From Bartonella grahamii subsp. shimonis (GTDB lineage: Bacteria > Pseudomonadota > Alphaproteobacteria > Rhizobiales > Rhizobiaceae): a stretch of 64,000 nucleotides of DNA. The stretch spans positions 1,426,001-1,490,000 of the forward strand of contig NZ_CP123961.1 of NCBI RefSeq assembly GCF_036327415.1, read 5' to 3'. The position numbers were made by a program, and so were the translations under genes. Numbering within the stretch: the stretch's first letter is position 1; every line of letters starts with the position of its first letter. Below, piece after piece: positions 1 to 64,000 of this stretch. The notes beneath the pieces were generated by a model. The model saw nothing but the letters and a program-made list of their open reading frames with translations, made no database searches and had not been told where the DNA came from.

Positions 1-1
1 G

Positions 2-232
2 AAACAGTCAGGAGGATGCGATATAATCCGCGAAAAATGGCTTTTATACTCTGCTCACCTTGGGCAGCATGTCAAAATAATCAATGATGAAAAAGTCATC
101 GAAGGTATTTTTGGTGGTCTTGATAATGATTTTAACTGCATCATAAAACAAAAAAATGGTCAGCAAGCAATTATAACAGCTGGAGATGTTCATTTTGGTT
201 TGGCTGCTTCTGTTAATGCAGGTCGTTATTAA
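2..232 (+). CDS. birA: Biotin--[acetyl-CoA-carboxylase] ligase, C-terminal part (cut by window edge)
   Basis: Only the last 76 codons are in the window. The open frame enters at base 2 and ends with TAA at 230-232. The residues 'GQHVKIINDEKVIEGIFGGL' followed by a 'GDVHFG' ending look like the small C-terminal SH3-like domain of biotin protein ligase, which attaches biotin to the carrier domain of acetyl-CoA carboxylase and related enzymes. The next gene, ribonuclease J, begins 44 bases downstream; birA followed by rnj is the usual order in Rhizobiales, which supports the call. The catalytic domain lies outside the window, so nothing can be said about the active site. Confidence 0.8.
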   Translation, partial: KQSGGCDIIREKWLLYSAHLGQHVKIINDEKVIEGIFGGLDNDFNCIIKQKNGQQAIITAGDVHFGLAASVNAGRY

Positions 233-276
233 AAATTATTTTACCATCAAATACCTTAATGATTTGGGAGATGTTT

Positions 277-1953
277 ATGGTTGCAGCTAATAAGAATGAA
301 TTTGTTTTTTTACCTCTGGGAGGTGTAGGTGAAATAGGGATGAATTTAGCTGCTTACGGATTTGGTCCCAAAAATCTTCGTGAATGGCTGCTGGTTGATA
401 TGGGGATTAGTTTTGCTGGTTCTGAATTACCAGGAGTCGATCTTGTTTTGCCTGATATTCGTTTTTTAGAAAGTGAAAAACATAATATACGGGGTCTTGT
501 TTTAACACATGCACACGAAGATCATTATGGAGCCGTTCTTGATTTATGGCCAAAGTTACAAGTTCCAATTTACTGTACGCCTTTTACGGCAGGATTATTG
601 GAAACTAAAAAACAATTAGATTTTGAATCTCAAAAATTTTTACTCAATATTTTTCAAGCTGGTGATTGTTTTCAGGTAGGTTCCTTTTCTGTAGAGGCTA
701 TAGCTGTTAACCATTCAATACCGGAATCTGTATCTTTAGCAATTACAACCTCTTTGGGGACTGTGATTCATACTGGTGATTGGAAAATTGATCATACTCC
801 TTCACTTGGGGCTGTAACGGATGAAAAAAGATTTCGTGCTTTAGGCAAAAAAGGTGTTTTAGCATTACTTTGTGATTCCACAAATGCGTGTCACGATGGT
901 ATATCTTCATCAGAGCAGCAAGTTCAAGCCAGTCTTTCTGAGATTATTTCCAAAGCTGAAGGGCGTGTTGTAATAGCAACTTTTTCTTCTAATATTGGTC
1001 GGATACGTTCTATTGCTCTTGCAGCTGAAGCTGCTGGACGTAAGGTGCTTGTCATTGGGCGTTCCCTTAAGCAAAGTATTATGGTTGCACAAGAGCTTGG
1101 TTATATGAATGGTTTAGCGCCATTTGTAACGGAAGATGATTATGGTTACATCTCGCGAAAAGATCTTGTTTTAATTGTCACAGGGAGCCAAGGTGAGCCA
1201 TGTGCTGCTTTGGCTAAACTGTCACGTGATGGAATGAGAAATATTACACTTTCCGCTGGTGATACCGTTATTTATTCATCACGAAGTATTCCAGGAAACG
1301 AAAAAGCGATTATAGAGGTACAAAATCGTTTCATTGATTTGGGTATTGAAATTATTACGAATGAAGATGCACTTGTTCATGTTTCAGGTCATCCCCGTCG
1401 TTCAGAACTTTTACAGATGTATGATTGGATAAAGCCACAGATACTTGTTCCTGTACATGGGGAAGCAATGCATCTTAAGGCTCAGGCAACTTTAGCACGT
1501 CAAGCGGGTATTAAAACTGTTAAGGATATCAGAAATGGACATATGTTACGTCTTGCACCAGAACCTGTAGAAGTTGTTGATCAAGTTCCTGTTGTCCGCA
1601 TCTATAAGGATGGTTGCCTAATTGGAGATGAAGATGAATTAGGGATTCGTGAACGCCGCAAACTAAGTTATGCTGGTCATGTTACTATTTCTCTCCATAT
1701 AAATAGTAAGCATGAATTATTAGGGGATATAGGTCTAACAACATTCGGGTTACCTGAAAGTAATGGAAAGGGAGAAAGCTTAAAAGATATTCTTTTAGAT
1801 ATTGTAGAAAAAACAGTCTATAATATCCCACGCATGAAACAGAAAAATAATGAACTTATTCGAGAGGCAACGCGACGTGCAGTGAGAGCGGCTGTTCATG
1901 AAATTTGGCAAAAAAAACCTATCTGTACAGTTTTTTTACATCGGTCCAAATAA
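277..1953 (+). CDS. rnj: Ribonuclease J
   Basis: A beta-CASP metallo-beta-lactamase ribonuclease of 558 residues, acting on RNA as an endonuclease and 5'-to-3' exonuclease in the cytoplasm. The metal-binding motif H-A-H-E-D-H sits near residue 78, further metal-ligand segments include 'VIHTGDWKID', and the beta-CASP part contains 'VSGHPRR' and 'PVHGE'. The length is normal for the family. The open frame begins at 259, but GGGAG at 266-270 lies six bases before the ATG at 277, so I take 277 (MVAANKNEF). It follows birA and precedes proS. With RNase E further down, this organism carries both RNA-decay nucleases, as many alphaproteobacteria do. Confidence 0.93.
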   Translation: MVAANKNEFVFLPLGGVGEIGMNLAAYGFGPKNLREWLLVDMGISFAGSELPGVDLVLPDIRFLESEKHNIRGLVLTHAHEDHYGAVLDLWPKLQVPIYCTPFTAGLLETKKQLDFESQKFLLNIFQAGDCFQVGSFSVEAIAVNHSIPESVSLAITTSLGTVIHTGDWKIDHTPSLGAVTDEKRFRALGKKGVLALLCDSTNACHDGISSSEQQVQASLSEIISKAEGRVVIATFSSNIGRIRSIALAAEAAGRKVLVIGRSLKQSIMVAQELGYMNGLAPFVTEDDYGYISRKDLVLIVTGSQGEPCAALAKLSRDGMRNITLSAGDTVIYSSRSIPGNEKAIIEVQNRFIDLGIEIITNEDALVHVSGHPRRSELLQMYDWIKPQILVPVHGEAMHLKAQATLARQAGIKTVKDIRNGHMLRLAPEPVEVVDQVPVVRIYKDGCLIGDEDELGIRERRKLSYAGHVTISLHINSKHELLGDIGLTTFGLPESNGKGESLKDILLDIVEKTVYNIPRMKQKNNELIREATRRAVRAAVHEIWQKKPICTVFLHRSK

Positions 1954-2161
1954 AGAACTTTCATATTACGTTATTAAAAAAGAGAAGAGCATTTTTATTT
2001 TATTGCTCAATAAGAAAAATAGAGAATAAAATAAAGCACAATAAATTTTTAAATAATAAGATCATTATATTTGCAAGTATTCAGAATGCGGCTATAGATG
2101 AATAGAGGGTGTGATAAATTGTTCCAAGTATGGTAGATCTGATTAGGAGTTAATTATTTCA

Positions 2162-3487
2162 ATGCGTCTTTCTCAATATTTTCTTCCACTTTTAAAAGAG
2201 AATCCTAAAGAAGCAGAAATTGTTTCTCACCGCTTCATGTTGCGTGCTGGAATGATTCGACAACAAACATCAGGGATTTATTCTTGGCTTCCATTGGGAA
2301 AAAAAGTGCTTGATAAAGTTTGTAAAATTATTCGTGAAGAGCAAGAACGTGCAGGTGCAATAGAAATATTGATGCCCACAATTCAATCTGCTGATCTTTG
2401 GCGTGAAAGCGGTCGTTATGATGATTATGGTTTGGAAATGCTTCGCATTAAAGATCGTCAAAAGCGTGATTTACTTTATGGTCCAACCAATGAAGAGATG
2501 GTGACAGATATTTTTCGCTCATATGTTCGTTCTTATAAAGATCTTCCGCTTAATTTGTATCATATTCAATGGAAATTTCGTGATGAAATTCGTCCACGTT
2601 TTGGTGTGATGCGTGCACGAGAATTTTTAATGAAAGATGCTTATTCTTTTGATCTTGATTATGAAGGCTCTAAAACATCTTATAATCGTATGTTTGTTGC
2701 TTATTTACGCACTTTTTCTCGTCTTGGCTTAAAAGCAATTCCTATGCGTGCTGATACAGGTCCAATTGGGGGAAAACTCAGTCATGAATTTATCATTTTG
2801 GCTGAAACAGGAGAGAGTGCGATCTTCTGTGATAAAAAATTTCTTGAACTTACCGTTCCTGATAGTTCAATCGATTTTAGTGATAAAGCTGTTTTAGATG
2901 ATATCGTTAAACAATGGACATCTTTTTATGCAGCGACGGAAGAAATGCATAATGAAGAGGAGTGGGTTAAAGTTTCTGATCATAATCGTCTTTCAGCGCG
3001 TGGTATTGAAGTAGGACATATTTTCCACTTTGGTACTAAATATTCTACTCCAATGGGAGCAAAAGTTATGGGACAAGATGGGAAAGAGCATATGGTCTCT
3101 ATGGGTTCTTATGGTATTGGACCTTCACGTCTTGTTGCGGCTGCTATTGAGGCTTCTCATGATGAAAATGGTATTATTTGGCCAAAGTCGATGGCACCAT
3201 TTGATTTTGGGATTATTAATATGAAACCCGATGATGAAAAATGCACACAGGCATGTGAGTTTCTCTATCAGGGATTAAAGGGTGCTGGTTTTGATCCCTT
3301 ATTAGATGATAGAAATGAACGACCTGGATCAAAATTTGCAACAATGGATTTGATTGGTTTGCCAACGCAAATCATTGTTGGTCCTAACAGCATTGCACAA
3401 ACTGAAGTTGAAATTAAAGATCGAAAAACAGGTATAAAAAAATTTTTAAAGGTTGAAGATGTACTCAGCCAACTTTCTATATTTTAA
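2162..3487 (+). CDS. proS: Prolyl-tRNA synthetase, short alphaproteobacterial type
   Basis: Class II aminoacyl-tRNA synthetase charging tRNA-Pro in the cytoplasm. The 441-residue length is that of the ProRS form without the large editing (INS) domain, known from alphaproteobacteria; E. coli ProRS is about 570 residues. Visible family segments are '[17 protein letters not shown]' near the N-terminus, 'GPTNEEM' and '[21 protein letters not shown]' (motif 2 region), and the C-terminal anticodon-binding domain from about residue 345 ('[12 protein letters not shown]'). AGGAG at 2145-2149 lies 12 bases before the ATG. lolC starts 11 bases after the stop, so the two are probably co-transcribed. Confidence 0.95.
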
Positions 3488-3498
3488 TAGGAAATGTT

Positions 3499-4767
3499 AT
3501 GAAGAGGCTGAAAAATAAATGGTTTTCATCTTATGAGTGGATGATCGCTTTTCGTTATATGATTCCCAATAAAAAGCATGCCGTTGCATCTGTTATTTCA
3601 ATTATTTCTCTTATTGGAATTATGTTGGGCGTATTCGCTCTGGTTGTTGTTATGGCGGTGATGAATGGCTTTCGTACAGAACTTCTCAATCGTATTCTTG
3701 GTATGAATGGGCATCTTATTATTCAAACAGTTGATACTGGTTTTTCTGATTATAAAACTCTTATTTCTTCTTTAGAAGCTACAAATGGTGTGAAGTTTGC
3801 TTTGCCTGTTATTGAAGGTCAAGCGCTTGTCCAAGGTGAAGTTCAAGGAGGCTCTGGCGCGTTAGTTCGTGGTATGCGCAAACAAGATCTAGAAAAGCTT
3901 AAAATAGTCTCTCAAAACATTAAATTAGGATCGATTTCTCTGTTTGATCAAGAAGAAGGTGTTGCAATTGGACGTGGATTAGCAGAAAAATTGGGACTTA
4001 CAGTTGGAAGAGATCTTCGTATTATTACTCCAGATGGTGATGAAACTCCTTTTGGCGTTACCCCACGTGTGAAAGCTTATAAAGTTGTTGCTATTTTTGA
4101 AGTTGGTATGTCTGAATATGATTCAATATTTATCTTTATGCCTCTCCATGAAGCACAAATGTTTTTTAATTTGGGAGATAAGGTCCAGTCTTTAGAATTA
4201 TTTCTAAATGATCCTGATGCTGTTGATCAAATAAAACCTGTTGTAGAAAAAGCAGTTGATCAACAGGTTTATTTAATTGATTGGCGTACACGCAATCAGG
4301 CTTTTTTTTCAGCCTTACAGATTGAACGAAATGTTATGTTTTTCATTCTTTCTCTGATCGTTCTTGTTGCTGCTTTAAATATTATTTCAGGGTTGATTAT
4401 GCTTGTAAAAGATAAAAGTCATGATATTGCAATTTTACGCACGATGGGAACTCAACAGAGTGCGATTTTACGTATATTTATCATTACAGGAATGATGATT
4501 GGTTTTATTGGAACTATATTAGGTTTAGTTTTAGGTGTTATCGCGACCGCGAATATTAATCATATCCAAGACTTTATATCTTGGTTATTTAATGTTGATG
4601 TTTTTAATCCTCAACTTTATTTTTTAACAAAATTGCCTGCACAAATTGAGTGGAAACAGACCATCTTGGTTGCTATGATGGCTTTATTCTTGTCTTTTCT
4701 TGCCGCTCTCATTCCGGCATGGCGTGCTGCTAAGCTAGATCCCGTACAAGCTTTGAGGTATGAATAA
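3499..4767 (+). CDS. lolC: Lipoprotein-releasing ABC transporter permease LolC/LolE family
   Basis: Inner-membrane permease of the Lol system, which extracts outer-membrane lipoproteins and hands them to LolA. The 422 residues show the family layout: one membrane segment near residues 35-55, a large periplasmic domain to about 265, then three membrane segments in the C-terminal third and the closing motif '[17 protein letters not shown]'. Rhizobiales usually have one LolC/E-type permease, probably acting as a homodimer, so the lolC symbol is conventional. It lies 11 bases after proS, and its stop codon overlaps the start of the ATPase gene lolD by one base, which ties the pair together in translation. 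Confidence 0.93.
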
Positions 4768-5447
4768 TGACAGCTATTTTAGAGCTTGTAGAGATAGAAA
4801 GACGCTTTTTCGAGAGTCATAAGCCGCTCATTGTTTTAGATAAAGCGAATTTTATTCTTAATCGTGGAGAGCTTGTCGCACTTGTTGCGCCATCTGGTGC
4901 TGGGAAATCAACACTTCTTCATATTGCTGGGTTATTAGAAAAACCAACAGCTGGTGATGTGATGTTACGGGGTGTTTCTTGTGCAAAGCGCTCTGATAGT
5001 GAGCGAACAGCTATAAGACGAAATGATATTGGTTTTGTTTATCAATTTCATCATTTACTTCCAGAGTTTACAGCATTAGAGAATGTCATGATACCGCAAA
5101 TGATAGCAGGATTTAAAAAATCCATAGCAGAAGATCGTGCGCGCAAATTATTGACGTATCTGCGTATTTCTCATCGTGCTAACCATCGTCCCTCAGAGTT
5201 ATCGGGAGGAGAACAACAACGTGTTGCTATTGCACGTGCAGTAGCAAATGGCCCTTCGGTTCTTTTGGCTGATGAACCTACAGGAAATCTTGATCCAGTA
5301 ACTTCAGCTTATGTCTTTCAAGCTTTAGCTATCCTTGTTCGTCAGTCTGGTCTTTCTGCTCTTATTGCAACACATAATTACGCTTTGGCTAAGCAAATGC
5401 ATCGTCGAATTACACTTAAAGAACAAAAGATTATAGAACTTCCTTAA
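4767..5447 (+). CDS. lolD: Lipoprotein-releasing system ATP-binding protein LolD
   Basis: ATPase of the Lol lipoprotein-release transporter, pairing with the permease encoded immediately upstream (one-base overlap). In 226 residues the ABC motifs are all visible: Walker A 'APSGAGKST' at residues 41-49, Q-loop 'VYQFHHLLP', signature LSGGEQ at 145-150, Walker B '[11 protein letters not shown]' with D169 and E170, and the switch histidine in 'ATHN'. The first Walker A residue is Ala instead of Gly, which is tolerated in this family and is not a sign of inactivity. Length is standard. Confidence 0.94.
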
Positions 5448-5513
5448 AAGAAAGGTACAAATTTTATACGACTAATTGAATAGTTTATATTACTTTATTC
5501 AAGGAGATTTTTT

Positions 5514-5801
5514 ATGACAGTTTTTGTCGTTGACAAAAATCAATTAGATGCGCGTCGTCGTCGATTGATTTTTCGTGCATGGCATCGCGGTATTCGTGAA
5601 ATGGATCTCATTTTTGGACATTATGTCGATGCTCATATTACTGGAATGAATGATAGAACGCTCTCTGAACTTGAGTATATTATGTCTTTTGATGATCGTG
5701 ATTTACTCACATGGATTACTGGGGAAATTTCACCCCCCTCTGAAGTTGATAGTCCGCTTTTTCATGATATTGCCAATTATCGTACTTGCTTAAGTTATTA
5801 A
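5514..5801 (+). CDS. sdhE: Succinate dehydrogenase FAD assembly factor SdhE (DUF339/YgfY family)
   Basis: A small protein of 95 residues matching the SdhE/Sdh5 family, which promotes covalent flavinylation of the SdhA subunit of succinate dehydrogenase. The hallmark R-G-x-x-E motif is present as 'RGIREMD' at residues 25-31, preceded by an Arg-rich stretch, and a 'LTWITGE' segment closes the conserved core. AAGGAG at 5501-5506 lies seven bases before the ATG. mfd starts five bases after its stop; sdhE next to mfd is a common Rhizobiales arrangement. Confidence 0.9.
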   Translation: MTVFVVDKNQLDARRRRLIFRAWHRGIREMDLIFGHYVDAHITGMNDRTLSELEYIMSFDDRDLLTWITGEISPPSEVDSPLFHDIANYRTCLSY

Positions 5802-5806
5802 TCCCG

Positions 5807-8800
5807 ATGCCTATATTTAAAAAAATTGTTATTCCCAAAAATAATTCTGTTCGTATGATTTTTGATGGAGTTACTGATGGATTTGAAGCCTTTGCGCTTG
5901 CTAAATTAAGTTCAGAAATTGCACAAGGTAAACCGCTCATCTATGTTGTCCGCGACGGAACAAAAGTTGTGCATTTACAACAAGTTTTAAATTTTATTGA
6001 GCCCAATTTACCCGTACTTCAATTTCCAGCATGGGATTGTTTGCCTTATGATCGTGTGTCACCAGGAATTGCTGTTATGGCACGTCGACTATCAGCATTG
6101 GCACACATAGCAAATTTACGTAGAGATCCACATCCTGCAATTATATTAACAACAGCAAATGCGATTATGCAAAAGTTACCTCCTCGTGAAATGATAGAAG
6201 CTCAGCTTATTCACGCACGTGTTGGCCAGCGCAATAACATGGGAAATCTTATTCAATTTCTAGAAACCAATGGTTTTGAACGCGTTACGGTTGTCCGTGA
6301 TGTTGGTGAGTTTGCTGTAAGAGGAGGAATACTTGATATCTTTTCTCCGATGGATGTTGAACCTTTACGTCTTGATTTTTTTGGAGATACCCTAGAAAGT
6401 ATCCGCGTATTTGATCCAGAAAATCAAAGGACAACAGGTCAAAAAACTGAACTTTTATTACAGGCAATGAGTGAGGTTGTTCTTACACCAGAATGCATCA
6501 GCCGTTTTAAAAGCAATTATACCCGTACATTTGGTGTATCACAAAAAAATAACATGCTTTATGAAGCAATTTCTCAAGGTCGGCGTTTTTCTGGTATGGA
6601 ACATTGGCTTCCATTTTTTTATGAAAAGCTTGATAGTTTTTTTAACCATTGTGGCAACTTACCGATAGTTTTGGAGCATCTTGTAGAAGAAGTCTTCATT
6701 GAGCGCTATCGTCTTATTGAAGATTATTATAACGCGCGCAAAGAGCGCGAAAATGATGAAAAAAATGCTACTTCTTATCATCCAATAGATCCTAATCTTC
6801 TTTATTTAACGCCAGAGCGTGTTTTAGAATATGTGCAACAATCTTCACAGCGTATTGATTTTTCGCCTTTTAATATTCCACAAAGTTTGGAACAAACTGT
6901 TATCCACGCACAAGTTAAACAGGGATATGATTTTGTAAAAGAGCGTAATGCGCAGGAAAAAAATGTTTTTTCAAGTGTTATTGATCATATCGCATCTTTA
7001 CGCACTGCTGGTAAAAAAGTGCTTTTAGCGTGTTGGAGTGAAGGATCTCTCAATCGTTTGCTACAAGTTCTTGACGAGCATGGATTGAAAAAAATAGATG
7101 TTGCAAAATCCTTACAAACTGTCAAAGCAACCCCACGAGATCGCATATTAGCAGCTGTTATCATGATAGAACATGGTTTTGAGGCTGAAGATTTGGCTAT
7201 TATAGCAGAGCAAGATATCCTTGGCGATCGTTTTATAAGATCGCCAAGGCGGCGTAAGAATAATACAAATTTTATTTCTGAAATTTCTGCTTTAAATTCT
7301 GGTGATATTATTGTGCATATCGATCACGGTATTGGCCAATTTGTTGGTCTTAAAACTATCAGAACTACTGGAATTTTACGAGATTGCCTTGAAATTAGAT
7401 ATGCTGGAGGTGATTTACTCTTTTTACCTGTTGAAAATATTGAACTTCTCTCACGTTATGGCTCAGAAGGAACAGAGGTCACTTTAGATAAATTAGGGGG
7501 TGTTGCTTGGCAAGCACGTAAAGCTCGGCTTAAAAAACATTTATTGGAAATGGCAGGGCAATTAATCCGTATAGCTGCAGAGCGTATGACTCGTGCTGCG
7601 CCTGCTTTACTTCCACCAGTTGGATCATTTGATGAGTTTGTTGCTTGCTTTCCCTATGAAGAAACGGAAGATCAAATGAATGCAATTGATGCTGTTTTAG
7701 ACGATTTAGCCTTAGGTAAGCCGATGGATCGCTTGATATGCGGTGATGTTGGTTTTGGAAAAACTGAAGTAGCCATTCGGAGTGCTTTTGTTGCAGCATT
7801 AAATGGATATCAGGTTGCTGTTGTTGTACCAACCACTTTGCTTGCACGTCAACATTACAAGACATTTATTTCGCGTTTTCAAGGATTGCCGGTTAAAATT
7901 GGACATGCTTCAAGGCTTGTAAAAGCGAAAGAACTTGCACAAGTAAAAAAAGGTCTTTCAGATGGTACAATCGATATTGTCATTGGAACCCATGCATTAT
8001 TAAGTGGTGCAGTTAATTTTTTACGGTTAGGCCTTCTTATCATTGATGAGGAGCAGCATTTTGGAGTCAAACACAAAGAGCGTTTAAAAGAGCTTAAAAG
8101 TGATATTCATGTTCTCACACTTTCAGCAACTCCCATACCACGCACTTTAGGGTTAGCATTATCGGGTGTACGTGAACTTTCATTGATAACAACGCCCCCC
8201 ATTGATAGAATGGCGGTTCGTACTTTTATTTCACCATTTGATGCACTTGTTATACGAGAGACCCTGCTTCGAGAATATTATCGTGGTGGACAAAGTTTCT
8301 ATGTTTGTCCTCGTATTTCTGATCTGGCTTTTGTAGAAGAATATCTCAAAACACATGTGCCAGAACTGAAATTCGTTGTGGCTCATGGACAAATGCCGGC
8401 TGGACAACTTGATGATATCATGAATGCATTTTATGATGGGCAATATGATGTTTTGCTATCGACAACTATTATTGAATCAGGTCTTGATATTCCAACAGCT
8501 AATACATTAATTGTGCATCGTGCTGAGATGTTTGGTCTTTCTGCCCTTTATCAGTTACGAGGGAGGGTAGGGCGCTCAAAACAACGTGCTTATACTCTCT
8601 TTACATTTCCTGCTGGTAAAGTTTTAACTGCTGCCGCTGATCGCCGTCTTAAAGTTTTACAATCTCTTGACACCTTGGGGGCCGGTTTTCAATTGGCAAG
8701 CCATGACATGGATATCCGCGGTTCAGGCAATTTTTTAGGTGAAGAACAATCGGGGCATATCAAAGAAGTTGGATTTGAACTCTATCAAAAAATGCTTGAA

Positions 8801-9307
8801 GAAGCTATTGCTGAACTAAAAGATGGAGAGCTAAATGAAGATAAGCAATGGTCACCTCAAATTTCACTTGGTACAACAGTGATGATACCAGAAAGTTTCG
8901 TGCCTGACTTGCCATTACGTATGGGACTTTATCGTCGTTTAACAGAACTTGATGATTTAGAACAAATTGATGAATTTGCAGCGGAGTTAATTGATCGCTT
9001 TGGTCCTTTACCGCTTGAAGTTCAACACCTTCTTAAAGTTTTTTATATCAAAACATTATGTCGAAAAGCGCATGTAGAAAAATTGGATACTGGACCAAAG
9101 GGGATTGTTATACAGTTTCGCAATAATTATTTTGCAAATAGTGTTGCTCTTGTTCAGTGGGTCGGAAAACAAGGTTCGATGGCAAAAATTCGACCAGATC
9201 AAAGTATCGCTCTTATTCGTGATTGGTCCACAGCGGATGAAAGGCTTGTTGGAGCAGCGAATATTATGACACAGCTTGTCGAAATGGCAGAACAACATTC
9301 TGTTTAA
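5807..9307 (+). CDS. mfd: Transcription-repair coupling factor Mfd
   Basis: A 1166-residue DNA translocase that removes RNA polymerase stalled at lesions and recruits UvrA for nucleotide excision repair. Order: UvrB-like N-terminal module, the RNA-polymerase-interacting domain around residues 480-560, the RecG-like translocase with Walker A 'GDVGFGKTEVA' near 646 and the DEEQ box near 748, helicase motifs 'SATPIPRT' and 'QLRGRVGRS', and the C-terminal TRCF domain. Full length for the family. The open frame extends to a TTG at 5786 inside sdhE, but the ATG at 5807 (MPIFKK) gives a gap of five bases after sdhE and I prefer it. Neither start has a strong ribosome binding site. Confidence 0.94.
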   Translation: MPIFKKIVIPKNNSVRMIFDGVTDGFEAFALAKLSSEIAQGKPLIYVVRDGTKVVHLQQVLNFIEPNLPVLQFPAWDCLPYDRVSPGIAVMARRLSALAHIANLRRDPHPAIILTTANAIMQKLPPREMIEAQLIHARVGQRNNMGNLIQFLETNGFERVTVVRDVGEFAVRGGILDIFSPMDVEPLRLDFFGDTLESIRVFDPENQRTTGQKTELLLQAMSEVVLTPECISRFKSNYTRTFGVSQKNNMLYEAISQGRRFSGMEHWLPFFYEKLDSFFNHCGNLPIVLEHLVEEVFIERYRLIEDYYNARKERENDEKNATSYHPIDPNLLYLTPERVLEYVQQSSQRIDFSPFNIPQSLEQTVIHAQVKQGYDFVKERNAQEKNVFSSVIDHIASLRTAGKKVLLACWSEGSLNRLLQVLDEHGLKKIDVAKSLQTVKATPRDRILAAVIMIEHGFEAEDLAIIAEQDILGDRFIRSPRRRKNNTNFISEISALNSGDIIVHIDHGIGQFVGLKTIRTTGILRDCLEIRYAGGDLLFLPVENIELLSRYGSEGTEVTLDKLGGVAWQARKARLKKHLLEMAGQLIRIAAERMTRAAPALLPPVGSFDEFVACFPYEETEDQMNAIDAVLDDLALGKPMDRLICGDVGFGKTEVAIRSAFVAALNGYQVAVVVPTTLLARQHYKTFISRFQGLPVKIGHASRLVKAKELAQVKKGLSDGTIDIVIGTHALLSGAVNFLRLGLLIIDEEQHFGVKHKERLKELKSDIHVLTLSATPIPRTLGLALSGVRELSLITTPPIDRMAVRTFISPFDALVIRETLLREYYRGGQSFYVCPRISDLAFVEEYLKTHVPELKFVVAHGQMPAGQLDDIMNAFYDGQYDVLLSTTIIESGLDIPTANTLIVHRAEMFGLSALYQLRGRVGRSKQRAYTLFTFPAGKVLTAAADRRLKVLQSLDTLGAGFQLASHDMDIRGSGNFLGEEQSGHIKEVGFELYQKMLEEAIAELKDGELNEDKQWSPQISLGTTVMIPESFVPDLPLRMGLYRRLTELDDLEQIDEFAAELIDRFGPLPLEVQHLLKVFYIKTLCRKAHVEKLDTGPKGIVIQFRNNYFANSVALVQWVGKQGSMAKIRPDQSIALIRDWSTADERLVGAANIMTQLVEMAEQHSV

Positions 9308-9572
9308 AAAATTTCTTTATTGTTTCAGAATTGTTACTCATTTTTATAGAATTATTCTATAAAAACAACCAGTTATTTATTTTGTATAAGAATAAAATTT
9401 AGGTTTATAATAAAGTTTATAATAAAAGAACTCCTTACATATTAATTTTTCGTTCTTTATTATAATACATATTGACACAATGAAGCAAAATAACTTAGAC
9501 GGTGTAACCGTAATAAATAGAATTTTCATATAAGTATCTTCTCTAAAAAGCAAAAATTTAGGCCAAGATAAC

Positions 9573-10384
9573 ATGCTTTCTTCATTACAAAAGTTGCCTA
9601 ACGATAGTTTTTTACTCCCTGTAATACATAGCATAAAAACGCTTATGCTGAGTTATCTTCTGGGGAACAATACCAACATTTAAAAAACAAAAGAAAGAAT
9701 ATTAAAGATAGCATACAATTTATTGAAGAAAGTATATCTCATTTAGATATTTGGGAAAAAAATATTTCTAAAGCAGAATACTATAAGCGTTTGCAGGAAC
9801 AGAATAAGTTGTACAAAAAACTGAAAACTATGAAGGATGAATATTATAATCTTGGTTCGAAATTACAGGATCTAGTTGAAAAAAACAAAAAATTATCTCT
9901 AGGATACATATAGCGAAAGAGTACGAAATAGGGGAGTATGAAGAAAAGCTGAATTATTTGATAAATGGAAAATGAATGAAGGTGTGTGGGGGGGAGGGGG
10001 GGGATGATAAGATAGTAGAAAATTATCCTCATATTTGTTATTAGTTGCAAAACTTTAGCGGATATATTGCAGAGTGATATAAGTGCTATTTTGCGCAAAG
10101 ATTTTGATTGGAAAGATAAAGATTTTTGTTGGGCAAAAGACGCAATTAATTCGATGAGCCTCAGTTTACAGCAATAAAAAGAATTGCTAATAGAAGGTTC
10201 TTAATAGCTATTAAAAACAAACATTTGATGATGTAAAAGATAATATTACAGAGGGTGGTCGGGTTATGAGAGATTTATCTATGTTGTGTAGAACATTGAA
10301 AGAATTACATAATATAATTCTTCTAAACAAGAGAAAGAATATTATAAATCGTATGCGTTCTTATGTAAAAAACAGTTAAATTAA
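9573..10384 (+). pseudogene. Broken coiled-coil protein gene, family not recognised
   Basis: A decaying reading frame beginning at ATG 9573 (MLSSLQKLPNDSF). A frameshift in the A5 run near 9635 takes it into a frame running on as 'ELSSGEQYQHLKNKRK' to TAG 9911-9913; a second shift gives 'AKEYEIGEYEEKLNYL' to TGA near 9972; more pieces follow ('ISAILRKDFDWKDKDFCW', ending 10177, and 'FDDVKDNITEGGRVMRD'), the last closing at TAA 10382-10384. Joined, it would be a Lys/Glu-rich, largely coiled-coil protein of about 260 residues. The segment 'SKAEYYKRLQEQNKLYKKL' resembles a later 'SKQEKEYYKSYAFLCKKQL', suggesting internal repeats. No family recognised; I infer pseudogene status from the several shifts and stops. 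Confidence 0.6.
9988..10003. repeat. Two adjacent poly-G runs (G7-A-G8)
   Basis: Fifteen G in sixteen bases, inside the decayed coiled-coil gene. Such a run is exceptional in a sequence as AT-rich as this one. Homopolymeric G runs slip during replication and can switch reading frames; here both flanking frames already carry stops, so it is more likely a scar or decay product than a working switch. Confidence 0.85.
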
Positions 10385-11532
10385 AAAGTATTGTTTTATT
10401 TTTTTGTAAAAATAGTAAAATACTTTATTTTCAATAAAAGTATATTTTATTAACTTCATGAAAAATTATTTTATAATAATATCTCATTAAAAATTTACTC
10501 AGTTAAATACAGAGAAATTAAGATGATGTAATAAATGATATATAAATTAAAGTTATTTGTATTATATTTTTTATATTAAAAGCTATATTTTTTATTCACG
10601 TTATAAAGCTTAGAGATGATATTTGTACAGGGGTTCAATACATAGATGTTTAATATATAAGCATAAAATTATTATGGCTTTGGGCACGTGAGATGATTCA
10701 TATGGGTATTTTTATTCCTTTGTTCAATAGTTTTATTTATAAAACTAACTTCGCTTGTGGTGTGCAAGTGAGTAGATTTTATTGATTCAATATAAGAAAG
10801 GTTTGCGCTATTAGGATCTTTCATACAATATAGAAAAAAGGATTTATTATTATAAATTAATATGTTGTTTAATTAAGAAAAAGCACTTCTTTAGTAGCGT
10901 ATTTTTTTACTATATAAAATCTTTATTACAAAAGCGTATCACCATTGCTTTCTAAACAAGGGCAGAAAATTGTCCATTAGTAAAAAGCTATCTTACAATT
11001 ATGCGGCAATTTTAGACAATCAGTGGTTTTAACTCATCAAATGTTTCAATAATACCGTAAATGATTTTATTTTTGTGTATCACACGAGGCACATAAGGAA
11101 AACAGTAAAATTTATCTGGTATTTTGGAGCTTCATGCATTGCAACACCCGTTTCTAAGGTTCTATAAGCTTAACATGAAGAGTAATAAATGCAAAAAGTT
11201 TAATTAGTAAGACTTTTAGAGTAGTATGGGAGTTTATTTTAATTAATATTGCAATATTGATTCGTTTGTGTAATCTTAGTTCAAATGTACAGAGGTGTTT
11301 TATGGATAGATTGCATCAAATACCAATGTGATTAAGAGGGGAATTATATGAGTGTATAAAATTTAGAATGGCTCATCGTATTTTTTCTCTAAATTTGACT
11401 TTTTTTTTTATATTGAAGTAAAACTAATAAAATTAAGTATTATTTTATTATAATTTAATAAATTTAAGTTGGAATTATATTTAATATTTTTTTGAAGTTA
11501 CTTAAGAGCGCGTTGAAAGGATTAACTTAATC
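10385..11532. other. AT-rich non-coding stretch upstream of the ialB-like gene
   Basis: No intact gene in about 1.1 kb. It contains many short A/T runs and stop codons in all frames. The only coding trace I can see is the minus-strand fragment at 11012-11170, listed separately. The last 100 bases should hold the promoter of the ialB-like gene, but I see no clear -35/-10 pair that I would defend. Confidence 0.6.
11012..11170 (-). pseudogene. Short remnant of an unrecognised gene
   Basis: Read on the minus strand, two adjoining frames join into a protein-like segment: 'AYRTLETGVAMHEAPKYQ', then after a one-base shift 'VPRVIHKNKIIYGIIETF' and a stop at 11012-11014. Such protein-like composition on both sides of a single shift, with one closing stop, suggests the C-terminal end of a lost gene. 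I do not recognise the family; the upstream part cannot be followed. Confidence 0.35.
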
Positions 11533-12144
11533 ATGTCGCATAAAAATGTTTATTCTGCTGTTTCAGTATTAGTTGGAGCCGCTGCCCTTTTTCTTATAGC
11601 TGGTATTTCTGCAAATGCGCAAACTTTATCACAAGGTTGGTACAAAGTTTGCAGTAAGCAGCATGATGTTGATATTTGTAATACAATGAATACTGTATTA
11701 TCGAATACGGGACAACCTTTAACGGCTTTTAACCTTGTTGAAATAAAAGGGAAGCAAAATGAAAAACGTATAGGTATTCAAGTACCTACAGGTCGTTTTT
11801 TGCCAGAAGGTGTTCACATTAAAATTGGTGACGACTTCTCTAAAAAAATTCCTTATATTATTTGTAATGGACCAAGTTGTATTGCCAATGATGTCTTAGA
11901 TGATAAGCTTATAGCAGCTATGAAAAGTGGTACAAAAATGGTTGTAACCACAGTTAATTTCCGTGGTTCAGCTAATCCTATTGAATTTTCTCTTAATGGG
12001 TTTACAGCAGCCTATACCGGTCCTGGTATGGAGGAAAAAGATTTCCAACAAGAACAAATAAAGATGCAGCAAGCCATCCAGTCAAAGCAAAAAGAAATTG
12101 AAGAGCGTATGCGGGCTGAGCAAGAAAAAGCAAAACAAAAGTAA
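11533..12144 (+). CDS. Invasion-associated locus B (IalB) family protein
   Basis: A secreted protein of 203 residues in the IalB family, named after a Bartonella bacilliformis locus linked to erythrocyte entry; homologues occur throughout Rhizobiales with unproven roles. A signal peptide runs to about residue 29, with likely cleavage after 'ANA'. The mature part keeps the family look: 'GWYKVCSKQHDVDICNT', later a C-x4-C pair in 'IICNGPSCIA', and the 'FSLNGFTAAYTG' segment near the C-terminus. The last 40 residues are a charged helix rich in Glu, Lys and Gln, probably coiled. AAAGG lies upstream of the ATG. It is followed by a strong terminator and converges on rne. It is a paralogue-type member, so I do not use the ialB symbol. 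Confidence 0.85.
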   Translation: MSHKNVYSAVSVLVGAAALFLIAGISANAQTLSQGWYKVCSKQHDVDICNTMNTVLSNTGQPLTAFNLVEIKGKQNEKRIGIQVPTGRFLPEGVHIKIGDDFSKKIPYIICNGPSCIANDVLDDKLIAAMKSGTKMVVTTVNFRGSANPIEFSLNGFTAAYTGPGMEEKDFQQEQIKMQQAIQSKQKEIEERMRAEQEKAKQK

Positions 12145-12184
12145 TAAAGAATTAGTTAAAATGTTTTCTATAATTGTTTATTTA

Positions 12185-12217
12185 AACCGCCACAGTTTTC
12201 TGTGGCGGTTTTTTTAA
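12185..12217 (+). terminator. Rho-independent terminator of the ialB-like gene
   Basis: An 11-bp perfect stem (AACCGCCACAG / CTGTGGCGGTT) around a four-base loop, followed by a T run. It lies 40 bases after the ialB-like stop, just before the end of rne on the other strand. The minus-strand tail has only three T, so it should act mainly on the plus strand. Confidence 0.9.
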
Positions 12218-12221
12218 ATCT

Positions 12222-14843
12222 TTAATTTTTCGAAAGAGTTCTGCGCTTCCACCAACCAATACGTTCAGTTTTGGAAGAATCATTAGGCGTTGATGAAATA
12301 ACAACGGATTGATTAATTGTTTCTTCAATTTGGGAACGAGAGGTTTCGACAACTTCCTCTATCTCGATTATAGTTTCTTTCTCTAATATTTTTTGTATTT
12401 GTGTTGTCTCTTTAGAAGATGTTTTTTTAGGTGTTCCACGTGTTGATTTTTTACTATTTTCAAGAGTTTTATCTTCTACCTCATGAATAGATTTGTCTGC
12501 TTTTTTTGTTTTAATTTTGCGCACCGAACTGGTTTTAGGTTTTTTTTCAAGAGATTTTTGTTCTGCGACATTTTGATCATTCTCTAAAGAAAGTTGATTT
12601 TTTACTACTTTTGAAGAACGTTTTTTAGGTTTAATACTTGTATCAATTTTTTCAAATTCATCCTGTTGTTGTATATCTAGAGCTTGTGTATTATTTTTTG
12701 TTTCTTCAAGTTCAAAAGCTTTAGCAGGTGAAACACGATGTTTGCGATGCTCTGCTTTAATTTCTGCTAAAGCCTGTTTAGCAAAATCTCCCACTGGTTC
12801 TGCGTAAGGAACGCGAATTTGATGAAAGCTATTATCTTGATTGCGTCGACCACCACGACGTCCTCGACGACGTCCTCGACGATAAGAATCATCACTCAAG
12901 GTATCTTCTTTTTTATGAACGTTGGAGAGAGAATAATCAGTAATTTCACCATGACGATTTTTGCGCCGACGTTTTTGGTTTGTTTCAATGGGAGAAGGAT
13001 TTTTAATAGATTCACTTTTTATGAAAACAGAATCTTCAATTTCTTGCTTATTGGCATCTTCCAATGAAGATCGAGAAATACTCTCTGCTATTGAGCCTTT
13101 AGAAATAACAAGATGTTGCGTTCCAATACTATCATCTGCTTCAATACTAATATTAAGTTTAAAGCGAGCTTCTAAATTAACGAGAATATTGCGTTTATGA
13201 TTTAATACATAAAGCGCTGTTGCTACGGGTGTGCGCACGATAATATTATATTGGGAATTATGAAGAAGATATTCTTCAATTGAGCGCATGACATGTAACG
13301 CAATTGATGATTCAGAACGTATATTTCCTGTCCCTGCGCAATGTGGGCAGGGCTGCGTTGTACTTTCTAAAACCGATATGCGAATACGTTGACGACTCAT
13401 TTCTAAAAGGCCGAAGTGTGAAATATGACCTACTTGAATACGAGCACGATCATTTTTTAAACAATCTTTTAATTTTTTTTCGACCAGTTTCACATTGCGT
13501 TCTTCAAGCATATCAATAAAATCAATCACAATTAAACCAGCAAGGTCACGCAAGCGTAATTGACGTGCTACCTCTTCAGCAGCTTCAAGGTTAGTTTGTA
13601 AGGCTGTCTTTTCGACAGAGAATTCTTTCGTAGAGCGGCCAGAATTTACGTCAATAGCAACAAGCGCTTCTGTTTGATTAATAACAAGATAACCACCAGA
13701 TTTTAAAGAAACCTGTGGTTGTAACATTTTATCAAGTTGAATTTCAATATTATTTCTTGCAAAAATGGGTGTAGGATCACGGTAAGGTTGAACAACTTTT
13801 GCATGACTTGGCATGAGCATACGCATAAAGTCTTTCGCTTCACGATATCCTTGGTCTCCAGAGACAAGAATTTCACTAATGTTTTTATTGTAAAGATCTC
13901 GTATAGAACGCTTGATGAGATTGCTTTCTTCATGGACAAGGCATGGCGCCGTTGATTCGAGCGTCAAAGTGCGAATAGTATCCCATAATCGCATAAGATA
14001 TTCATAATCACGTTTAATTTCAGCTTTTGTTCTATTGGCACCAGCGGTTCGTAAAATAACGCCCATACCTTTTGGAACTGCTAAATCTTTTACGATTTCT
14101 TTAAGACGCTTACGGTCTTGTATGTTCGTAATTTTTCGTGAAATACCACCACCACGTGCTGTGTTGGGCATTAGAACAGAGTAACGACCTGCTAGAGATA
14201 GATATGTTGTGAGGGCAGCACCTTTATTACCACGCTCTTCTTTGATGACTTGTACCAACAAAATTTGACGTCGTTTAATGACTTCTTGAATTTTATACTG
14301 GCGCCCTTGTTTTCTTTGATAAATTGGGAGCTCTTCACGGATGTCCTCAGCACCGACCATTTCAATCTCATCATAAGAGATATCGGTATTTAATGCTTCT
14401 TCTGTGTTATCAATTATTGTCGCTCCAGATGTGATATCATTTTCAATATCGGCTGCTATGACATTGTTTTTTCCATTTTTTTTTGTTCTTCTGGAGCGTT
14501 TTTTGTTGTTAGTTGCTTCTTCCGTAAAGGCATCTACAGTATTTTCTCCTACAGCTGCTTTTTCCTCTTCTTCAAGAAGAGCAAGGCGATCAGCAACAGG
14601 AATTTGATAATAATCAGGATGAATTTCAGAAAATGTTAAAAAACCATGTCGGTTTCCACCATATTCAACAAAAACGGCTTGGAGAGAAGGTTCTACACGC
14701 GTAATACGTGCGAGATAAATATTCCCCTTGAGCTGTTTTCTATGTTCTGATTCAAAATCAAGTTCTTCAATTTTGTTGCCGTGAACAACAACAACACGTG
14801 TTTCCTCCGGATGGGAGGCATCTATAAGCATTTTGTTTGACAT
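12222..14843 (-). CDS. rne: Ribonuclease E/G family endoribonuclease
   Basis: An 873-residue RNase E, the single-strand endonuclease that starts mRNA decay and processes rRNA. The catalytic half holds an S1 domain from about residue 38 that is split by an acidic/Lys-rich insertion (about 90-180), typical of alphaproteobacterial RNase E. The Mg-binding aspartates are visible as 'AIDVNSGRS' (D398) and 'IVIDFIDM' (D441), and the Zn-link as 'CPHC' at 499-502. From about residue 600 the protein is low-complexity and charged, with an Arg patch 'RRGRRRGRRGGRR', the usual disordered RNA- and partner-binding tail. The gene stands alone, converging on the ialB-like gene and divergent from amiC. Confidence 0.94.
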   Translation of the reverse strand: MSNKMLIDASHPEETRVVVVHGNKIEELDFESEHRKQLKGNIYLARITRVEPSLQAVFVEYGGNRHGFLTFSEIHPDYYQIPVADRLALLEEEEKAAVGENTVDAFTEEATNNKKRSRRTKKNGKNNVIAADIENDITSGATIIDNTEEALNTDISYDEIEMVGAEDIREELPIYQRKQGRQYKIQEVIKRRQILLVQVIKEERGNKGAALTTYLSLAGRYSVLMPNTARGGGISRKITNIQDRKRLKEIVKDLAVPKGMGVILRTAGANRTKAEIKRDYEYLMRLWDTIRTLTLESTAPCLVHEESNLIKRSIRDLYNKNISEILVSGDQGYREAKDFMRMLMPSHAKVVQPYRDPTPIFARNNIEIQLDKMLQPQVSLKSGGYLVINQTEALVAIDVNSGRSTKEFSVEKTALQTNLEAAEEVARQLRLRDLAGLIVIDFIDMLEERNVKLVEKKLKDCLKNDRARIQVGHISHFGLLEMSRQRIRISVLESTTQPCPHCAGTGNIRSESSIALHVMRSIEEYLLHNSQYNIIVRTPVATALYVLNHKRNILVNLEARFKLNISIEADDSIGTQHLVISKGSIAESISRSSLEDANKQEIEDSVFIKSESIKNPSPIETNQKRRRKNRHGEITDYSLSNVHKKEDTLSDDSYRRGRRRGRRGGRRNQDNSFHQIRVPYAEPVGDFAKQALAEIKAEHRKHRVSPAKAFELEETKNNTQALDIQQQDEFEKIDTSIKPKKRSSKVVKNQLSLENDQNVAEQKSLEKKPKTSSVRKIKTKKADKSIHEVEDKTLENSKKSTRGTPKKTSSKETTQIQKILEKETIIEIEEVVETSRSQIEETINQSVVISSTPNDSSKTERIGWWKRRTLSKN

Positions 14844-15417
14844 AAGTTAATATCCTGAAGGCGACATGCACAATTTTATTCAAACGAACGCTATAACTAT
14901 CCGTAAACATAAAAGGCTGTCTGCCATAAAAGGGAGGTACCAGAAAAACAGGACGGAACACTACGTGCAAAGGTATGACTGCATTTGCACCATTTCTCAT
15001 CATTATCTCCATCTGTTTTTTATGACTCATATTTCTTAAAAGTCTCCGGTAAAATAATCTTTAAAACAGTTCGGATATCCGAACCAACGAATCTTAAGTA
15101 ATGCAATCCTAATCTTATAACATAGAAATTTTTCATCCATAAAAAAGTCTCAACACATAATAGGCAAAAAACCTCTAAAAACAACTTAATATGAATTACA
15201 GATAATTTAGATGACTATTATCAGCTAGGAAGCATAAATATTCTTTTATGTTGATATCATGCGTTTGGCAAGTAACAATGTAAATCATGTATAATGATGA
15301 TATCTTTATGACCTTAATTTCGTTTTTGTGTGTTTATTTAGCTTTTATTGAAAAATAGAGAATAAATTGATATAACCAAGATAAATTATTACAAATGTAA
15401 TGTAGAGTATTTTGCTT
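14844..15417. other. Divergent promoter region between rne and amiC
   Basis: 574 bases without a gene. It must hold the rne leader (minus) and the amiC promoter (plus). A 7-bp inverted repeat GTGCAAA ... TTTGCAC at 14965-14971 and 14984-14990 would be in the rne leader, about 120 bases before its start. RNase E genes are commonly autoregulated through the 5' untranslated region, so this is where such control would sit. I see no conserved element I can name. Confidence 0.5.
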
Positions 15418-16647
15418 ATGATTAAGAGTTTTCTTACCAAAAAGCTGAAAACAGCTTATGGGGATGTTGTTGTGCTCATTACATACTTTTTATTATGTTT
15501 TTTGCTATTCCAAACTAGTGTTCAAGCCGCAGATCCTCTGAGACTTATTAATTTTAGAACCATTGGTGATAGTGTTCATACGCGTATTATTGCGGTTCTC
15601 AATTCAAAACCAAATGTTCGTTTACAGATTTTGGACAGTCCTGCACGTTTGATTATCAATTTACCTACAATTGACTTTTCGATGCAAAATACGCCTTTAA
15701 AGAAACAGAATACATTATCCGTTATGCTTTCAGATGTGCGTTATGCTTTTTCTGACATACAGACTTCACGCATTATTTTGACAAGTAAAACGGCTTTTGT
15801 GGTTGAAAAAAGTGTCGTAAAAAAATTAAATAATGGTTTATGGCAGTTGCTGATTGATATTCGTAAAAGTACACAAGAAAAATTTGATGAGATATTAAAG
15901 AACCAGCAAAGGACCAATTTTGATACAAAAACACCGTTAATTCCAGCATATAGTTTCCGTGTTGTTCTTGATCCTGGTCATGGTGGTATTGATGGCGGTG
16001 CACGGGGTGTTACTGGAATTTTAGAAAAAGATGTAACTTTAGACTTTGCGCGTGCATTACGAGACGAATTACAAAAGGACTCTCATATTACTGTTGCTTT
16101 AACGCGAGATTCCAATATTTTTTTAAGACTAAGTGAAAGAGTAAAAAAAGCGCAAGAGTTTGATGCCGATCTTTTTATATCTATTCACGCGGATACGATT
16201 GATTTACATTCTCTTCGCGGTGCCACAGTGTATACCATATCAGACAAAGCCTCTGATGCCATTGCAAAATCTTTAGCTGAAAGTGAAAATAAAGTTGATT
16301 TACTTGATGGTTTGCCTGCAGATGAAACGCTTGAAGTTACAGATATTTTGATGGATCTTACGCGACGTGAAACACATACATTTTCGGTTAATTTTGCAAA
16401 TAGTGTTATTTCAGATTTATCAAAGAATCATATTAACTTGATTAATAACCCACATCGGTATGCTAATTTTCAAGTTTTAAGAGCTTCAGATATACCCTCT
16501 GTCTTGATAGAGATAGGTTATTTATCCAATAAAGAGGACGAAAAGTTATTAAATGATCCTCATTGGAGAAAACAAATGGCAGCCTCTATTGCTCATTCTA
16601 TTCGTCAGTTTGCTGATTATAGGCAGAAAATGATACAGCCTCTTTAA
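15418..16647 (+). CDS. amiC: N-acetylmuramoyl-L-alanine amidase, AmiC type
   Basis: A periplasmic zinc amidase of 409 residues that cuts the bond between MurNAc and the stem peptide, needed for splitting septal peptidoglycan. There is an N-terminal signal segment ending near 'SVQAA' (about residue 39), an AMIN domain to about residue 150 for septal targeting, and an Amidase_3 domain starting at 'VLDPGHGGIDGG' (Zn ligand H188), with 'ISIHADT' and 'VLIEIGYLSN' supplying the other conserved His and Glu. The open frame extends to a TTG at 15412, but the ATG at 15418 is the natural start. mrcA follows 169 bases downstream, an amidase and a synthase side by side as in many Rhizobiales. Confidence 0.93.
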   Translation: MIKSFLTKKLKTAYGDVVVLITYFLLCFLLFQTSVQAADPLRLINFRTIGDSVHTRIIAVLNSKPNVRLQILDSPARLIINLPTIDFSMQNTPLKKQNTLSVMLSDVRYAFSDIQTSRIILTSKTAFVVEKSVVKKLNNGLWQLLIDIRKSTQEKFDEILKNQQRTNFDTKTPLIPAYSFRVVLDPGHGGIDGGARGVTGILEKDVTLDFARALRDELQKDSHITVALTRDSNIFLRLSERVKKAQEFDADLFISIHADTIDLHSLRGATVYTISDKASDAIAKSLAESENKVDLLDGLPADETLEVTDILMDLTRRETHTFSVNFANSVISDLSKNHINLINNPHRYANFQVLRASDIPSVLIEIGYLSNKEDEKLLNDPHWRKQMAASIAHSIRQFADYRQKMIQPL

Positions 16648-16816
16648 ATTTGTGAGAAAATAGAGTATCAATATGAGTTTCTAGTGTATTCTAGTATAAA
16701 TAAAAGATAGAAAGCAATTTCTCTTGATCTAAACCTTGTAGTGGTATCCATGTGATGTGGTTGAAATCAAGGTATTTTTTCTTTGATTAATTCTTAAGAA
16801 AGCGATAGCCGTTTTT

Positions 16817-19282
16817 ATGATAATTTTTTTAAGATATCTTCTTCGTTTTTTTGTTGCTATTGGACTTTGTGGTGCAATAACCTGGGGTGTTATAACGAAT
16901 AGTCAAGCAAATGTACTCCCTGATTATGAAGTTCTTTCACTTTATGAGCCGCCGGTAATGACCCGCGTCCATGCTTCTGATGGCCGTCTTATGGCAGAGT
17001 TTGCAACAAAACATCGCCTCTATTTACCGATTCAATCAATACCAACGCTTGTTATAAATGCTTTTATTTCGGCTGAAGATAAAAACTTTTATCATCATTT
17101 TGGTTTAGATCCTGAAGGACTTTCTCGAGCTTTGATCAATAATATTCGTAATATTGGTTCTGGAAGACGTCCAGAGGGCGCATCAACTATAACGCAACAA
17201 GTCGCTAAAAACTTCCTTTTAAGTTCAGAAACAACATTAGAGCGTAAATTTAAGGAAGCTATTTTAGCAATGCGTATTGAGAAAACTTATTCAAAAGATC
17301 ATATTCTCGAACTTTATCTCAATGAAATTTATCTGGGTCGTGGTACCTATGGTATAGCTGCTGCTTCTTTGACCTATTTCAATAAATCCGTCAATGATTT
17401 GACACTAGAACAATCTGCTTATTTGGCTGCTCTTCCAAAAGGACCAGCAAATTATGATCCATTTAAGAATACACAACGTGCTGTTGATCGGCGTAATTGG
17501 GTTATAGACCGGATGGTTGCAAATGGATATGTAACGCGTGAACAAGGTGAAAAAGCGAAAGCTAAACCTTTAGGAGCGACAATACGTGGGAGTGATAGCT
17601 ATGTTTTTGCGGCTGATTATTTTACTGAAGAAGTGCGACGTCGTTTAATACAACGCTATGGTGCTAAAACACTTTATGAAGGTGGGCTTTCCATTCGTAC
17701 AACGCTTGATCCGCATTTACAATTTATTGCGCGACGTTCTTTGCACGATGGATTAATTAGATTTGACCATTCGCAAGGATGGCGTGGGGCTTATGCGCAT
17801 ATTGATGAGAAAGGTGATTGGGGGATAGAACTTGCAAATATCACAGGGCTAAGTGATGTTCCTGAATGGCGTTTAGCTGTTGTTCTTTCTACTAATCCCA
17901 ATAAGGTAGAGATCGGTTTACAGCCACAGCGTGAAGCTTCAGGTATATTATCAAAAAAACGGGAAATTGCTGTTTTATCTGAAGCTGATTCAAAATGGGC
18001 ACTCCATGTTGTAAAAGAAAATGGTTATCGAAAAACTGTTCACAGCTTATCTCATGTCTTGCAAGTTGGGGATGTCATTTTTGTTGAAAAACTATCTAAT
18101 ACAAACAACACTTATCGTTTACAACAAATTCCAAAGGTTGAAGGTGCAATTGTTGCTATGGAACCTCATACAGGGCGCGTTCTTGCTATGGTGGGAGGAT
18201 TTTCTTTTGCCGCATCTGAATTTAATCGTGCAACCCAAGCTTATCGCCAACCGGGGTCTGCTTTTAAGCCTTTTGTTTATGCAGCAGCACTTGATAACGG
18301 ATATACACCAGCATCCGTTGTTTTAGATGGCCCCATTGAAGTTCACCAATATAATGGTGAAGTTTGGCAACCAAAAAATTATGGAGGTACCTTTGCAGGA
18401 CCTTCAACGTTGCGTTATGGTATTGAGCGTTCTCGTAATCTTATGACAATACGGCTTGCCAATGATATGGGAATGCCTCTTGTCGCTGAATATGCAGAAC
18501 GCTTTGGCGTGGTGGATAAATTGCAGCCTTATCTTCCCATGGCTTTAGGGGCTGGTGAAACAACAGTATTACGAATGGTTACAGCTTATTCAGTTATTGC
18601 TAATGGAGGACGCTCTATTAAACCTTCACTGATAGACAGAATTCAAGATCGTTATGGAAAGACAATTTATCGTCATGATGATCGTATTTGTGAAAATTGT
18701 AACACGCATTCATGGAATAATCAAAGTGAACCCACATTGATTGATGAGCGAGATCAAGTTCTTGACCCTATGACGGCTTATCAGATTACATCTATGATGG
18801 AAGGGGTTGTCCAGCGTGGTACTGCAGCACGTTTACGTTATCTTAATCGGCATATTGCCGCTAAGACAGGGACAACCAATGACTCTAAAGATGTCTGGTT
18901 TATGGGATTTACTCCTGACATTGTCGTTGGTATTTTTATCGGCTACGATCAACCTGCTCCGTTAGGATATAATGGAACCGGAAGTTCATTAGCTGCACCT
19001 ATTTTTGGTGACTTTATGGCAGATGCTCTTAAAGGGAAGCCAGATGTTCCCTTTAAGATGCCAAAGGGTATGATTTTAATGCCAATTAATCGGAAAACAG
19101 GAATGCTTGCGGAAAGAGGAGATCAAGATGTTATTATAGAAGCATTTAAACCAGGAACTGGTCCTGCTGATATATATCAAGTTATTGGAAGTACAAATTC
19201 TTTTCAAGAAGGTGTTCCTGCAGTAACTACTTCTCCACAAGTCAATAAAGCCCTTGAAAGTGGGACAGGTGGGCTGTATTAA
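16817..19282 (+). CDS. mrcA: Penicillin-binding protein 1A, bifunctional peptidoglycan synthase
   Basis: An 821-residue class A penicillin-binding protein that polymerises glycan strands and cross-links them in the inner membrane facing the periplasm. One membrane anchor at residues 7-28. The glycosyltransferase domain has 'AEDKNFYHHFGLD' with catalytic E87, 'GASTITQQVAKN' and 'LNEIYLGRGTYGI'. The transpeptidase domain has all three motifs: S481-A-F-K, 'SRN' and K683-T-G. An OB-type linker lies between the two, as in MrcA proteins. Size is standard. It stands between amiC and prfB; the order amiC-mrcA-prfB recurs in Rhizobiales. Confidence 0.95.
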   Translation: MIIFLRYLLRFFVAIGLCGAITWGVITNSQANVLPDYEVLSLYEPPVMTRVHASDGRLMAEFATKHRLYLPIQSIPTLVINAFISAEDKNFYHHFGLDPEGLSRALINNIRNIGSGRRPEGASTITQQVAKNFLLSSETTLERKFKEAILAMRIEKTYSKDHILELYLNEIYLGRGTYGIAAASLTYFNKSVNDLTLEQSAYLAALPKGPANYDPFKNTQRAVDRRNWVIDRMVANGYVTREQGEKAKAKPLGATIRGSDSYVFAADYFTEEVRRRLIQRYGAKTLYEGGLSIRTTLDPHLQFIARRSLHDGLIRFDHSQGWRGAYAHIDEKGDWGIELANITGLSDVPEWRLAVVLSTNPNKVEIGLQPQREASGILSKKREIAVLSEADSKWALHVVKENGYRKTVHSLSHVLQVGDVIFVEKLSNTNNTYRLQQIPKVEGAIVAMEPHTGRVLAMVGGFSFAASEFNRATQAYRQPGSAFKPFVYAAALDNGYTPASVVLDGPIEVHQYNGEVWQPKNYGGTFAGPSTLRYGIERSRNLMTIRLANDMGMPLVAEYAERFGVVDKLQPYLPMALGAGETTVLRMVTAYSVIANGGRSIKPSLIDRIQDRYGKTIYRHDDRICENCNTHSWNNQSEPTLIDERDQVLDPMTAYQITSMMEGVVQRGTAARLRYLNRHIAAKTGTTNDSKDVWFMGFTPDIVVGIFIGYDQPAPLGYNGTGSSLAAPIFGDFMADALKGKPDVPFKMPKGMILMPINRKTGMLAERGDQDVIIEAFKPGTGPADIYQVIGSTNSFQEGVPAVTTSPQVNKALESGTGGLY

Positions 19283-19444
19283 TTAACAAAATCTCCTTTC
19301 GCCATGCATGGTTTTTATTTTTTATAGTGTCGGTCCTGTAAATAGAATAATAAAACCATGCTATTTCTTCACAGCAGCTATCAAATTTGTATAAAATTCT
19401 AGAGACATAACTAGAAAGAGTGATTTAAAATACGGTTTTAAATT

Positions 19445-20552
19445 ATGCGAGCAGAAATAGAAACATTAGTTGATGAAATTCAGAAAGCAATTCAATTGCT
19501 AAGGGGGCATCTTTGACTGGGATCAATCACTAAAGCGTCTCGAATATCTTAATCGAAAAGCGGAAGATCCATCTTTATGGAATGATGCACAACGAGCACA
19601 GGATATGATGCGTGAGCGTCAACGTCTTGATGATTCAATTAATAGTCTTTTATCATTTACAAAAACGCTTGAAGAATGCATTGAGCTTATCGCGATGGGT
19701 GAAGAAGAAAGTGATGTTGAAATTATCGCTGATGCAGAAAATTCAATACGTAATCTTAAAAATGAGATAGATAAAAGGCAAATTGATGTACTTCTTTCAG
19801 GAGAAGCCGATCCGAATGATACTTATTTAGAAGTTCATGCTGGAGCAGGGGGAACAGAAAGCCAAGATTGGGCTTCTATGCTCTTACGTATGTATATGCG
19901 CTGGGCTGAACAGCATGAAATGAAGGTTGAAATTTTAGAAATTCATGATGGGGAAGAAGCAGGAATAAAATCAGCGACTATTCTTGTAAAAGGGCATAAT
20001 GCTTATGGAATGTTAAAAACGGAATCAGGCGTTCATCGTTTGGTGCGGATTTCTCCATTTGATTCGAATGCAAAGCGCCATACCTCTTTTGCGAGCATTT
20101 GGGTTTATCCAGTTATTGATGACAATATTGAAGTTGATGTTTCAGAGGCAGATGTGCGTATTGATACATATCGCGCATCGGGAGCAGGAGGACAACATGT
20201 TAACACGACAGATTCCGCTGTTCGCATCACACATATAAAAACGGGTATTGTTGTTCAATGTCAAACAGAGCGTTCTCAACATAAAAATCGCGCTACGGCT
20301 TGGTCGATGTTGCGTGCGCGGCTTTATGAAGAAGAGCTTAAAAAAAGAGAAGATGAAACCAATGCTGCTGAATCTTCTAAAACAGAAATCGGATGGGGAC
20401 ACCAAATTAGATCTTATGTTCTTCAACCCTATCAGCTTGTCAAAGATTTGCGTACAGGGATTGAAAATACGGATCCACAATCCGTACTGAATGGTAATTT
20501 AGATTCATTTATAGAGGCGGCACTCGCACGGCGCATTTATGGACAAGACTAA
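19445..20552 (+). CDS. prfB: Peptide chain release factor 2, expressed by programmed +1 frameshift
   Basis: RF2 ends translation at UGA and UAA. The gene starts at ATG 19445, reads 23 codons to CTT, meets an in-frame TGA at 19514-19516, and resumes in the +1 frame with GAC at 19515, giving 368 residues, the normal RF2 length. The stop-codon recognition tripeptide S-P-F is at 203-205 and the peptidyl-hydrolysis motif G-G-Q at 248-250 ('GAGGQHVNTTDSAVRITH'). An apparent ATG at 19605 only gives a truncated reading; the N-terminal 'DWDQSLKRLEYLNRKAEDP' upstream of it is clearly RF2. It follows mrcA by 162 bases. Confidence 0.95.
19501..19517 (+). promoter_or_regulatory. prfB programmed +1 frameshift site
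   Basis: AGGGGG, an internal Shine-Dalgarno-like element, at 19502-19507, then CAT and the slippery CTT-TGA-C at 19511-19517. This is the classical RF2 autoregulation cassette: low RF2 delays termination at UGA and favours the +1 shift. Every element and the spacing match. Confidence 0.95.
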
Positions 20553-20818
20553 GAAATTGAGGATATTCGTTAATTATATATCCTTCAAGCCGTGTAGTTT
20601 TTTTCTTAGACTGTTCGTTTTATTGATGTTGTGATGTTACGATAGCCCTTGATACTTTAAAGGTTAAAAGATGGATTTTTTTTATTCCTTTCTTCAATTT
20701 TTTATCACACGCCAATCCTGCTTATGATGTTGCAAGTGATAGGAGGAAGTTGAAATAAGAAAATTTTGCGATATTCGGAGAATAACTTTTGCTTTTTAAG
20801 GTAAACCAAACACTCAAT

Positions 20819-21313
20819 TTACAAGTTACCATTATGATGTAAAAGTGTTGCAGTAGCTAAAACATTTTCAGCATGCCCAGATACGCTTACTTTGCGCCAT
20901 TCTTCTGTTATTATTCCATTTGCATCAATTAAAAAAGTGCTCCGTTCAACACCCATATATTTGCGTCCATACATGCTTTTCTCAACCCAAACACCATAAG
21001 CTTCGAGGGTTGTTTTTTCTTCATCAGAAACCAAGATGACATCAAGTTCATGTTTTACTTTAAATTTATCATGTTTTTTTACATTATCTGGAGAAACTCC
21101 AATAACAGAAACACCGATTTCATCAAATTTCATCTTTAATTTTGTGAAATCAAGTGCTTCGCTTGTGCAGCCACTAGTGTCATCTTTTGGATAAAAATAT
21201 AAAACAACAGGTTTTCCTTTAAAGTCAGAAAGACACACTGTCTCTCCTCCATCGCGAGGCAAATTAAAATCAGGAGCAAGAGCACCTTTCATTGGTTTTG
21301 TCATTGTTTTCAT
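20819..21313 (-). CDS. bcp: Thioredoxin-dependent thiol peroxidase (peroxiredoxin Q/Bcp)
   Basis: Cytoplasmic peroxiredoxin of the AhpC/TSA superfamily reducing hydroperoxides. The peroxidatic Cys is C49 in 'KDDTSGCTSEALDF', following 'VVLYFYPKD'. Many Bcp proteins carry the resolving Cys five residues later; here that position is not Cys, so the protein probably works in 1-Cys mode or with an external thiol. The open frame reaches back to 21370, but the extra 19 residues look like an untranslated leader; the ATG at 21313 (MKTMTKPMKG) or the one at 21304 fits the family start. It stands between prfB and tyrS, on the opposite strand to prfB. Confidence 0.88.
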   Translation of the reverse strand: MKTMTKPMKGALAPDFNLPRDGGETVCLSDFKGKPVVLYFYPKDDTSGCTSEALDFTKLKMKFDEIGVSVIGVSPDNVKKHDKFKVKHELDVILVSDEEKTTLEAYGVWVEKSMYGRKYMGVERSTFLIDANGIITEEWRKVSVSGHAENVLATATLLHHNGNL

Positions 21314-21490
21314 CTTTCTTGTGTAACAGGTATAAGATAGCAGAGTAAACAGAAGAAAAGAACTATTCAACTCTCTAGAATATTATTGTTTTGAAGAGAC
21401 CTTTATTTTCCTAACAAAATTCACCCTATCACAACGATTGGGTTGGAAGAACAAGGTAGACGTGAACAACATAAATAAAACAACAAAAGA

Positions 21491-22744
21491 TTATATTGAT
21501 TTCATCACAACATGTTTTTTCTTACCGAAAGAAAGTTTAATGATTCCTTCTGCACTGACATCTCCTTCAATAATAAGATGTGTTTCATCCTCAATAATTT
21601 GATCATTTACACGTACACCTCCACCTTTAACGTATCGGCGTGCTTCACTATTAGATTTAGCAAGTCCTGCTTGTACTAAAAGAGTGAGCAATCCAACACC
21701 TTTTTTTAATTCTGAGGCATTAATTTCAACAGTTGGAAGATTTTCTCCCAGAGTTTTTTCTTCAAACGTTTTGCGAGCAGTCTCTGCTGCTGCGTTGGCA
21801 AGAGCACGTCCATGCAACATTGCTGTAACTTCTGTTGCAAGAATTTTTTTTGCTTCGTTAATCTCTGTCCCTTGTAATACAGAAAGTTTAAGAATCTCAT
21901 CCATTGGTAATGAGGTATAGAGTTTTAGAAATCGTGTTACATCAGCATCTTCTGTATTACGCCAATATTGCCAAAATTGATAAGGTGAAAGCATATCTGC
22001 ATTCAGCCATACAGCCCCATTCAATGATTTACCCATTTTGGCACCGGAAGAGGTTGTCAGCAATGGTGATGTTAACGCATATAATTGCGGTGTTCCTAAA
22101 CGATGCCCTAATTCGATTCCATTAATAATGTTGCCCCATTGATCAGAGCCCCCCATTTGCATACGCAACCCATAACGTTTATAAAGTTCAACAAAGTCAT
22201 AAGCTTGCAGAATCATATAATTAAACTCTAAGAATGATAAAGAGTGCTCACGCTCAAGCCTGAGTCTGACAGAATCAAATGACAACATACGATTGACAGA
22301 AAAATATTTTCCTACATCACGTAAAAATTCTAAGTAGTTTAAGTTGCATAACCATTCAGCATTATTCACAATACAAGCATCAGTTTCTCGGTCACCAAAT
22401 GTCAAATAGTTACGAAATACCTTTTTAATACCATCAATATTTGCAGCAATATCATCTTGTGTCAGAAGGCGTCGCGCTTCATCTTTGAAAGAAGGATCAC
22501 CGATTAATCCGGTCCCTCCGCCCATTAAAGCAATAGGGCGATGACCCGTTTTTTGTAACCAATAAAGCATCATAATTTGAAGAAGACTTCCAGCATGTAA
22601 ACTCGATGCTGTTGGATCAAATCCAGTATAAGCGCTTACAGTTTCTTTTGAAAAAAGATCATCTAAGCCTTTTTCATCTGAAATTTGGTGGATAAAACCA
22701 CGTTCGCTCATAATATGTAAAAAATCAGATTTAAAGGAAAACAC
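21491..22744 (-). CDS. tyrS: Tyrosyl-tRNA synthetase
   Basis: Class I synthetase charging tRNA-Tyr, 417 residues. The HIGH-like signature is 'HAGS' at residues 50-53 and the KMSKS loop is 'KMGKS' near residue 240. The C-terminal S4-like RNA-binding domain is seen from about residue 345 ('[14 protein letters not shown]'). The start is a GTG at 22744, preceded by AGGAAA; the resulting '[19 protein letters not shown]' aligns with the usual alphaproteobacterial TyrRS start, so the in-frame ATG at 22711 is less likely. Confidence 0.94.
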
Positions 22745-23059
22745 AGATTCAATTTCCTAATTTAAGAATGCATTCATTTCAATAAATAGATGATTATATA
22801 ATGGAGCGTTATTTATCATAACTGACGCACCCACCACAAGAGAAAGAGACATATTGATAATATAAAGATAATAATACAGATATTATTTCCTTTTTACGCT
22901 AAAAAAGAGATTTCTCAGTGAGAGAAAAAAGGTATTCTATTATTCTCATTTCTATACTTAAATAAAATTTAGAAAAGTTTAAAATGCTGACTGAAAAAAA
23001 TTATTTTGTTACAAACAGAAATGATTTTTGCTGATTGTTTATGAATCTATCGTCTTTTC
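22745..23059. other. Intergenic, nothing recognised
   Basis: 315 bases between tyrS and the end of the alpha/beta hydrolase gene, both on the minus strand. It should hold the tyrS promoter. I see no T-box, hairpin terminator or repeat that I can support. Confidence 0.5.
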
Positions 23060-23740
23060 CTAAGTTAGTGAAAGTCTTTCAGAAGGAGGAGCGAGAAGTT
23101 CATTGGTGATATGATTATCCAAATAGTGGGCACATCGTTCAATAAGTTTCTCATGACATCCACTAAAAAAGTGATTAGCCCCTTCCAATATTTCTTGTGT
23201 GATGATGATTCCTTTTTGTGTTTTCAATTTATCGACAAGTATTTGAACATCTTTTGGGGGGGCAACTTTATCGATAGCGCCATGAATGATAAGTCCAGAG
23301 GAGGGACAAGGTGCAAGAAATGAAAAGTCATAAACATTGGGCTGAGGAGCAACTGAAATAAATCCCTCAATTTCCGGTCGGCGCATTAAAAGCTGCATAC
23401 CAATCCATGCTCCAAATGAATATCCTGCTACCCAACAATTTTTAGAGTCTGGATATTGTGTTTGCACCCAATCAAGAGCAGCAGCAGCATCTGAAAGTTC
23501 TCCTATTCCATAATCAAATTCACCCTGACTACGACCAATACCACGAAAGTTAAAACGTAAAGTTGTAAAACCACGTTGTTGGAACATATAAAAAAGGTCA
23601 TAGACAATTTTATGATTCATAGTTCCACCAAATTGGGGATGAGGATGTAAAATGATCGCAATGGGTGCATTTTTTTGTTGTGAAGGTTGATAACGCCCTT
23701 CGAGCCGACCCGCAGGACCGTTAAAAATAATTTCTGGCAT
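23060..23740 (-). CDS. Alpha/beta hydrolase (COG2945 family)
   Basis: A cytoplasmic serine hydrolase of 226 residues; substrate unknown. The nucleophile elbow is 'GYSFGAW', the oxyanion region 'LHPHPQFGGTMNHK' near residue 35 and 'RFNFRGIGRSQGEFD' mark the COG2945 group, and the catalytic Asp and His are likely in 'HGAIDKVAPPKD' and 'GANHFFSG'. AGGAG lies six bases before the ATG. It is divergent from the SUF operon, whose first gene starts 158 bases away, so the two share a promoter region. Confidence 0.85.
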   Translation of the reverse strand: MPEIIFNGPAGRLEGRYQPSQQKNAPIAIILHPHPQFGGTMNHKIVYDLFYMFQQRGFTTLRFNFRGIGRSQGEFDYGIGELSDAAAALDWVQTQYPDSKNCWVAGYSFGAWIGMQLLMRRPEIEGFISVAPQPNVYDFSFLAPCPSSGLIIHGAIDKVAPPKDVQILVDKLKTQKGIIITQEILEGANHFFSGCHEKLIERCAHYLDNHITNELLAPPSERLSLT

Positions 23741-23802
23741 AAAATGCTCCTTAAATGCAATAAAAGGCTCTCTTTTGACCTTGGTCGACTTTTACCATAG
23801 AA

Positions 23803-23818
23803 TCTCTTAGATAAGAGA
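23803..23818. promoter_or_regulatory. Perfect palindrome in the SUF operon promoter region
   Basis: TCTCTTAGATAAGAGA: two 7-base arms around GA, lying 81 bases before the desulfurase start and 62 bases from the divergent hydrolase start. The symmetry and place suggest an operator. Iron regulators (Irr, RirA) and IscR-like proteins control SUF genes in Rhizobiales, but this does not clearly match a box I know. A T run follows, so a small terminator-like hairpin is the alternative. Confidence 0.45.
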
Positions 23819-23898
23819 TATTCTTTTTTTAGTGCACTTTTCAAGAAAATTGCGCTATTTTTTTAATCAATTCATAAGATTAATGATTGCGATGTAAA

Positions 23899-25044
23899 AT
23901 GGTTATAAAACGCCGATATTTTGATCATAATGCAACAACACCGCTCAAAAAAGTGGCACAGATAGCGTTATTGGAATCTTTAGAGATATTTGGTAATCCA
24001 TCATCGGTTCATAAGGAAGGGCGTGCAGCTAAAACTTTGTTGCAAAAGGCACGTCGACAAATCGCTGAAAATCTTAAAACAGATCCAGATCACGTGGTGT
24101 TTACCTCTGGTGCGAGTGAAGCAGCAATGACTTTGTTAACACCCTTTTACAATATGGGGAATGCAAAAGTTCAATTTTCTCATCTTTACCTTGGAGCGAC
24201 TGAACATCCCTCTGTTGCAGAGGGAGGGCGTTTTTCTAAAGAATTGATAAGCGTCATTGCTGTTGATCAAGATGGGCTCATTCAACAAGATAAATTAATA
24301 GCACTCTTAACGGTTCACGATAAAACAAAAGGTTTACCTCTTGTTGCTATTCAAGCTGCAAATAGTGAAACGGGTGTTATTCAACCGTTAACAGAAATCG
24401 CCGCTATTGTTCGGGATTTAGGAGGTACTCTTATTGTTGATTTGACACAATATGTAGATAAAAATTTCGTGGATATTAATCAGCTAGGAGGAGACTTTTT
24501 TATACTGTCTGCACATAAAGTTGGTGGTCCTAAAGGAATCGGTGCTTTTGTTTCATGTGGTAATCTTCTCATGCCACACCCTCTTATTATTGGAGGAGGA
24601 CAAGAAAAAGGTCTCCGTGGAGGAACAGAAGCATTACCCCTTATTGCTGCTTTTGGGGCAGCAATGGCTGATTGTTTCACACAGGAGGAAATAAGACAAT
24701 TAATATATTTACGCAATAAATTAGAAGATGGATTACACAAAATAAGTAAAAATGTTAAAATTTTTGGCAAAAAAGTTCAACGTTTGCCAAATACAACTTA
24801 CTTTACCGTAAAAAATATAAAAGCTGAAACGATGCAAATTGCTTTTGATTTAGAAGGGTTTTCTGTATCATCCGGCTCTGCTTGTTCTTCGGGAAAAGTA
24901 AAACAAAGCAAAGTGTTGGAGGCAATGGGGTATCATATTCCAAATGGTGCCATTCGCATTTCGCTAGGACGTGACACAACTTCTGAAGATATTGATGATT
25001 TTCTGTTGTTTTTTTCTCAAATTATAAGCAGGAAAAAAGGGTAA
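23899..25044 (+). CDS. Cysteine desulfurase, IscS/NifS-like (first SUF operon gene)
   Basis: A PLP enzyme removing sulfur from L-cysteine as a protein-bound persulfide for Fe-S assembly. It has 381 residues from ATG 23899; the frame runs back to a TTG at 23887 but the ATG gives the expected 'RRYFDHNATTPLKK' start. The PLP lysine is K207 in 'LSAHKVGGPKG', and the active-site Cys C329 lies in 'SGSACSSGKVKQS', a group I type loop. It opens the SUF operon, which also encodes the group II desulfurase SufS, so two desulfurases are co-encoded, as in other Rhizobiales. Confidence 0.92.
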   Translation: MVIKRRYFDHNATTPLKKVAQIALLESLEIFGNPSSVHKEGRAAKTLLQKARRQIAENLKTDPDHVVFTSGASEAAMTLLTPFYNMGNAKVQFSHLYLGATEHPSVAEGGRFSKELISVIAVDQDGLIQQDKLIALLTVHDKTKGLPLVAIQAANSETGVIQPLTEIAAIVRDLGGTLIVDLTQYVDKNFVDINQLGGDFFILSAHKVGGPKGIGAFVSCGNLLMPHPLIIGGGQEKGLRGGTEALPLIAAFGAAMADCFTQEEIRQLIYLRNKLEDGLHKISKNVKIFGKKVQRLPNTTYFTVKNIKAETMQIAFDLEGFSVSSGSACSSGKVKQSKVLEAMGYHIPNGAIRISLGRDTTSEDIDDFLLFFSQIISRKKG

Positions 25045-25194
25045 GATTTATCATCAGAAAATTATTTTAAAGATAAGTTTGATTGAAATTTTTGTACTTT
25101 ACCTATAGCCTAGAAAATGACTTGCTTACTTTAATTTTGTAAAAAACAAGATTTTCAGTTACCGGTTTTTGACGCCAAAAAATGGAGAAAATTT

Positions 25195-26706
25195 ATGCCG
25201 GCAGTACAAGAAACAATACGCCAAGTACGTGAAATAGATGTTGACCAATATAAATATGGTTTTGAAACCAATATTGAAACAGATAAGGCTCCGAAAGGCT
25301 TAAATGAAGATATTATCAAATTTATTTCTGCTAAAAAACATGAGCCTGAATGGATGTTCACATGGCGCTTAAAAGCTTACCGGCGTTGGCTAACAATGCA
25401 AGAACCCCATTGGGCGCGTCTTGAATATCCTAAAATTGATTTTCAGGAGCTTTATTATTATGCTGCTCCCAAAAATCATACAGGACCAAAATCTTTGGAT
25501 GAAGTGGATCCTGAGTTATTAGAAACGTACGAAAAACTTGGCATTCCCCTTAAAGAACAAGAGATTTTGGCAGGAGTAAGAAAACAGTCTGATCCCTCTA
25601 CTTTTGATGACAGTATGTCTGTATCGGGGCAAGTGGCTGTTGATGCAGTCTTTGATTCTGTTTCTGTTGTAACAACATTCAAAAAAGAACTGGCACGTGC
25701 TGGTGTGATTTTTTGTTCTATTTCAGAAGCGATTATTGAACATTCTGAGCTTATTAAAGAATATTTAGGAACAGTTGTACCTGTAAGTGATAATTATTAT
25801 GCGGCCTTAAATGCCGCTGTCTTTACAGATGGTTCATTTGTTTATATTCCCAAAGGGGTACGTTGTCCTATGGAGCTTTCAACTTATTTTAGGATTAATG
25901 AACGTAACACTGGCCAATTTGAACGAACATTGATTATCGCCGCTGAAGATTCCTATGTTTCTTATCTTGAAGGATGTACAGCTCCCCAACGTGATGAAAA
26001 CCAACTTCATGCTGCTGTTGTTGAGCTTATTGCTCTTGAAAATGCAGAAATTAAATATTCTACAGTACAAAACTGGTATCCAGGCGATAAAGATGGAAAA
26101 GGGGGTATTTATAATTTTGTGACGAAGCGGGGAGATTGTCGAGGGGATAACTCTAAAATTTCATGGACACAAGTTGAGACCGGTTCTGCGATTACTTGGA
26201 AATATCCATCCTGCTTGCTCCGTGGTGATAATGCGCGTGGAGAATTTTATTCTATTGCCGTTGCAAATGGTCATCAACAAATTGATTCCGGTACAAAAAT
26301 GATTCATTTGGGAAAAAATACATCCAGTCGTATTATTTCCAAAGGCATTTCAGCAGGTTTTTCAAATAACACTTATCGAGGACAAGTCACCGCTCATCGA
26401 AAAGCACAAAATGCGCGTAACTTTACGCAATGTGATAGTTTGTTAATCGGGAATGATTGTGGGGCCCATACAGTTCCTTATATTGAAGCAAAAAATGCAA
26501 CAGCTCAGTTTGAACATGAAGCCACAACATCAAAAATTTCTGATGATCAACTTTTTTACGTTATGCAGAGAGGAATTCCCGAAGAAGAAGCTATCGCATT
26601 AATTGTAAATGGTTTTGTAAAAGAAGTCATTCAAAAACTTCCCATGGAATTTGCTGTCGAAGCGCAAAAGCTTATTGGTATTAGCCTTGAAGGTAGTGTT
26701 GGATAA
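25195..26706 (+). CDS. sufB: Fe-S cluster assembly scaffold protein SufB
   Basis: Central subunit of the SufBCD scaffold on which Fe-S clusters are built in the cytosol. The 503 residues carry the beta-helical core; typical stretches are '[14 protein letters not shown]', '[14 protein letters not shown]', '[20 protein letters not shown]', and the closing '[17 protein letters not shown]'. A Cys in the '[18 protein letters not shown]' segment corresponds to the conserved region involved in cluster formation. GGAG lies eight bases before the ATG. It is 150 bases after the desulfurase and 159 bases before sufC. Confidence 0.96.
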
Positions 26707-26865
26707 TTTTATTTAATGAGATAAGTAGAAGACTTGATGCAAAAAGGCTGTAACAGTAGCAAATAATGCTAAAAATGACCTCTATGGTAATTACAAAACA
26801 GATGGATGCTAAGGCAAAATAATACGCATTGGTATCTGAAAAAACAGCCAAAACAGGATTAAATT

Positions 26866-27621
26866 ATGTTAGAGATAAAAAATTTGCACGCTCGTATTGC
26901 TGAGACCGATACAGAAGTTATTCGTGGTTTAAATTTGACGGTTCAAGATGGAGAAGTTACCGCTATCATGGGACAAAATGGAGCCGGAAAATCAACTTTG
27001 TCTTATTTGCTTGCTGGTCGTGATGATTATGAAATAACAGAAGGAGATATTCTCTATAATGGACAATCACTTTTAGAAATGGATCCAGCAGAACGTGCTG
27101 CATATGGTATTTTTCTTGCATTTCAATATCCAATGGAAATTCCAGGGGTAGCAACAATGGAATTTTTAAAAGTTGCAATGAATTCTCAACGCAAAGCGCG
27201 AGGTGATGAAGAGCTTAAAATTCCTGAATTTATAAAATATGTTAAAGAAGTTTCAGCCAAACTTGAAATAGATATGGATATGCTAAAGCGTCCGTTAAAT
27301 GTAGGTTTTTCAGGTGGAGAAAAAAAACGCGCTGAAATTTTACAAATGGCCCTTCTTGAACCTAAACTTTGCATTTTAGATGAAACGGATTCTGGTTTAG
27401 ATATTGATGCACTAAAAATTGTTGCAGATGGTGTTAATAAACTTCGGGATTCAAAACGTTCATTTTTGGTGATTACCCATTACCAACGGCTGCTTAATTA
27501 TATTATTCCTGATACTGTACATGTTCTTTATAAAGGACGAATTATCAAAAGCGGAGATAAATCCTTAGCGATTTATTTAGAGCAAAATGGGTATTCTGAT
27601 CTTATCAGGGAAGCGGTTTGA
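26866..27621 (+). CDS. sufC: Fe-S cluster assembly ATPase SufC
   Basis: Soluble ABC-type ATPase that drives shape changes of the SufBCD scaffold. In 251 residues: Walker A 'GQNGAGKST', Q-loop 'AFQYPMEIPGV', signature 'FSGGEKKRAEI', Walker B 'LCILDETDSGLD', and the switch His in 'VITHYQRLL'. The 'ETDSGLD' box is the SufC version of Walker B/D-loop. Its stop codon is 12 bases before the ATG of sufD at 27633, which indicates tight co-translation. Confidence 0.96.
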   Translation: MLEIKNLHARIAETDTEVIRGLNLTVQDGEVTAIMGQNGAGKSTLSYLLAGRDDYEITEGDILYNGQSLLEMDPAERAAYGIFLAFQYPMEIPGVATMEFLKVAMNSQRKARGDEELKIPEFIKYVKEVSAKLEIDMDMLKRPLNVGFSGGEKKRAEILQMALLEPKLCILDETDSGLDIDALKIVADGVNKLRDSKRSFLVITHYQRLLNYIIPDTVHVLYKGRIIKSGDKSLAIYLEQNGYSDLIREAV

Positions 27622-27632
27622 GGTTATTGAAT

Positions 27633-28895
27633 ATGAATGCACAACAGAATTTGTTAGCAGTTGAAGAAAATATACTCAGTAATTTCAATCAGTATGTAAA
27701 CGATTTACCTGGTAATAAAGCTGTACAGAAAATTCGCAAGAAGGCTATTGAACAGTTTCGAACGACACGGCTTCCTTCCCGTAAAATCGAAAGCTGGCAT
27801 TATACCAATCTGCGTACCTTACTGAAGTCTATTAGCAATTTTTCAAAAGCTCAAAACAATCAATTGGTTGATGCATTGCTTTCAGAAAGTGCTGTTTTCT
27901 CCATAAACAATGGAAAAACATCGATACAGTCAAAGGTAGGCAATATTACAGTAAAACGCCTTTCAGACGCATTAGAAGACAATTCTGTACAGATAAATCA
28001 AAACATTTCTGATGAGGATTTTATTGGACAGTTAAATACAGCTTTTGTTACAGATGGTTGGCTTTTTCACATCCCTGAAAATACAAAGTTAAATATACCC
28101 ATTGAATTACAAAATATACAAATGGGGGGACAATCTCATATTTTTTCGGATATAAAAGTTGATAAAAATAGTCAAGTTATGTTTATTGAACATCAGATTG
28201 GCAATGATAAAGATACTTTTGTCAGTTCAATATTTTCATTAAATGTTGCTGCTGATAGTGATGTTACGTGGATTCTCATTCGCAATCGTGACTTTAATTC
28301 TACACAATTTAGTCGATTTTGTGCTGTTCTTGCTCAAAGAGCGAAGTTATCACTTTATATCATTAATATAGGGAGCCAATTAAATCGCCAAGAAGTTGAT
28401 ATTGAATTACAGGGAGAAGAATCTGATTTTCAATTACGCGTTATAAATTTATTATCAGGACAAACACATAGTGATCTCACAATGGCTGTTCGTCACATAG
28501 AAGAAAAATCAACATCAACAGAAATTATACGCAATGTGGTTACAGATAAGGCTGTTGGTGTTTTCCAAGGAATAATACGTGTGTCTCAAAAAGCGCAAAA
28601 AACAGATGCACGCATGGCTTGTAATAGCCTTATTCTTTCAGATGATGCAGAATTTAATGCAAAGCCTGAACTGGAGATTTTTGCTGATGATGTTGCATGC
28701 GGTCATGGTGCAACAGTTGCTAATATTAATCATGATTATCTTTTTTATCTTATGGCGCGTGGTATCCCATTTAAAACGGCTCGTGCACTTTTGATTAAAG
28801 GATTTATCTCTGAGCTCATTGATGAGATCAAGCAAGATAATATTCAAATTGTTTTGGAGAATATTATTAGTAAATGGCTTGAAAAAAATGTTTAA
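27633..28895 (+). CDS. sufD: Fe-S cluster assembly protein SufD
   Basis: SufB-related subunit completing the SufBC2D scaffold, 420 residues. The N-terminal half diverges, as usual for SufD; the C-terminal half has 'DARMACNSLILSDDAEFN', 'ELEIFADDVACGHGATV' with the conserved His of SufD, and 'YLMARGIPFKTARALLIKG', parallel to the end of SufB. The open frame could begin at a TTG inside sufC (27618), but GAGG at 27620-27623 points to ATG 27633. sufS begins 10 bases after the stop. Confidence 0.93.
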   Translation: MNAQQNLLAVEENILSNFNQYVNDLPGNKAVQKIRKKAIEQFRTTRLPSRKIESWHYTNLRTLLKSISNFSKAQNNQLVDALLSESAVFSINNGKTSIQSKVGNITVKRLSDALEDNSVQINQNISDEDFIGQLNTAFVTDGWLFHIPENTKLNIPIELQNIQMGGQSHIFSDIKVDKNSQVMFIEHQIGNDKDTFVSSIFSLNVAADSDVTWILIRNRDFNSTQFSRFCAVLAQRAKLSLYIINIGSQLNRQEVDIELQGEESDFQLRVINLLSGQTHSDLTMAVRHIEEKSTSTEIIRNVVTDKAVGVFQGIIRVSQKAQKTDARMACNSLILSDDAEFNAKPELEIFADDVACGHGATVANINHDYLFYLMARGIPFKTARALLIKGFISELIDEIKQDNIQIVLENIISKWLEKNV

Positions 28896-28905
28896 GGTAA
28901 AAAAA

Positions 28906-30150
28906 ATGGAAAATAACGTACAAACATTTACTTATAATGTCGAAGAAATTCGGCGTGATTTTCCTCTTTTACACCATAAAGTTTATGGGAAACGATTAGC
29001 ATATCTTGATAGTGGTGCTTCTGCCCAAAAACCAGTGTCAGTACTCAATGCAATGAATAATTATTATCATTATAGTTATGCTAATGTGCATAGGGGAATG
29101 TATTTTTTAGCCAACATAGCAACACAATCATATGAAAATTCTCGTGAAACCGTTCGTGTTTTTCTAAATGCTCAAAAAGCTGAAGAAATTGTTTTTACGA
29201 AGAATGCAACAGAAGCTATTAATACCGTTGCTTATGGTTGGGCTATGCCCAAACTCAAAGAAGGTGATGAGATTGTTCTAACGATCATGGAACATCATTC
29301 AAATATTATTCCTTGGCATTTTCTCCGTGAACAAAAAGGTGTTAAACTTATTTTTGTTCCTGTCGATGAAAATGGTGTTTTGCACATTGAAGATTTCCAA
29401 AAGGCTTTAAGCGAAAAAACGCGGCTTGTTGCTATAACGCATATGTCCAATATATTAGGAACTGTGCCTCCTGTTAAAGAGATTATTAAGCTCGCACATC
29501 AAAATTCTATTCCTGTTCTTGTTGATGGTTCTCAAGGAGCAGTACATTTAACCGTTGATGTGCAAGATCTTGATTGTGATTGGTATGTCTTTACAGGTCA
29601 TAAGCTTTATGGTCCCACTGGTATTGGTGTTTTGTATGGTAAGGAAGATAGATTAGAAGAAATGCGTCCTTTTCAAGGGGGAGGGGAAATGATCGAGGAG
29701 GTAACAACCGATAAGGTTTTTTATAATGCTCCTCCTTACCGTTTTGAAGCAGGCACTCCTCCTATTGTTGAAGCTATTGGATTAACTGCGGCTATTAATT
29801 ATATACAAGAGAAAGGTCGTAGTAAGATTTATGCCCATGAGAGATCCCTTTTAGCTTATGCGCAGGAAAAACTTAAAACTGTTGAGTCATTGCGTATTTA
29901 TGGTCATTCTCCTAATAAAGGAGCGATTATATCATTTACAATTGAAGGGATTCACGCCCATGATATTGCTATGTTTATTGATAGAAAAGGGGTCGCGATA
30001 CGTGCGGGAACCCATTGTGCACAGCCTTTATTACAGCGCTTTGGTCTAACATCTATTTGTCGGGCATCGTTAGCCATGTATAATACTCAAGAAGATGTAG
30101 ATCAATTAGTAGAAGCATTGAAAGAAACAAGGACATTTTTTAATGGCTGA
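28906..30150 (+). CDS. sufS: Cysteine desulfurase SufS (group II)
   Basis: PLP-dependent desulfurase feeding sulfur to SufBCD, 414 residues. The PLP lysine is K233 in 'FTGHKLYGPTGIGVLYG' and the catalytic cysteine is C371 in 'RAGTHCAQPLLQRFG', the short rigid loop typical of group II enzymes. The open frame continues upstream into sufD to 28819, but AAGG before ATG 28906 (MENNVQTFT) marks the real start. No SufE-like gene is seen nearby. Its last eight bases overlap the start of sufT. Confidence 0.95.
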   Translation: MENNVQTFTYNVEEIRRDFPLLHHKVYGKRLAYLDSGASAQKPVSVLNAMNNYYHYSYANVHRGMYFLANIATQSYENSRETVRVFLNAQKAEEIVFTKNATEAINTVAYGWAMPKLKEGDEIVLTIMEHHSNIIPWHFLREQKGVKLIFVPVDENGVLHIEDFQKALSEKTRLVAITHMSNILGTVPPVKEIIKLAHQNSIPVLVDGSQGAVHLTVDVQDLDCDWYVFTGHKLYGPTGIGVLYGKEDRLEEMRPFQGGGEMIEEVTTDKVFYNAPPYRFEAGTPPIVEAIGLTAAINYIQEKGRSKIYAHERSLLAYAQEKLKTVESLRIYGHSPNKGAIISFTIEGIHAHDIAMFIDRKGVAIRAGTHCAQPLLQRFGLTSICRASLAMYNTQEDVDQLVEALKETRTFFNG

Positions 30151-30544
30151 ATCAATTGAAGAGCGTCATTCTACAGAATCTGTTGAAACTGTAAGCGAAA
30201 ATAAAAAGACTTATGTATCAGCGATTCCAGCAGATGAAATTGATCGTATGACGAATGATATTATTGCTGCTCTTAAAACAGTTTATGACCCAGAGATTCC
30301 TGCTGATATTTATGAGCTAGGATTGATTTATCGTATTGATATTGAAGATGATCGTTCAGTAAAAATTGAAATGACTCTTACAGCACCGGGATGTCCTGTT
30401 GCTGGTGAAATGCCGGGGTGGGTAGAAAATGCAGTCAGTGCAGTTGAAGGGGTGTCGTATGTTGAAGTCACTATGACTTTTGATCCACCATGGACACCTG
30501 ATTGTATGTCAGAAGAAGCTCAAATTGCTGTCGGATGGTACTAA
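30143..30544 (+). CDS. sufT: SUF system protein SufT (DUF59/MIP18 family)
   Basis: A 133-residue protein with one MIP18-family (DUF59) domain, which helps Fe-S protein maturation. The domain begins near residue 33 with 'IIAALKTVYDPEIPADIYEL' and holds the conserved Cys in 'LTAPGCPVAGEMP'; the first 30 residues are a variable acidic tail. It overlaps sufS by eight bases and so closes the SUF operon here. In many Rhizobiales an A-type carrier gene (sufA/hesB-like) follows; in this window the next gene is a type III DNA methyltransferase 83 bases on, with no terminator between. Confidence 0.9.
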   Translation: MAESIEERHSTESVETVSENKKTYVSAIPADEIDRMTNDIIAALKTVYDPEIPADIYELGLIYRIDIEDDRSVKIEMTLTAPGCPVAGEMPGWVENAVSAVEGVSYVEVTMTFDPPWTPDCMSEEAQIAVGWY

Positions 30545-30627
30545 AAGTATTGTCAAGAGAATCTATTTTAGCCATTCATGAATAAGCTGTTTACTTTTCA
30601 CAAGCATTTCAATTTAAGGACGATCGC

Positions 30628-32268
30628 ATGGGTTATAATAAACAAAAATTAGAACTTAACTGGATTGGAAAAGAAAAACGCCCAAAACTAGAGCCTCGTA
30701 TCTTATTAGAAGATCTTGAAAAATCTTATCACGCTTCGCATCAAATATCATCCCAAGATATTTTTGATAATAAACTTATTTTTGGTGACAATTTGCTCGT
30801 ACTCAAAGCACTTGAACAAGAATATATGGGGAAGGTAAAATGTATCTATATCGATCCGCCTTATAATACAGGGAATGCCTTTGAACATTATGAAGATGGT
30901 TTAGAGCATTCCCTATGGCTCAGCCTTATGAGAGACAGGTTAGAATTGTTACATCATTTACTGGCAGATGATGGAAGTATCTGGATATCAATTGATGATG
31001 ATGAACAAGCCTATCTTAAAGTGATGATGGATGAAATTTTTGGTCGCCAAAATTTTATCAACAACATTATTTGGCAAAAAAAATTTGCTCCGCAGAATGA
31101 TGCAAAGTGGCTTTCAGACAATCATGATTTCGTGATAGTTTATGCCAAAGATAAAACGATTTGGCGCCCTCAATTGCTTCCTCGTTCAAGCGATATGGAT
31201 GCGCGCTATAAAAATCCTGATAATGATCCGCGTGGGTTATGGCAATCTGGAGATCTATCCGTAAAAAGAGTAACGCCTAAGGATATTTATGAAATCATCA
31301 CACCTTCTGGACGCAAGGTGATGCCTCCTAATGGTAGAAGTTGGGCTATAAGTGAAAAAAAATTCTCTGAATTATTAAAAGATAATCGTATTTGGTTTGG
31401 AACAGATAATAATGGAGTGCCACGTATTAAGCGTTTTTTATCAGAAGTAAAAAATGGTATGGTTTCAATGACGATTTGGCCCTATACAGAAGTGGGACAC
31501 AACCAAGATGCCAAAAGAGAAGTCAAAGTTTTTAATTCTGATAATGTTTTTACAACTCCCAAACCTGAGCGTTTAATGGAGCGCATCATTCAACTTGCCA
31601 CAAATCCCGGTGATCTTGTTTTAGATTCCTTTGCTGGTTCTGGTACGACTGGTGCTGTTGCTCATAAAATGGGACGCAAGTGGATTATGATTGAACTTGG
31701 TGAGCATTGTCACACCCACATTATCCCACGTTTAAAACAAGTTATTGATGGAACTGATCAGGGGGGAATTTCCAAAAGTGTCAATTGGCAAGGTGGCGGT
31801 GGATTTCGCTATTATCGTCTTGCACCTTCTTTATTACAAAAAGATCCATGGGGACAATGGATTATCAGTCGCGAATATAATGCTGCGATGCTTTCAGAAG
31901 CAATGTGCAAACATATGGGATTTACCTATGCACCTGATGAAAATCATTATTGGATGCAAGGGTATTCAACCGAAACAGATTATATTTACGTCACAACCAG
32001 CGCCATGTCTCATGAACAACTCCGTATAATGAGTGAAGAGGTAGGCTCTCATCGTACACTGCTGATTTGTTGTACAGCCTTTGATACGAAATCAGCATCA
32101 TTTGAAAATCTGACACTCACTAAAATCCCCCGTGCAGTATTAGAAAAATGCGAATGGGGAAGGGATGATTACAGTTTAAATATAGCCAATCTTGAACCAA
32201 TGATTATGGTAAAAGAAAACAACAAAGATAAAGATATTGCGCAAGCAGAATTAGATTTATTTGAATAA
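30628..32268 (+). CDS. Type III restriction-modification DNA methyltransferase (Mod)
   Basis: Site-specific adenine-N6 methyltransferase, the recognition and modification subunit of a type III R-M system, 546 residues. It is beta-class: catalytic motif IV 'DPPYNTGNAF' starts at D76 and precedes the AdoMet-binding motif I 'DSFAGSGTTG' at 333. The region between (about 130-300) should be the target recognition domain. No simple-sequence repeat is seen in the gene, so phase variation of the kind known for other type III mod genes is not indicated. AAGGA lies seven bases before the ATG. The restriction subunit follows 22 bases on. The gene is intact. Confidence 0.93.
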   Translation: MGYNKQKLELNWIGKEKRPKLEPRILLEDLEKSYHASHQISSQDIFDNKLIFGDNLLVLKALEQEYMGKVKCIYIDPPYNTGNAFEHYEDGLEHSLWLSLMRDRLELLHHLLADDGSIWISIDDDEQAYLKVMMDEIFGRQNFINNIIWQKKFAPQNDAKWLSDNHDFVIVYAKDKTIWRPQLLPRSSDMDARYKNPDNDPRGLWQSGDLSVKRVTPKDIYEIITPSGRKVMPPNGRSWAISEKKFSELLKDNRIWFGTDNNGVPRIKRFLSEVKNGMVSMTIWPYTEVGHNQDAKREVKVFNSDNVFTTPKPERLMERIIQLATNPGDLVLDSFAGSGTTGAVAHKMGRKWIMIELGEHCHTHIIPRLKQVIDGTDQGGISKSVNWQGGGGFRYYRLAPSLLQKDPWGQWIISREYNAAMLSEAMCKHMGFTYAPDENHYWMQGYSTETDYIYVTTSAMSHEQLRIMSEEVGSHRTLLICCTAFDTKSASFENLTLTKIPRAVLEKCEWGRDDYSLNIANLEPMIMVKENNKDKDIAQAELDLFE

Positions 32269-32290
32269 TATATAAAAAGCGGAGTTTTTC

Positions 32291-35041
32291 ATGAACGCTG
32301 TTGAAAAAAGGATTTCTGCTCGCTTATCGTTGCGTGATCCTCAACGTGAATCTTTAAATATTTTGGTAAAAATCTTAGAAAATATAGAACTTTCTAAAAA
32401 TGCTAATTTGGTTGCAGAGTTAGAAGTGATAAAAAATCTTTATCCTTCTGTACAAGATTTTGAACGAAACTTTCCCTCTTTTTGTTTTGCCTTAGCAACG
32501 GGTGTTGGAAAAACACGACTTATGGGTGCTTTTATCAGCTATCTTTATTTAACAGGTCGCAGTCGCCATTTTTTTGTTTTAGCGCCAAATTTGACTATTT
32601 ATGAAAAGTTAAAACAGGATTTTAGTCCCCAAAGTCCGAAGTATGTTTTCAGTGGAATGAGTGAATTTATTGCCAATAGACCTGTTATTATTACAGGTGA
32701 AGATTATGAAAGTGGTAAAGGTATTCGCGCTGATGAACACCATTTTCAAGGACAAAAGCGTTTGTTTGAGAATAGAGATACGGCCTTTATCAATATTTTT
32801 AATATTTCTAAAATTAATACAACAGATAATAAAAAAGGCGCATTAAAATCTAGTATTCCGCGGATTAAACGCTTACAAGAGACGATTGGCGAAAGTTATT
32901 TTGATTATCTCGCAAATCTTCCTGATTTAGTTTTGTTAATGGATGAAGCACATCGTTATCGTGCTTCTGCTGGTGCAGCGGCAATTAATGAGTTAAAACC
33001 TGTTTTAGGAATAGAGCTTACCGCGACACCAAAAACAATAGGTGCAAAACCTGTAGATTTTAAAAATGTTGTCTATAGTTATTCACTTGCAGAGGCTATG
33101 AGGGATGGTTTTGTAAAAGAACCTGCTGTTGCTACACGTAAAGATTTTCAACCTCGAAATTATACATCTGAGCAATTAGAACATATCAAATTACAAGATG
33201 CAATTCATGCCCATGAAAATGTGAAAGCAGATTTAATTGTTTATGCAAAAGATTATAACAAAAAGTTCGTTAAGCCTTTTATTTTAGTTGTCGCTCAAGA
33301 TACAAATCATGCACAAAAACTACGGAATTTATTGGAATCAGATGAATTTTTCGCAGGGGCTTATAAGGGAAAAGTTTTAGAGATTCATACAAAACAGTCA
33401 AATATAGAAGAAGATCAAAATATTCAAAAGCTTATTGCGATTGAGGATCCACAAGAGCCAACAGAAATTGTTGTTCACGTTAATAAATTAAAGGAGGGGT
33501 GGGATGTTACTAATCTCTATACTATTGTACCATTGCGTGCATCAGCTTCAGAAATTTTAACAGAGCAAACAATTGGGCGTGGATTGCGTTTGCCTTATGG
33601 ATGTAGAACAGGTGTAGAAGCTATTGATCGTTTAACAATTATTGCGCATGATCGTTTTCAAGATATTATTGATCGTGCAAACGATCCAAATTCAATTATT
33701 AAAAAGCATATTGAGATTGGAATAGGGGGGGATGTACCTTCTGAAAAGTCGGATATTGTGACGGTTCCATGTCAAGTAGAAGCTTTATTTATGCAAACGG
33801 TGGTAACACATAATTCCGATATAAATGGAGCACCTGATTTACAGGGTATCATATTACGTAATACAGCTTCTCCTACATTAACGCCTGAAGAGCAAGATAT
33901 TGCAGCGATCGCGTGGGATTTTATCAAAGAGAATGATAAACTGCCAAGTTCTCAAATGCTTTGTTCTGTGCAGATACAAGAAAAAATTGCTAATAAAGTT
34001 ATGAATATTAAGCCTTCATCACAAAAGTCTCTTGTGTCAAAAGTGGTTATAATTTTGACAAAACAATTAGCAGAATTGATGATAGATATTCCCAATATTG
34101 TACTCATTCCTTCGCGTGAGGTTACTTATGGTTTTTCTGATTTTGATTTGGAAAATTTAGAAAACTTAAATTTGCAACCTGTTAGTAAAGAACTTTTAAT
34201 TCGAGAATTGCGTACCCATAAAAGCATTTTTCTCACATCTAAGAATGAATATGTCAAAGAGCCTCATCTTGAAAACTACATTATTCGTGGTTTGATTGAT
34301 AATGACTTTGTCGATTATGATAACCATACGCTCTTATTACGAAAATTAGCTAGTCAGATAGTAGAACATTTCCGATCTTATTTACCCAATGATGCAGCCG
34401 TTGAAAACGTATTAATTCACTATCAACATAAGCTTACTAGTTTTATTGTTGCGCAATTAAGAGAACATCAATGGGAAACGCAAAAAGATTATGAGGTTAA
34501 AGTGACACGGGGTTTTACAACTTTATCGCCTATCCATTATGTGTTACCGCAAGGGACGTCTCCTCTTGATTTTCGTAATATTCCTGCCATTAAAAGCGAT
34601 ATTAAGAAACTTGTATTCAGCGGCTTTAGAAAATGCTGTTATCCTTTACAAAAGTTTGATTCAGTAGAAGGGGAGTTACGATTTGCTCAGATATTAGAGG
34701 ATGATGCACAAGTATTGAAATGGATGAAACCTGTACGGGGTTTTTTCAGAATAGAATATGATAAAGGATCAACTTATGAACCGGACTTTGTTGTAGAAAC
34801 GAAGGATGCCAAGTATCTTTGTGAGCCTAAAAAAGTCTCTGAAATGCAAAATCCTATTGTTTTAAAAAAGAAAGAAGCTGCAGTTCAATGGTGTTGTCAT
34901 GCAACGCGCTATGCGGCTACTTATGGCGGTAAAAAATGGTATTATGTTCTTATTCCCCATGATGCTATTAAAGCAAATAGTAGTTTTAAAGGTTTATGTG
35001 CTGAGTTTACCATTTCAGAATCTATACTTGAAAGCTCATAA
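32291..35041 (+). CDS. Type III restriction enzyme subunit (Res), helicase-nuclease
   Basis: ATP-dependent DNA-cleaving subunit of the type III system, 916 residues. The superfamily 2 helicase motor shows Walker A 'ATGVGKTRL' at 69-77, the DEAH box at 218-221, motif III 'LTATPK', and motif VI-like 'EQTIGRGLRLP'. The C-terminal endonuclease is a PD-(D/E)XK domain with D832, E836 and K838 in 'EPDFVVETKD'. Nothing is missing, so with the intact Mod the system may be active. It starts 22 bases after mod behind the leader GCGGAGTTTTTCAT, a sequence that reappears in front of the HrgA-like gene. Confidence 0.93.
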   Translation: MNAVEKRISARLSLRDPQRESLNILVKILENIELSKNANLVAELEVIKNLYPSVQDFERNFPSFCFALATGVGKTRLMGAFISYLYLTGRSRHFFVLAPNLTIYEKLKQDFSPQSPKYVFSGMSEFIANRPVIITGEDYESGKGIRADEHHFQGQKRLFENRDTAFINIFNISKINTTDNKKGALKSSIPRIKRLQETIGESYFDYLANLPDLVLLMDEAHRYRASAGAAAINELKPVLGIELTATPKTIGAKPVDFKNVVYSYSLAEAMRDGFVKEPAVATRKDFQPRNYTSEQLEHIKLQDAIHAHENVKADLIVYAKDYNKKFVKPFILVVAQDTNHAQKLRNLLESDEFFAGAYKGKVLEIHTKQSNIEEDQNIQKLIAIEDPQEPTEIVVHVNKLKEGWDVTNLYTIVPLRASASEILTEQTIGRGLRLPYGCRTGVEAIDRLTIIAHDRFQDIIDRANDPNSIIKKHIEIGIGGDVPSEKSDIVTVPCQVEALFMQTVVTHNSDINGAPDLQGIILRNTASPTLTPEEQDIAAIAWDFIKENDKLPSSQMLCSVQIQEKIANKVMNIKPSSQKSLVSKVVIILTKQLAELMIDIPNIVLIPSREVTYGFSDFDLENLENLNLQPVSKELLIRELRTHKSIFLTSKNEYVKEPHLENYIIRGLIDNDFVDYDNHTLLLRKLASQIVEHFRSYLPNDAAVENVLIHYQHKLTSFIVAQLREHQWETQKDYEVKVTRGFTTLSPIHYVLPQGTSPLDFRNIPAIKSDIKKLVFSGFRKCCYPLQKFDSVEGELRFAQILEDDAQVLKWMKPVRGFFRIEYDKGSTYEPDFVVETKDAKYLCEPKKVSEMQNPIVLKKKEAAVQWCCHATRYAATYGGKKWYYVLIPHDAIKANSSFKGLCAEFTISESILESS

Positions 35042-35288
35042 CTTATTTTCTTCAAAAATAAAACACATAAGTTTTTTAATTGACGGATGTGAGGTTCAAT
35101 CAAATGTTTGAATAATTATTTTTAATTTTTTGCACTATCGCATCATTAATTTAAAAATATTAGGGATTTTTGAAATTTAAAAAATTATTTTTTTAATTTC
35201 AAAAAACTTAAATAGTTTATTGTTCTTTCATTTAAAAATCCTGAATTATAATGAAATATCCAGAGGGTGAAAGGGCGGAGTTTTTCAT
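35042..35288. other. Gap between res and the HrgA-like gene, with an AT hairpin
   Basis: 247 very AT-rich bases. An 11-bp inverted repeat, TTTTTGAAATT at 35167-35177 and AATTTCAAAAA at 35195-35205, encloses a T-rich loop and could weaken transcription or act as a poor terminator. The last 14 bases, GCGGAGTTTTTCAT, repeat the leader of res. Confidence 0.5.
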
Positions 35289-36227
35289 ATGACTTTGAAT
35301 TTAACAAACACTGTTTTTAATTTTTTAAAGAAAAATCCGACAAAAAAATTTACAGCTCGAGAAATTGCCCAATGGATATTTGAAAATTATCCAGAAAAAT
35401 GCCGTCAAAAACAAAAGTATTCAACAGCAATAATCACTCCCCTTAATAGTGATGCAGCTCTTATTCAGCAAATTGTTTCTGAAATAGGAGCAAAACGCCC
35501 TCAGTTACAAAAGCGTTATTCAGAAATTAAAACCACTGAAGGACGACCACGGCAATATTATTTTACTAAACAAACAGACAGTGCTGAAATTGATGCAGTA
35601 GAGGACAATGCAAAGAGTAGAAAAGAAGATGGCTTTGTTAAAGAGCATGATTTTTATCCGTTATTATCTAAATTTTTATGGTCAGAGCTTGCAGTTTATA
35701 GCAAGCGCATTAATGAGAAATGTTCTCGTAATAAACATGGTGCAGGCGGAAATAAATGGCTTTATCCAGATCTCGTAGGAATGCAAGATTTAAGCAGGGA
35801 ATGGAATCGTGAAATTAAAGATTGTATTTTGCAATATTTTGATAAAAAAACAAAGCTTTGGTCTTTTGAAGTAAAAATTCTCATCAATCGTTCAAATTTA
35901 CGAAAAGCATTTTTTCAAACAGTTAGTAATTCTTCATGGGCTAATTTGAGTTATTTAGTTGCTAGTGAAATTGAAGGGGTCGATACATTAAAAGAGCTTC
36001 GGATGCTTTCAAGTTTGCATGGAATTGGATTTATAAGACTTAATAAGGAAAACTCTTCCGAGAGTGAGATCTTAATTCCTGCCAAAGAACGTAGTGATAT
36101 TGACTGGGATACTGCTAATAGATTAGTGGAAGAAAACAAAGATTTTCTTGATTATATTAAGCTCATTCGTCAATTTTATCAAACTGGCGAGATGCGTCCA
36201 CTAGATTGGGATCATATGTATCCATGA
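35289..36227 (+). CDS. HrgA-like protein (COG2958): HARE-HTH domain plus putative PD-(D/E)XK nuclease
   Basis: A 312-residue protein encoded behind mod-res. Residues 1-90 look like a HARE-HTH winged-helix domain ('LKKNPTKKFTAREIAQWI', ending 'EGRPRQYYFT'), a fold often fused to restriction enzymes. After an acidic linker (about 95-115), residues 120-230 hold 'YPDLVG' with D161 and 'WSFEVKI' with E194 and K196, a spacing that fits a PD-(D/E)XK nuclease core. HrgA of Helicobacter pylori replaces a restriction gene at a known R-M locus, so a restriction-linked role is reasonable; cleavage is my inference. It may be a second effector or a modification-dependent nuclease. A terminator-like hairpin follows. 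Confidence 0.72.
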   Translation: MTLNLTNTVFNFLKKNPTKKFTAREIAQWIFENYPEKCRQKQKYSTAIITPLNSDAALIQQIVSEIGAKRPQLQKRYSEIKTTEGRPRQYYFTKQTDSAEIDAVEDNAKSRKEDGFVKEHDFYPLLSKFLWSELAVYSKRINEKCSRNKHGAGGNKWLYPDLVGMQDLSREWNREIKDCILQYFDKKTKLWSFEVKILINRSNLRKAFFQTVSNSSWANLSYLVASEIEGVDTLKELRMLSSLHGIGFIRLNKENSSESEILIPAKERSDIDWDTANRLVEENKDFLDYIKLIRQFYQTGEMRPLDWDHMYP

Positions 36228-36270
36228 GGGGTATTTTTAAAAAGACTCTATTGTTTAAAAGCCCTTTTTC

Positions 36271-36300
36271 AGAGTGATAAAAAATCACTCTAACTATTTT
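36271..36300 (+). terminator. Probable terminator of the mod-res-hrgA unit
   Basis: Eight-base stem AGAGTGAT / ATCACTCT around an A5 loop, 44 bases after the hrgA-like stop, followed by the T-rich AACTATTTTATTT. A moderate hairpin without a clean T run. Confidence 0.5.
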
Positions 36301-36860
36301 ATTTGACTTATTATAATATAATGTATTGATTTATAATGTTAATTAGTTTTTTAAACTTAAATGAAGGGGGAATATCTTAGCATTCAATCCTTTTAAACCA
36401 TCTTATATTGATATCTTATCAATCAAAATTGCTTGCGTGCAACCTCATGAGTGGGGTTGAGTAGGGGAAGAATAAAAATTCTGTTTTAGACCCATTCTAT
36501 TTTTTGTGTGGGGCATGATTCCACTAGATACTAGACTTAATGATTATAATAAAATTTTCTATTGTAGAGAGTGAAATTCAACTTTTTTATTTGTTTACAT
36601 AAAGCATTGAAAACATTACTCTCTCATATTGAAGTCTTCTTACGGAGAATTTATACCGCTATTTTTTTAATTTCCATTGCTGTTCGCTTTGATTATTATT
36701 AAGGTTTTTGTTATCCAAAGTGAACATTCAAAAAAACATTAATTTTATAAAATATCCACACAATTTACTCATTTCTTGAAATAGATTTTAAAAAATAAAT
36801 TTCTCTCACATCTTATGGTAAAGGAAGTCTATACTGTCACAGTTTGCCATAATACTCTCT
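36301..36860. other. Intergenic, nothing recognised
   Basis: About 560 bases between the hrgA terminator (plus) and the end of sodC (minus). No intact gene and no trace of a SufA-type gene displaced by the restriction cassette. Composition is AT-rich with short runs. Confidence 0.5.
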
Positions 36861-37397
36861 TTATTTTTCAATAATACCGCACGCCAAACGCGCACCACCT
36901 CCGCCAAGCGGTAATGGTTTGTCTGATTGATTGTCTGCCCCTAAATGAATAACTAAAGAGCGCCCTTTAATTTCAGAGATTTTTTTTAATCGTGGAGCAA
37001 GAACGCTCATCGTGGCATATCCTTGCTTATCAACATAGAGTGCTGGTAAATCACCAAGATGACCATTGACATTATAAGGTCCTAAATGTTTTCCGGTATG
37101 TTCCGGATCATAATGTCCACCTGCGTTTCCACCAATTATACCATCTTTTGTATCGCATGAAGGATTTACATGTACATGAAAACCATGCATCCCTTCTGAT
37201 AAAGTAGATAAATTAGGAATGAAAATCAAACCGTATGTATTTTCTTCAATTTTAATGTTACCAATAGGCTTTTTTGAATTATTAGCTTCTAATTTATAAA
37301 TATTTACTTGTGTTGATAGTGCTAATGCAGAATTTTTATGAATTAAAAATGCCATAAAAACCAATAATGATAATAATATTTTTTTCATAAAATACAT
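36861..37397 (-). CDS. sodC: Periplasmic Cu/Zn superoxide dismutase
   Basis: Secreted enzyme turning superoxide into peroxide and oxygen, helpful against host oxidative burst. It has 178 residues with a signal peptide to about residue 26 ('ALA'). The copper and zinc ligands are in 'HGFHVHVNPSCD', 'GGHYDPEHTGKH' and 'SLVIHLGADN', and a disulfide pair is offered by 'PSCD' and 'RLACGI'; the 'PLPLGGGGARLACG' end is typical of bacterial SodC. Upstream AAAGG favours the first ATG at 37397; a second ATG lies nine bases later. The gene stands alone on the minus strand. Confidence 0.94.
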   Translation of the reverse strand: MYFMKKILLSLLVFMAFLIHKNSALALSTQVNIYKLEANNSKKPIGNIKIEENTYGLIFIPNLSTLSEGMHGFHVHVNPSCDTKDGIIGGNAGGHYDPEHTGKHLGPYNVNGHLGDLPALYVDKQGYATMSVLAPRLKKISEIKGRSLVIHLGADNQSDKPLPLGGGGARLACGIIEK

Positions 37398-37831
37398 TTA
37401 TACTTACCTTTAAATAAATCTTATATATAAAAATAATTATTAATTAAATATTATTAATAATAATCTATATTATTAAATATTATATAAGTGTCTTAAATTG
37501 AACTTTAAGTAAAATAATTTACATATAAATATTCTTTCTTAGAAAGAGCAAATAAATTAAATTATATATATATATATTCCTGAACATAACTTTTATTTTT
37601 TGATCTATAAAAAATGTAGCTTTTATAGATTGATAATTATATCTCGCTTACATTTCTTCAAGAGATGCTTTTAAAAAAGCTCCTTTTTTGAAAATACAAA
37701 AAATTAAAAAAGAAATTTCAATAATTTAACTATTATTTTATTTATAATATGATGATCGTTTCATCAAAAAACAGAACATATAATTTGTTGATGATTTAAT
37801 TGTTTTTCATAGAAAAAATGACAAGAAATTT
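37398..37831. other. sodC upstream region, very AT-rich
   Basis: 434 bases between sodC and the small glycine-rich gene, both minus. There is a (TA) tract at about 37563-37576 and a short hairpin, GCTTTT / AAAAGC near 37669-37682. The sodC promoter must lie here, but I cannot pick a convincing -35/-10 pair. Confidence 0.5.
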
Positions 37832-38173
37832 TTATTCATTATGAAGTTTATGAGAGAAAGAATTATTATGATTTATATAAATTTCCCATAAAATACAGCA
37901 TATACCGACACTCCCTCCCATTCCTGATCCTATCAGTGCTCCTATTATCATTCCAGCAGAAAGTGCTACTCCTATACCCATTGCAATAACTGGACCAAAC
38001 CCTGGAAGAGCAATATACCCATAAGCTGCAAGAGTTGTTGCGATAGCTCCTGATATGCTACCATTTAAACCGCCAATGAAAGCAAATTCTTTAATAGAAT
38101 AGCAGCACTTTTTTAAATTTTTTTTCTTACAACTATGAAAAGAAACGTTGCTGTAAGTTTTAAAATCAATCAT
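37832..38173 (-). CDS. Small glycine-zipper membrane protein, unrecognised
   Basis: A 113-residue protein with a basic, Cys-containing N-terminus ('SCKKKNLKKCC') followed by two or three hydrophobic Gly/Ala-rich helices spanning about residues 30-95, among them 'ALPGFGPVIAMGIGVALS' and 'GMIIGALIGSGMGGSVG'. Repeated G-x3-G spacing is a glycine zipper, seen in membrane-packing and some pore-forming peptides. I choose ATG 38173 because it overlaps the stop of the upstream gene as ATGATTGA, a coupling arrangement; the frame is open to 38218. No family assigned. Function could be envelope stress, bacteriocin-like or structural; the sequence does not decide. Confidence 0.6.
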   Translation of the reverse strand: MIDFKTYSNVSFHSCKKKNLKKCCYSIKEFAFIGGLNGSISGAIATTLAAYGYIALPGFGPVIAMGIGVALSAGMIIGALIGSGMGGSVGICCILWEIYINHNNSFSHKLHNE

Positions 38174-38510
38174 ATTTTTTTCTTTCACTTTGAATGCTAA
38201 CTGTTCCTGAATAGTCAACGGATACGAAAAAATGGGACTTTTTAAATTTTACTAAAGCACGCCAAATTCCTGTGTCATCTAAACGCAATCGTTTAATATT
38301 CTCAAAACCATTTTGCATAAGACAATTTTTAACTTGTGAAGCAGTAAATGAGTTTTGACCTATTTTAGTGACATTTTGAGTAGAGCTATAGGTAAAGGTT
38401 TGACAATAAGGAAGATGAAAAACTTCACTGATTGAAGTAGTGACTATCAATGAAACACATACAATCATTATCAGAAAAATACTTAATTTCAAAAATTTAT
38501 TTAGTTTCAT
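38166..38510 (-). CDS. Small exported protein with PepSY-like domain
   Basis: 114 residues: an N-terminal hydrophobic segment (8-28) serving as signal or anchor, then a domain 'SQVKNCLMQNGFENIKRLRL' ... 'WRALVKFKKSHFFVSVDYSG', which follows the PepSY pattern of a helix, an aromatic strand, and a strand ending in D-x-x-G-x-V. PepSY domains are periplasmic and often modulate enzymes or sense ligands. It is the first gene of a two-gene unit, overlapping the glycine-zipper gene by eight bases. I am fairly sure the gene is real, less so of the domain. Confidence 0.6.
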   Translation of the reverse strand: MKLNKFLKLSIFLIMIVCVSLIVTTSISEVFHLPYCQTFTYSSTQNVTKIGQNSFTASQVKNCLMQNGFENIKRLRLDDTGIWRALVKFKKSHFFVSVDYSGTVSIQSERKKYD

Positions 38511-39152
38511 CTTGTCACCATTTGTTAAAACAACACTTCATTAACCTCTGTGTTATTAACAGGTTCCCAAGATGATTTTATTTTTAATATTATACTTAAC
38601 AATAAAAAGTTTTGAAAATCTATTGATTAATAAAACTGTTTTTTATTAAAATTAATGTTATAAAATAACTATTTCAAAATGGTATTATTTTTATTTGCTT
38701 TATAGTACAAAATTTAACAGATATGATTTCGCAAGATATCTTTACAAATTTCAGCTATAGTCTATAATTAAGTTTTCTCTATTTCATATCAGTATGCTAA
38801 ATATATAATACTTTTTAATAAAAAATGATTTATATTAATGTTACTTATAGATGTTTTATTAGAAAGAACAAAAATATTTTTTACATTAGTAATAGATATG
38901 ATTCGAAATGTAATATTAAACATAGAACGATTATATCGCTTATTATTTCTTATTGATAACACATAGATTTATAATGGTGACTCATTGTTTTATATATTAA
39001 ATAAGCATCTAAAATATCGTATAATTCTTCCATTTCAAATCTGTTTATTCTAAATCAATTAAAATCATTCGTACGTCATAAAAGGAGCTAGCGTATGATA
39101 AAAGGATAAATAACGCTTCTTAGAAAGACTTCCAGATATAAGGGGTGTCTAG
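38511..39152. other. Intergenic, nothing recognised
   Basis: About 640 bases upstream of the PepSY-like gene. AT-rich with stops in all frames. The promoter of the small gene pair must be in the first part. No repeats or hairpins strong enough to list. Confidence 0.5.
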
Positions 39153-39318
39153 AAATTAGAGGATGATAAATATAATAATGGCGCAAGCTTGTTTCTTCAT
39201 AAGCGTTAAAAATGATAGCGTTTAATAGTTTTCCGTTTATACCACTAACGGAGTGTCATTGTGAAACGGGTTTAGGTTTCAGATGTTACTTTAAAACGAG
39301 CACGTAAATTAATAGAAT
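39153..39318 (+). pseudogene. Remnant of a P4-type phage integrase (N-terminal part)
   Basis: The frame from 39153 reads 'KYNNGASLFLHKR', a stop, then 'FSVYTTNG', and after a shift 'VSDVTLKRARKLIE' with a stop at 39316-39318. This follows, piece by piece, the DUF4102-type N-terminus of P4-family tyrosine integrases (pattern K-Y-x-D-G-x-G-L-x-L, then W-x-x-R-Y, then L-G-x-x-x-D-V-S-L-x-x-A-R). Several stops and shifts; the catalytic domain is absent. A related remnant lies at 50319. Confidence 0.6.
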
Positions 39319-39590
39319 GAACACTATAGTATAAATTTTTTACAAAAACTTTTGAACGATACTCTGAATTATATTTCTTAAAAAACTAAACAATTCCTTT
39401 TTGTTATGCGTAAGGCTAAATTCTAAAACATTCTTAAATATTTATATCAAAAAATGTATAGTAGAACATTGTGTTTTTAATGGATAAAATTACTTTCAAA
39501 ACGCATTATTAAAAATAATTATTTCTTTGGTTATTGATATCTTATGAACTTATTATTATTTGTCTATTTTACATTATTACCCATGATTGC
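39319..39590. other. Intergenic after integrase remnant, nothing recognised
   Basis: 272 AT-rich bases running to the end of the hydroxylase gene. I searched by eye for more of the integrase but see no further match. Confidence 0.45.
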
Positions 39591-40817
39591 TCAGTAGAGC
39601 TGTTTAGATGATTTCATTGGAAATATTTGCATAATTTTTTTGAATCCATAACCGGGATATATTCCTTCGCGCATAAATAAATTACGTAATGGTGAGAAAC
39701 TATGTAACAAACCAAGCCCAACGCTTCGTATGATATGAACAGGCAACATGTGAGAAAGTAGAGCAGAGTTAAGTGTATGAACAGCTCCGCTTCGGATTAA
39801 TATATCTGGTTTGCGGCATTTATTATAATGTTCAACAATCATTTCAGAGTTAGAATTGGATATTTTATTGGGTAAAATATCAATCAAAGTTTGGACATCA
39901 CGGAATCCTAAATTCAATCCCTGTGCCCCAATAGGGGGGAAAACATGAGCGGCTTCACCCACTAAAATTGTTCGATTAGCAGCAAAATGATGAGAAAGAA
40001 GTCCTGAAAGCGGCCATGCTTGAATTGATGTTTCTAAGCTTAGCTTTCCAAGCATTGATTGCATTTGGTTTTCGATCATTTTTGCAATTGCTTTTGGTTC
40101 TATATTCAATAATTCCTCAGCACGAGAAGGATGAACAACCCATACAAGACTAGATCTTCGCCCTGGTAGTGGAACCTGTGTAAATGGACCATGTTCTGTA
40201 TGAAATTCGGTTGATGTATTTTGATGAGAAAACTCATGAGAAAAGTTGAGAACAAGTGCTTTTTGTGGATAACTCCACTGTTTGACACTTATCCCTGCTG
40301 CGGCACGTGTAAGAGAGTGACGTCCATCAGCTGCTACAACAAGTGCTGCTTGAATGACTTTACGATCAGCAAGAGTAATACATACATGATTTTTTGTGTG
40401 ATGAAAAGATTTAGCTGCAGAAACAAATCTTGTAATATTGGGCGTATGTGTAACAGCATCGACTAAAGCACTGTTCAATTTTACATTAGGTATATTGTAG
40501 CCAAAAGCTTTTTCACCAATTTCAGCAGAAGAAAAATGCACCGTAGGAGCATGCACAATTCTAGAAGTTATATCTATAATTCTCATGTACGATAAAGCAG
40601 CGGCATGTTTTTGAAGATTATTCCAAATATTGAGTTTTTGAAGCGTGCGTATTGCAGGCATCATAAGAGCAGTTGTCCGTAACTCATCTGTATGAGCAGG
40701 GGGGCCAACAAGAAAAACAGAAAGCCCCTCACGTGCAAGACTCAGTGCTGCTAACATTCCGACAGGACCTGCACCAATAACAGCAATATCTTTATGCTCT
40801 TTCTTTTCAAATATCAC
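39591..40817 (-). CDS. FAD-dependent ubiquinone hydroxylase, UbiH/UbiF/VisC family
   Basis: Flavin monooxygenase of 408 residues, probably hydroxylating the ring of a ubiquinone precursor at the inner membrane. The FAD-binding fold starts at 'IAVIGAGPVGMLAALSLA'; the second nucleotide motif is 'VVAADGRHSLTR', and the ribityl-binding stretch 'LVGEAAHVFPPIGAQGLNLG' is diagnostic of the UbiH family. The start is a GTG at 40817, with AAGG 11 bases before; no ATG lies closer than the middle of the FAD domain. Which ring position it hydroxylates cannot be read from sequence, so I give no symbol. Confidence 0.85.
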   Translation of the reverse strand: MIFEKKEHKDIAVIGAGPVGMLAALSLAREGLSVFLVGPPAHTDELRTTALMMPAIRTLQKLNIWNNLQKHAAALSYMRIIDITSRIVHAPTVHFSSAEIGEKAFGYNIPNVKLNSALVDAVTHTPNITRFVSAAKSFHHTKNHVCITLADRKVIQAALVVAADGRHSLTRAAAGISVKQWSYPQKALVLNFSHEFSHQNTSTEFHTEHGPFTQVPLPGRRSSLVWVVHPSRAEELLNIEPKAIAKMIENQMQSMLGKLSLETSIQAWPLSGLLSHHFAANRTILVGEAAHVFPPIGAQGLNLGFRDVQTLIDILPNKISNSNSEMIVEHYNKCRKPDILIRSGAVHTLNSALLSHMLPVHIIRSVGLGLLHSFSPLRNLFMREGIYPGYGFKKIMQIFPMKSSKQLY

Positions 40818-40999
40818 AACGATTTGAACCTTTATCTATTGAAAAAATATTTTAACATTTCCAAATGATCACTCTCTTTTTATTATATGAAGCTCTTCTA
40901 TTATAGTATGTAATAAATAATGCGATATAAAAAAGTAACCTTTTTATGATTTTTTAAAATGCTGAGTTATATCATCGGTAAAAAATGGCGTATTGATAG

Positions 41000-41812
41000 A
41001 TGGTTGAAGACTTTAAAAACGAGGATAAGAAAACCTTGAAACGTAAACTAACAAAGGAAATCAAAAAAAATGCTAAATTATTACGCCATAAAAAAGTAAC
41101 AATGCCACAAGCAAAGGCCTTTTCTGTTCATTTACTAACAGCTTCGGGATCATTTTTAGCGTTTCTTTCTCTTATATCAGCCTCTCAAAAAGAATGGACA
41201 GCTATGTTCTGTTGGCTTGGGCTTGCACTTCTCGTTGATGGTATAGATGGACCAATTGCACGCAAACTTGATGTTAAATACGTTCTTCCAACATGGTCTG
41301 GAGAGCTGTTAGATAATATTATTGATTATGTGACCTATGTCTTAATTCCTGCTTTTGCACTCTATCAAAGTGGTTTTATGGGGGTAGGGTTATCATTTTC
41401 ATTGAGTGCAATTATTGTTATTTCATCTGCTATTTATTATGCAGATACCAGCATGAAAACCAAAGAAAACTTTTTTAAAGGATTTCCTGTTGTTTGGAAT
41501 ATGATGATTTTTACACTTTTTGTCGTAAGACCCGGCGAGTGGTTTACTTTTATCATTATTGTTTTATCGGCGATTATATCTTTTTTGCCAATTTATTTTA
41601 TCCATCCGGTAAGAGTCCTTCGTTTACGGAGAATTAATTTTCCAATTTTTCTCTTATGGTGTTTTTTTGGTGTTTCTGCATTCTTTTATCAACTAGAGGC
41701 TCCCTATTGGGTTAAAATAGGAATTTCGGTAACAGGAATTTATATATATTGTATCGGTGCAATCATGCAAATGTTTCCTCAACTTGGGGTAAAAAATATA
41801 AAAAAACAATAA
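41000..41812 (+). CDS. pcs: Phosphatidylcholine synthase
   Basis: Integral membrane CDP-alcohol phosphatidyltransferase joining choline to CDP-diacylglycerol, the one-step route to phosphatidylcholine found in Rhizobiales. The 270 residues carry the motif 'DGIDGPIARK' followed by 'GELLDNIIDYVTYV', matching D-G-x2-A-R ... G-x3-D-x3-D of the family, and about seven hydrophobic helices from residue 45 on. The first 40 residues are Lys-rich and cytoplasmic. It precedes the ECH-family gene by 25 bases on the same strand. The route depends on host choline, which suits a host-associated life. Confidence 0.92.
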   Translation: MVEDFKNEDKKTLKRKLTKEIKKNAKLLRHKKVTMPQAKAFSVHLLTASGSFLAFLSLISASQKEWTAMFCWLGLALLVDGIDGPIARKLDVKYVLPTWSGELLDNIIDYVTYVLIPAFALYQSGFMGVGLSFSLSAIIVISSAIYYADTSMKTKENFFKGFPVVWNMMIFTLFVVRPGEWFTFIIIVLSAIISFLPIYFIHPVRVLRLRRINFPIFLLWCFFGVSAFFYQLEAPYWVKIGISVTGIYIYCIGAIMQMFPQLGVKNIKKQ

Positions 41813-41837
41813 ATAGTTGTTTTAAGAAGGGTATAAG

Positions 41838-42884
41838 ATGCAAATTGATTTTGGAGCAGATGATGATATTTCTTTTACGAAAGAAGGACGTGCTGGTCTT
41901 ATAAAGCTCACACGCCCTTCAGCATTAAATGCTCTTAATCAACGAATGGTTTCAGCTTTAAAAAAAGCTCTCAGGACATGGGAAACAGATGATAATGTTT
42001 CTTGTGTCTTAATTGAAGGAGAGGGGCGTGCTTTTTGTGCTGGTGGAGATGTTGTAGAAATCTACCATATGGGAAAAAGCGCTTCTGCTTGTCAATACTT
42101 TAGTGATGAATATAGTCTAAATGCTTATATCAAACGTTTTTCAAAGCCCTACATTTCTTTCTTAAACGGTATTTGGATGGGAGGAGGGGTAGGTATTTCT
42201 CTCTATGGTTCGCATCGAATTGTTACAGAAAATACAGTTTTTGCTATGCCAGAAGGTGCTATTGGATTTTTTCCAGATGTAGGTGCAAGTTTTTTCTTAC
42301 CATCTCTTCCCAATCATTTTGGCATCTATCTTGCATTAACAGGCGCACGTATAAAGTGGGGAGATTGCTTAAATTTGGGATTAGCAACACACGCCGTTGC
42401 TGAAATTGAATTCGATATGATTAGAAAAGCTGTTATTGAGCAAGGAGATCCTACTTTAGCTTTAAACGAGCGAGCAATTACAAAAGACTATGAAACGAGT
42501 CATGAAATACGTTGTATTATTAACACTTGTTTTAGTGCCCATACCTTAGAAGAATGTCTTGAGTTGCTACATAAAAAAAGTAATGAAGGTATTTTATTTG
42601 CTAAAGAATGTTATGATATTTTGCAGTCACGTTCTCCGATAAGTTTAAAAGTTATCTGGAGACAAATGAAACAAAATTCATCTCAAACATTGGAAGATTG
42701 TATGAAAATTGAAAACCGCATTGCACATCATATGATTAATTCACATGATTTTCATGAAGGTATACGTGCTATGTTAATCGATAAGGATAAAAACCCGCAA
42801 TGGCAGCCAGATAAACTTTCAAATGTGACAGATAAAATGGTAGATTCTTACTTCCAACCTGTTGAGCAAGAGTTATTATTGTGA
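41838..42884 (+). CDS. Enoyl-CoA hydratase/isomerase family, 3-hydroxyisobutyryl-CoA hydrolase-like
   Basis: A crotonase-fold protein of 348 residues, longer than a plain enoyl-CoA hydratase (about 260) and fitting the ECH_2 group of valine degradation. The CoA oxyanion segments are 'GEGRAFCAGGDVVEIY' (from about residue 65) and 'WMGGGVGISLYGSHRIVTEN'; 'MPEGAIGFFPDVGASFFLP' contains the catalytic Glu and Asp region typical of 3-hydroxyisobutyryl-CoA hydrolases. AAGAAGGG lies upstream of the ATG. Its stop overlaps the GTG of the next gene by four bases. Whether the rest of valine degradation is retained cannot be seen. Confidence 0.85.
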   Translation: MQIDFGADDDISFTKEGRAGLIKLTRPSALNALNQRMVSALKKALRTWETDDNVSCVLIEGEGRAFCAGGDVVEIYHMGKSASACQYFSDEYSLNAYIKRFSKPYISFLNGIWMGGGVGISLYGSHRIVTENTVFAMPEGAIGFFPDVGASFFLPSLPNHFGIYLALTGARIKWGDCLNLGLATHAVAEIEFDMIRKAVIEQGDPTLALNERAITKDYETSHEIRCIINTCFSAHTLEECLELLHKKSNEGILFAKECYDILQSRSPISLKVIWRQMKQNSSQTLEDCMKIENRIAHHMINSHDFHEGIRAMLIDKDKNPQWQPDKLSNVTDKMVDSYFQPVEQELLL

Positions 42885-43294
42885 AAAATAATTCACGCAA
42901 ACGGATTTCAAAAATAAATTTAATCTATAATTGTTATTTACGGCTTTTAGCACTTATTTGCTTAGTCCTAGGTATTTGTTATTGGATACGCCTTGTTGGT
43001 GTTTTTCCAGGTATTCTATGGCGTTTTGATCTTATGCCTTGGCAGTGGCAATTTGCATCAGCTATATTGGCTATTCTCTATCCTATTGCCTTAGTTGGAC
43101 TTTGGATGTATTCACTATGGGGTATCATTGTGTGGTGTATTGCAACATTGATTGAAGCAATAACAATATATTATTCCGATTTTATTTATCAGCCATTTAT
43201 ACCATTATTTCATGGAATATTATTTTTAGCTTTTATAATACTACAAATTATGATGATTTTTTTAAAAAGAATAAAAAATAAAAAAACATTGTGA
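42881..43294 (+). CDS. Small integral membrane protein (DUF6163-like)
   Basis: 137 residues with four hydrophobic segments (about 17-38, 55-78, 82-102 and 106-128) and a Lys/Arg-rich start and end. The 'RLVGVFPGILWRFDLMPWQW' stretch between the first two helices resembles a conserved Rhizobiales membrane protein found beside the ECH-family gene. The start is GTG at 42881, overlapping the upstream stop by four bases (GTGA), so translation is coupled. Function unknown. A bidirectional hairpin follows. Confidence 0.7.
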   Translation: MKNNSRKRISKINLIYNCYLRLLALICLVLGICYWIRLVGVFPGILWRFDLMPWQWQFASAILAILYPIALVGLWMYSLWGIIVWCIATLIEAITIYYSDFIYQPFIPLFHGILFLAFIILQIMMIFLKRIKNKKTL

Positions 43295-43334
43295 TTGAAA
43301 TTTTCGAGCCAGAATAACAAGCTCGATTTTCAAT
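43294..43334. terminator. Candidate bidirectional terminator
   Basis: An imperfect inverted repeat, ATTGAAATTTTCGAGC at 43294-43309 and GCTCGATTTTCAAT at 43321-43334, with 11 bases between. It lies between the convergent membrane-protein gene (plus) and lipoprotein gene (minus). The arms differ by two bases, and no long T run follows on either side. Confidence 0.5.
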
Positions 43335-43371
43335 CTTACTTAACTTAAAAGACCATCAGGTCATAAAGTTT

Positions 43372-43719
43372 TTAAAAGTAGCTCATTCCATAAAGTTCCA
43401 TAATATATATTATGCGATAAAACGATGCTGAAATCTCATTACTTTCATTTGATTTTACATCCATAAAAAACAAAGCAGGTACAAATACAACACTTGCTGC
43501 TGCTAAAGCCACGTTTTTATTTCTTGCTTTAGAACGCTCTGCAATTGTATCATTAATCTGACGTTTATTAGCAAAAAACTCTCGTTGAATATCGGCACAA
43601 CTCATTGATCCGTCATGTATCGTTGTCGTTGAAATATTTTTTTCTAAACGCCCTCCACATGCTGTCAAGGAAACCGCTAAAACCACAATACATACACCCC
43701 GCTTAAAGTTCTTATACAT
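43372..43719 (-). CDS. Small lipoprotein of unknown function
   Basis: 115 residues. The signal peptide ends in a lipobox 'SLTAC', so Cys21 should be lipid-modified. After it comes 'MSCADIQREFFANKRQINDT' and a hydrophobic 'AASVVFVPALFFMDVKS' segment, a layout shared by a group of small Rhizobiales lipoproteins. Residues after about 95 ('YRIIYIMELYGMSYF') are not as conserved-looking and may be a shifted end. GAGG lies six bases before the ATG. It stands alone between two gene groups. Confidence 0.7.
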   Translation of the reverse strand: MYKNFKRGVCIVVLAVSLTACGGRLEKNISTTTIHDGSMSCADIQREFFANKRQINDTIAERSKARNKNVALAAASVVFVPALFFMDVKSNESNEISASFYRIIYIMELYGMSYF

Positions 43720-43823
43720 AAAATCCTCATTTTTGACATAAAAAAAACTAATTATGTTAAAAATGAAATAAAGGATAAATTTAAAAGTATTTTATTTAAC
43801 TTAAAATATCGCCCATAATAAGC

Positions 43824-44633
43824 TTACACATCTGTTTCAAAAGTAAAACCTTGATATGCAGGTTTTACATAGGATGGAACATAATTTATAACCTTGTTGT
43901 AATCCAACGATCTGTCCATATGTGTAAGTATTGCTTGTTTTGGCATTAAATATTCTATCCATTGTAATGCTTGATCAACAGAAAAATGACTCGGATGGGA
44001 TTTAAATTGAAGAGCTTCAATAATGAGAACATCCAAATCCATTAATTTGGATAAAGTTTTTTCAGGAAATTCACTAACATCCGTACAATAGGCAACATTC
44101 CCAATCCGAAAACCTAAGGAATGAATGTTTCCGTGGTGTTGTAAATGTGTATTGACGCTTATTGCTCCGCCCTGCCCCTGAATAATAAATTGGCTATCTT
44201 CATTGATAAGATGCTCTTTTAAAATGGGAGAATAAGATGAATCTTTTGGTGTTTGAAAACAATATCCGAAAGCACTTTTGAGATGCTCTAGTGTAAATCT
44301 GTCGGCATAAATATCTATTAAACATTTTTGTGCAAGTGCATAGCTGCGTAAATCATCGATACCATGGATATGGTCTGCATGAGAATGCGTATAAAGAGCA
44401 GCATCAAGATGGCTTACACGCGCATCAATCATTTGTGAGCGAAAATCTGGACCTGTATCAATAACGATCGTTGTTTTGTCTCCTGAAGGTTTAATACGTT
44501 CAACTAATAAAGAACTTCTGTAACGTTTATTTTTAGGGTTATTCGGATCACATGTTCCCCAATCACCATTGGGTCGTGGCACTCCTGGAGAAGGACCACA
44601 ACCTAATATTGTAAATCGGTATTGATCACACAT
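43824..44633 (-). CDS. MBL-fold metallo-hydrolase, PhnP-like
   Basis: A metallo-beta-lactamase-fold hydrolase of 269 residues with the metal motif 'THSHADHIHGIDDLR' near residue 78, an N-terminal 'LGCGPSPGVPRPNGDWG' loop typical of the PhnP group, and later 'YCTDVSEFPE' and 'ILTHMD' supplying more ligands. PhnP acts on cyclic phosphodiesters in phosphonate breakdown, but no phosphonate genes are here; in Rhizobiales this gene regularly sits behind tatD, and its substrate is unproven. Ten bases separate it from tatD upstream, and it ends the operon. Confidence 0.85.
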   Translation of the reverse strand: MCDQYRFTILGCGPSPGVPRPNGDWGTCDPNNPKNKRYRSSLLVERIKPSGDKTTIVIDTGPDFRSQMIDARVSHLDAALYTHSHADHIHGIDDLRSYALAQKCLIDIYADRFTLEHLKSAFGYCFQTPKDSSYSPILKEHLINEDSQFIIQGQGGAISVNTHLQHHGNIHSLGFRIGNVAYCTDVSEFPEKTLSKLMDLDVLIIEALQFKSHPSHFSVDQALQWIEYLMPKQAILTHMDRSLDYNKVINYVPSYVKPAYQGFTFETDV

Positions 44634-44643
44634 ATCTTTTGCC

Positions 44644-45417
44644 TTATTTCATTTTGCTAAATAAACGAAAAGCATTACGCGTTGTTATTTGAGCTGTTTC
44701 TTCAATGCTTAAGCCAATTATTTCAGCCAAAACAGCTGCTGTATAGCATACAAAAGATGGTTCATTTGTTTTTCCCCGATGGGGACTAGGTGCTAAGAAT
44801 GGAGCATCTGTTTCCACTAACAAATGCTCATGGGGCACAATTTTTGCTATTTCACGGATTTCAAGTGCGTTTTTAAAAGTAAGAATACCTGAAAAAGAAA
44901 TATAACCACCAAGTTCAATTCCAGCACGAGCAAGTTGCATTCCAGACGAATAACAATGAAGGATAAAGGGAAAAGCTCCTTCCTTTATCTGTTCACGTAA
45001 TATTTTCTCCATATCGATATCGGCATTGCGTGAATGTATAACAAGAGGAATCTGTGTTTCTCGAGAAGCAATGATATGTTCTTGAAAAACTTTCTTTTGC
45101 TCTTCTGGTGTAGAATAATCATAATGATAATCAAGCCCCCCTTCCCCAAACGCAACAATTTTAGGGTGATTCGAGAACTTTATAAGTTCTTCCGCTGTAA
45201 TATTTTGTTCTTCATGCGCATGATTGGGGTGTGTTCCAACGGAACAAAAGACTTGATCATAGCTTTGCGCAATGGCTAACAGCTTATCTAACTTATGAAC
45301 ATGGGTTGAAATTGTTACCATACGTTTAACATCAGCATCTAAAGCCCGTTGGATAACATTATCCAAATCTTGTGAAAAATCTTCAAAATCAAGATGACAA
45401 TGTGTATCAATCAACAT
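44644..45417 (-). CDS. TatD-family metal-dependent hydrolase
   Basis: A TIM-barrel metal hydrolase of 257 residues, of the TatD DNase group (3'-5' nuclease or D-aminoacyl related activities reported for members). Visible: 'DTHCHLDFEDF' near the start, 'AFGEGGLDYHYD', 'PLVIHSRNAD', 'FILHCYSSG', and 'LLVETDAPFLAPSPHRGK' near the end, all the expected metal-ligand segments. The start overlaps the end of metG by 11 bases, so it belongs to the tmk-holB-metG operon. Confidence 0.9.
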   Translation of the reverse strand: MLIDTHCHLDFEDFSQDLDNVIQRALDADVKRMVTISTHVHKLDKLLAIAQSYDQVFCSVGTHPNHAHEEQNITAEELIKFSNHPKIVAFGEGGLDYHYDYSTPEEQKKVFQEHIIASRETQIPLVIHSRNADIDMEKILREQIKEGAFPFILHCYSSGMQLARAGIELGGYISFSGILTFKNALEIREIAKIVPHEHLLVETDAPFLAPSPHRGKTNEPSFVCYTAAVLAEIIGLSIEETAQITTRNAFRLFSKMK

Positions 45418-46966
45418 GATGAGTATCTTCTTTCTTCAAGACGTAACGAGGAAAAATTGGTTCTGGTGGTGGAAGATCAAGTCCTTCTTGAATTTTTGAA
45501 TGGCTTATATGATACAATAACCGATCATCTTCAGCAACCGCAAGGCTATCAAGAAGCCTCGCTGCTGATTGGGGTATGAAAGGCAAAAGCATAATTCCTA
45601 TTCTCCGCAAGATTTCTACAGTTATATAAAGAACTGTAGAAAATCGTTCTCGATCATTTTTACGTAAGGTCCAAGGTTGTTCGTTGGCAAAATAGCGATT
45701 GGCATCTGCTACAATTGAAAAAATAGCTGAAAGTGCTAAATGCATACTATAAGAAGACATAGCTTGGTGTACAGTTTCAAGTACGTGAAGAGATTGTTCT
45801 AAAAGCTGTTTATCTTGAGCTAAAAATGAAGTTGCTCTAGGGACTTTTGCATCACAATTTTTGGCAATCATAGACAAACAACGCTGTGCTAAATTACCAA
45901 GATCATTAGCAAGATCAGCATTAATACGGTTCACAAGGCTTTCATGACTATAACTACCATCTTGTCCGAATGGCACTTCACGGAGAAGGAAATAACGGAC
46001 CTGATCAAGACCATAATGATCAACCATTTTAAAAGGATCAACGACATTTCCAATAGATTTTGACATTTTGGCACCACGGTTAAGTAAAAAACCATGTGCA
46101 AAAATATTTTTAGGCAATTCAATTCCAGCAGACATTAAAAATGCCGGCCAATAGACTGCATGAAAACGAATAATATCCTTACCAATAATATGCGTATTTG
46201 CAGGCCAAAAATCACATTTTTTTGAATTTTCATTGAAAAAACCAATTGCTGATAGATAATTTGTAAGCGCATCAACCCAGACATACATCACGTGCTTTGG
46301 ATTCTCAGGAACAGCAACTCCCCAGTTAAAACTTGCGCGTGAAATAGAGATATCTTTTAAACCTGATTTGATAAAACTTATAATTTCATTACGCCGCTCA
46401 AATGGAGCAATAAAATCAGGATGTTTTTCATAATATTCAAGAAGAGCCTTTTCATAATGAGAAAGTCTAAAAAAATAACTTTCTTCTTCATTCCATTCAA
46501 CTGGAGAGCCTAATTCCTTCTCACGACGGATGTTATCTGGTCCAATTTCCGTATCTTTTTCTTCATAATAGGCTTCTTGGCGAACCGAATACCACCCCGT
46601 ATAACGACCGAGATAAATATCGCCATTTGCTTCCATCTTTTTCCAAATTTCTTGACAAGCTTGATAATGGCGTTTTTCTGTCGTACGGATAAAATCATCG
46701 TTAGAACAATTTAATACTGCAAGCATTTTTTGAAACACAGCACTATTACGATCTGCAAGTTGCTGAGGTGTCACGCCTAATGCTGCTGCGGTTTGTTGCA
46801 TCTTTAGACCATGCTCATCTGTACCAGAAAGAAAAAATACATTTTTTCCGTTTAATCGTTGAAAGCGGGCTAAGACATCGCTTGCAATTGCACTATAGGC
46901 ATGTCCAATATGTGGAGCACCATTAGGATAAAAAATGGGAGTTGTTATGTAATATGTGTCACGCAT
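45407..46966 (-). CDS. metG: Methionyl-tRNA synthetase
   Basis: Class I synthetase of 519 residues charging tRNA-Met. The HIGH motif is H19-I-G-H22 in 'NGAPHIGHAYS', and the KMSKS loop is 'AKMSKSIGN' near residue 300. The connective domain lacks the Cys knuckles of the zinc-binding type, and there is no C-terminal EMAP-like extension, both as in the short alphaproteobacterial form. The frame is open to 47011, but the ATG at 46966 (MRDTYYITTP) matches the family start. It lies 76 bases after holB and overlaps tatD by 11. Confidence 0.94.
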   Translation of the reverse strand: MRDTYYITTPIFYPNGAPHIGHAYSAIASDVLARFQRLNGKNVFFLSGTDEHGLKMQQTAAALGVTPQQLADRNSAVFQKMLAVLNCSNDDFIRTTEKRHYQACQEIWKKMEANGDIYLGRYTGWYSVRQEAYYEEKDTEIGPDNIRREKELGSPVEWNEEESYFFRLSHYEKALLEYYEKHPDFIAPFERRNEIISFIKSGLKDISISRASFNWGVAVPENPKHVMYVWVDALTNYLSAIGFFNENSKKCDFWPANTHIIGKDIIRFHAVYWPAFLMSAGIELPKNIFAHGFLLNRGAKMSKSIGNVVDPFKMVDHYGLDQVRYFLLREVPFGQDGSYSHESLVNRINADLANDLGNLAQRCLSMIAKNCDAKVPRATSFLAQDKQLLEQSLHVLETVHQAMSSYSMHLALSAIFSIVADANRYFANEQPWTLRKNDRERFSTVLYITVEILRRIGIMLLPFIPQSAARLLDSLAVAEDDRLLYHISHSKIQEGLDLPPPEPIFPRYVLKKEDTHHVD

Positions 46967-47042
46967 GTCATACTCGTTATAAAACGCTATAAATAAAAGA
47001 TATAATGACATAACGTCTGTTCATCACATTGTCACGGAAAAA

Positions 47043-48086
47043 CTAATCCTCATGAATGATCTTATGAACTTTAAAAAGTAAGTTAATAACAAACTGCTTT
47101 TTATCGAGATTAAACAGTTGTATTTCCTCTATTTCTTGATGAATCTCCTGCCATTTTTTAGCATATTTTTTTGAGAGAAATAAATCTCCCTTTTCAACGA
47201 GCATGATAGCTTTTTTTTGAATTTTATTAAGAATTTCATCACAAAATTGTTGAAATTGGAATGTAGAAGAAGCAGATGAAAATGTTTGTGCAAGAGTGTG
47301 TACAGTCGTTGCGTTACAAATTGGTTTCTCTAGGAGAGCATCAATTGTTTTAATAATTTCAAGACCGCCATGGCAAATAAGTAAAGCAGCTTTTCGAGGA
47401 CTTCCTTTGGATTTTTTAACAATCATTTCAATTGTTTTCTCATCAGGTAAATCCTGATTGGCGAAAATATGTGTAATAACTTTTTTCATTTCATCGTTAT
47501 TCAACGGACGAAAAGAAATTTTTTGACACCGAGAATGGATTGTTGGAAGCAATTTTCCTGAAGAATGCGCGATAATAACAAATAACGTTTTTGTAGGTGG
47601 TTCTTCAAGTATTTTGAGAATTGCATTTGCTGCATTTCTATTCATATCATCTGCAGAATCAATAATAACAATACGCCATCCATTATCTTGCGATGTTCGG
47701 CTTAAAAAATGCATAATATCACGAATATCATCAACAAGTATTCCTGTTTTAAACTTTTGCGTTTTTACATCAAATCGACGTGAAATATATAAAAGACCAG
47801 GGTGGCTTCCTTGTGTAATTTGGCGCCATGGAGTAGAATAAGGATCGGGTTTCAAGAAAGCCCCCTGTTGAGAACTTAAAATGTTCCAAGCAAGATGAAA
47901 GGCTAATGTAGCCTTTCCGATCCCATACTCTCCTTCAAATAATAATGCATGATGCAAACGCTCTTCTTTAAGCATTTGTGTCAAAAAATGACGAACATCC
48001 TCATGACCAAAGACAACACTATTCTGGGACGGTGATAAAATTGTATCAATATCATCATATTGGCGTAAGATATTTACATTACTCAT
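47043..48086 (-). CDS. holB: DNA polymerase III delta prime subunit
   Basis: Clamp-loader subunit of 347 residues working with DnaX and HolA. The AAA+ part starts at 'VVFGHEDVRHFL'; the P-loop reads 'EGEYGIGKATLAF', with Ala where a Thr/Ser is usual, in line with delta prime being a poor or non-ATPase; the sensor region is 'IDSADDMNRNAANAILKILE' and 'SRCQKISF'. The ATG at 48086 overlaps the tmk stop by four bases (ATGA), and is preferred to the more distant start at 48116. Confidence 0.9.
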   Translation of the reverse strand: MSNVNILRQYDDIDTILSPSQNSVVFGHEDVRHFLTQMLKEERLHHALLFEGEYGIGKATLAFHLAWNILSSQQGAFLKPDPYSTPWRQITQGSHPGLLYISRRFDVKTQKFKTGILVDDIRDIMHFLSRTSQDNGWRIVIIDSADDMNRNAANAILKILEEPPTKTLFVIIAHSSGKLLPTIHSRCQKISFRPLNNDEMKKVITHIFANQDLPDEKTIEMIVKKSKGSPRKAALLICHGGLEIIKTIDALLEKPICNATTVHTLAQTFSSASSTFQFQQFCDEILNKIQKKAIMLVEKGDLFLSKKYAKKWQEIHQEIEEIQLFNLDKKQFVINLLFKVHKIIHED

Positions 48087-48727
48087 GAAAGTTGATCCAA
48101 CAATAGCTGATGACAAATATTTTTTATTTGATGTGCAATGGCTTCCACTGAGCCAGTGGCGTCAATGACTCGAAATCTATGGGGTTCCTGTTTGGCCAAT
48201 CGAAGAAAAGCTTGACGCCTTTGTTCTTGAATTTCTAACTGATCTTTTTCAAAATAATCAATTTCTTCTGTTCTTTTTCTTCGTAAATTTGCACGCTTCA
48301 TACCACACATTGCTGGCATATCTAATAAAAATGTTAAATGAGGAAAGATACCATTGAGCGCAATACACTCTAAAACAGAAAGAAGAGAAGAACTGACTGT
48401 ATCATTGAGACCTTGATAAACGCGTGTAGAATCAATAAAGCGGTCACATAAAACGATTTTACCTTTTTGCAAAGCAGGTGCGATAACCTCGGTCATATGG
48501 TCGACACGTGCTGCTGTAAACAAAACAGTTTCAATCAACGGCCCATACTGTTGCACCTGTCCCGACAACAAAATATGCCGGATTGCTTCTGCTCCTGGCG
48601 TTCCTCCTGGTTCTCGTGTTGTGACAACATCATAACCTTGGTGAGAGAGAGACTCAGCAAGTAAAGAAATCTGCACCGTTTTTCCTACCCCGTCCCCTCC
48701 TTCGAATGTAATAAAATAGCCTGACAC
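48083..48727 (-). CDS. tmk: Thymidylate kinase
   Basis: Phosphorylates dTMP to dTDP; 214 residues from a GTG at 48727. The P-loop is 'FEGGDGVGKTVQ' just after the start, followed by the 'TREPGGTPGAEAIR' and 'DRFIDSTRVYQG' motifs and a lid region 'RKRTEEIDYFE'. The longer frame to a TTG at 48781 would overlap the dac gene, while AAGG lies six bases before the GTG, giving the family-like 'SGYFITFEGG' start. It forms an operon with dac upstream and holB downstream. Confidence 0.93.
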   Translation of the reverse strand: MSGYFITFEGGDGVGKTVQISLLAESLSHQGYDVVTTREPGGTPGAEAIRHILLSGQVQQYGPLIETVLFTAARVDHMTEVIAPALQKGKIVLCDRFIDSTRVYQGLNDTVSSSLLSVLECIALNGIFPHLTFLLDMPAMCGMKRANLRRKRTEEIDYFEKDQLEIQEQRRQAFLRLAKQEPHRFRVIDATGSVEAIAHQIKNICHQLLLDQLS

Positions 48728-48755
48728 GTATGACCTTAACCTTATTAGCGTGTAA

Positions 48756-49919
48756 CTACAAATATTTCCGTAACCATCCAATTGTTATTTCATAGAATGC
48801 ATTTTTTACTTTTGCAAAGAAACTTCCTTCCTGAACATTCATTCCGGCAAAAACTGGTTTTTCCAAAAGAACCTTTTTATCTTCTAAAATTTGAATAACG
48901 CCAACTGATTGCCCAGAAACAATGGGAGCTTTCAATGGACCATGATATTTAATTTTTGCTTTAACATTTACTTTTTTTTCATTCGAAAGCATAAAACTTA
49001 TTGGTTTTTTAACAATGAGTGGAACAAAATTTTGCTTACCACCATAAACAGAAGCACGACCAACCGTTTCTTCTTTTGTGAAAATCGTTTTAAGATCAAA
49101 TGCCGTCATTCCCCATTGAAGAATGCGTTCTATTTCTTTTGTATATTTTTTACTATCTTGCAAACCATTGATTGCTAAAAAAAGACGTCGATGATTTTTA
49201 GAAATACTGGCAACCATTGAAAAACCTTCTTTTTCACTGTAGCCAAAACCAAATCCTTCTACACCAATTTCCTTAGAAATAAGAGGGTTTTTATTCCGTT
49301 GAAAAATATTATTCCACGTAAAATGAGGCTCACAATAAAGTGCATAATAATCCGGATATTTCTGAACAATATGACGTGCTAATATAATCATATCACGCAC
49401 TGTGACAAACTGTCCCTCTTCGGGTAGCCCTGTTGCATTAACAAAATGACTCTGAGATAACCCAACTATTTTTGCGCGCTGATTCATCAGTTTTGCAAAA
49501 TGAGCCTCATCTCCTGATATTCCTTCAGCAAGAATAATAGCAGCATCATTTCCATTCACAATAATTAAACCACGTAAAAGATCAGAAACACTGATTTCTG
49601 TCTTTATCTTTGCAAACATAGTGGTTGTACCGGAAGGTGCTCCACCTTTGCGCCAAGCATTTTCACTAACCTTGAATTTCTGCGTACTCTTTAATAATCC
49701 CTTCTTTAAGTGATGAAATACGACTTCCACTGTCATCAATTTTGCTAATGAAGCAGGAAAAAAAGGAATATCACTTTGTTTTTCATAAAGTATTGTCTCT
49801 GTATTATCATCGAGTAACAATAATTGTGGTGCAGAAATTTGAAAATATTCTGCTCTCCCCCACGTGTCAAATGCCAATACCCCCCATAAGGTCAATAAGA
49901 TCCTTAATGTTATATACAT
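48756..49919 (-). CDS. D-alanyl-D-alanine carboxypeptidase family protein with lost catalytic motifs
   Basis: A 387-residue PBP5/DacF-type protein encoded ahead of tmk. It has a signal peptide to about residue 24 and the SxxK motif intact as S57-L-A-K60 ('FPASLAKLMTVEVV'). The second motif, normally S-G-N in 'LIVQSGNDA', reads 'IIVNGNDAA' (N122-G-N124). The third, normally K-T-G in 'DGLKTGYT', reads 'EGFGFGYS' (G224-F-G226). The C-terminal PBP5 beta domain and a terminal amphipathic helix are kept, and the frame is intact. A strong GGGAGGAG five bases before ATG 49919 decides the start. I infer weak or no carboxypeptidase activity; a binding or scaffold role is possible. Confidence 0.85.
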   Translation of the reverse strand: MYITLRILLTLWGVLAFDTWGRAEYFQISAPQLLLLDDNTETILYEKQSDIPFFPASLAKLMTVEVVFHHLKKGLLKSTQKFKVSENAWRKGGAPSGTTTMFAKIKTEISVSDLLRGLIIVNGNDAAIILAEGISGDEAHFAKLMNQRAKIVGLSQSHFVNATGLPEEGQFVTVRDMIILARHIVQKYPDYYALYCEPHFTWNNIFQRNKNPLISKEIGVEGFGFGYSEKEGFSMVASISKNHRRLFLAINGLQDSKKYTKEIERILQWGMTAFDLKTIFTKEETVGRASVYGGKQNFVPLIVKKPISFMLSNEKKVNVKAKIKYHGPLKAPIVSGQSVGVIQILEDKKVLLEKPVFAGMNVQEGSFFAKVKNAFYEITIGWLRKYL

Positions 49920-50318
49920 AGCTTCTCCTCCCATCCCAAAGATCAACATAAAGAATCTTATATAGGAAAAAACTTTTCTATTGCCGCAAATTGAGAAATT
50001 ATTGATAACTCAAGAAAAGCTTTTATTTTTATTCAGCGTTAGTAAAAGTAATATGATGCACTTTTTATCTTCCATCTAGGTTAAGTTTAATATTTTAAAT
50101 TATGAGAGACGAAAAGATTTTTTATTTATAGTACATTGATTTATTATCCTATTTTAAACTTCTATCTGATTAAAAATACTGTAAGATTCTTTCGTTATAT
50201 TGCCTCTCATATTGAATTCAATAAAATCGCTTTCTTACGCGTCATAAGTAGGATTCGTATATGGATAAAAATTATTAAAAAAAAAGAGTAAAAATACTTC
50301 TGATCAACCTCTCAAGTG
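49920..50318. other. Upstream region of the dac-tmk operon
   Basis: About 400 AT-rich bases, holding the operon's promoter on the minus strand. The GGGAGGAG ribosome site of the dac gene is at 49925-49932. Nothing else is recognised before the integrase remnant. Confidence 0.5.
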
Positions 50319-50792
50319 TTAAAATTATCGCACAAAACATTAGGGGCTTGCAAAGTGTATGATGGTGTCGGTTTATATCTTCATAAGTGTAAAGATAGTG
50401 ATGTCTAGAGGGTTACAGTTATACCATTCACAGACGCTATCGTAAAATAGGCTTGTAGCGTATTGAAATATGTCTCTTTTAAATAAGTACGTGAGTTAGC
50501 AATGTTAAGTGTATTTTGTTTGAGACGCCCTGTTTTTAGTGAGGGGACTTACTCCATTAAAAAACATGATAAAAAAAGAATGAGGTAATACATAATCTCT
50601 TCACAAGATATTATCCTGGATACTTAGGAAAACTGCAAAGCCGAATCAAAAGAAAATATTTTTTACTTGTTAAGCTTTTTATTCCTCTCAAATTGAAAGT
50701 ATAGTTGTTCTGGAGATTACACAAACAGACCCGGTACAATAATCTACTCTTTTCTAGCAAAAGCTATTACAGCAAGAAAAGTCGCGCTTTAA
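50319..50792 (+). pseudogene. Remnant of a P4-type phage integrase, between rlpA and the dac gene
   Basis: From 50319 the plus strand reads 'KVYDGVGLYLHKCKDSDV' and a stop, matching the DUF4102 start of P4-family integrases. Further on, in shifting frames, come a 'GLTPLKNMIKKE' segment (cf. G-x-D-P-I), 'DT*ENCKAESK' (cf. A-F-E-x-x-K-A-E-L-K) and 'KAITARKVAL' near 50760-50790 (cf. T-A-R-K-A-L-x-R-L). All in the right order and at about the right distances, but with many stops. About 160 codons of the integrase can be traced; the catalytic half is gone. Confidence 0.7.
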
Positions 50793-50874
50793 GATGAAAA
50801 CCCTACACTAAATCTGTAAGTTTTTATCTTTTTTACTAGAAAATTATATAGATAAAAAATCAACGCATTTTTTC

Positions 50875-51792
50875 TTAAAACAGCTGCAACCAATTGACCT
50901 TCATTTTTTTGTTTAGCTTATTTATAGAGGCAACTTGATCGAATGGCATCGGCTTATCAAGCATGATAGGACCAATTTCTGGCAATTTAACTGCAACAGT
51001 TTTATTACGCTGTTCCTGTTCAACAGCAGTTGCTTTAGCTAATTCTTCTTTGTTTCCTGTATTGCGCTGCTCTTTTAACAAAACAGTTTCTCTTTTTTTC
51101 GAAATATTTTCCGACGCTAATGAATATGAGGCAGCATTTCCAGGAGTATAAGAGGCCATTAAATATGCACCATCATAATAGCCAACGGGCGCTTCAGCAA
51201 TATATTCTACTTTAACATCTGCAACCCCCCTATCTACATACCCCAGTATTGCCGCAGCTTGCCTTGATAAATCAATGATTCTGTCTTTCATAAAAGGTCC
51301 GCGATCATTCACTCTAACAATGAGTGAAGATCCATTTTTCAAATTAGTAACACGAGCATAGCTAGGTAGAGGCATTGTAGGATGAGCAGCAGTCAAAAGA
51401 TTCATGTCATAAATTTCACCGTTGGCAGTTAAACGTCCATGAAAATCTGAACCATACCATGATGCTTCGCCAACACGTTTATACGTTGGATCATTTTGAG
51501 GATAATACCACTTTCCTTTTATTTGATAAGGTTTACCAACAATAGCTCGCCCACGCTTTTTTTCTTCCGATTGATTCTTCTTATTAGATACTTGTTGAGG
51601 TAGTACAGAAGTGTTTACGTCAATTGGTTTATTATGATAGGAATCTTTTATATGATAGGAATCTTTTATTGAAAAATTCATAGTTTGGCTTGCGCAACAA
51701 GATACCAGTGACTGAGAAATGACGATCATAGAAAACAATTGAAGCGTTGGTTTAATAATAAAAGTAAATTTCTTTTTTCTATTTGAAGGCAT
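50875..51792 (-). CDS. rlpA: Septal ring lytic transglycosylase RlpA family lipoprotein
   Basis: A 305-residue RlpA protein acting on naked glycan at the septum. The signal peptide ends in a lipobox 'SLVSC', so it is probably an outer-membrane lipoprotein. The double-psi beta-barrel core runs from about residue 100: 'GEASWYGSDFHGRLTANGE', 'AAHPTMPLPSYARVTN', 'VRVNDRGPF' with the conserved Asp and Arg. There is no SPOR domain at the C-terminus, unlike E. coli RlpA. Residues near 43-54 contain a tandem 'IKDSYH' pair from an 18-bp duplication. The dac-tmk operon would be its usual next neighbour, but an integrase remnant lies between. Confidence 0.9.
   Translation of the reverse strand: MPSNRKKKFTFIIKPTLQLFSMIVISQSLVSCCASQTMNFSIKDSYHIKDSYHNKPIDVNTSVLPQQVSNKKNQSEEKKRGRAIVGKPYQIKGKWYYPQNDPTYKRVGEASWYGSDFHGRLTANGEIYDMNLLTAAHPTMPLPSYARVTNLKNGSSLIVRVNDRGPFMKDRIIDLSRQAAAILGYVDRGVADVKVEYIAEAPVGYYDGAYLMASYTPGNAASYSLASENISKKRETVLLKEQRNTGNKEELAKATAVEQEQRNKTVAVKLPEIGPIMLDKPMPFDQVASINKLNKKMKVNWLQLF
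51634..51669. repeat. 18-bp tandem duplication inside rlpA
   Basis: ATGATAGGAATCTTTTAT occurs twice in a row. Being a multiple of three it keeps the frame and doubles the hexapeptide IKDSYH in the flexible stretch between the lipid anchor and the barrel. Confidence 0.9.
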
Positions 51793-52381
51793 CTATTCAG
51801 TCCACTTATTTCTGTTAAGTACTACTGTAAAAACCACGTCACACTTTTTGTACGCGACGGAAGAGTTTACGTTTTTAAATGATTTCCCTCGCGCATATAC
51901 CACTCTTGAATTTTCCCCTTCTATCAAGAAATTAACATATTGTTAACCTTTTTGTGGTTTTCGTAAGAAATAAATGTAGTTATAGTAGATGTTAAAAAGA
52001 ATAAAAATTAAACAAATCAATGTCTTATAGAAAAATCATTTCATAATATAAACTGTGAATAAGTAGTGATTTTAGTAACTTGTTTTGCGAATCATGTAAT
52101 ATAGTGGGCATTAAAAAATTAACCTATGGAAAATTAACCTATGGATTGCGAAAATTAGCAACCACGTGTGGCTGCTAACGCAGGTACGACCGTATCGTAA
52201 GCTTAAAGTTCTTTTTTATTGGATAGGAGACAGTATAGCATCGCTCTATACCAAAACAGCTGATAGAAGATGACAGACTATAGAATCAATAAAAAACTTC
52301 AAAAAGAATCGGAACAATAAAAAAGAACAAAAACAAGAAAGATTCTTAAATTTTATATAGTCTATTGATATTATTTAAAGT
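51793..52381. other. rlpA upstream region with tandem repeat and hairpin
   Basis: 589 bases between rlpA and tRNA-Lys. It holds a 15-bp tandem repeat (AAAATTAACCTATGG at 52115-52129 and 52130-52144) and, directly after, a 10-bp inverted repeat TTAGCAACCA / TGGCTGCTAA at 52155-52164 and 52169-52178. No gene seen. Confidence 0.6.
52155..52178. repeat. 10-bp inverted repeat, possible RNA hairpin
   Basis: TTAGCAACCA, loop CGTG, TGGCTGCTAA. One mismatch in DNA; on minus-strand RNA it becomes a G-U pair, giving a full stem. It is GC-richer than its surroundings. A second small inverted repeat (TACGA / TCGTA) and a T run follow on the plus side. Confidence 0.55.
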
Positions 52382-52457
52382 TGGTGAGCGCGCAGGGATT
52401 CGAACCCTGGACCTACTGATTAAAAGTCAGTTGCTCTACCAGCTGAGCTACGCGCTC
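52382..52457 (-). tRNA. tRNA-Lys (anticodon TTT), CCA encoded
   Basis: On the minus strand: acceptor stem GAGCGCG / CGCGCTC, D-arm GCTCAGCTGGTAGAGC, anticodon stem ACTGA / TCAGT with loop CTTTTAA (anticodon TTT at 52422-52424), T-arm AGGGTTCGAATCCCT, discriminator A and encoded CCA. All arms pair well. It decodes AAA and AAG. tRNA 3' ends are common integration sites for P4-type integrases, and a remnant of one lies 1.6 kb away. Confidence 0.97.
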
Positions 52458-53687
52458 TCACACAAGTTATCTAGTTTGCAAACTATCTAATTTGCAGAAA
52501 GTGAAGGGAACATACGGTTGACTTTCCATTTGGTCAACACCTTTTGAAGAAAAATATATTTTCTTCAGTTATCAATAATTTTCCGTTTTCCCCCCTTTCT
52601 TCATCATTATATAGGTATTCTTTAATCTTCTTTTTGAAGTTTCAATAAAGGAAAAATTTCACTGCAAAATGTTTTATAGATTCGAAGCGCTAAAATTATA
52701 AGAAATCACCCCCCCTTTCCGCTCACATGGGTTGTTGAGCATAATGTGTAGAAAAGAAAAATATCTTTTACTTTAATATTATTTTTATATCTTTATATCT
52801 TAGTTTTCAATTTTCAAATATGAATACAGCTTTATAAAATAATATATTGATTTATAATAACTTAATAATTTTATCACTTGAGTGAGAGATCTTAAATACT
52901 GTAAGCTTCTCTTATTTCGAAGTTTTTTTAATAAAAATCATTTTCTTGGCCAATACAAGTGAGAGAATAAAACTACAGAAAAGAAATGAGAATCTCTTTT
53001 ATGCTTCCTTTCAATAACCAAAAATTATAGCAACATTAGGATTCAGCAAAATAGTATATAGCGTTGGCACGTTAGACCTGAAAATGGGACAATGAGCGAC
53101 AATGGTATTTTAAGGGTATAATTTTTATTTATGCATAATGAATATATTACAAAAGCCAATTTATCCTATAGAATAAAGCAGACACGAAGCAAAAATTTAG
53201 TCTCATTGAAAATATCCCGAATGGCTATAAATTATACTCACTATTATAGCTGTAGATAATTTTACTAAGAATAAAAAAGCAGACATAATATGCAATATGG
53301 TTCTAAATACCTATAGAGTGTTCTAAATATATAGAATGCCTATCCTGCTATTGATAAACTGCCTTCTAATTAACTTTTTTATATCAGAAATCACAAAATA
53401 CGTAGATATATTTTTAGAAAAAAAGGATAACATTGGTTATAAAATTTAGTGTTGAATAATTGAACCAGAGCTATAAAGTATTTTTATACATTATTTAATA
53501 TTAATATAGCCATATAATATATAAATAATAATTTAAATATGTAAAATAAACATAGTACTTTCTTAATTTGATAAGATCAAAAATAAAGGAAATATTTTTT
53601 ATTTGGCGAATAAAAAACTTGTAAAAATGTTATGTATACATTTATTTTTACTTTATTCCTTTTTTATTATTTTGATTGGAACATTAA
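52458..53687. other. 1.2-kb gene-free stretch upstream of lexA
   Basis: Holds the tRNA-Lys promoter (minus) and the lexA promoter (plus). GTTCTAAATA occurs twice, 20 bases apart, at 53299-53328. I looked for the alphaproteobacterial SOS box (GTTC-N7-GTTC or GAAC-N7-GAAC) within 300 bases of lexA and found no clean copy. No gene or phage trace recognised. Confidence 0.5.
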
Positions 53688-54401
53688 ATGCTGACATGTA
53701 AACAATATGAGCTACTCTTGTTTATTCACAACCACATAAAAGAAACAGGTGTTCCTCCTTCTTTTGAAGAAATGAAAAATGCATTAGAACTTTCTTCAAA
53801 ATCTGGTATTCATAAGCTCATTATAGCATTAGAACAACGAGGATTTATACGTCGTTTACCTAATCGTGCTCGTGCGGTGGAGGTGATTCGACTTCCTGAG
53901 AAAATAACATTTAACCTTTCTTTAGCACGTAAAATTTCTCCTAATATGATAGAAAGAAATAAAAGGGAAATATCAAAAAGTTTGAGTAACCTTGATAACT
54001 TTGAGGAAGAAGAAAAAAAAAATATCACCATTCCTATTATGGGACGTATTTCTGCGAGCGTGCCCGCCTCTGCTATACAGCAACAAACAAACACCATTTC
54101 TCTCCCACACAATATGGTTAATATAGGTGAGCACTACGCATTAGAAGTTAAAGATGATTCTATGGTGGAGGCCGGTATCCTTGATAAAGATACAATCATT
54201 GTGAAACGTCAAAATACAGCAATAACAGGTGAAATTATTGTTGCGTTTATTGATAAAAAAGAAGCCACATTAAAACGTTATCGACGCAAAGGAGCTTCTA
54301 TTGCATTAGAAGCCGCAAATCCTCATTATGAAGTACGTACATACGAATCCGATCGTGTAGAAATACAAGGCAAACTTACCGGACTTATTCGCAAATATTA
54401 A
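53688..54401 (+). CDS. lexA: SOS repressor LexA with altered cleavage site
   Basis: A 237-residue LexA: winged-helix DNA-binding domain at 1-70 ('[20 protein letters not shown]' is the recognition region), linker, and S24 peptidase domain. The Ser-Lys dyad is S158 ('DDSMVEAGI') and K196 ('EATLKRY'). The scissile bond, Ala-Gly in nearly all LexA proteins, here reads A123-S124 ('GRISASVP'), from codons GCG AGC at 54054-54059. The residue before the 'DSM' motif is Asp instead of the usual Gly. The rest is intact, so repression should work, but self-cleavage after RecA activation may be slow or changed. It is monocistronic. Confidence 0.93.
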
Positions 54402-54860
54402 AAAATAAACCTTATAAGTGCGCGATAGATATCGCAGTAAGAAGCTGTTGAGTATTTTTTTATTGTGCGACATGCAATTGACTTCTTCTCCACAGCCAAA
54501 GGGCCACCAATTCGGTCTATAAACAATCCAGATCCTTATCGAGCGGGTTTTACTTCCTTTTCCCTCTCATCTTCTTTACTTACACAAGGCGTAACAAGTA
54601 AACTTTAAAATATTCATCACGTATTTTATAAAAGAACTTGAATGCTTTGAAGGAAGCAGCCCTATATCATCGTCCTTAATGACGGAATTTTATGATATAA
54701 TAAGACAAAATTATATGCATGCATAAAAACACATAAAATTTTATAGAAAAAAATCAAATAACTTTGTAACAGATTGCATTGCATAGGTATAAAAATAAAG
54801 AACACTATTTTTAAGTTATAAAAGCGTAACTCAATCATTCATAGTAATTGTAGGATCATC
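54402..54860. other. Intergenic, nothing recognised
   Basis: 459 bases between lexA and rimO. A small palindrome GCGATA-GA-TATCGC at 54422-54435 lies just after lexA and may be a weak terminator. In some Rhizobiales a comEC-like gene adjoins lexA; I cannot find a convincing trace of it here. Confidence 0.45.
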
Positions 54861-56174
54861 ATGCTAGCACCTCGTATTAGTTTTGTCTCCCTTGGATGCC
54901 CAAAAGCACTCGTAGATTCTGAGCGAATTATTACAAGCCTTCGCTCTGAAGGGTATGAAATTTCACGTCAACATCAAGGAGCTGATGTCGTTATTGTGAA
55001 TACCTGTGGTTTTCTTGACACAGCAAGGAGAGAATCATTAGCCAATATTGATGAAGCTCTCAAAAAAAATGGAAAAGTTATTGTAACAGGGTGTCTTGGT
55101 GCTGATCCTGATGTCATTCGCCAAACATATCCTAATATATTGGCCATTACAGGACCACAAGCTTATGAAAGTGTTATAGAAGCTGTTCATACAGTAATTC
55201 CTCCCGTCCATGATCCTTTTCTTGATTTAGTTCCTCCCCAAGGTATTCGTTTGACACCTCGCCATTACGCCTACTTAAAGATTTCTGAAGGATGCTCTAA
55301 CCGGTGTAGTTTTTGTATCATCCCTACTCTGCGTGGTGATCTCACTTCACGTCCCATCAGCGATGTTCTTCGTGAAGCTGAAAAACTCGTGCAAGCAGGT
55401 GTAAAAGAACTTTTGGTTATTTCACAAGATACGAGTGCTTATGGTATTGATCTTAAATATCTCGAAAATTCTTGGAAAGATCGTACAATCAAAACGAAAT
55501 TCTTTGATCTTTGTCGCGAACTAGGTGATATGGGTATTTGGATACGTATGCATTACGTTTATCCTTATCCCCATGTTGATGAAGTTATTGAACTTATGGC
55601 TGCAAAAAAAATTCTTCCTTATCTGGATATTCCTCTTCAGCATGCATCACCGACTGTTTTGCGTCACATGAAGCGTCCTGCACTTATGGAAAAAACAAAC
55701 CGTAGAATTGAAAAATGGCGAAAAATATGTCCAGATCTTGCTGTGCGATCAACATTTATTGTTGGTTTTCCTGGCGAAACGAATGAAGATTTTAATATCC
55801 TGCTAGAATGGTTAGAAGAAGCAAAAATTGAACGCGCTGGGTGCTTTAAATATGAGGAAGTAAAAGGAGCCGCCGCGAATGATTTGGGATTAGAAAATAT
55901 TCCTGAAGAGGTGAAAGAAAATCGCTGGCATCGTTTTATGGCAAAACAACAACAAATTTCTACACGTCTTTTAAAGAAAAAAATTGGAAAAAGACTTCAG
56001 GTGCTTATCGATGAAAGTCAAGGAAAAGTTGCTAAAGGACGTAGTCAATACGATGCTCCAGAAATAGATGGTGTTGTCCATATATCATCACGACGCCCAT
56101 TGCGTGTGGGTGAATTTGTCAGCGTTAAAATTGAACAGTCAGATGCCTATGATCTTTATGGTATAGCAGTTTGA
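54861..56174 (+). CDS. rimO: Ribosomal protein S12 methylthiotransferase RimO
   Basis: Radical-SAM enzyme that adds a methylthio group to an Asp of ribosomal protein S12; 437 residues. The N-terminal UPF0004 domain holds three Cys for the auxiliary cluster ('[12 protein letters not shown]', 'NTCGFLD', 'VTGCLGAD'). The radical-SAM Cys triad is 'CSNRCSFC' near residue 148. The C-terminal TRAM domain begins about residue 370 ('[20 protein letters not shown]'). Length and '[19 protein letters not shown]' fit RimO better than MiaB. It needs the Fe-S clusters made by the SUF genes. The gene stands alone. Confidence 0.94.
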
Positions 56175-56697
56175 AAATTTAACTTCTTCCCTGTCTTAAT
56201 GATGAAAGTTCCTATCAACACCGGTTTATAAAAAATCGGCTGCTCACAATAGAGCTTGGTCGCTTATGTAACTCACTTTATGAAAATTCACAGGCAATCC
56301 TTGCCTTGAAGGTTTACTATATACTCCAAAAATATCAAGCAGTTATATATTCTCTTAGTTTAACACCTTAAATGACAGTGATGCAACAGAATAAAATAAA
56401 ATCTACAACGTTCACTATTTTTACTTAACAAAAGAGCAAACGGACAATCATACTATTTTTCTGTTGCCAATAGTGCGAAAGTCATTGCTTATTTAAAGGA
56501 AACTTTTTTCAATAGTGTTTTATGCACACAAGAATTTCCTTTGTGATATGCAGGCGGATGTTTTTTATGGATGCAATTAAGAGAATTTGAAACAAAACAA
56601 TCTTACAGTAGTTAAATTGCAAAACAACAAATTATCATTATAAATCAGTATCTTGTCTTAAACTCTTTAAACTTATTTTTTAAATCTCTGATTTTTA
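56175..56697. other. Intergenic between convergent rimO and ttcA
   Basis: 523 bases. A 6-bp hairpin AGGCAA-TCC-TTGCCT at 56292-56306 may be a weak terminator for rimO. No other feature is recognised. Confidence 0.45.
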
Positions 56698-57573
56698 TTA
56701 ACACGTTTTAAAATCAAAGAATTTCTTATCAAGCAAATGACTTGGACGTACATTTGTTAAAGCGCGAATCATGGTATCTTTACGTCCTGGCATTTGTCTT
56801 TCAATATTTTTCAGCATTTCTTTCATTGCATTACGTTGTAAACCATCTTGACTACCGCAAAGATTACAAGGAATAATTGGAAATTGCATTGCTTGAGAAA
56901 ATTTTTCCAGATCTTCCTCAGCAGCATAAACAAGAGGACGTAAAACAAAAAGATCTCCTTCATCATTTTTAAGTTTTCCAGGCATGGCTGCTAATCGTCC
57001 ACCGTGAAACAAATTCATAAAAAATGTTTCTAAAACATCATCACGATGATGACCTAAAACTAATGCAGAACATCCCTCTTCACGTGCAACACGATAGAGA
57101 TTACCACGTCGTAATCGAGAACAAAGTGAACAATATGTTTGCGACTCTGCCAATTTATCTGTAACAATAGAATAAGTATCCTGATATTCAATACGATATG
57201 GAATTTTATAAAAACTTAAAAAGTCTGGAATAATATGTTTAGGGAATCCTGGTTGTCCTTGATCAAGATTACAGGCAAGAATATCAACGGATAAAAGACC
57301 TCGCCACTTTAAATCTAAAAGAAGCGCTAATAAACCATAAGAGTCTTTTCCACCTGATAAAGCAACAAGCCATTTTTTTCCTATAGAGAGCATAGAAAAA
57401 TCATCTAAAGCTTGTCGCATATGACGTAAAAGTCGTTTACGCAATTTATTAAATTCTACACTTGAGGGAGCAACACGAAACATTGGATGACAATTATCTG
57501 ATTCACTTATTAAAGGATCATCTCTCCTTCCATTTTCTTCTATTGCCTGATATTCAACGGAAACATCATTCAT
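56698..57573 (-). CDS. ttcA: tRNA 2-thiocytidine(32) synthetase TtcA
   Basis: Adds sulfur to C32 of certain tRNAs, using ATP and a [4Fe-4S] cluster; 291 residues. The PP-loop is '[15 protein letters not shown]' near residue 70. Two CxxC pairs, '[10 protein letters not shown]' and 'CNLCGSQDG', carry the cluster and are the TtcA hallmark; '[20 protein letters not shown]' is also diagnostic. The first 30 residues are an extra, acidic N-terminus. AGGA lies upstream of the ATG. It depends on Fe-S supply from the SUF system. Confidence 0.92.
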
Positions 57574-57815
57574 AATACCATATCCTGCATAAGTAACAGC
57601 TCGTTTTCAAAGATAAAAACAAATATTAAAACAAGCTTACATTTATTTTTTTTGAATTTATAAATTAGATACACAAAAAAGAAATGGAACTATATAAGTT
57701 TGACTATAAAACATAGCAATAAACTTAATATAGAACCATTTACAAAAAGCACTTATTAACTTCAAAGGTTATAAAAAAATAACACAATATTTTGAAGTTG
57801 TAATAATAATAGAAA

Positions 57816-57832
57816 AGAGAAACAATTTCTCT
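57816..57832 (-). terminator. Candidate terminator of rpsD
   Basis: On the minus strand AGAGAAA-TTG-TTTCTCT, a perfect 7-bp stem, 10 bases after the rpsD stop and followed by TTTCTATT. Low GC but well placed. Confidence 0.5.
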
Positions 57833-57842
57833 TACAGAAAAA

Positions 57843-58460
57843 TTATCGAGAATAAAATTCAACAACCAAATTAGGTTCCATTTGCACAGCATAAGGAACA
57901 TCTGCAAAAGCAGGAATACGTGTAAAGGTCGCTTTCATCTGTTTATGATCTGCTTCAATATAATCAGGGACATCACGTTCTGCCAATTGCACTGATTCTA
58001 AAACTAAAACAAGTTGTTTTGATTTTTCCCGAACCTCAATAATATCACCTGGTTTACAACGATAAGATTGAATATTTGTGCGCCGCCCATTTACATTAAC
58101 GTGACCATGATTAATAAATTGGCGAGAAGCAAAAATCGTAGGCACAAATTTTGCACGATAGACAACAGCATCCAAACGTGATTCTAACAGACCAATAAGA
58201 TTTTCACCAGTATCGCCCCGTCGACGAGCTGCCTCCTCATAAGTTTTATGAAATTGTTTTTCTGAAATATCTCCATAAAACCCTTTCAATTTCTGTTTAG
58301 CGCGCAACTGCACCCCATAGTCAGAAAGTTTTCCTTTACGACGCTGTCCATGCTGACCTGGACCATAATCACGACGATTGACAGGAGATTTTGGACGACC
58401 CCAAATATTTTCTCCCATACGACGGTCAATTTTATACTTTGTTGTTTCGCGTTTACTCAT
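57843..58460 (-). CDS. rpsD: 30S ribosomal protein S4
   Basis: Primary 16S rRNA-binding protein starting 30S assembly, 205 residues. The N-terminal part is the long basic '[20 protein letters not shown]' form without the zinc-binding Cys; the S4 RNA-binding domain is at about 95-155 ('[20 protein letters not shown]', '[15 protein letters not shown]'). The Lys/Arg content and length are normal. AAGGAAATGCG precedes the ATG. It is monocistronic, as in other Rhizobiales, away from the other ribosomal protein operons. Confidence 0.97.
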
Positions 58461-58632
58461 CGCATTTCCTTATAAAATAAAATACGAGATCTTAAGACCC
58501 CAAGGAAACGCGCCCTCCTCTGCCTTTAAATACTAAAGACTGACAGAATATCCTAAACATATCAATATGCAAAGCTATCCACGGGACACGTCAATTAATG
58601 CTATTTTCTTGAAAGAAAAAGCTAGATTATCA

Positions 58633-59460
58633 TTATTGGTCTCCTAATCCAAAGTCAACTCCTTTCATGAATTTTAAGCCAAATCCTTTAAACAAATTCT
58701 CCGTTAAAGAAGTGATATTCTTCGATGTCAACAACGCAAGATCTTGATATTTCTTTATATATTGAGGGTGTATTTTTTCCGACAGTGGTAATAATGATCT
58801 GATATGTTTGGCGATCGCTTTCGCTGGATCAATCCACTCAACGGACCATAAAGCATGTTCACGAAAGAAGTTAATCAAAAAAGGATAATGTGTGCAGGCT
58901 AAAACAATAACATCAGTATATTGTCTATTTTTTTCCACAAAACATGGCAGGATTTCTTTTCTTAACTCTTCTGTATCGATAGATTTTCCCCGTAAATAAT
59001 CTTCAGCAAATCCAGCCAGCTTTTTACTTCCCACAAGCTGAACATGACACTGTCCAGCAAAAGAGTTAATTAATTCATTTGTATAGGCACGTTTAACTGT
59101 TCCAGGAGTAGCTAATACGGAAATAAAACCAGATTTTGTTTGTTCAGCAGCCAGTTTAATTGCAGGAACCGTTCCTACAAAAGGGACATGAGGAAAATTC
59201 TGTCGTAAATCTGCCATCATTAGTGTAGAAACAGTGTTACAAGCAATCACACATAAGGCTGGATTGTAGCGTGTTAAAAGATTTGTAAAAATCTTTAAAA
59301 TACGCTGTTTCAAAATATTTTCTTTCCAGTTTCCATAAGGAAATCCTGCATCATCAGCAACATAGATAAATTGCATTTCAGAGATAAGAATACGTGCTTC
59401 CCTGAACACGGTTAAACCACCAATACCGCTATCAAAAAAAAGAACAGGTCGTTCATCCAT
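58633..59460 (-). CDS. murI: Glutamate racemase
   Basis: Makes D-glutamate for peptidoglycan, 275 residues. The two catalytic cysteines are in 'VIACNTVSTLMM' (near residue 82) and 'VLACTHYPFL' (near 190), with 'FFDSGIGGLTVFREA' at the N-terminus and 'AGFAEDYLRG' in the middle. The start overlaps the end of the upstream methyltransferase gene by eight bases, so translation is linked. MurI next to a TrmJ-like gene is a regular Rhizobiales pair. Confidence 0.94.
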   Translation of the reverse strand: MDERPVLFFDSGIGGLTVFREARILISEMQFIYVADDAGFPYGNWKENILKQRILKIFTNLLTRYNPALCVIACNTVSTLMMADLRQNFPHVPFVGTVPAIKLAAEQTKSGFISVLATPGTVKRAYTNELINSFAGQCHVQLVGSKKLAGFAEDYLRGKSIDTEELRKEILPCFVEKNRQYTDVIVLACTHYPFLINFFREHALWSVEWIDPAKAIAKHIRSLLPLSEKIHPQYIKKYQDLALLTSKNITSLTENLFKGFGLKFMKGVDFGLGDQ

Positions 59461-60289
59461 TAGTTTTCACACTTATTTTAATTTTTTTACGATCACGCTC
59501 TTCAGGTGCTCTACTCCCCCGCGGATATTGTGGCGAAAAATGATCCAAAGAAGATATAATGCCTCGCAATAAACGAACCTCAGGTTCACTAAAGTTAGCG
59601 CGCGTAAAAACAGAGCGCAAATTTGCAAGCATTACTCCTTTGCGTTCTGGGGGTCTAAAATACCCACGAATATTCAAAGCCTCTTCTAACTGAGATAAAA
59701 AACCATGAAATATTGTTTTATTTGCAGGCTCCATCTCTGCGGCACGAAATGCCGTATCGCTGACATTCTCTAAACCTGTTTTCATCCATTCGTAAGACAT
59801 TAAAAGAACCGCTTGCGCAATATTAAGTGACGCAAAAGCAGGATTAACTGGAAAAGTAATAATTTCATCAACAAGGCTGATTTCATCATTTTCTAGTCCC
59901 CATCTCTCTCTTCCAAAGACAATACCTGTCTTATGTCCGATACTTTCACGCTGACGTAATACGCTTGCTGCTTCGACAGCGCTTTTTACAGTTTTAAATC
60001 CACATCTTTCACGTGCTGTTGTGGCAAAAACATAGTGTAAATCTGCAATTGAATCACGCAATGTATTAAAAATCACAACGTTGTTAATGACATGATCCGC
60101 TTTACTTGCAACAGCTCTAGCTTTTTCATTTGGAAACGTTTCTCGAGGTTTGACTAATCGAAGCTTAGAAAGCCCAAAATTTGCCATTGCCCTTGCGACC
60201 ATACCAATGTTTTCAGGAAGCTGCGGTTCAACTAAAATAATAATGGGACCATTTGTTAAATTTTCACGATTCTTATTCGTTCCAGCCAT
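59453..60289 (-). CDS. TrmH/SpoU-family RNA methyltransferase, TrmJ-like
   Basis: Trefoil-knot (SPOUT) enzyme of 278 residues, likely methylating the ribose at tRNA position 32. Motif 1 is 'VEPQLPENIGMVARAMANFG', motif 2 'IVFGRERWGLENDEI', and motif 3 'NPAFASLNIAQAVLLMSYEW', the standard knot sequence. The C-terminal extension of about 90 residues ('RGIISSLDHF') is usual for TrmJ. The start is the ATG at 60289; a TTG codon precedes it. With ttcA, which also modifies position 32, two enzymes for the same tRNA region lie within 4 kb. Confidence 0.88.
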   Translation of the reverse strand: MAGTNKNRENLTNGPIIILVEPQLPENIGMVARAMANFGLSKLRLVKPRETFPNEKARAVASKADHVINNVVIFNTLRDSIADLHYVFATTARERCGFKTVKSAVEAASVLRQRESIGHKTGIVFGRERWGLENDEISLVDEIITFPVNPAFASLNIAQAVLLMSYEWMKTGLENVSDTAFRAAEMEPANKTIFHGFLSQLEEALNIRGYFRPPERKGVMLANLRSVFTRANFSEPEVRLLRGIISSLDHFSPQYPRGSRAPEERDRKKIKISVKTNG

Positions 60290-60590
60290 CAATCTTACCT
60301 AATTTCACTTAACTATTTCCCTCTTCACTATTTTTTACAAAACCTTCTTCACAGTACTCTAATGTTGTTTAATAATAAATTGCTGTTTAATAATAAATTA
60401 TAGACAATGTATCTTTTCACTCAAAAATAATAAATTTTAAAAGCCATTAAAGTGAACGATGGAATTTATAACAATTTATATAAGATATCGTAGCGTTTTT
60501 TTACGTCAATTTTATCTTTTCTTATAGGGAACCACCCCTACAAATCATAATCTCAGTTGAATTATCAAATCATAAACCCTAAAAAGAGAT
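60290..60590. other. Divergent promoter region, TrmJ-like gene and sfsA
   Basis: 301 bases. An 18-bp-period direct repeat, TGTTTAATAATAAATT at 60366-60381 and 60384-60399, is the only visible structure. Both promoters should be here. Confidence 0.6.
60366..60399. repeat. 16-bp direct repeat between TrmJ-like gene and sfsA
   Basis: TGTTTAATAATAAATT twice with two bases between. Could be a duplication scar or a double binding site in the divergent promoter region. Confidence 0.85.
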
Positions 60591-61307
60591 ATGCACTTTA
60601 TTCCAAAACTTTTTCCTGCAAAGCTTATCCGTCGTTATAAACGTTTCCTTGCAGATGTTCAACAAGATGACCAGCATGTCCTCACCGTATCTGTACCTAA
60701 TACAGGATCAATGCTTGGATTAACAGCTTTCAATTCTAATATTTGGCTTTCATATCATAACAACATCAAACGAAAATATGCTTATCAATTAGAAATTATT
60801 GAAGCTGATAATACTTTGGTTGGCATTAATACTGCTTTACCCAATAAACTTGCGTTAGAAGCAATTCAAAACGGATTACTACCAGAATTAAGTGGATATA
60901 AAACAATTTTAAAAGAACAACGCTATGGGACACAATCACGAATTGACTTTCTTTTACGTGATGACATTCTTCCTGATTGTTACCTAGAAGTCAAAAATGT
61001 TCATTTTATTCGTCAAAAAGGATTAGCAGAATTTCCTGATAGTGAAACAAAACGTGGTGCACGTCACCTTGATGAACTCATAGAAGTTGTACAACAAGGA
61101 AAACGCGCTGCTATGCTTTATATTATTCAACGAGAAGATTGCGCAGCTTTTACAATCTGTCATGATCTTGATCCACTTTATGGACGTAAATTTGATTTAG
61201 CATTAAAATCAGGAGTAGAATGTTATGCTGTAAAGTGTCACGTAAGTGTAGAAGGCATTTTTCCGATTCAGAGAGTAAAAATAGAAAACAGAAAAAACAA
61301 TGACTGA
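60591..61307 (+). CDS. sfsA: SfsA family DNA-binding/nuclease-like protein
   Basis: 238 residues matching SfsA, known in E. coli for stimulating maltose genes at high dose and with a nuclease-like fold; its true role is unclear. Visible: 'LIRRYKRFLADV' at the start, 'VPNTGSMLGLTAF', 'RIDFLL' and 'CYLEVKNVHFI' (a PD-(D/E)XK-like strand pair), 'DSETKRGARHLDELIE'. The map gene overlaps its end by eight bases, so both are translated together. Confidence 0.92.
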   Translation: MHFIPKLFPAKLIRRYKRFLADVQQDDQHVLTVSVPNTGSMLGLTAFNSNIWLSYHNNIKRKYAYQLEIIEADNTLVGINTALPNKLALEAIQNGLLPELSGYKTILKEQRYGTQSRIDFLLRDDILPDCYLEVKNVHFIRQKGLAEFPDSETKRGARHLDELIEVVQQGKRAAMLYIIQREDCAAFTICHDLDPLYGRKFDLALKSGVECYAVKCHVSVEGIFPIQRVKIENRKNND

Positions 61308-62130
61308 GTATATTGAATATAATAAAAGCCCTTTAAAATTTAATGGGAAAATTCGCATTTTTGATGATTATGCTTTTGCTAAAATGCGTGAAGTTGGTCG
61401 CATTGCTGCAGAGTGCCTTGATGCACTTACGGATATTATTAAGCCAGGTGTTACTACACAAGAAATTGATGATTTTGTATTCATTTTTGGTGCTAAGAAA
61501 GGAGCACTTCCTGCTGATCTAAATTATCATGGATACAGCCATTCATGCTGTACATCTATCAATCACGTTGTCTGTCATGGCATTCCCAATAAAAGACCCT
61601 TGCAAGAAGGCGATATTGTGAATGTTGATGTAACCTTTATCCTTGATGGTTGGCATGGGGATTCAAGCCGAATGTATCCTGTTGGAAAAATCAGGCGTGC
61701 TGCAGAACGCCTGCTAAAAATAACCTATGAAAGTCTTATGAAAGGAATCGCTGTTGTTGAGCCTGGGGCAACCACAGGTGATATTGGTGCAGCCATTCAA
61801 CAGTATGCAGAATCTGAACGATGTTCAATTGTGAAAGATTTTTGTGGACATGGTATTGGGCAGCTTTTTCATGATGCACCCAATATCCTTCATTATGGAA
61901 ACCCTGGAGAAGGAATAGAATTAAAACAAGGTATGATGTTTACAATTGAGCCTATGATTAACCTTGGTAAACCACAAGTTAAGATTTTATCTGACGGTTG
62001 GACTGCTGTTACCCGTGACCGCTCTCTGACAGCACAATATGAACATACAATTGGTGTCACAAATGAAGGGTATGAAATATTTACACAATCTCCTAAAAAT
62101 ATTTTTTATATTCCAAATTCGCATACCTAA
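61300..62130 (+). CDS. map: Methionine aminopeptidase, type I
   Basis: Removes the N-terminal Met of new proteins; 276 residues. The five metal ligands are in '[18 protein letters not shown]' (two Asp), '[12 protein letters not shown]' (His), '[10 protein letters not shown]' (Glu) and 'QYEHTIGVT' (Glu). '[20 protein letters not shown]' is the substrate-side segment with the catalytic His. It overlaps sfsA by eight bases and is followed by radC 17 bases later, an ordered trio found in Rhizobiales. Confidence 0.95.
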
Positions 62131-62147
62131 CACAATGTAGAGATGTT

Positions 62148-62942
62148 ATGGCTAAAAAAATAAATCAAAAGGAAGATACTCCAAGTAATCACTTTGCATT
62201 AATATCGAGTTCTCCACTTACCCCAGTATCAGAAAGAAAAAGTGAAGAGCCTCAGAAAAACGCACAGCTCCATAAACATTATCAAGGACATCGTGAGCGT
62301 CTTCGGAGGCGTTATTTAAAGTCAAAAGGAAATGCAATCGAAGATTATGAATATCTTGAATTATTGCTTTTTCGCACAATACCCCGCGCAAACACAAAAC
62401 CCATAGCTAAAAATTTGATAGCACGTTTTGGTTCATTAGCGGATGTGTTGGGGGCAGATATTCACCGACTTCAAGAAATTCCAGGATGTGGTCCCGCCAC
62501 TGCAATTGATTTAAAAATTATTTCAGATGTTGCTGGACGTCTTGCTCGTGCGCAATTGTTTAAACGTGATGTTTTTTCATCATGGGATAAAGTGTTAGCT
62601 TATTGTAAAGCTGTTATGGCTCATGAAACACGTGAACAATTTCGTATTTTGTTTCTTGATAAGAAAAACGGCTTACTTGCTGATGAGGTGCAACAAACTG
62701 GAACCATTGATCACACCCCTGTTTATCCTCGTGAAGTTATTTCTCGAGCTTTAGAGTTATCCGCATCAGGACTTATCTTAGTCCACAATCACCCTTCTGG
62801 CGATTCCACCCCCTCTGATGCAGATATAACAATGACATATAGATTAAAAGATGCGGCAAATGCATTAGGCATTATTATCCATGACCACCTTATTATTGCA
62901 CGAAATAACCATACGAGCTTTAAAGCGTTAAAACTTATATAA
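62148..62942 (+). CDS. radC: RadC family JAMM/MPN domain protein
   Basis: 264 residues. A helix-hairpin-helix UPF0758 N-terminal domain (about 45-125, '[16 protein letters not shown]') precedes the JAMM metalloprotease-like domain whose motif is '[17 protein letters not shown]', with '[20 protein letters not shown]' before it. The first 35 residues are a variable polar tail. The old idea of a DNA-repair role is not settled. It ends the sfsA-map-radC operon; a hairpin follows. Confidence 0.92.
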
Positions 62943-62954
62943 ATCTTATGGGAT

Positions 62955-62984
62955 AAAAAATACGTCATTCAACTATGAATGACG
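62955..62984 (-). terminator. Terminator between radC and the DUF3126 gene
   Basis: Perfect 9-bp stem CGTCATTCA / TGAATGACG with an ACTA loop. It lies three bases after the DUF3126 stop and 20 bases after radC. On the minus strand TATTTTTTA follows, so it serves the DUF3126 gene best; it may also stop radC. Confidence 0.7.
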
Positions 62985-62986
62985 AA

Positions 62987-63199
62987 TCAACTTTCTAAAT
63001 CAATATCTAATATAGCCATTGAGAAATTATAGGAGAGCTCATCTTCATCTTCATCTCGATAGATAATACCTAAAAACTCATCTCCCATATAAACCTCACA
63101 AGAATCACTCTTTTTAGGCCGTGCCCTGACTTGCAATGCTGAGTTTTGGAATATATTTTTTAAGTAATTATCAAGTTTTTTTATTTCATCAGCATTCAC
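62987..63199 (-). CDS. DUF3126 family small protein
   Basis: 70 residues, typical of DUF3126, a family of small alphaproteobacterial cytoplasmic proteins without known function. Conserved-looking parts are 'VRARPKKSDSCEVYMGDEFL' and 'DEDEDELSYNFSMAILDIDL'. The start is GTG at 63199 with AGGAGAG just before. Very acidic in the second half. It stands alone between two convergent/tandem neighbours. Confidence 0.8.
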   Translation of the reverse strand: MNADEIKKLDNYLKNIFQNSALQVRARPKKSDSCEVYMGDEFLGIIYRDEDEDELSYNFSMAILDIDLES

Positions 63200-63805
63200 T
63201 ATGCTCTCCTGTTTTTTTGAAACGATTAAAATATTTGCGTGTCGCGCAAATAAGACACTCCCATGATTCTGTAAAGTGAGTAAAAAAGCTTAATCTGAAC
63301 ATTTACTTAATATTACATATACTTACAACGTTCTTTATACATTTATAAAGAACCTTTACAAAAGGATTCTATCATTATTAAATATACCCGAATAGATTAA
63401 AAAATGGCAAAAAACTGTATATTTTTAATAATTTTACTTTATCTCCAATTTTAGCATCTGCATTTAGAATGCAGATTTGTAAAAAATTGATCAATAATTT
63501 ATAATTTTGTTCCTTTTATAAAAAATACAAATAACAATACTTTTTTATTAAAACTACATTTAAAAAAATATTATTACAACATTCAAAAATAATTTTTTTA
63601 ATAACTTTTAAAGTATAATTGTCTAACCTTAGAAGAATTACATCTCTACAAAATATACAAAATAAGCTAATAAGAGCTTATTTTTCTTCCCATTTTTTAT
63701 AAAAATTTATGTCACAATAGAAAAATTTTTAAATAAGCTTTTTTCAATTTATACGAGATAAAAATACTGAGTGTTTTTCTAAATGCTAAAATCTATGAAG
63801 AATGC
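63200..63805. other. Intergenic, nothing recognised
   Basis: About 600 very AT-rich bases between the DUF3126 gene and the end of the hydrolase gene. No gene, repeat or RNA recognised. Confidence 0.5.
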
Positions 63806-64000
63806 TTATCTTATAGGATAACGAGAAAGAAAATCGATAACGCCTTTTTTATAAACTTTATCGCCTACAGCAAGCATATGATCTCGACCAGGAATTGATA
63901 AAGCTTCACCACAAGGCAATAAAGCTGCTAATGGCTCTGCAGCACCGCCAATTTCATCTAATGAACCAACGGCAACAAGTGCAGGTTGTTCGATTTTGTA
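63806..64000 (-). CDS. Alpha/beta hydrolase, C-terminal part (cut by window edge)
   Basis: The last 64 codons of a minus-strand gene, ending with TAA at 63806-63808. 'PALVAVGSLDEIGGAAEPL' and 'ALSIPGRDHMLAVGDKVY' give the catalytic Asp and His of an alpha/beta hydrolase; the nucleophile is outside the window. The frame is open to the window end. Substrate unknown. Confidence 0.8.
   Translation of the reverse strand, partial: YKIEQPALVAVGSLDEIGGAAEPLAALLPCGEALSIPGRDHMLAVGDKVYKKGVIDFLSRYPIR

What the first reader, a model, noticed from the sequence alone, without database searches (positions are those of the whole stretch)
48756..49919. D-Ala-D-Ala carboxypeptidase homologue with two of three catalytic motifs replaced
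The gene is intact, full length, has a strong ribosome site and keeps SxxK (S57-L-A-K60), but SxN is NGN at 49548-49556 and KTG is GFG at 49242-49250. In PBP5-type enzymes the Ser of SxN and the Lys of KTG take part in catalysis. An intact frame with both lost suggests selection for a different role, such as substrate binding or a partner of divisome proteins like RlpA and AmiC, or an early stage of decay.
Basis: partly seen in the sequence, partly recalled or inferred. Interest (0 to 1): 0.72.

Follow-up and report, generated by a model that had tools for sequence, protein, structure and literature searches.

The report
Cell-wall enzyme kept without its chemistry
A bacterial cell-wall trimming enzyme has lost amino acids needed for its chemistry in Bartonella and in many related soil bacteria, yet the gene is kept intact and in place, so the protein probably now binds or organises the cell wall instead of cutting it.

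Summary
The gene at 48756-49919 (-) is an intact PBP5/DacF-type protein of 387 aa with SLAK kept, SxN = NGN and KTG = GFG. The altered motifs occur in all 63 Bartonella genomes with a match, two of them pseudogenes. The same rlpA-dac-tmk orthologue lacks the KTG lysine in 44 of 88 other genomes that I read of its family, among named genera in Brucella, Mesorhizobium, Aminobacter and Phyllobacterium; in 7 of 8 Phyllobacterium even the nucleophile serine is alanine. All 35 unlinked paralogues that I read in 23 such genomes keep all three motifs. The altered proteins are under purifying selection like that on the neighbour tmk: dN/dS 0.21 v 0.21 in Bartonella, 0.06 v 0.05 in the serine-less set. 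Most likely it is a maintained pseudo-carboxypeptidase with a non-catalytic cell-wall role. General decay is not supported, although 7 of 71 Bartonella genomes lack the gene beside tmk.

The parts
48756..49919 (-). dac gene: PBP5/DacF-type pseudo-carboxypeptidase, 387 aa
49925..49932 (-). ribosome-binding site GGGAGGAG
   Evidence: sequence
49173..49844 (-). Peptidase_S11 domain, residues 26-249
49740..49751 (-). SxxK motif kept: SLAK, residues 57-60
   Evidence: S57 and K60 in 61 of 61 intact Bartonella rows
49548..49556 (-). SxN site: NGN, residues 122-124
   Evidence: N122 and N124 in 61 of 61 intact Bartonella rows
49242..49250 (-). KTG site: GFG, residues 224-226
49290..49292 (-). Lys210 at the place of E. 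coli Arg198
   Evidence: Lys in 61 of 61 Bartonella rows; Arg in all 75 intact rows
49143..49145 (-). Tyr259 at the place of E. coli Arg248
   Evidence: in 61 Bartonella rows His 25, Arg 21, Tyr 13, Lys 1, Val 1; Arg in all 75 intact rows
48828..49100 (-). PBP5_C domain, residues 274-364
48759..48821 (-). possible C-terminal membrane-anchor helix, residues 367-387
   Evidence: weak: hydrophobic moment of the last 18 residues reached by 198 of 2000 shuffles; by analogy with PBP5 (recalled)
48083..48727 (-). tmk, thymidylate kinase, conserved downstream neighbour (start codon chosen by eye)
   Evidence: downstream in 86 of 88 family loci
50875..51792 (-). rlpA-like gene (DPBB_1), conserved upstream neighbour
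   Evidence: upstream in 82 of 88 family loci

Best explanation
The gene encodes a maintained pseudoenzyme: a PBP5-type D,D-carboxypeptidase at the rlpA-dac-tmk locus that has lost normal catalysis but kept its fold-defining residues, its PBP5_C domain and perhaps its membrane anchor. Its most likely action is to sit on the outer face of the inner membrane and bind D-Ala-ending peptidoglycan stem peptides, or partners of the cell-wall machinery, without cutting them, so placing or limiting other enzymes at growth sites, while intact S11 paralogues do the trimming. Shown by sequence: motif loss, its spread, synteny, purifying selection, intact paralogues, kept scaffold. Inferred: absence of carboxypeptidase activity, the binding role, the place in the cell. 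In Bartonella the pocket has changed further (Asn122 and Lys210 fixed, Arg248 equivalent often lost), so its ligand there may differ.
For: Lysine absent in 63 of 63 Bartonella, 44 of 88 other family and 7 of 40 other order rows. Purifying selection like tmk's in Bartonella (0.213 v 0.214), in named lysine-less rows (0.141 v 0.110) and in 11 rows whose nucleophile is Ala (0.062 v 0.050). 46 of 56 positions that are at least 95% conserved in intact enzymes are kept in lysine-less Rhizobiaceae and 44 of 56 in Bartonella. Asn112 and Arg248 equivalents are in 44 of 44 lysine-less Rhizobiaceae rows, Arg198 in 84%, all three in 11 of 11 Ala-nucleophile rows. Unlinked paralogues are intact in 35 of 35 read. 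K213R in E. [quoted passage not shown]
Against: No activity, binding or localisation data. The gene is missing or broken in 9 of 71 Bartonella genomes, so it is dispensable there. E. coli PBP5 S44G loses its septal place and does not complement (PMC2909392 passages), so a dead PBP5 is not automatically useful. Substrate-side Arg248 is not kept in most Bartonella (40 of 61 differ), which weakens D-Ala binding there. The anchor helix is not significant.
Confidence: 0.6

Rival explanations
1. Residual covalent chemistry: with SxxK kept, the protein still acylates on Ser57 (with beta-lactams or a D-Ala peptide) but does not turn over, acting as a covalent trap or sensor.
For: SxxK kept in 63 of 63 Bartonella rows and the serine in 40 of 44 lysine-less family rows; K213R of E. 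coli PBP5 still binds penicillin (title only).
Against: The nucleophile is Ala in 7 of 8 named Phyllobacterium, which are conserved as strictly as tmk, so covalent binding cannot be the shared role. 74 of 387 columns are invariant in Bartonella in any case.
Confidence: 0.15
2. Altered catalysis: the pocket with Asn122 and Lys210 is a new active site for another ester or amide.
For: In Bartonella S57, K60, N122, N124 and K210 are each 61 of 61.
Against: Residues at the KTG lysine site vary (43 G, 11 A, 4 V, 1 each S, C, R of 61); 74 of 387 columns are invariant anyway.
Confidence: 0.09
3. Slow decay: a redundant carboxypeptidase gene on its way out.
For: Pseudogenes in 2 and absence beside tmk in 7 of 71 Bartonella genomes; the seven fall in three groups on a tmk tree with weak support between them.
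Against: dN/dS far below 1 and like that of tmk; intact frames across many genera.
Confidence: 0.08
4. Still an active D,D-carboxypeptidase, with other residues doing the work of Lys and Ser.
For: Fold-level residues kept; SxxK kept in Bartonella.
Against: No relocated KTG; the K213R result (title only); Ala nucleophile in Phyllobacterium.
Confidence: 0.08

Closest known systems
E. coli PBP5/PBP6/DacD (class C low-mass PBPs, peptidase family S11)
   Same: S11 and PBP5_C domains over the whole length; SxxK; best structure match is a PBP5-type carboxypeptidase.
   Different: SxN serine and KTG lysine lost, Arg198 to Lys, Arg248 to Tyr in the window protein.
E. coli PBP5 K213R and S44G laboratory mutants
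   Same: Same positions as those lost here (lysine) or lost in Phyllobacterium (serine).
   Different: Made in the laboratory; S44G disturbs localisation and does not complement (PMC2909392 passages), whereas here the forms are kept by selection.
Degenerate LytM regulators such as EnvC and NlpD (recalled, no call)
   Same: A cell-wall peptidase fold without catalysis kept for a regulatory role.
   Different: Metallopeptidase fold, not S11.

Membership tests
Peptidase S11 / PBP5-type protein family (homology) | S11 domain and PBP5_C domain above curated cut-offs | tested here: met
   193.8 bits v 27.6 and 70.2 bits v 21.2
Active D,D-carboxypeptidase of family S11 | SxxK motif | tested here: met
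   SLAK at residues 57-60
Active D,D-carboxypeptidase of family S11 | SxN motif | tested here: not met
   NGN
Active D,D-carboxypeptidase of family S11 | KTG motif | tested here: not met
   GFG
Active D,D-carboxypeptidase of family S11 | release of D-Ala | not testable with these tools
   needs the protein
Maintained pseudoenzyme | catalytic residues lost | tested here: met
Maintained pseudoenzyme | purifying selection on the altered form | tested here: met
   pairwise dN/dS; no codon model was run
Maintained pseudoenzyme | a function without catalysis | not testable with these tools
   needs experiments
Maintained pseudoenzyme | fold intact in a model or structure | not tested
   structure prediction switched off

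The most novel reading that the evidence does not exclude
In the Rhizobiaceae the PBP5-type protein between rlpA and tmk has been turned, perhaps several times, from an enzyme into a non-cutting receptor for D-Ala-ending peptidoglycan: the lysine lost first, then the SxN serine, and in Phyllobacterium the nucleophile itself, with the residues that would hold the substrate kept outside Bartonella and the trimming left to paralogues. It would report or protect new cell wall in these bacteria.
Probability: 0.33. Interest if true: 0.78.

Novelty: new variant of a known kind. Interest (0 to 1): 0.6.

Why it matters
Many listed proteins of this group carry names such as D-alanyl-D-alanine carboxypeptidase, and counts of such enzymes in Rhizobiales rest on annotation (for example four annotated genes in S. 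meliloti, PMC7327166 passages). If the proteins are non-catalytic, work on cell-wall growth in Mesorhizobium, Phyllobacterium, Brucella and Bartonella must look for the enzyme elsewhere and for a binding role here. Phyllobacterium offers a natural test, since most of its orthologues read here lack the nucleophile.

Tried and rejected
Relocated motifs: no KTG elsewhere in the protein; the glycines at 222, 226 and 232 align with those of intact enzymes. Bartonella-only quirk: rejected. Paralogue mix-up: rejected by synteny and because the 12 unlinked second copies form a clade of their own (SH-aLRT 94).

Number of independent losses: left open. The trees of the gene itself put most lysine-less Rhizobiaceae in one clade, with 5, 2 and 3 changes of the lysine state on 152, 100 and 96 rows. 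A tree of rlpA+tmk gives 16 changes on 149 rows and rejects one clade of 65 rows (AU p 0.018; L104 and L128 had been set aside beforehand because the dac tree placed them apart). The reciprocal test on dac found a better tree with a mixed group of 15 rows held together than the quick tree had, so the quick dac trees were not optimal; a careful search still kept the large clade (bootstrap not settled). Motif columns were not removed in any of these dac trees.

A loop state GGAPS is in 43 of 44 lysine-less but 7 of 44 lysine-bearing other Rhizobiaceae; it may be only a lineage marker. Promoter scan: near chance (13 found, 10.1 expected). Anchor helix: not significant. Searches for an earlier report listed none by title or abstract start; the library holds open-licence papers only, and I saw listings, not the papers, save for passages in those named here. 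PMC8546619 and PMC6107284 were searched for terms and gave nothing on this protein.

Full report
Observation. The gene at 48756-49919 on the minus strand starts with ATG behind GGGAGGAG and encodes 387 aa without a stop. It is a full-length PBP5-type protein: Peptidase_S11 at residues 26-249 and PBP5_C at 274-364, related to solved PBP5 structures. SLAK is at 57-60, NGN at 122-124 in place of SxN, GFG at 224-226 in place of KTG. The coordinates of the finding are right. The genome (2.19 Mb, one contig) is a Bartonella, judged from close named relatives. Three S11 proteins were found in it, and the other two have all three motifs.

How widespread. Of 71 genomes of the genus, 63 have a match at E 1e-60 or better. 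In all 63 the SxN serine is Asn, the KTG lysine is gone and SxxK is kept; two of the 63 are pseudogenes with several stops. Of the other eight, seven have rlpA and tmk together without a dac gene between them, four of these with short remnants in a tblastn at E up to 1, and one, an incomplete assembly, gave no tmk. On a tmk tree the seven fall in three groups, with weak support between them. Among 88 other genomes of the family that I read, 44 keep all three motifs and 44 lack the lysine; of these 44, 25 also lack the SxN serine and 4 the nucleophile serine. The 88 are not a random sample: 28 were the best matches to the window protein and 60 were picked from the listed matches, so weaker matches are under-represented. 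Of 40 representatives of other families of the order, out of 134 genomes of 150 with a match, 31 are intact, 7 lack the lysine and 2 are altered elsewhere. Of 4894 database homologues the best 120 were listed; all 120 lack the lysine and keep SxxK, but these are the nearest kin.

Names. In 80 named records found with an alignment of 11 lysine-less and 3 intact relatives, the lysine is absent in 28 of 31 Mesorhizobium, 8 of 8 Phyllobacterium, 3 of 3 Aminobacter and 6 of 6 Brucella, Ochrobactrum and Falsochrobactrum, and present in 5 of 5 Nitratireductor and 4 of 4 Hoeflea; in 7 of 8 Phyllobacterium the nucleophile is Ala.

Same gene. rlpA lies upstream in 82 of 88 and tmk downstream in 86 of 88 family loci. 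Sixteen of 199 family genomes have two matches at E 1e-50. I read 12 of the 16: in 12 of 12 the tmk-linked copy lacks the lysine and the unlinked copy is intact. In ten further genomes with an altered linked gene, 38 S11 matches were found and 30 given as loci, 21 of them unlinked; all 21 are intact and seven unlinked ones were not read. With the two of the window's genome this makes 35 of 35 unlinked paralogues read that are intact. Further, weaker S11 proteins of the 12 two-copy genomes were not read.

Selection. Pairwise Nei-Gojobori dN/dS in 48 Bartonella rows, in the pair class with dS 0.1-0.5 (369 pairs), medians: dac 0.213, S11 domain 0.163, PBP5_C 0.262, tmk 0.214. In the class 0.5-1.0 (730 pairs): 0.216, 0.161, 0.322, 0.217. 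In the class 1.0-2.0 (25 pairs): 0.160, 0.105, 0.234, 0.159. Named lysine-less rows: dac 0.141, tmk 0.110 (51 rows, 538 pairs); named intact rows: 0.259 and 0.216 (28 rows, 158 pairs). The ratio of dac to tmk is about the same with and without the lysine, so no relaxation is seen at this resolution. Pairs share history and no codon model was run.

What is kept. Of 56 positions at least 95% conserved in 75 intact rows, 46 are kept at 90% or more in 44 lysine-less Rhizobiaceae and 44 in 61 Bartonella rows. In the lysine-less Rhizobiaceae the equivalents of E. coli Asn112 and Arg248 are in all 44 and Arg198 in 84%; that the two arginines bind the substrate carboxylate is recalled, not from a call. 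In Bartonella Arg198 is Lys in 61 of 61, Ser110 is Asn in 61 of 61, and Arg248 is His in 25, Arg in 21, Tyr in 13, Lys in 1, Val in 1.

Order of loss. Among the 88 family and 40 order rows, the SxN serine is lost with the lysine kept in one row (L179, KPG), while the lysine is lost with the serine kept in 20 (19 and 1). This fits lysine first, then serine. How often it happened is unsettled: see Tried and rejected.

Mechanism. K213R in E. [quoted passage not shown] Since the Ala-nucleophile proteins are conserved about as strictly as tmk, a role without covalent chemistry is the simplest shared function. Binding of D-Ala-ending peptides is the favoured form of it because the substrate-side residues are kept outside Bartonella; scaffolding is not excluded. 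Against an easy story, E. coli PBP5 S44G loses its septal place and does not complement (PMC2909392, passages). In A. tumefaciens a gene called dac is synthetically essential when one group of LD-transpeptidases is deleted (PMC11527210, passages); whether it is this orthologue was not checked.

Novelty. Seven searches of the open-licence library listed no report of this; titles and abstract starts were read for the listed papers only, and most subscription papers are not held. The kind, a pseudoenzyme, is known; a maintained pseudo-carboxypeptidase of the PBP5 type across a family is, as far as these searches go, not described.

Noticed in passing
window 30628-35041 (+): Adjacent DNA methylase (N6_N4_Mtase, 546 aa) and helicase-type ResIII protein (916 aa), like a type III restriction-modification pair.
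   Followed up: no
window 15412-19282 (+): Amidase_3 gene (AmiC-like) followed by a class A penicillin-binding protein.
   Followed up: no
L239-L250: An unlinked, intact second PBP5-type copy in 12 family genomes forms a clade of its own outside the tmk-linked proteins (SH-aLRT 94); it may be an old paralogue or acquired.
   Followed up: partly
window 49611-49646, loop before the SxN site (residues 92-103): Loop sequence GGAPS goes with lysine loss: 43 of 44 lysine-less v 7 of 44 lysine-bearing other Rhizobiaceae, and 62 of 63 Bartonella. Lineage marker or adaptation is unknown.
   Followed up: partly
L165, L163: Two other families of the order have the most eroded motifs: SxxK lysine to Leu with SxN to IxY, and nucleophile to Asn with YxN.
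   Followed up: no
window 36861-37397 (-): Copper/zinc superoxide dismutase gene.
   Followed up: no
L224, L225, L227, L229: Short remnants of the gene between rlpA and tmk in four Bartonella genomes of one tmk clade.
   Followed up: partly
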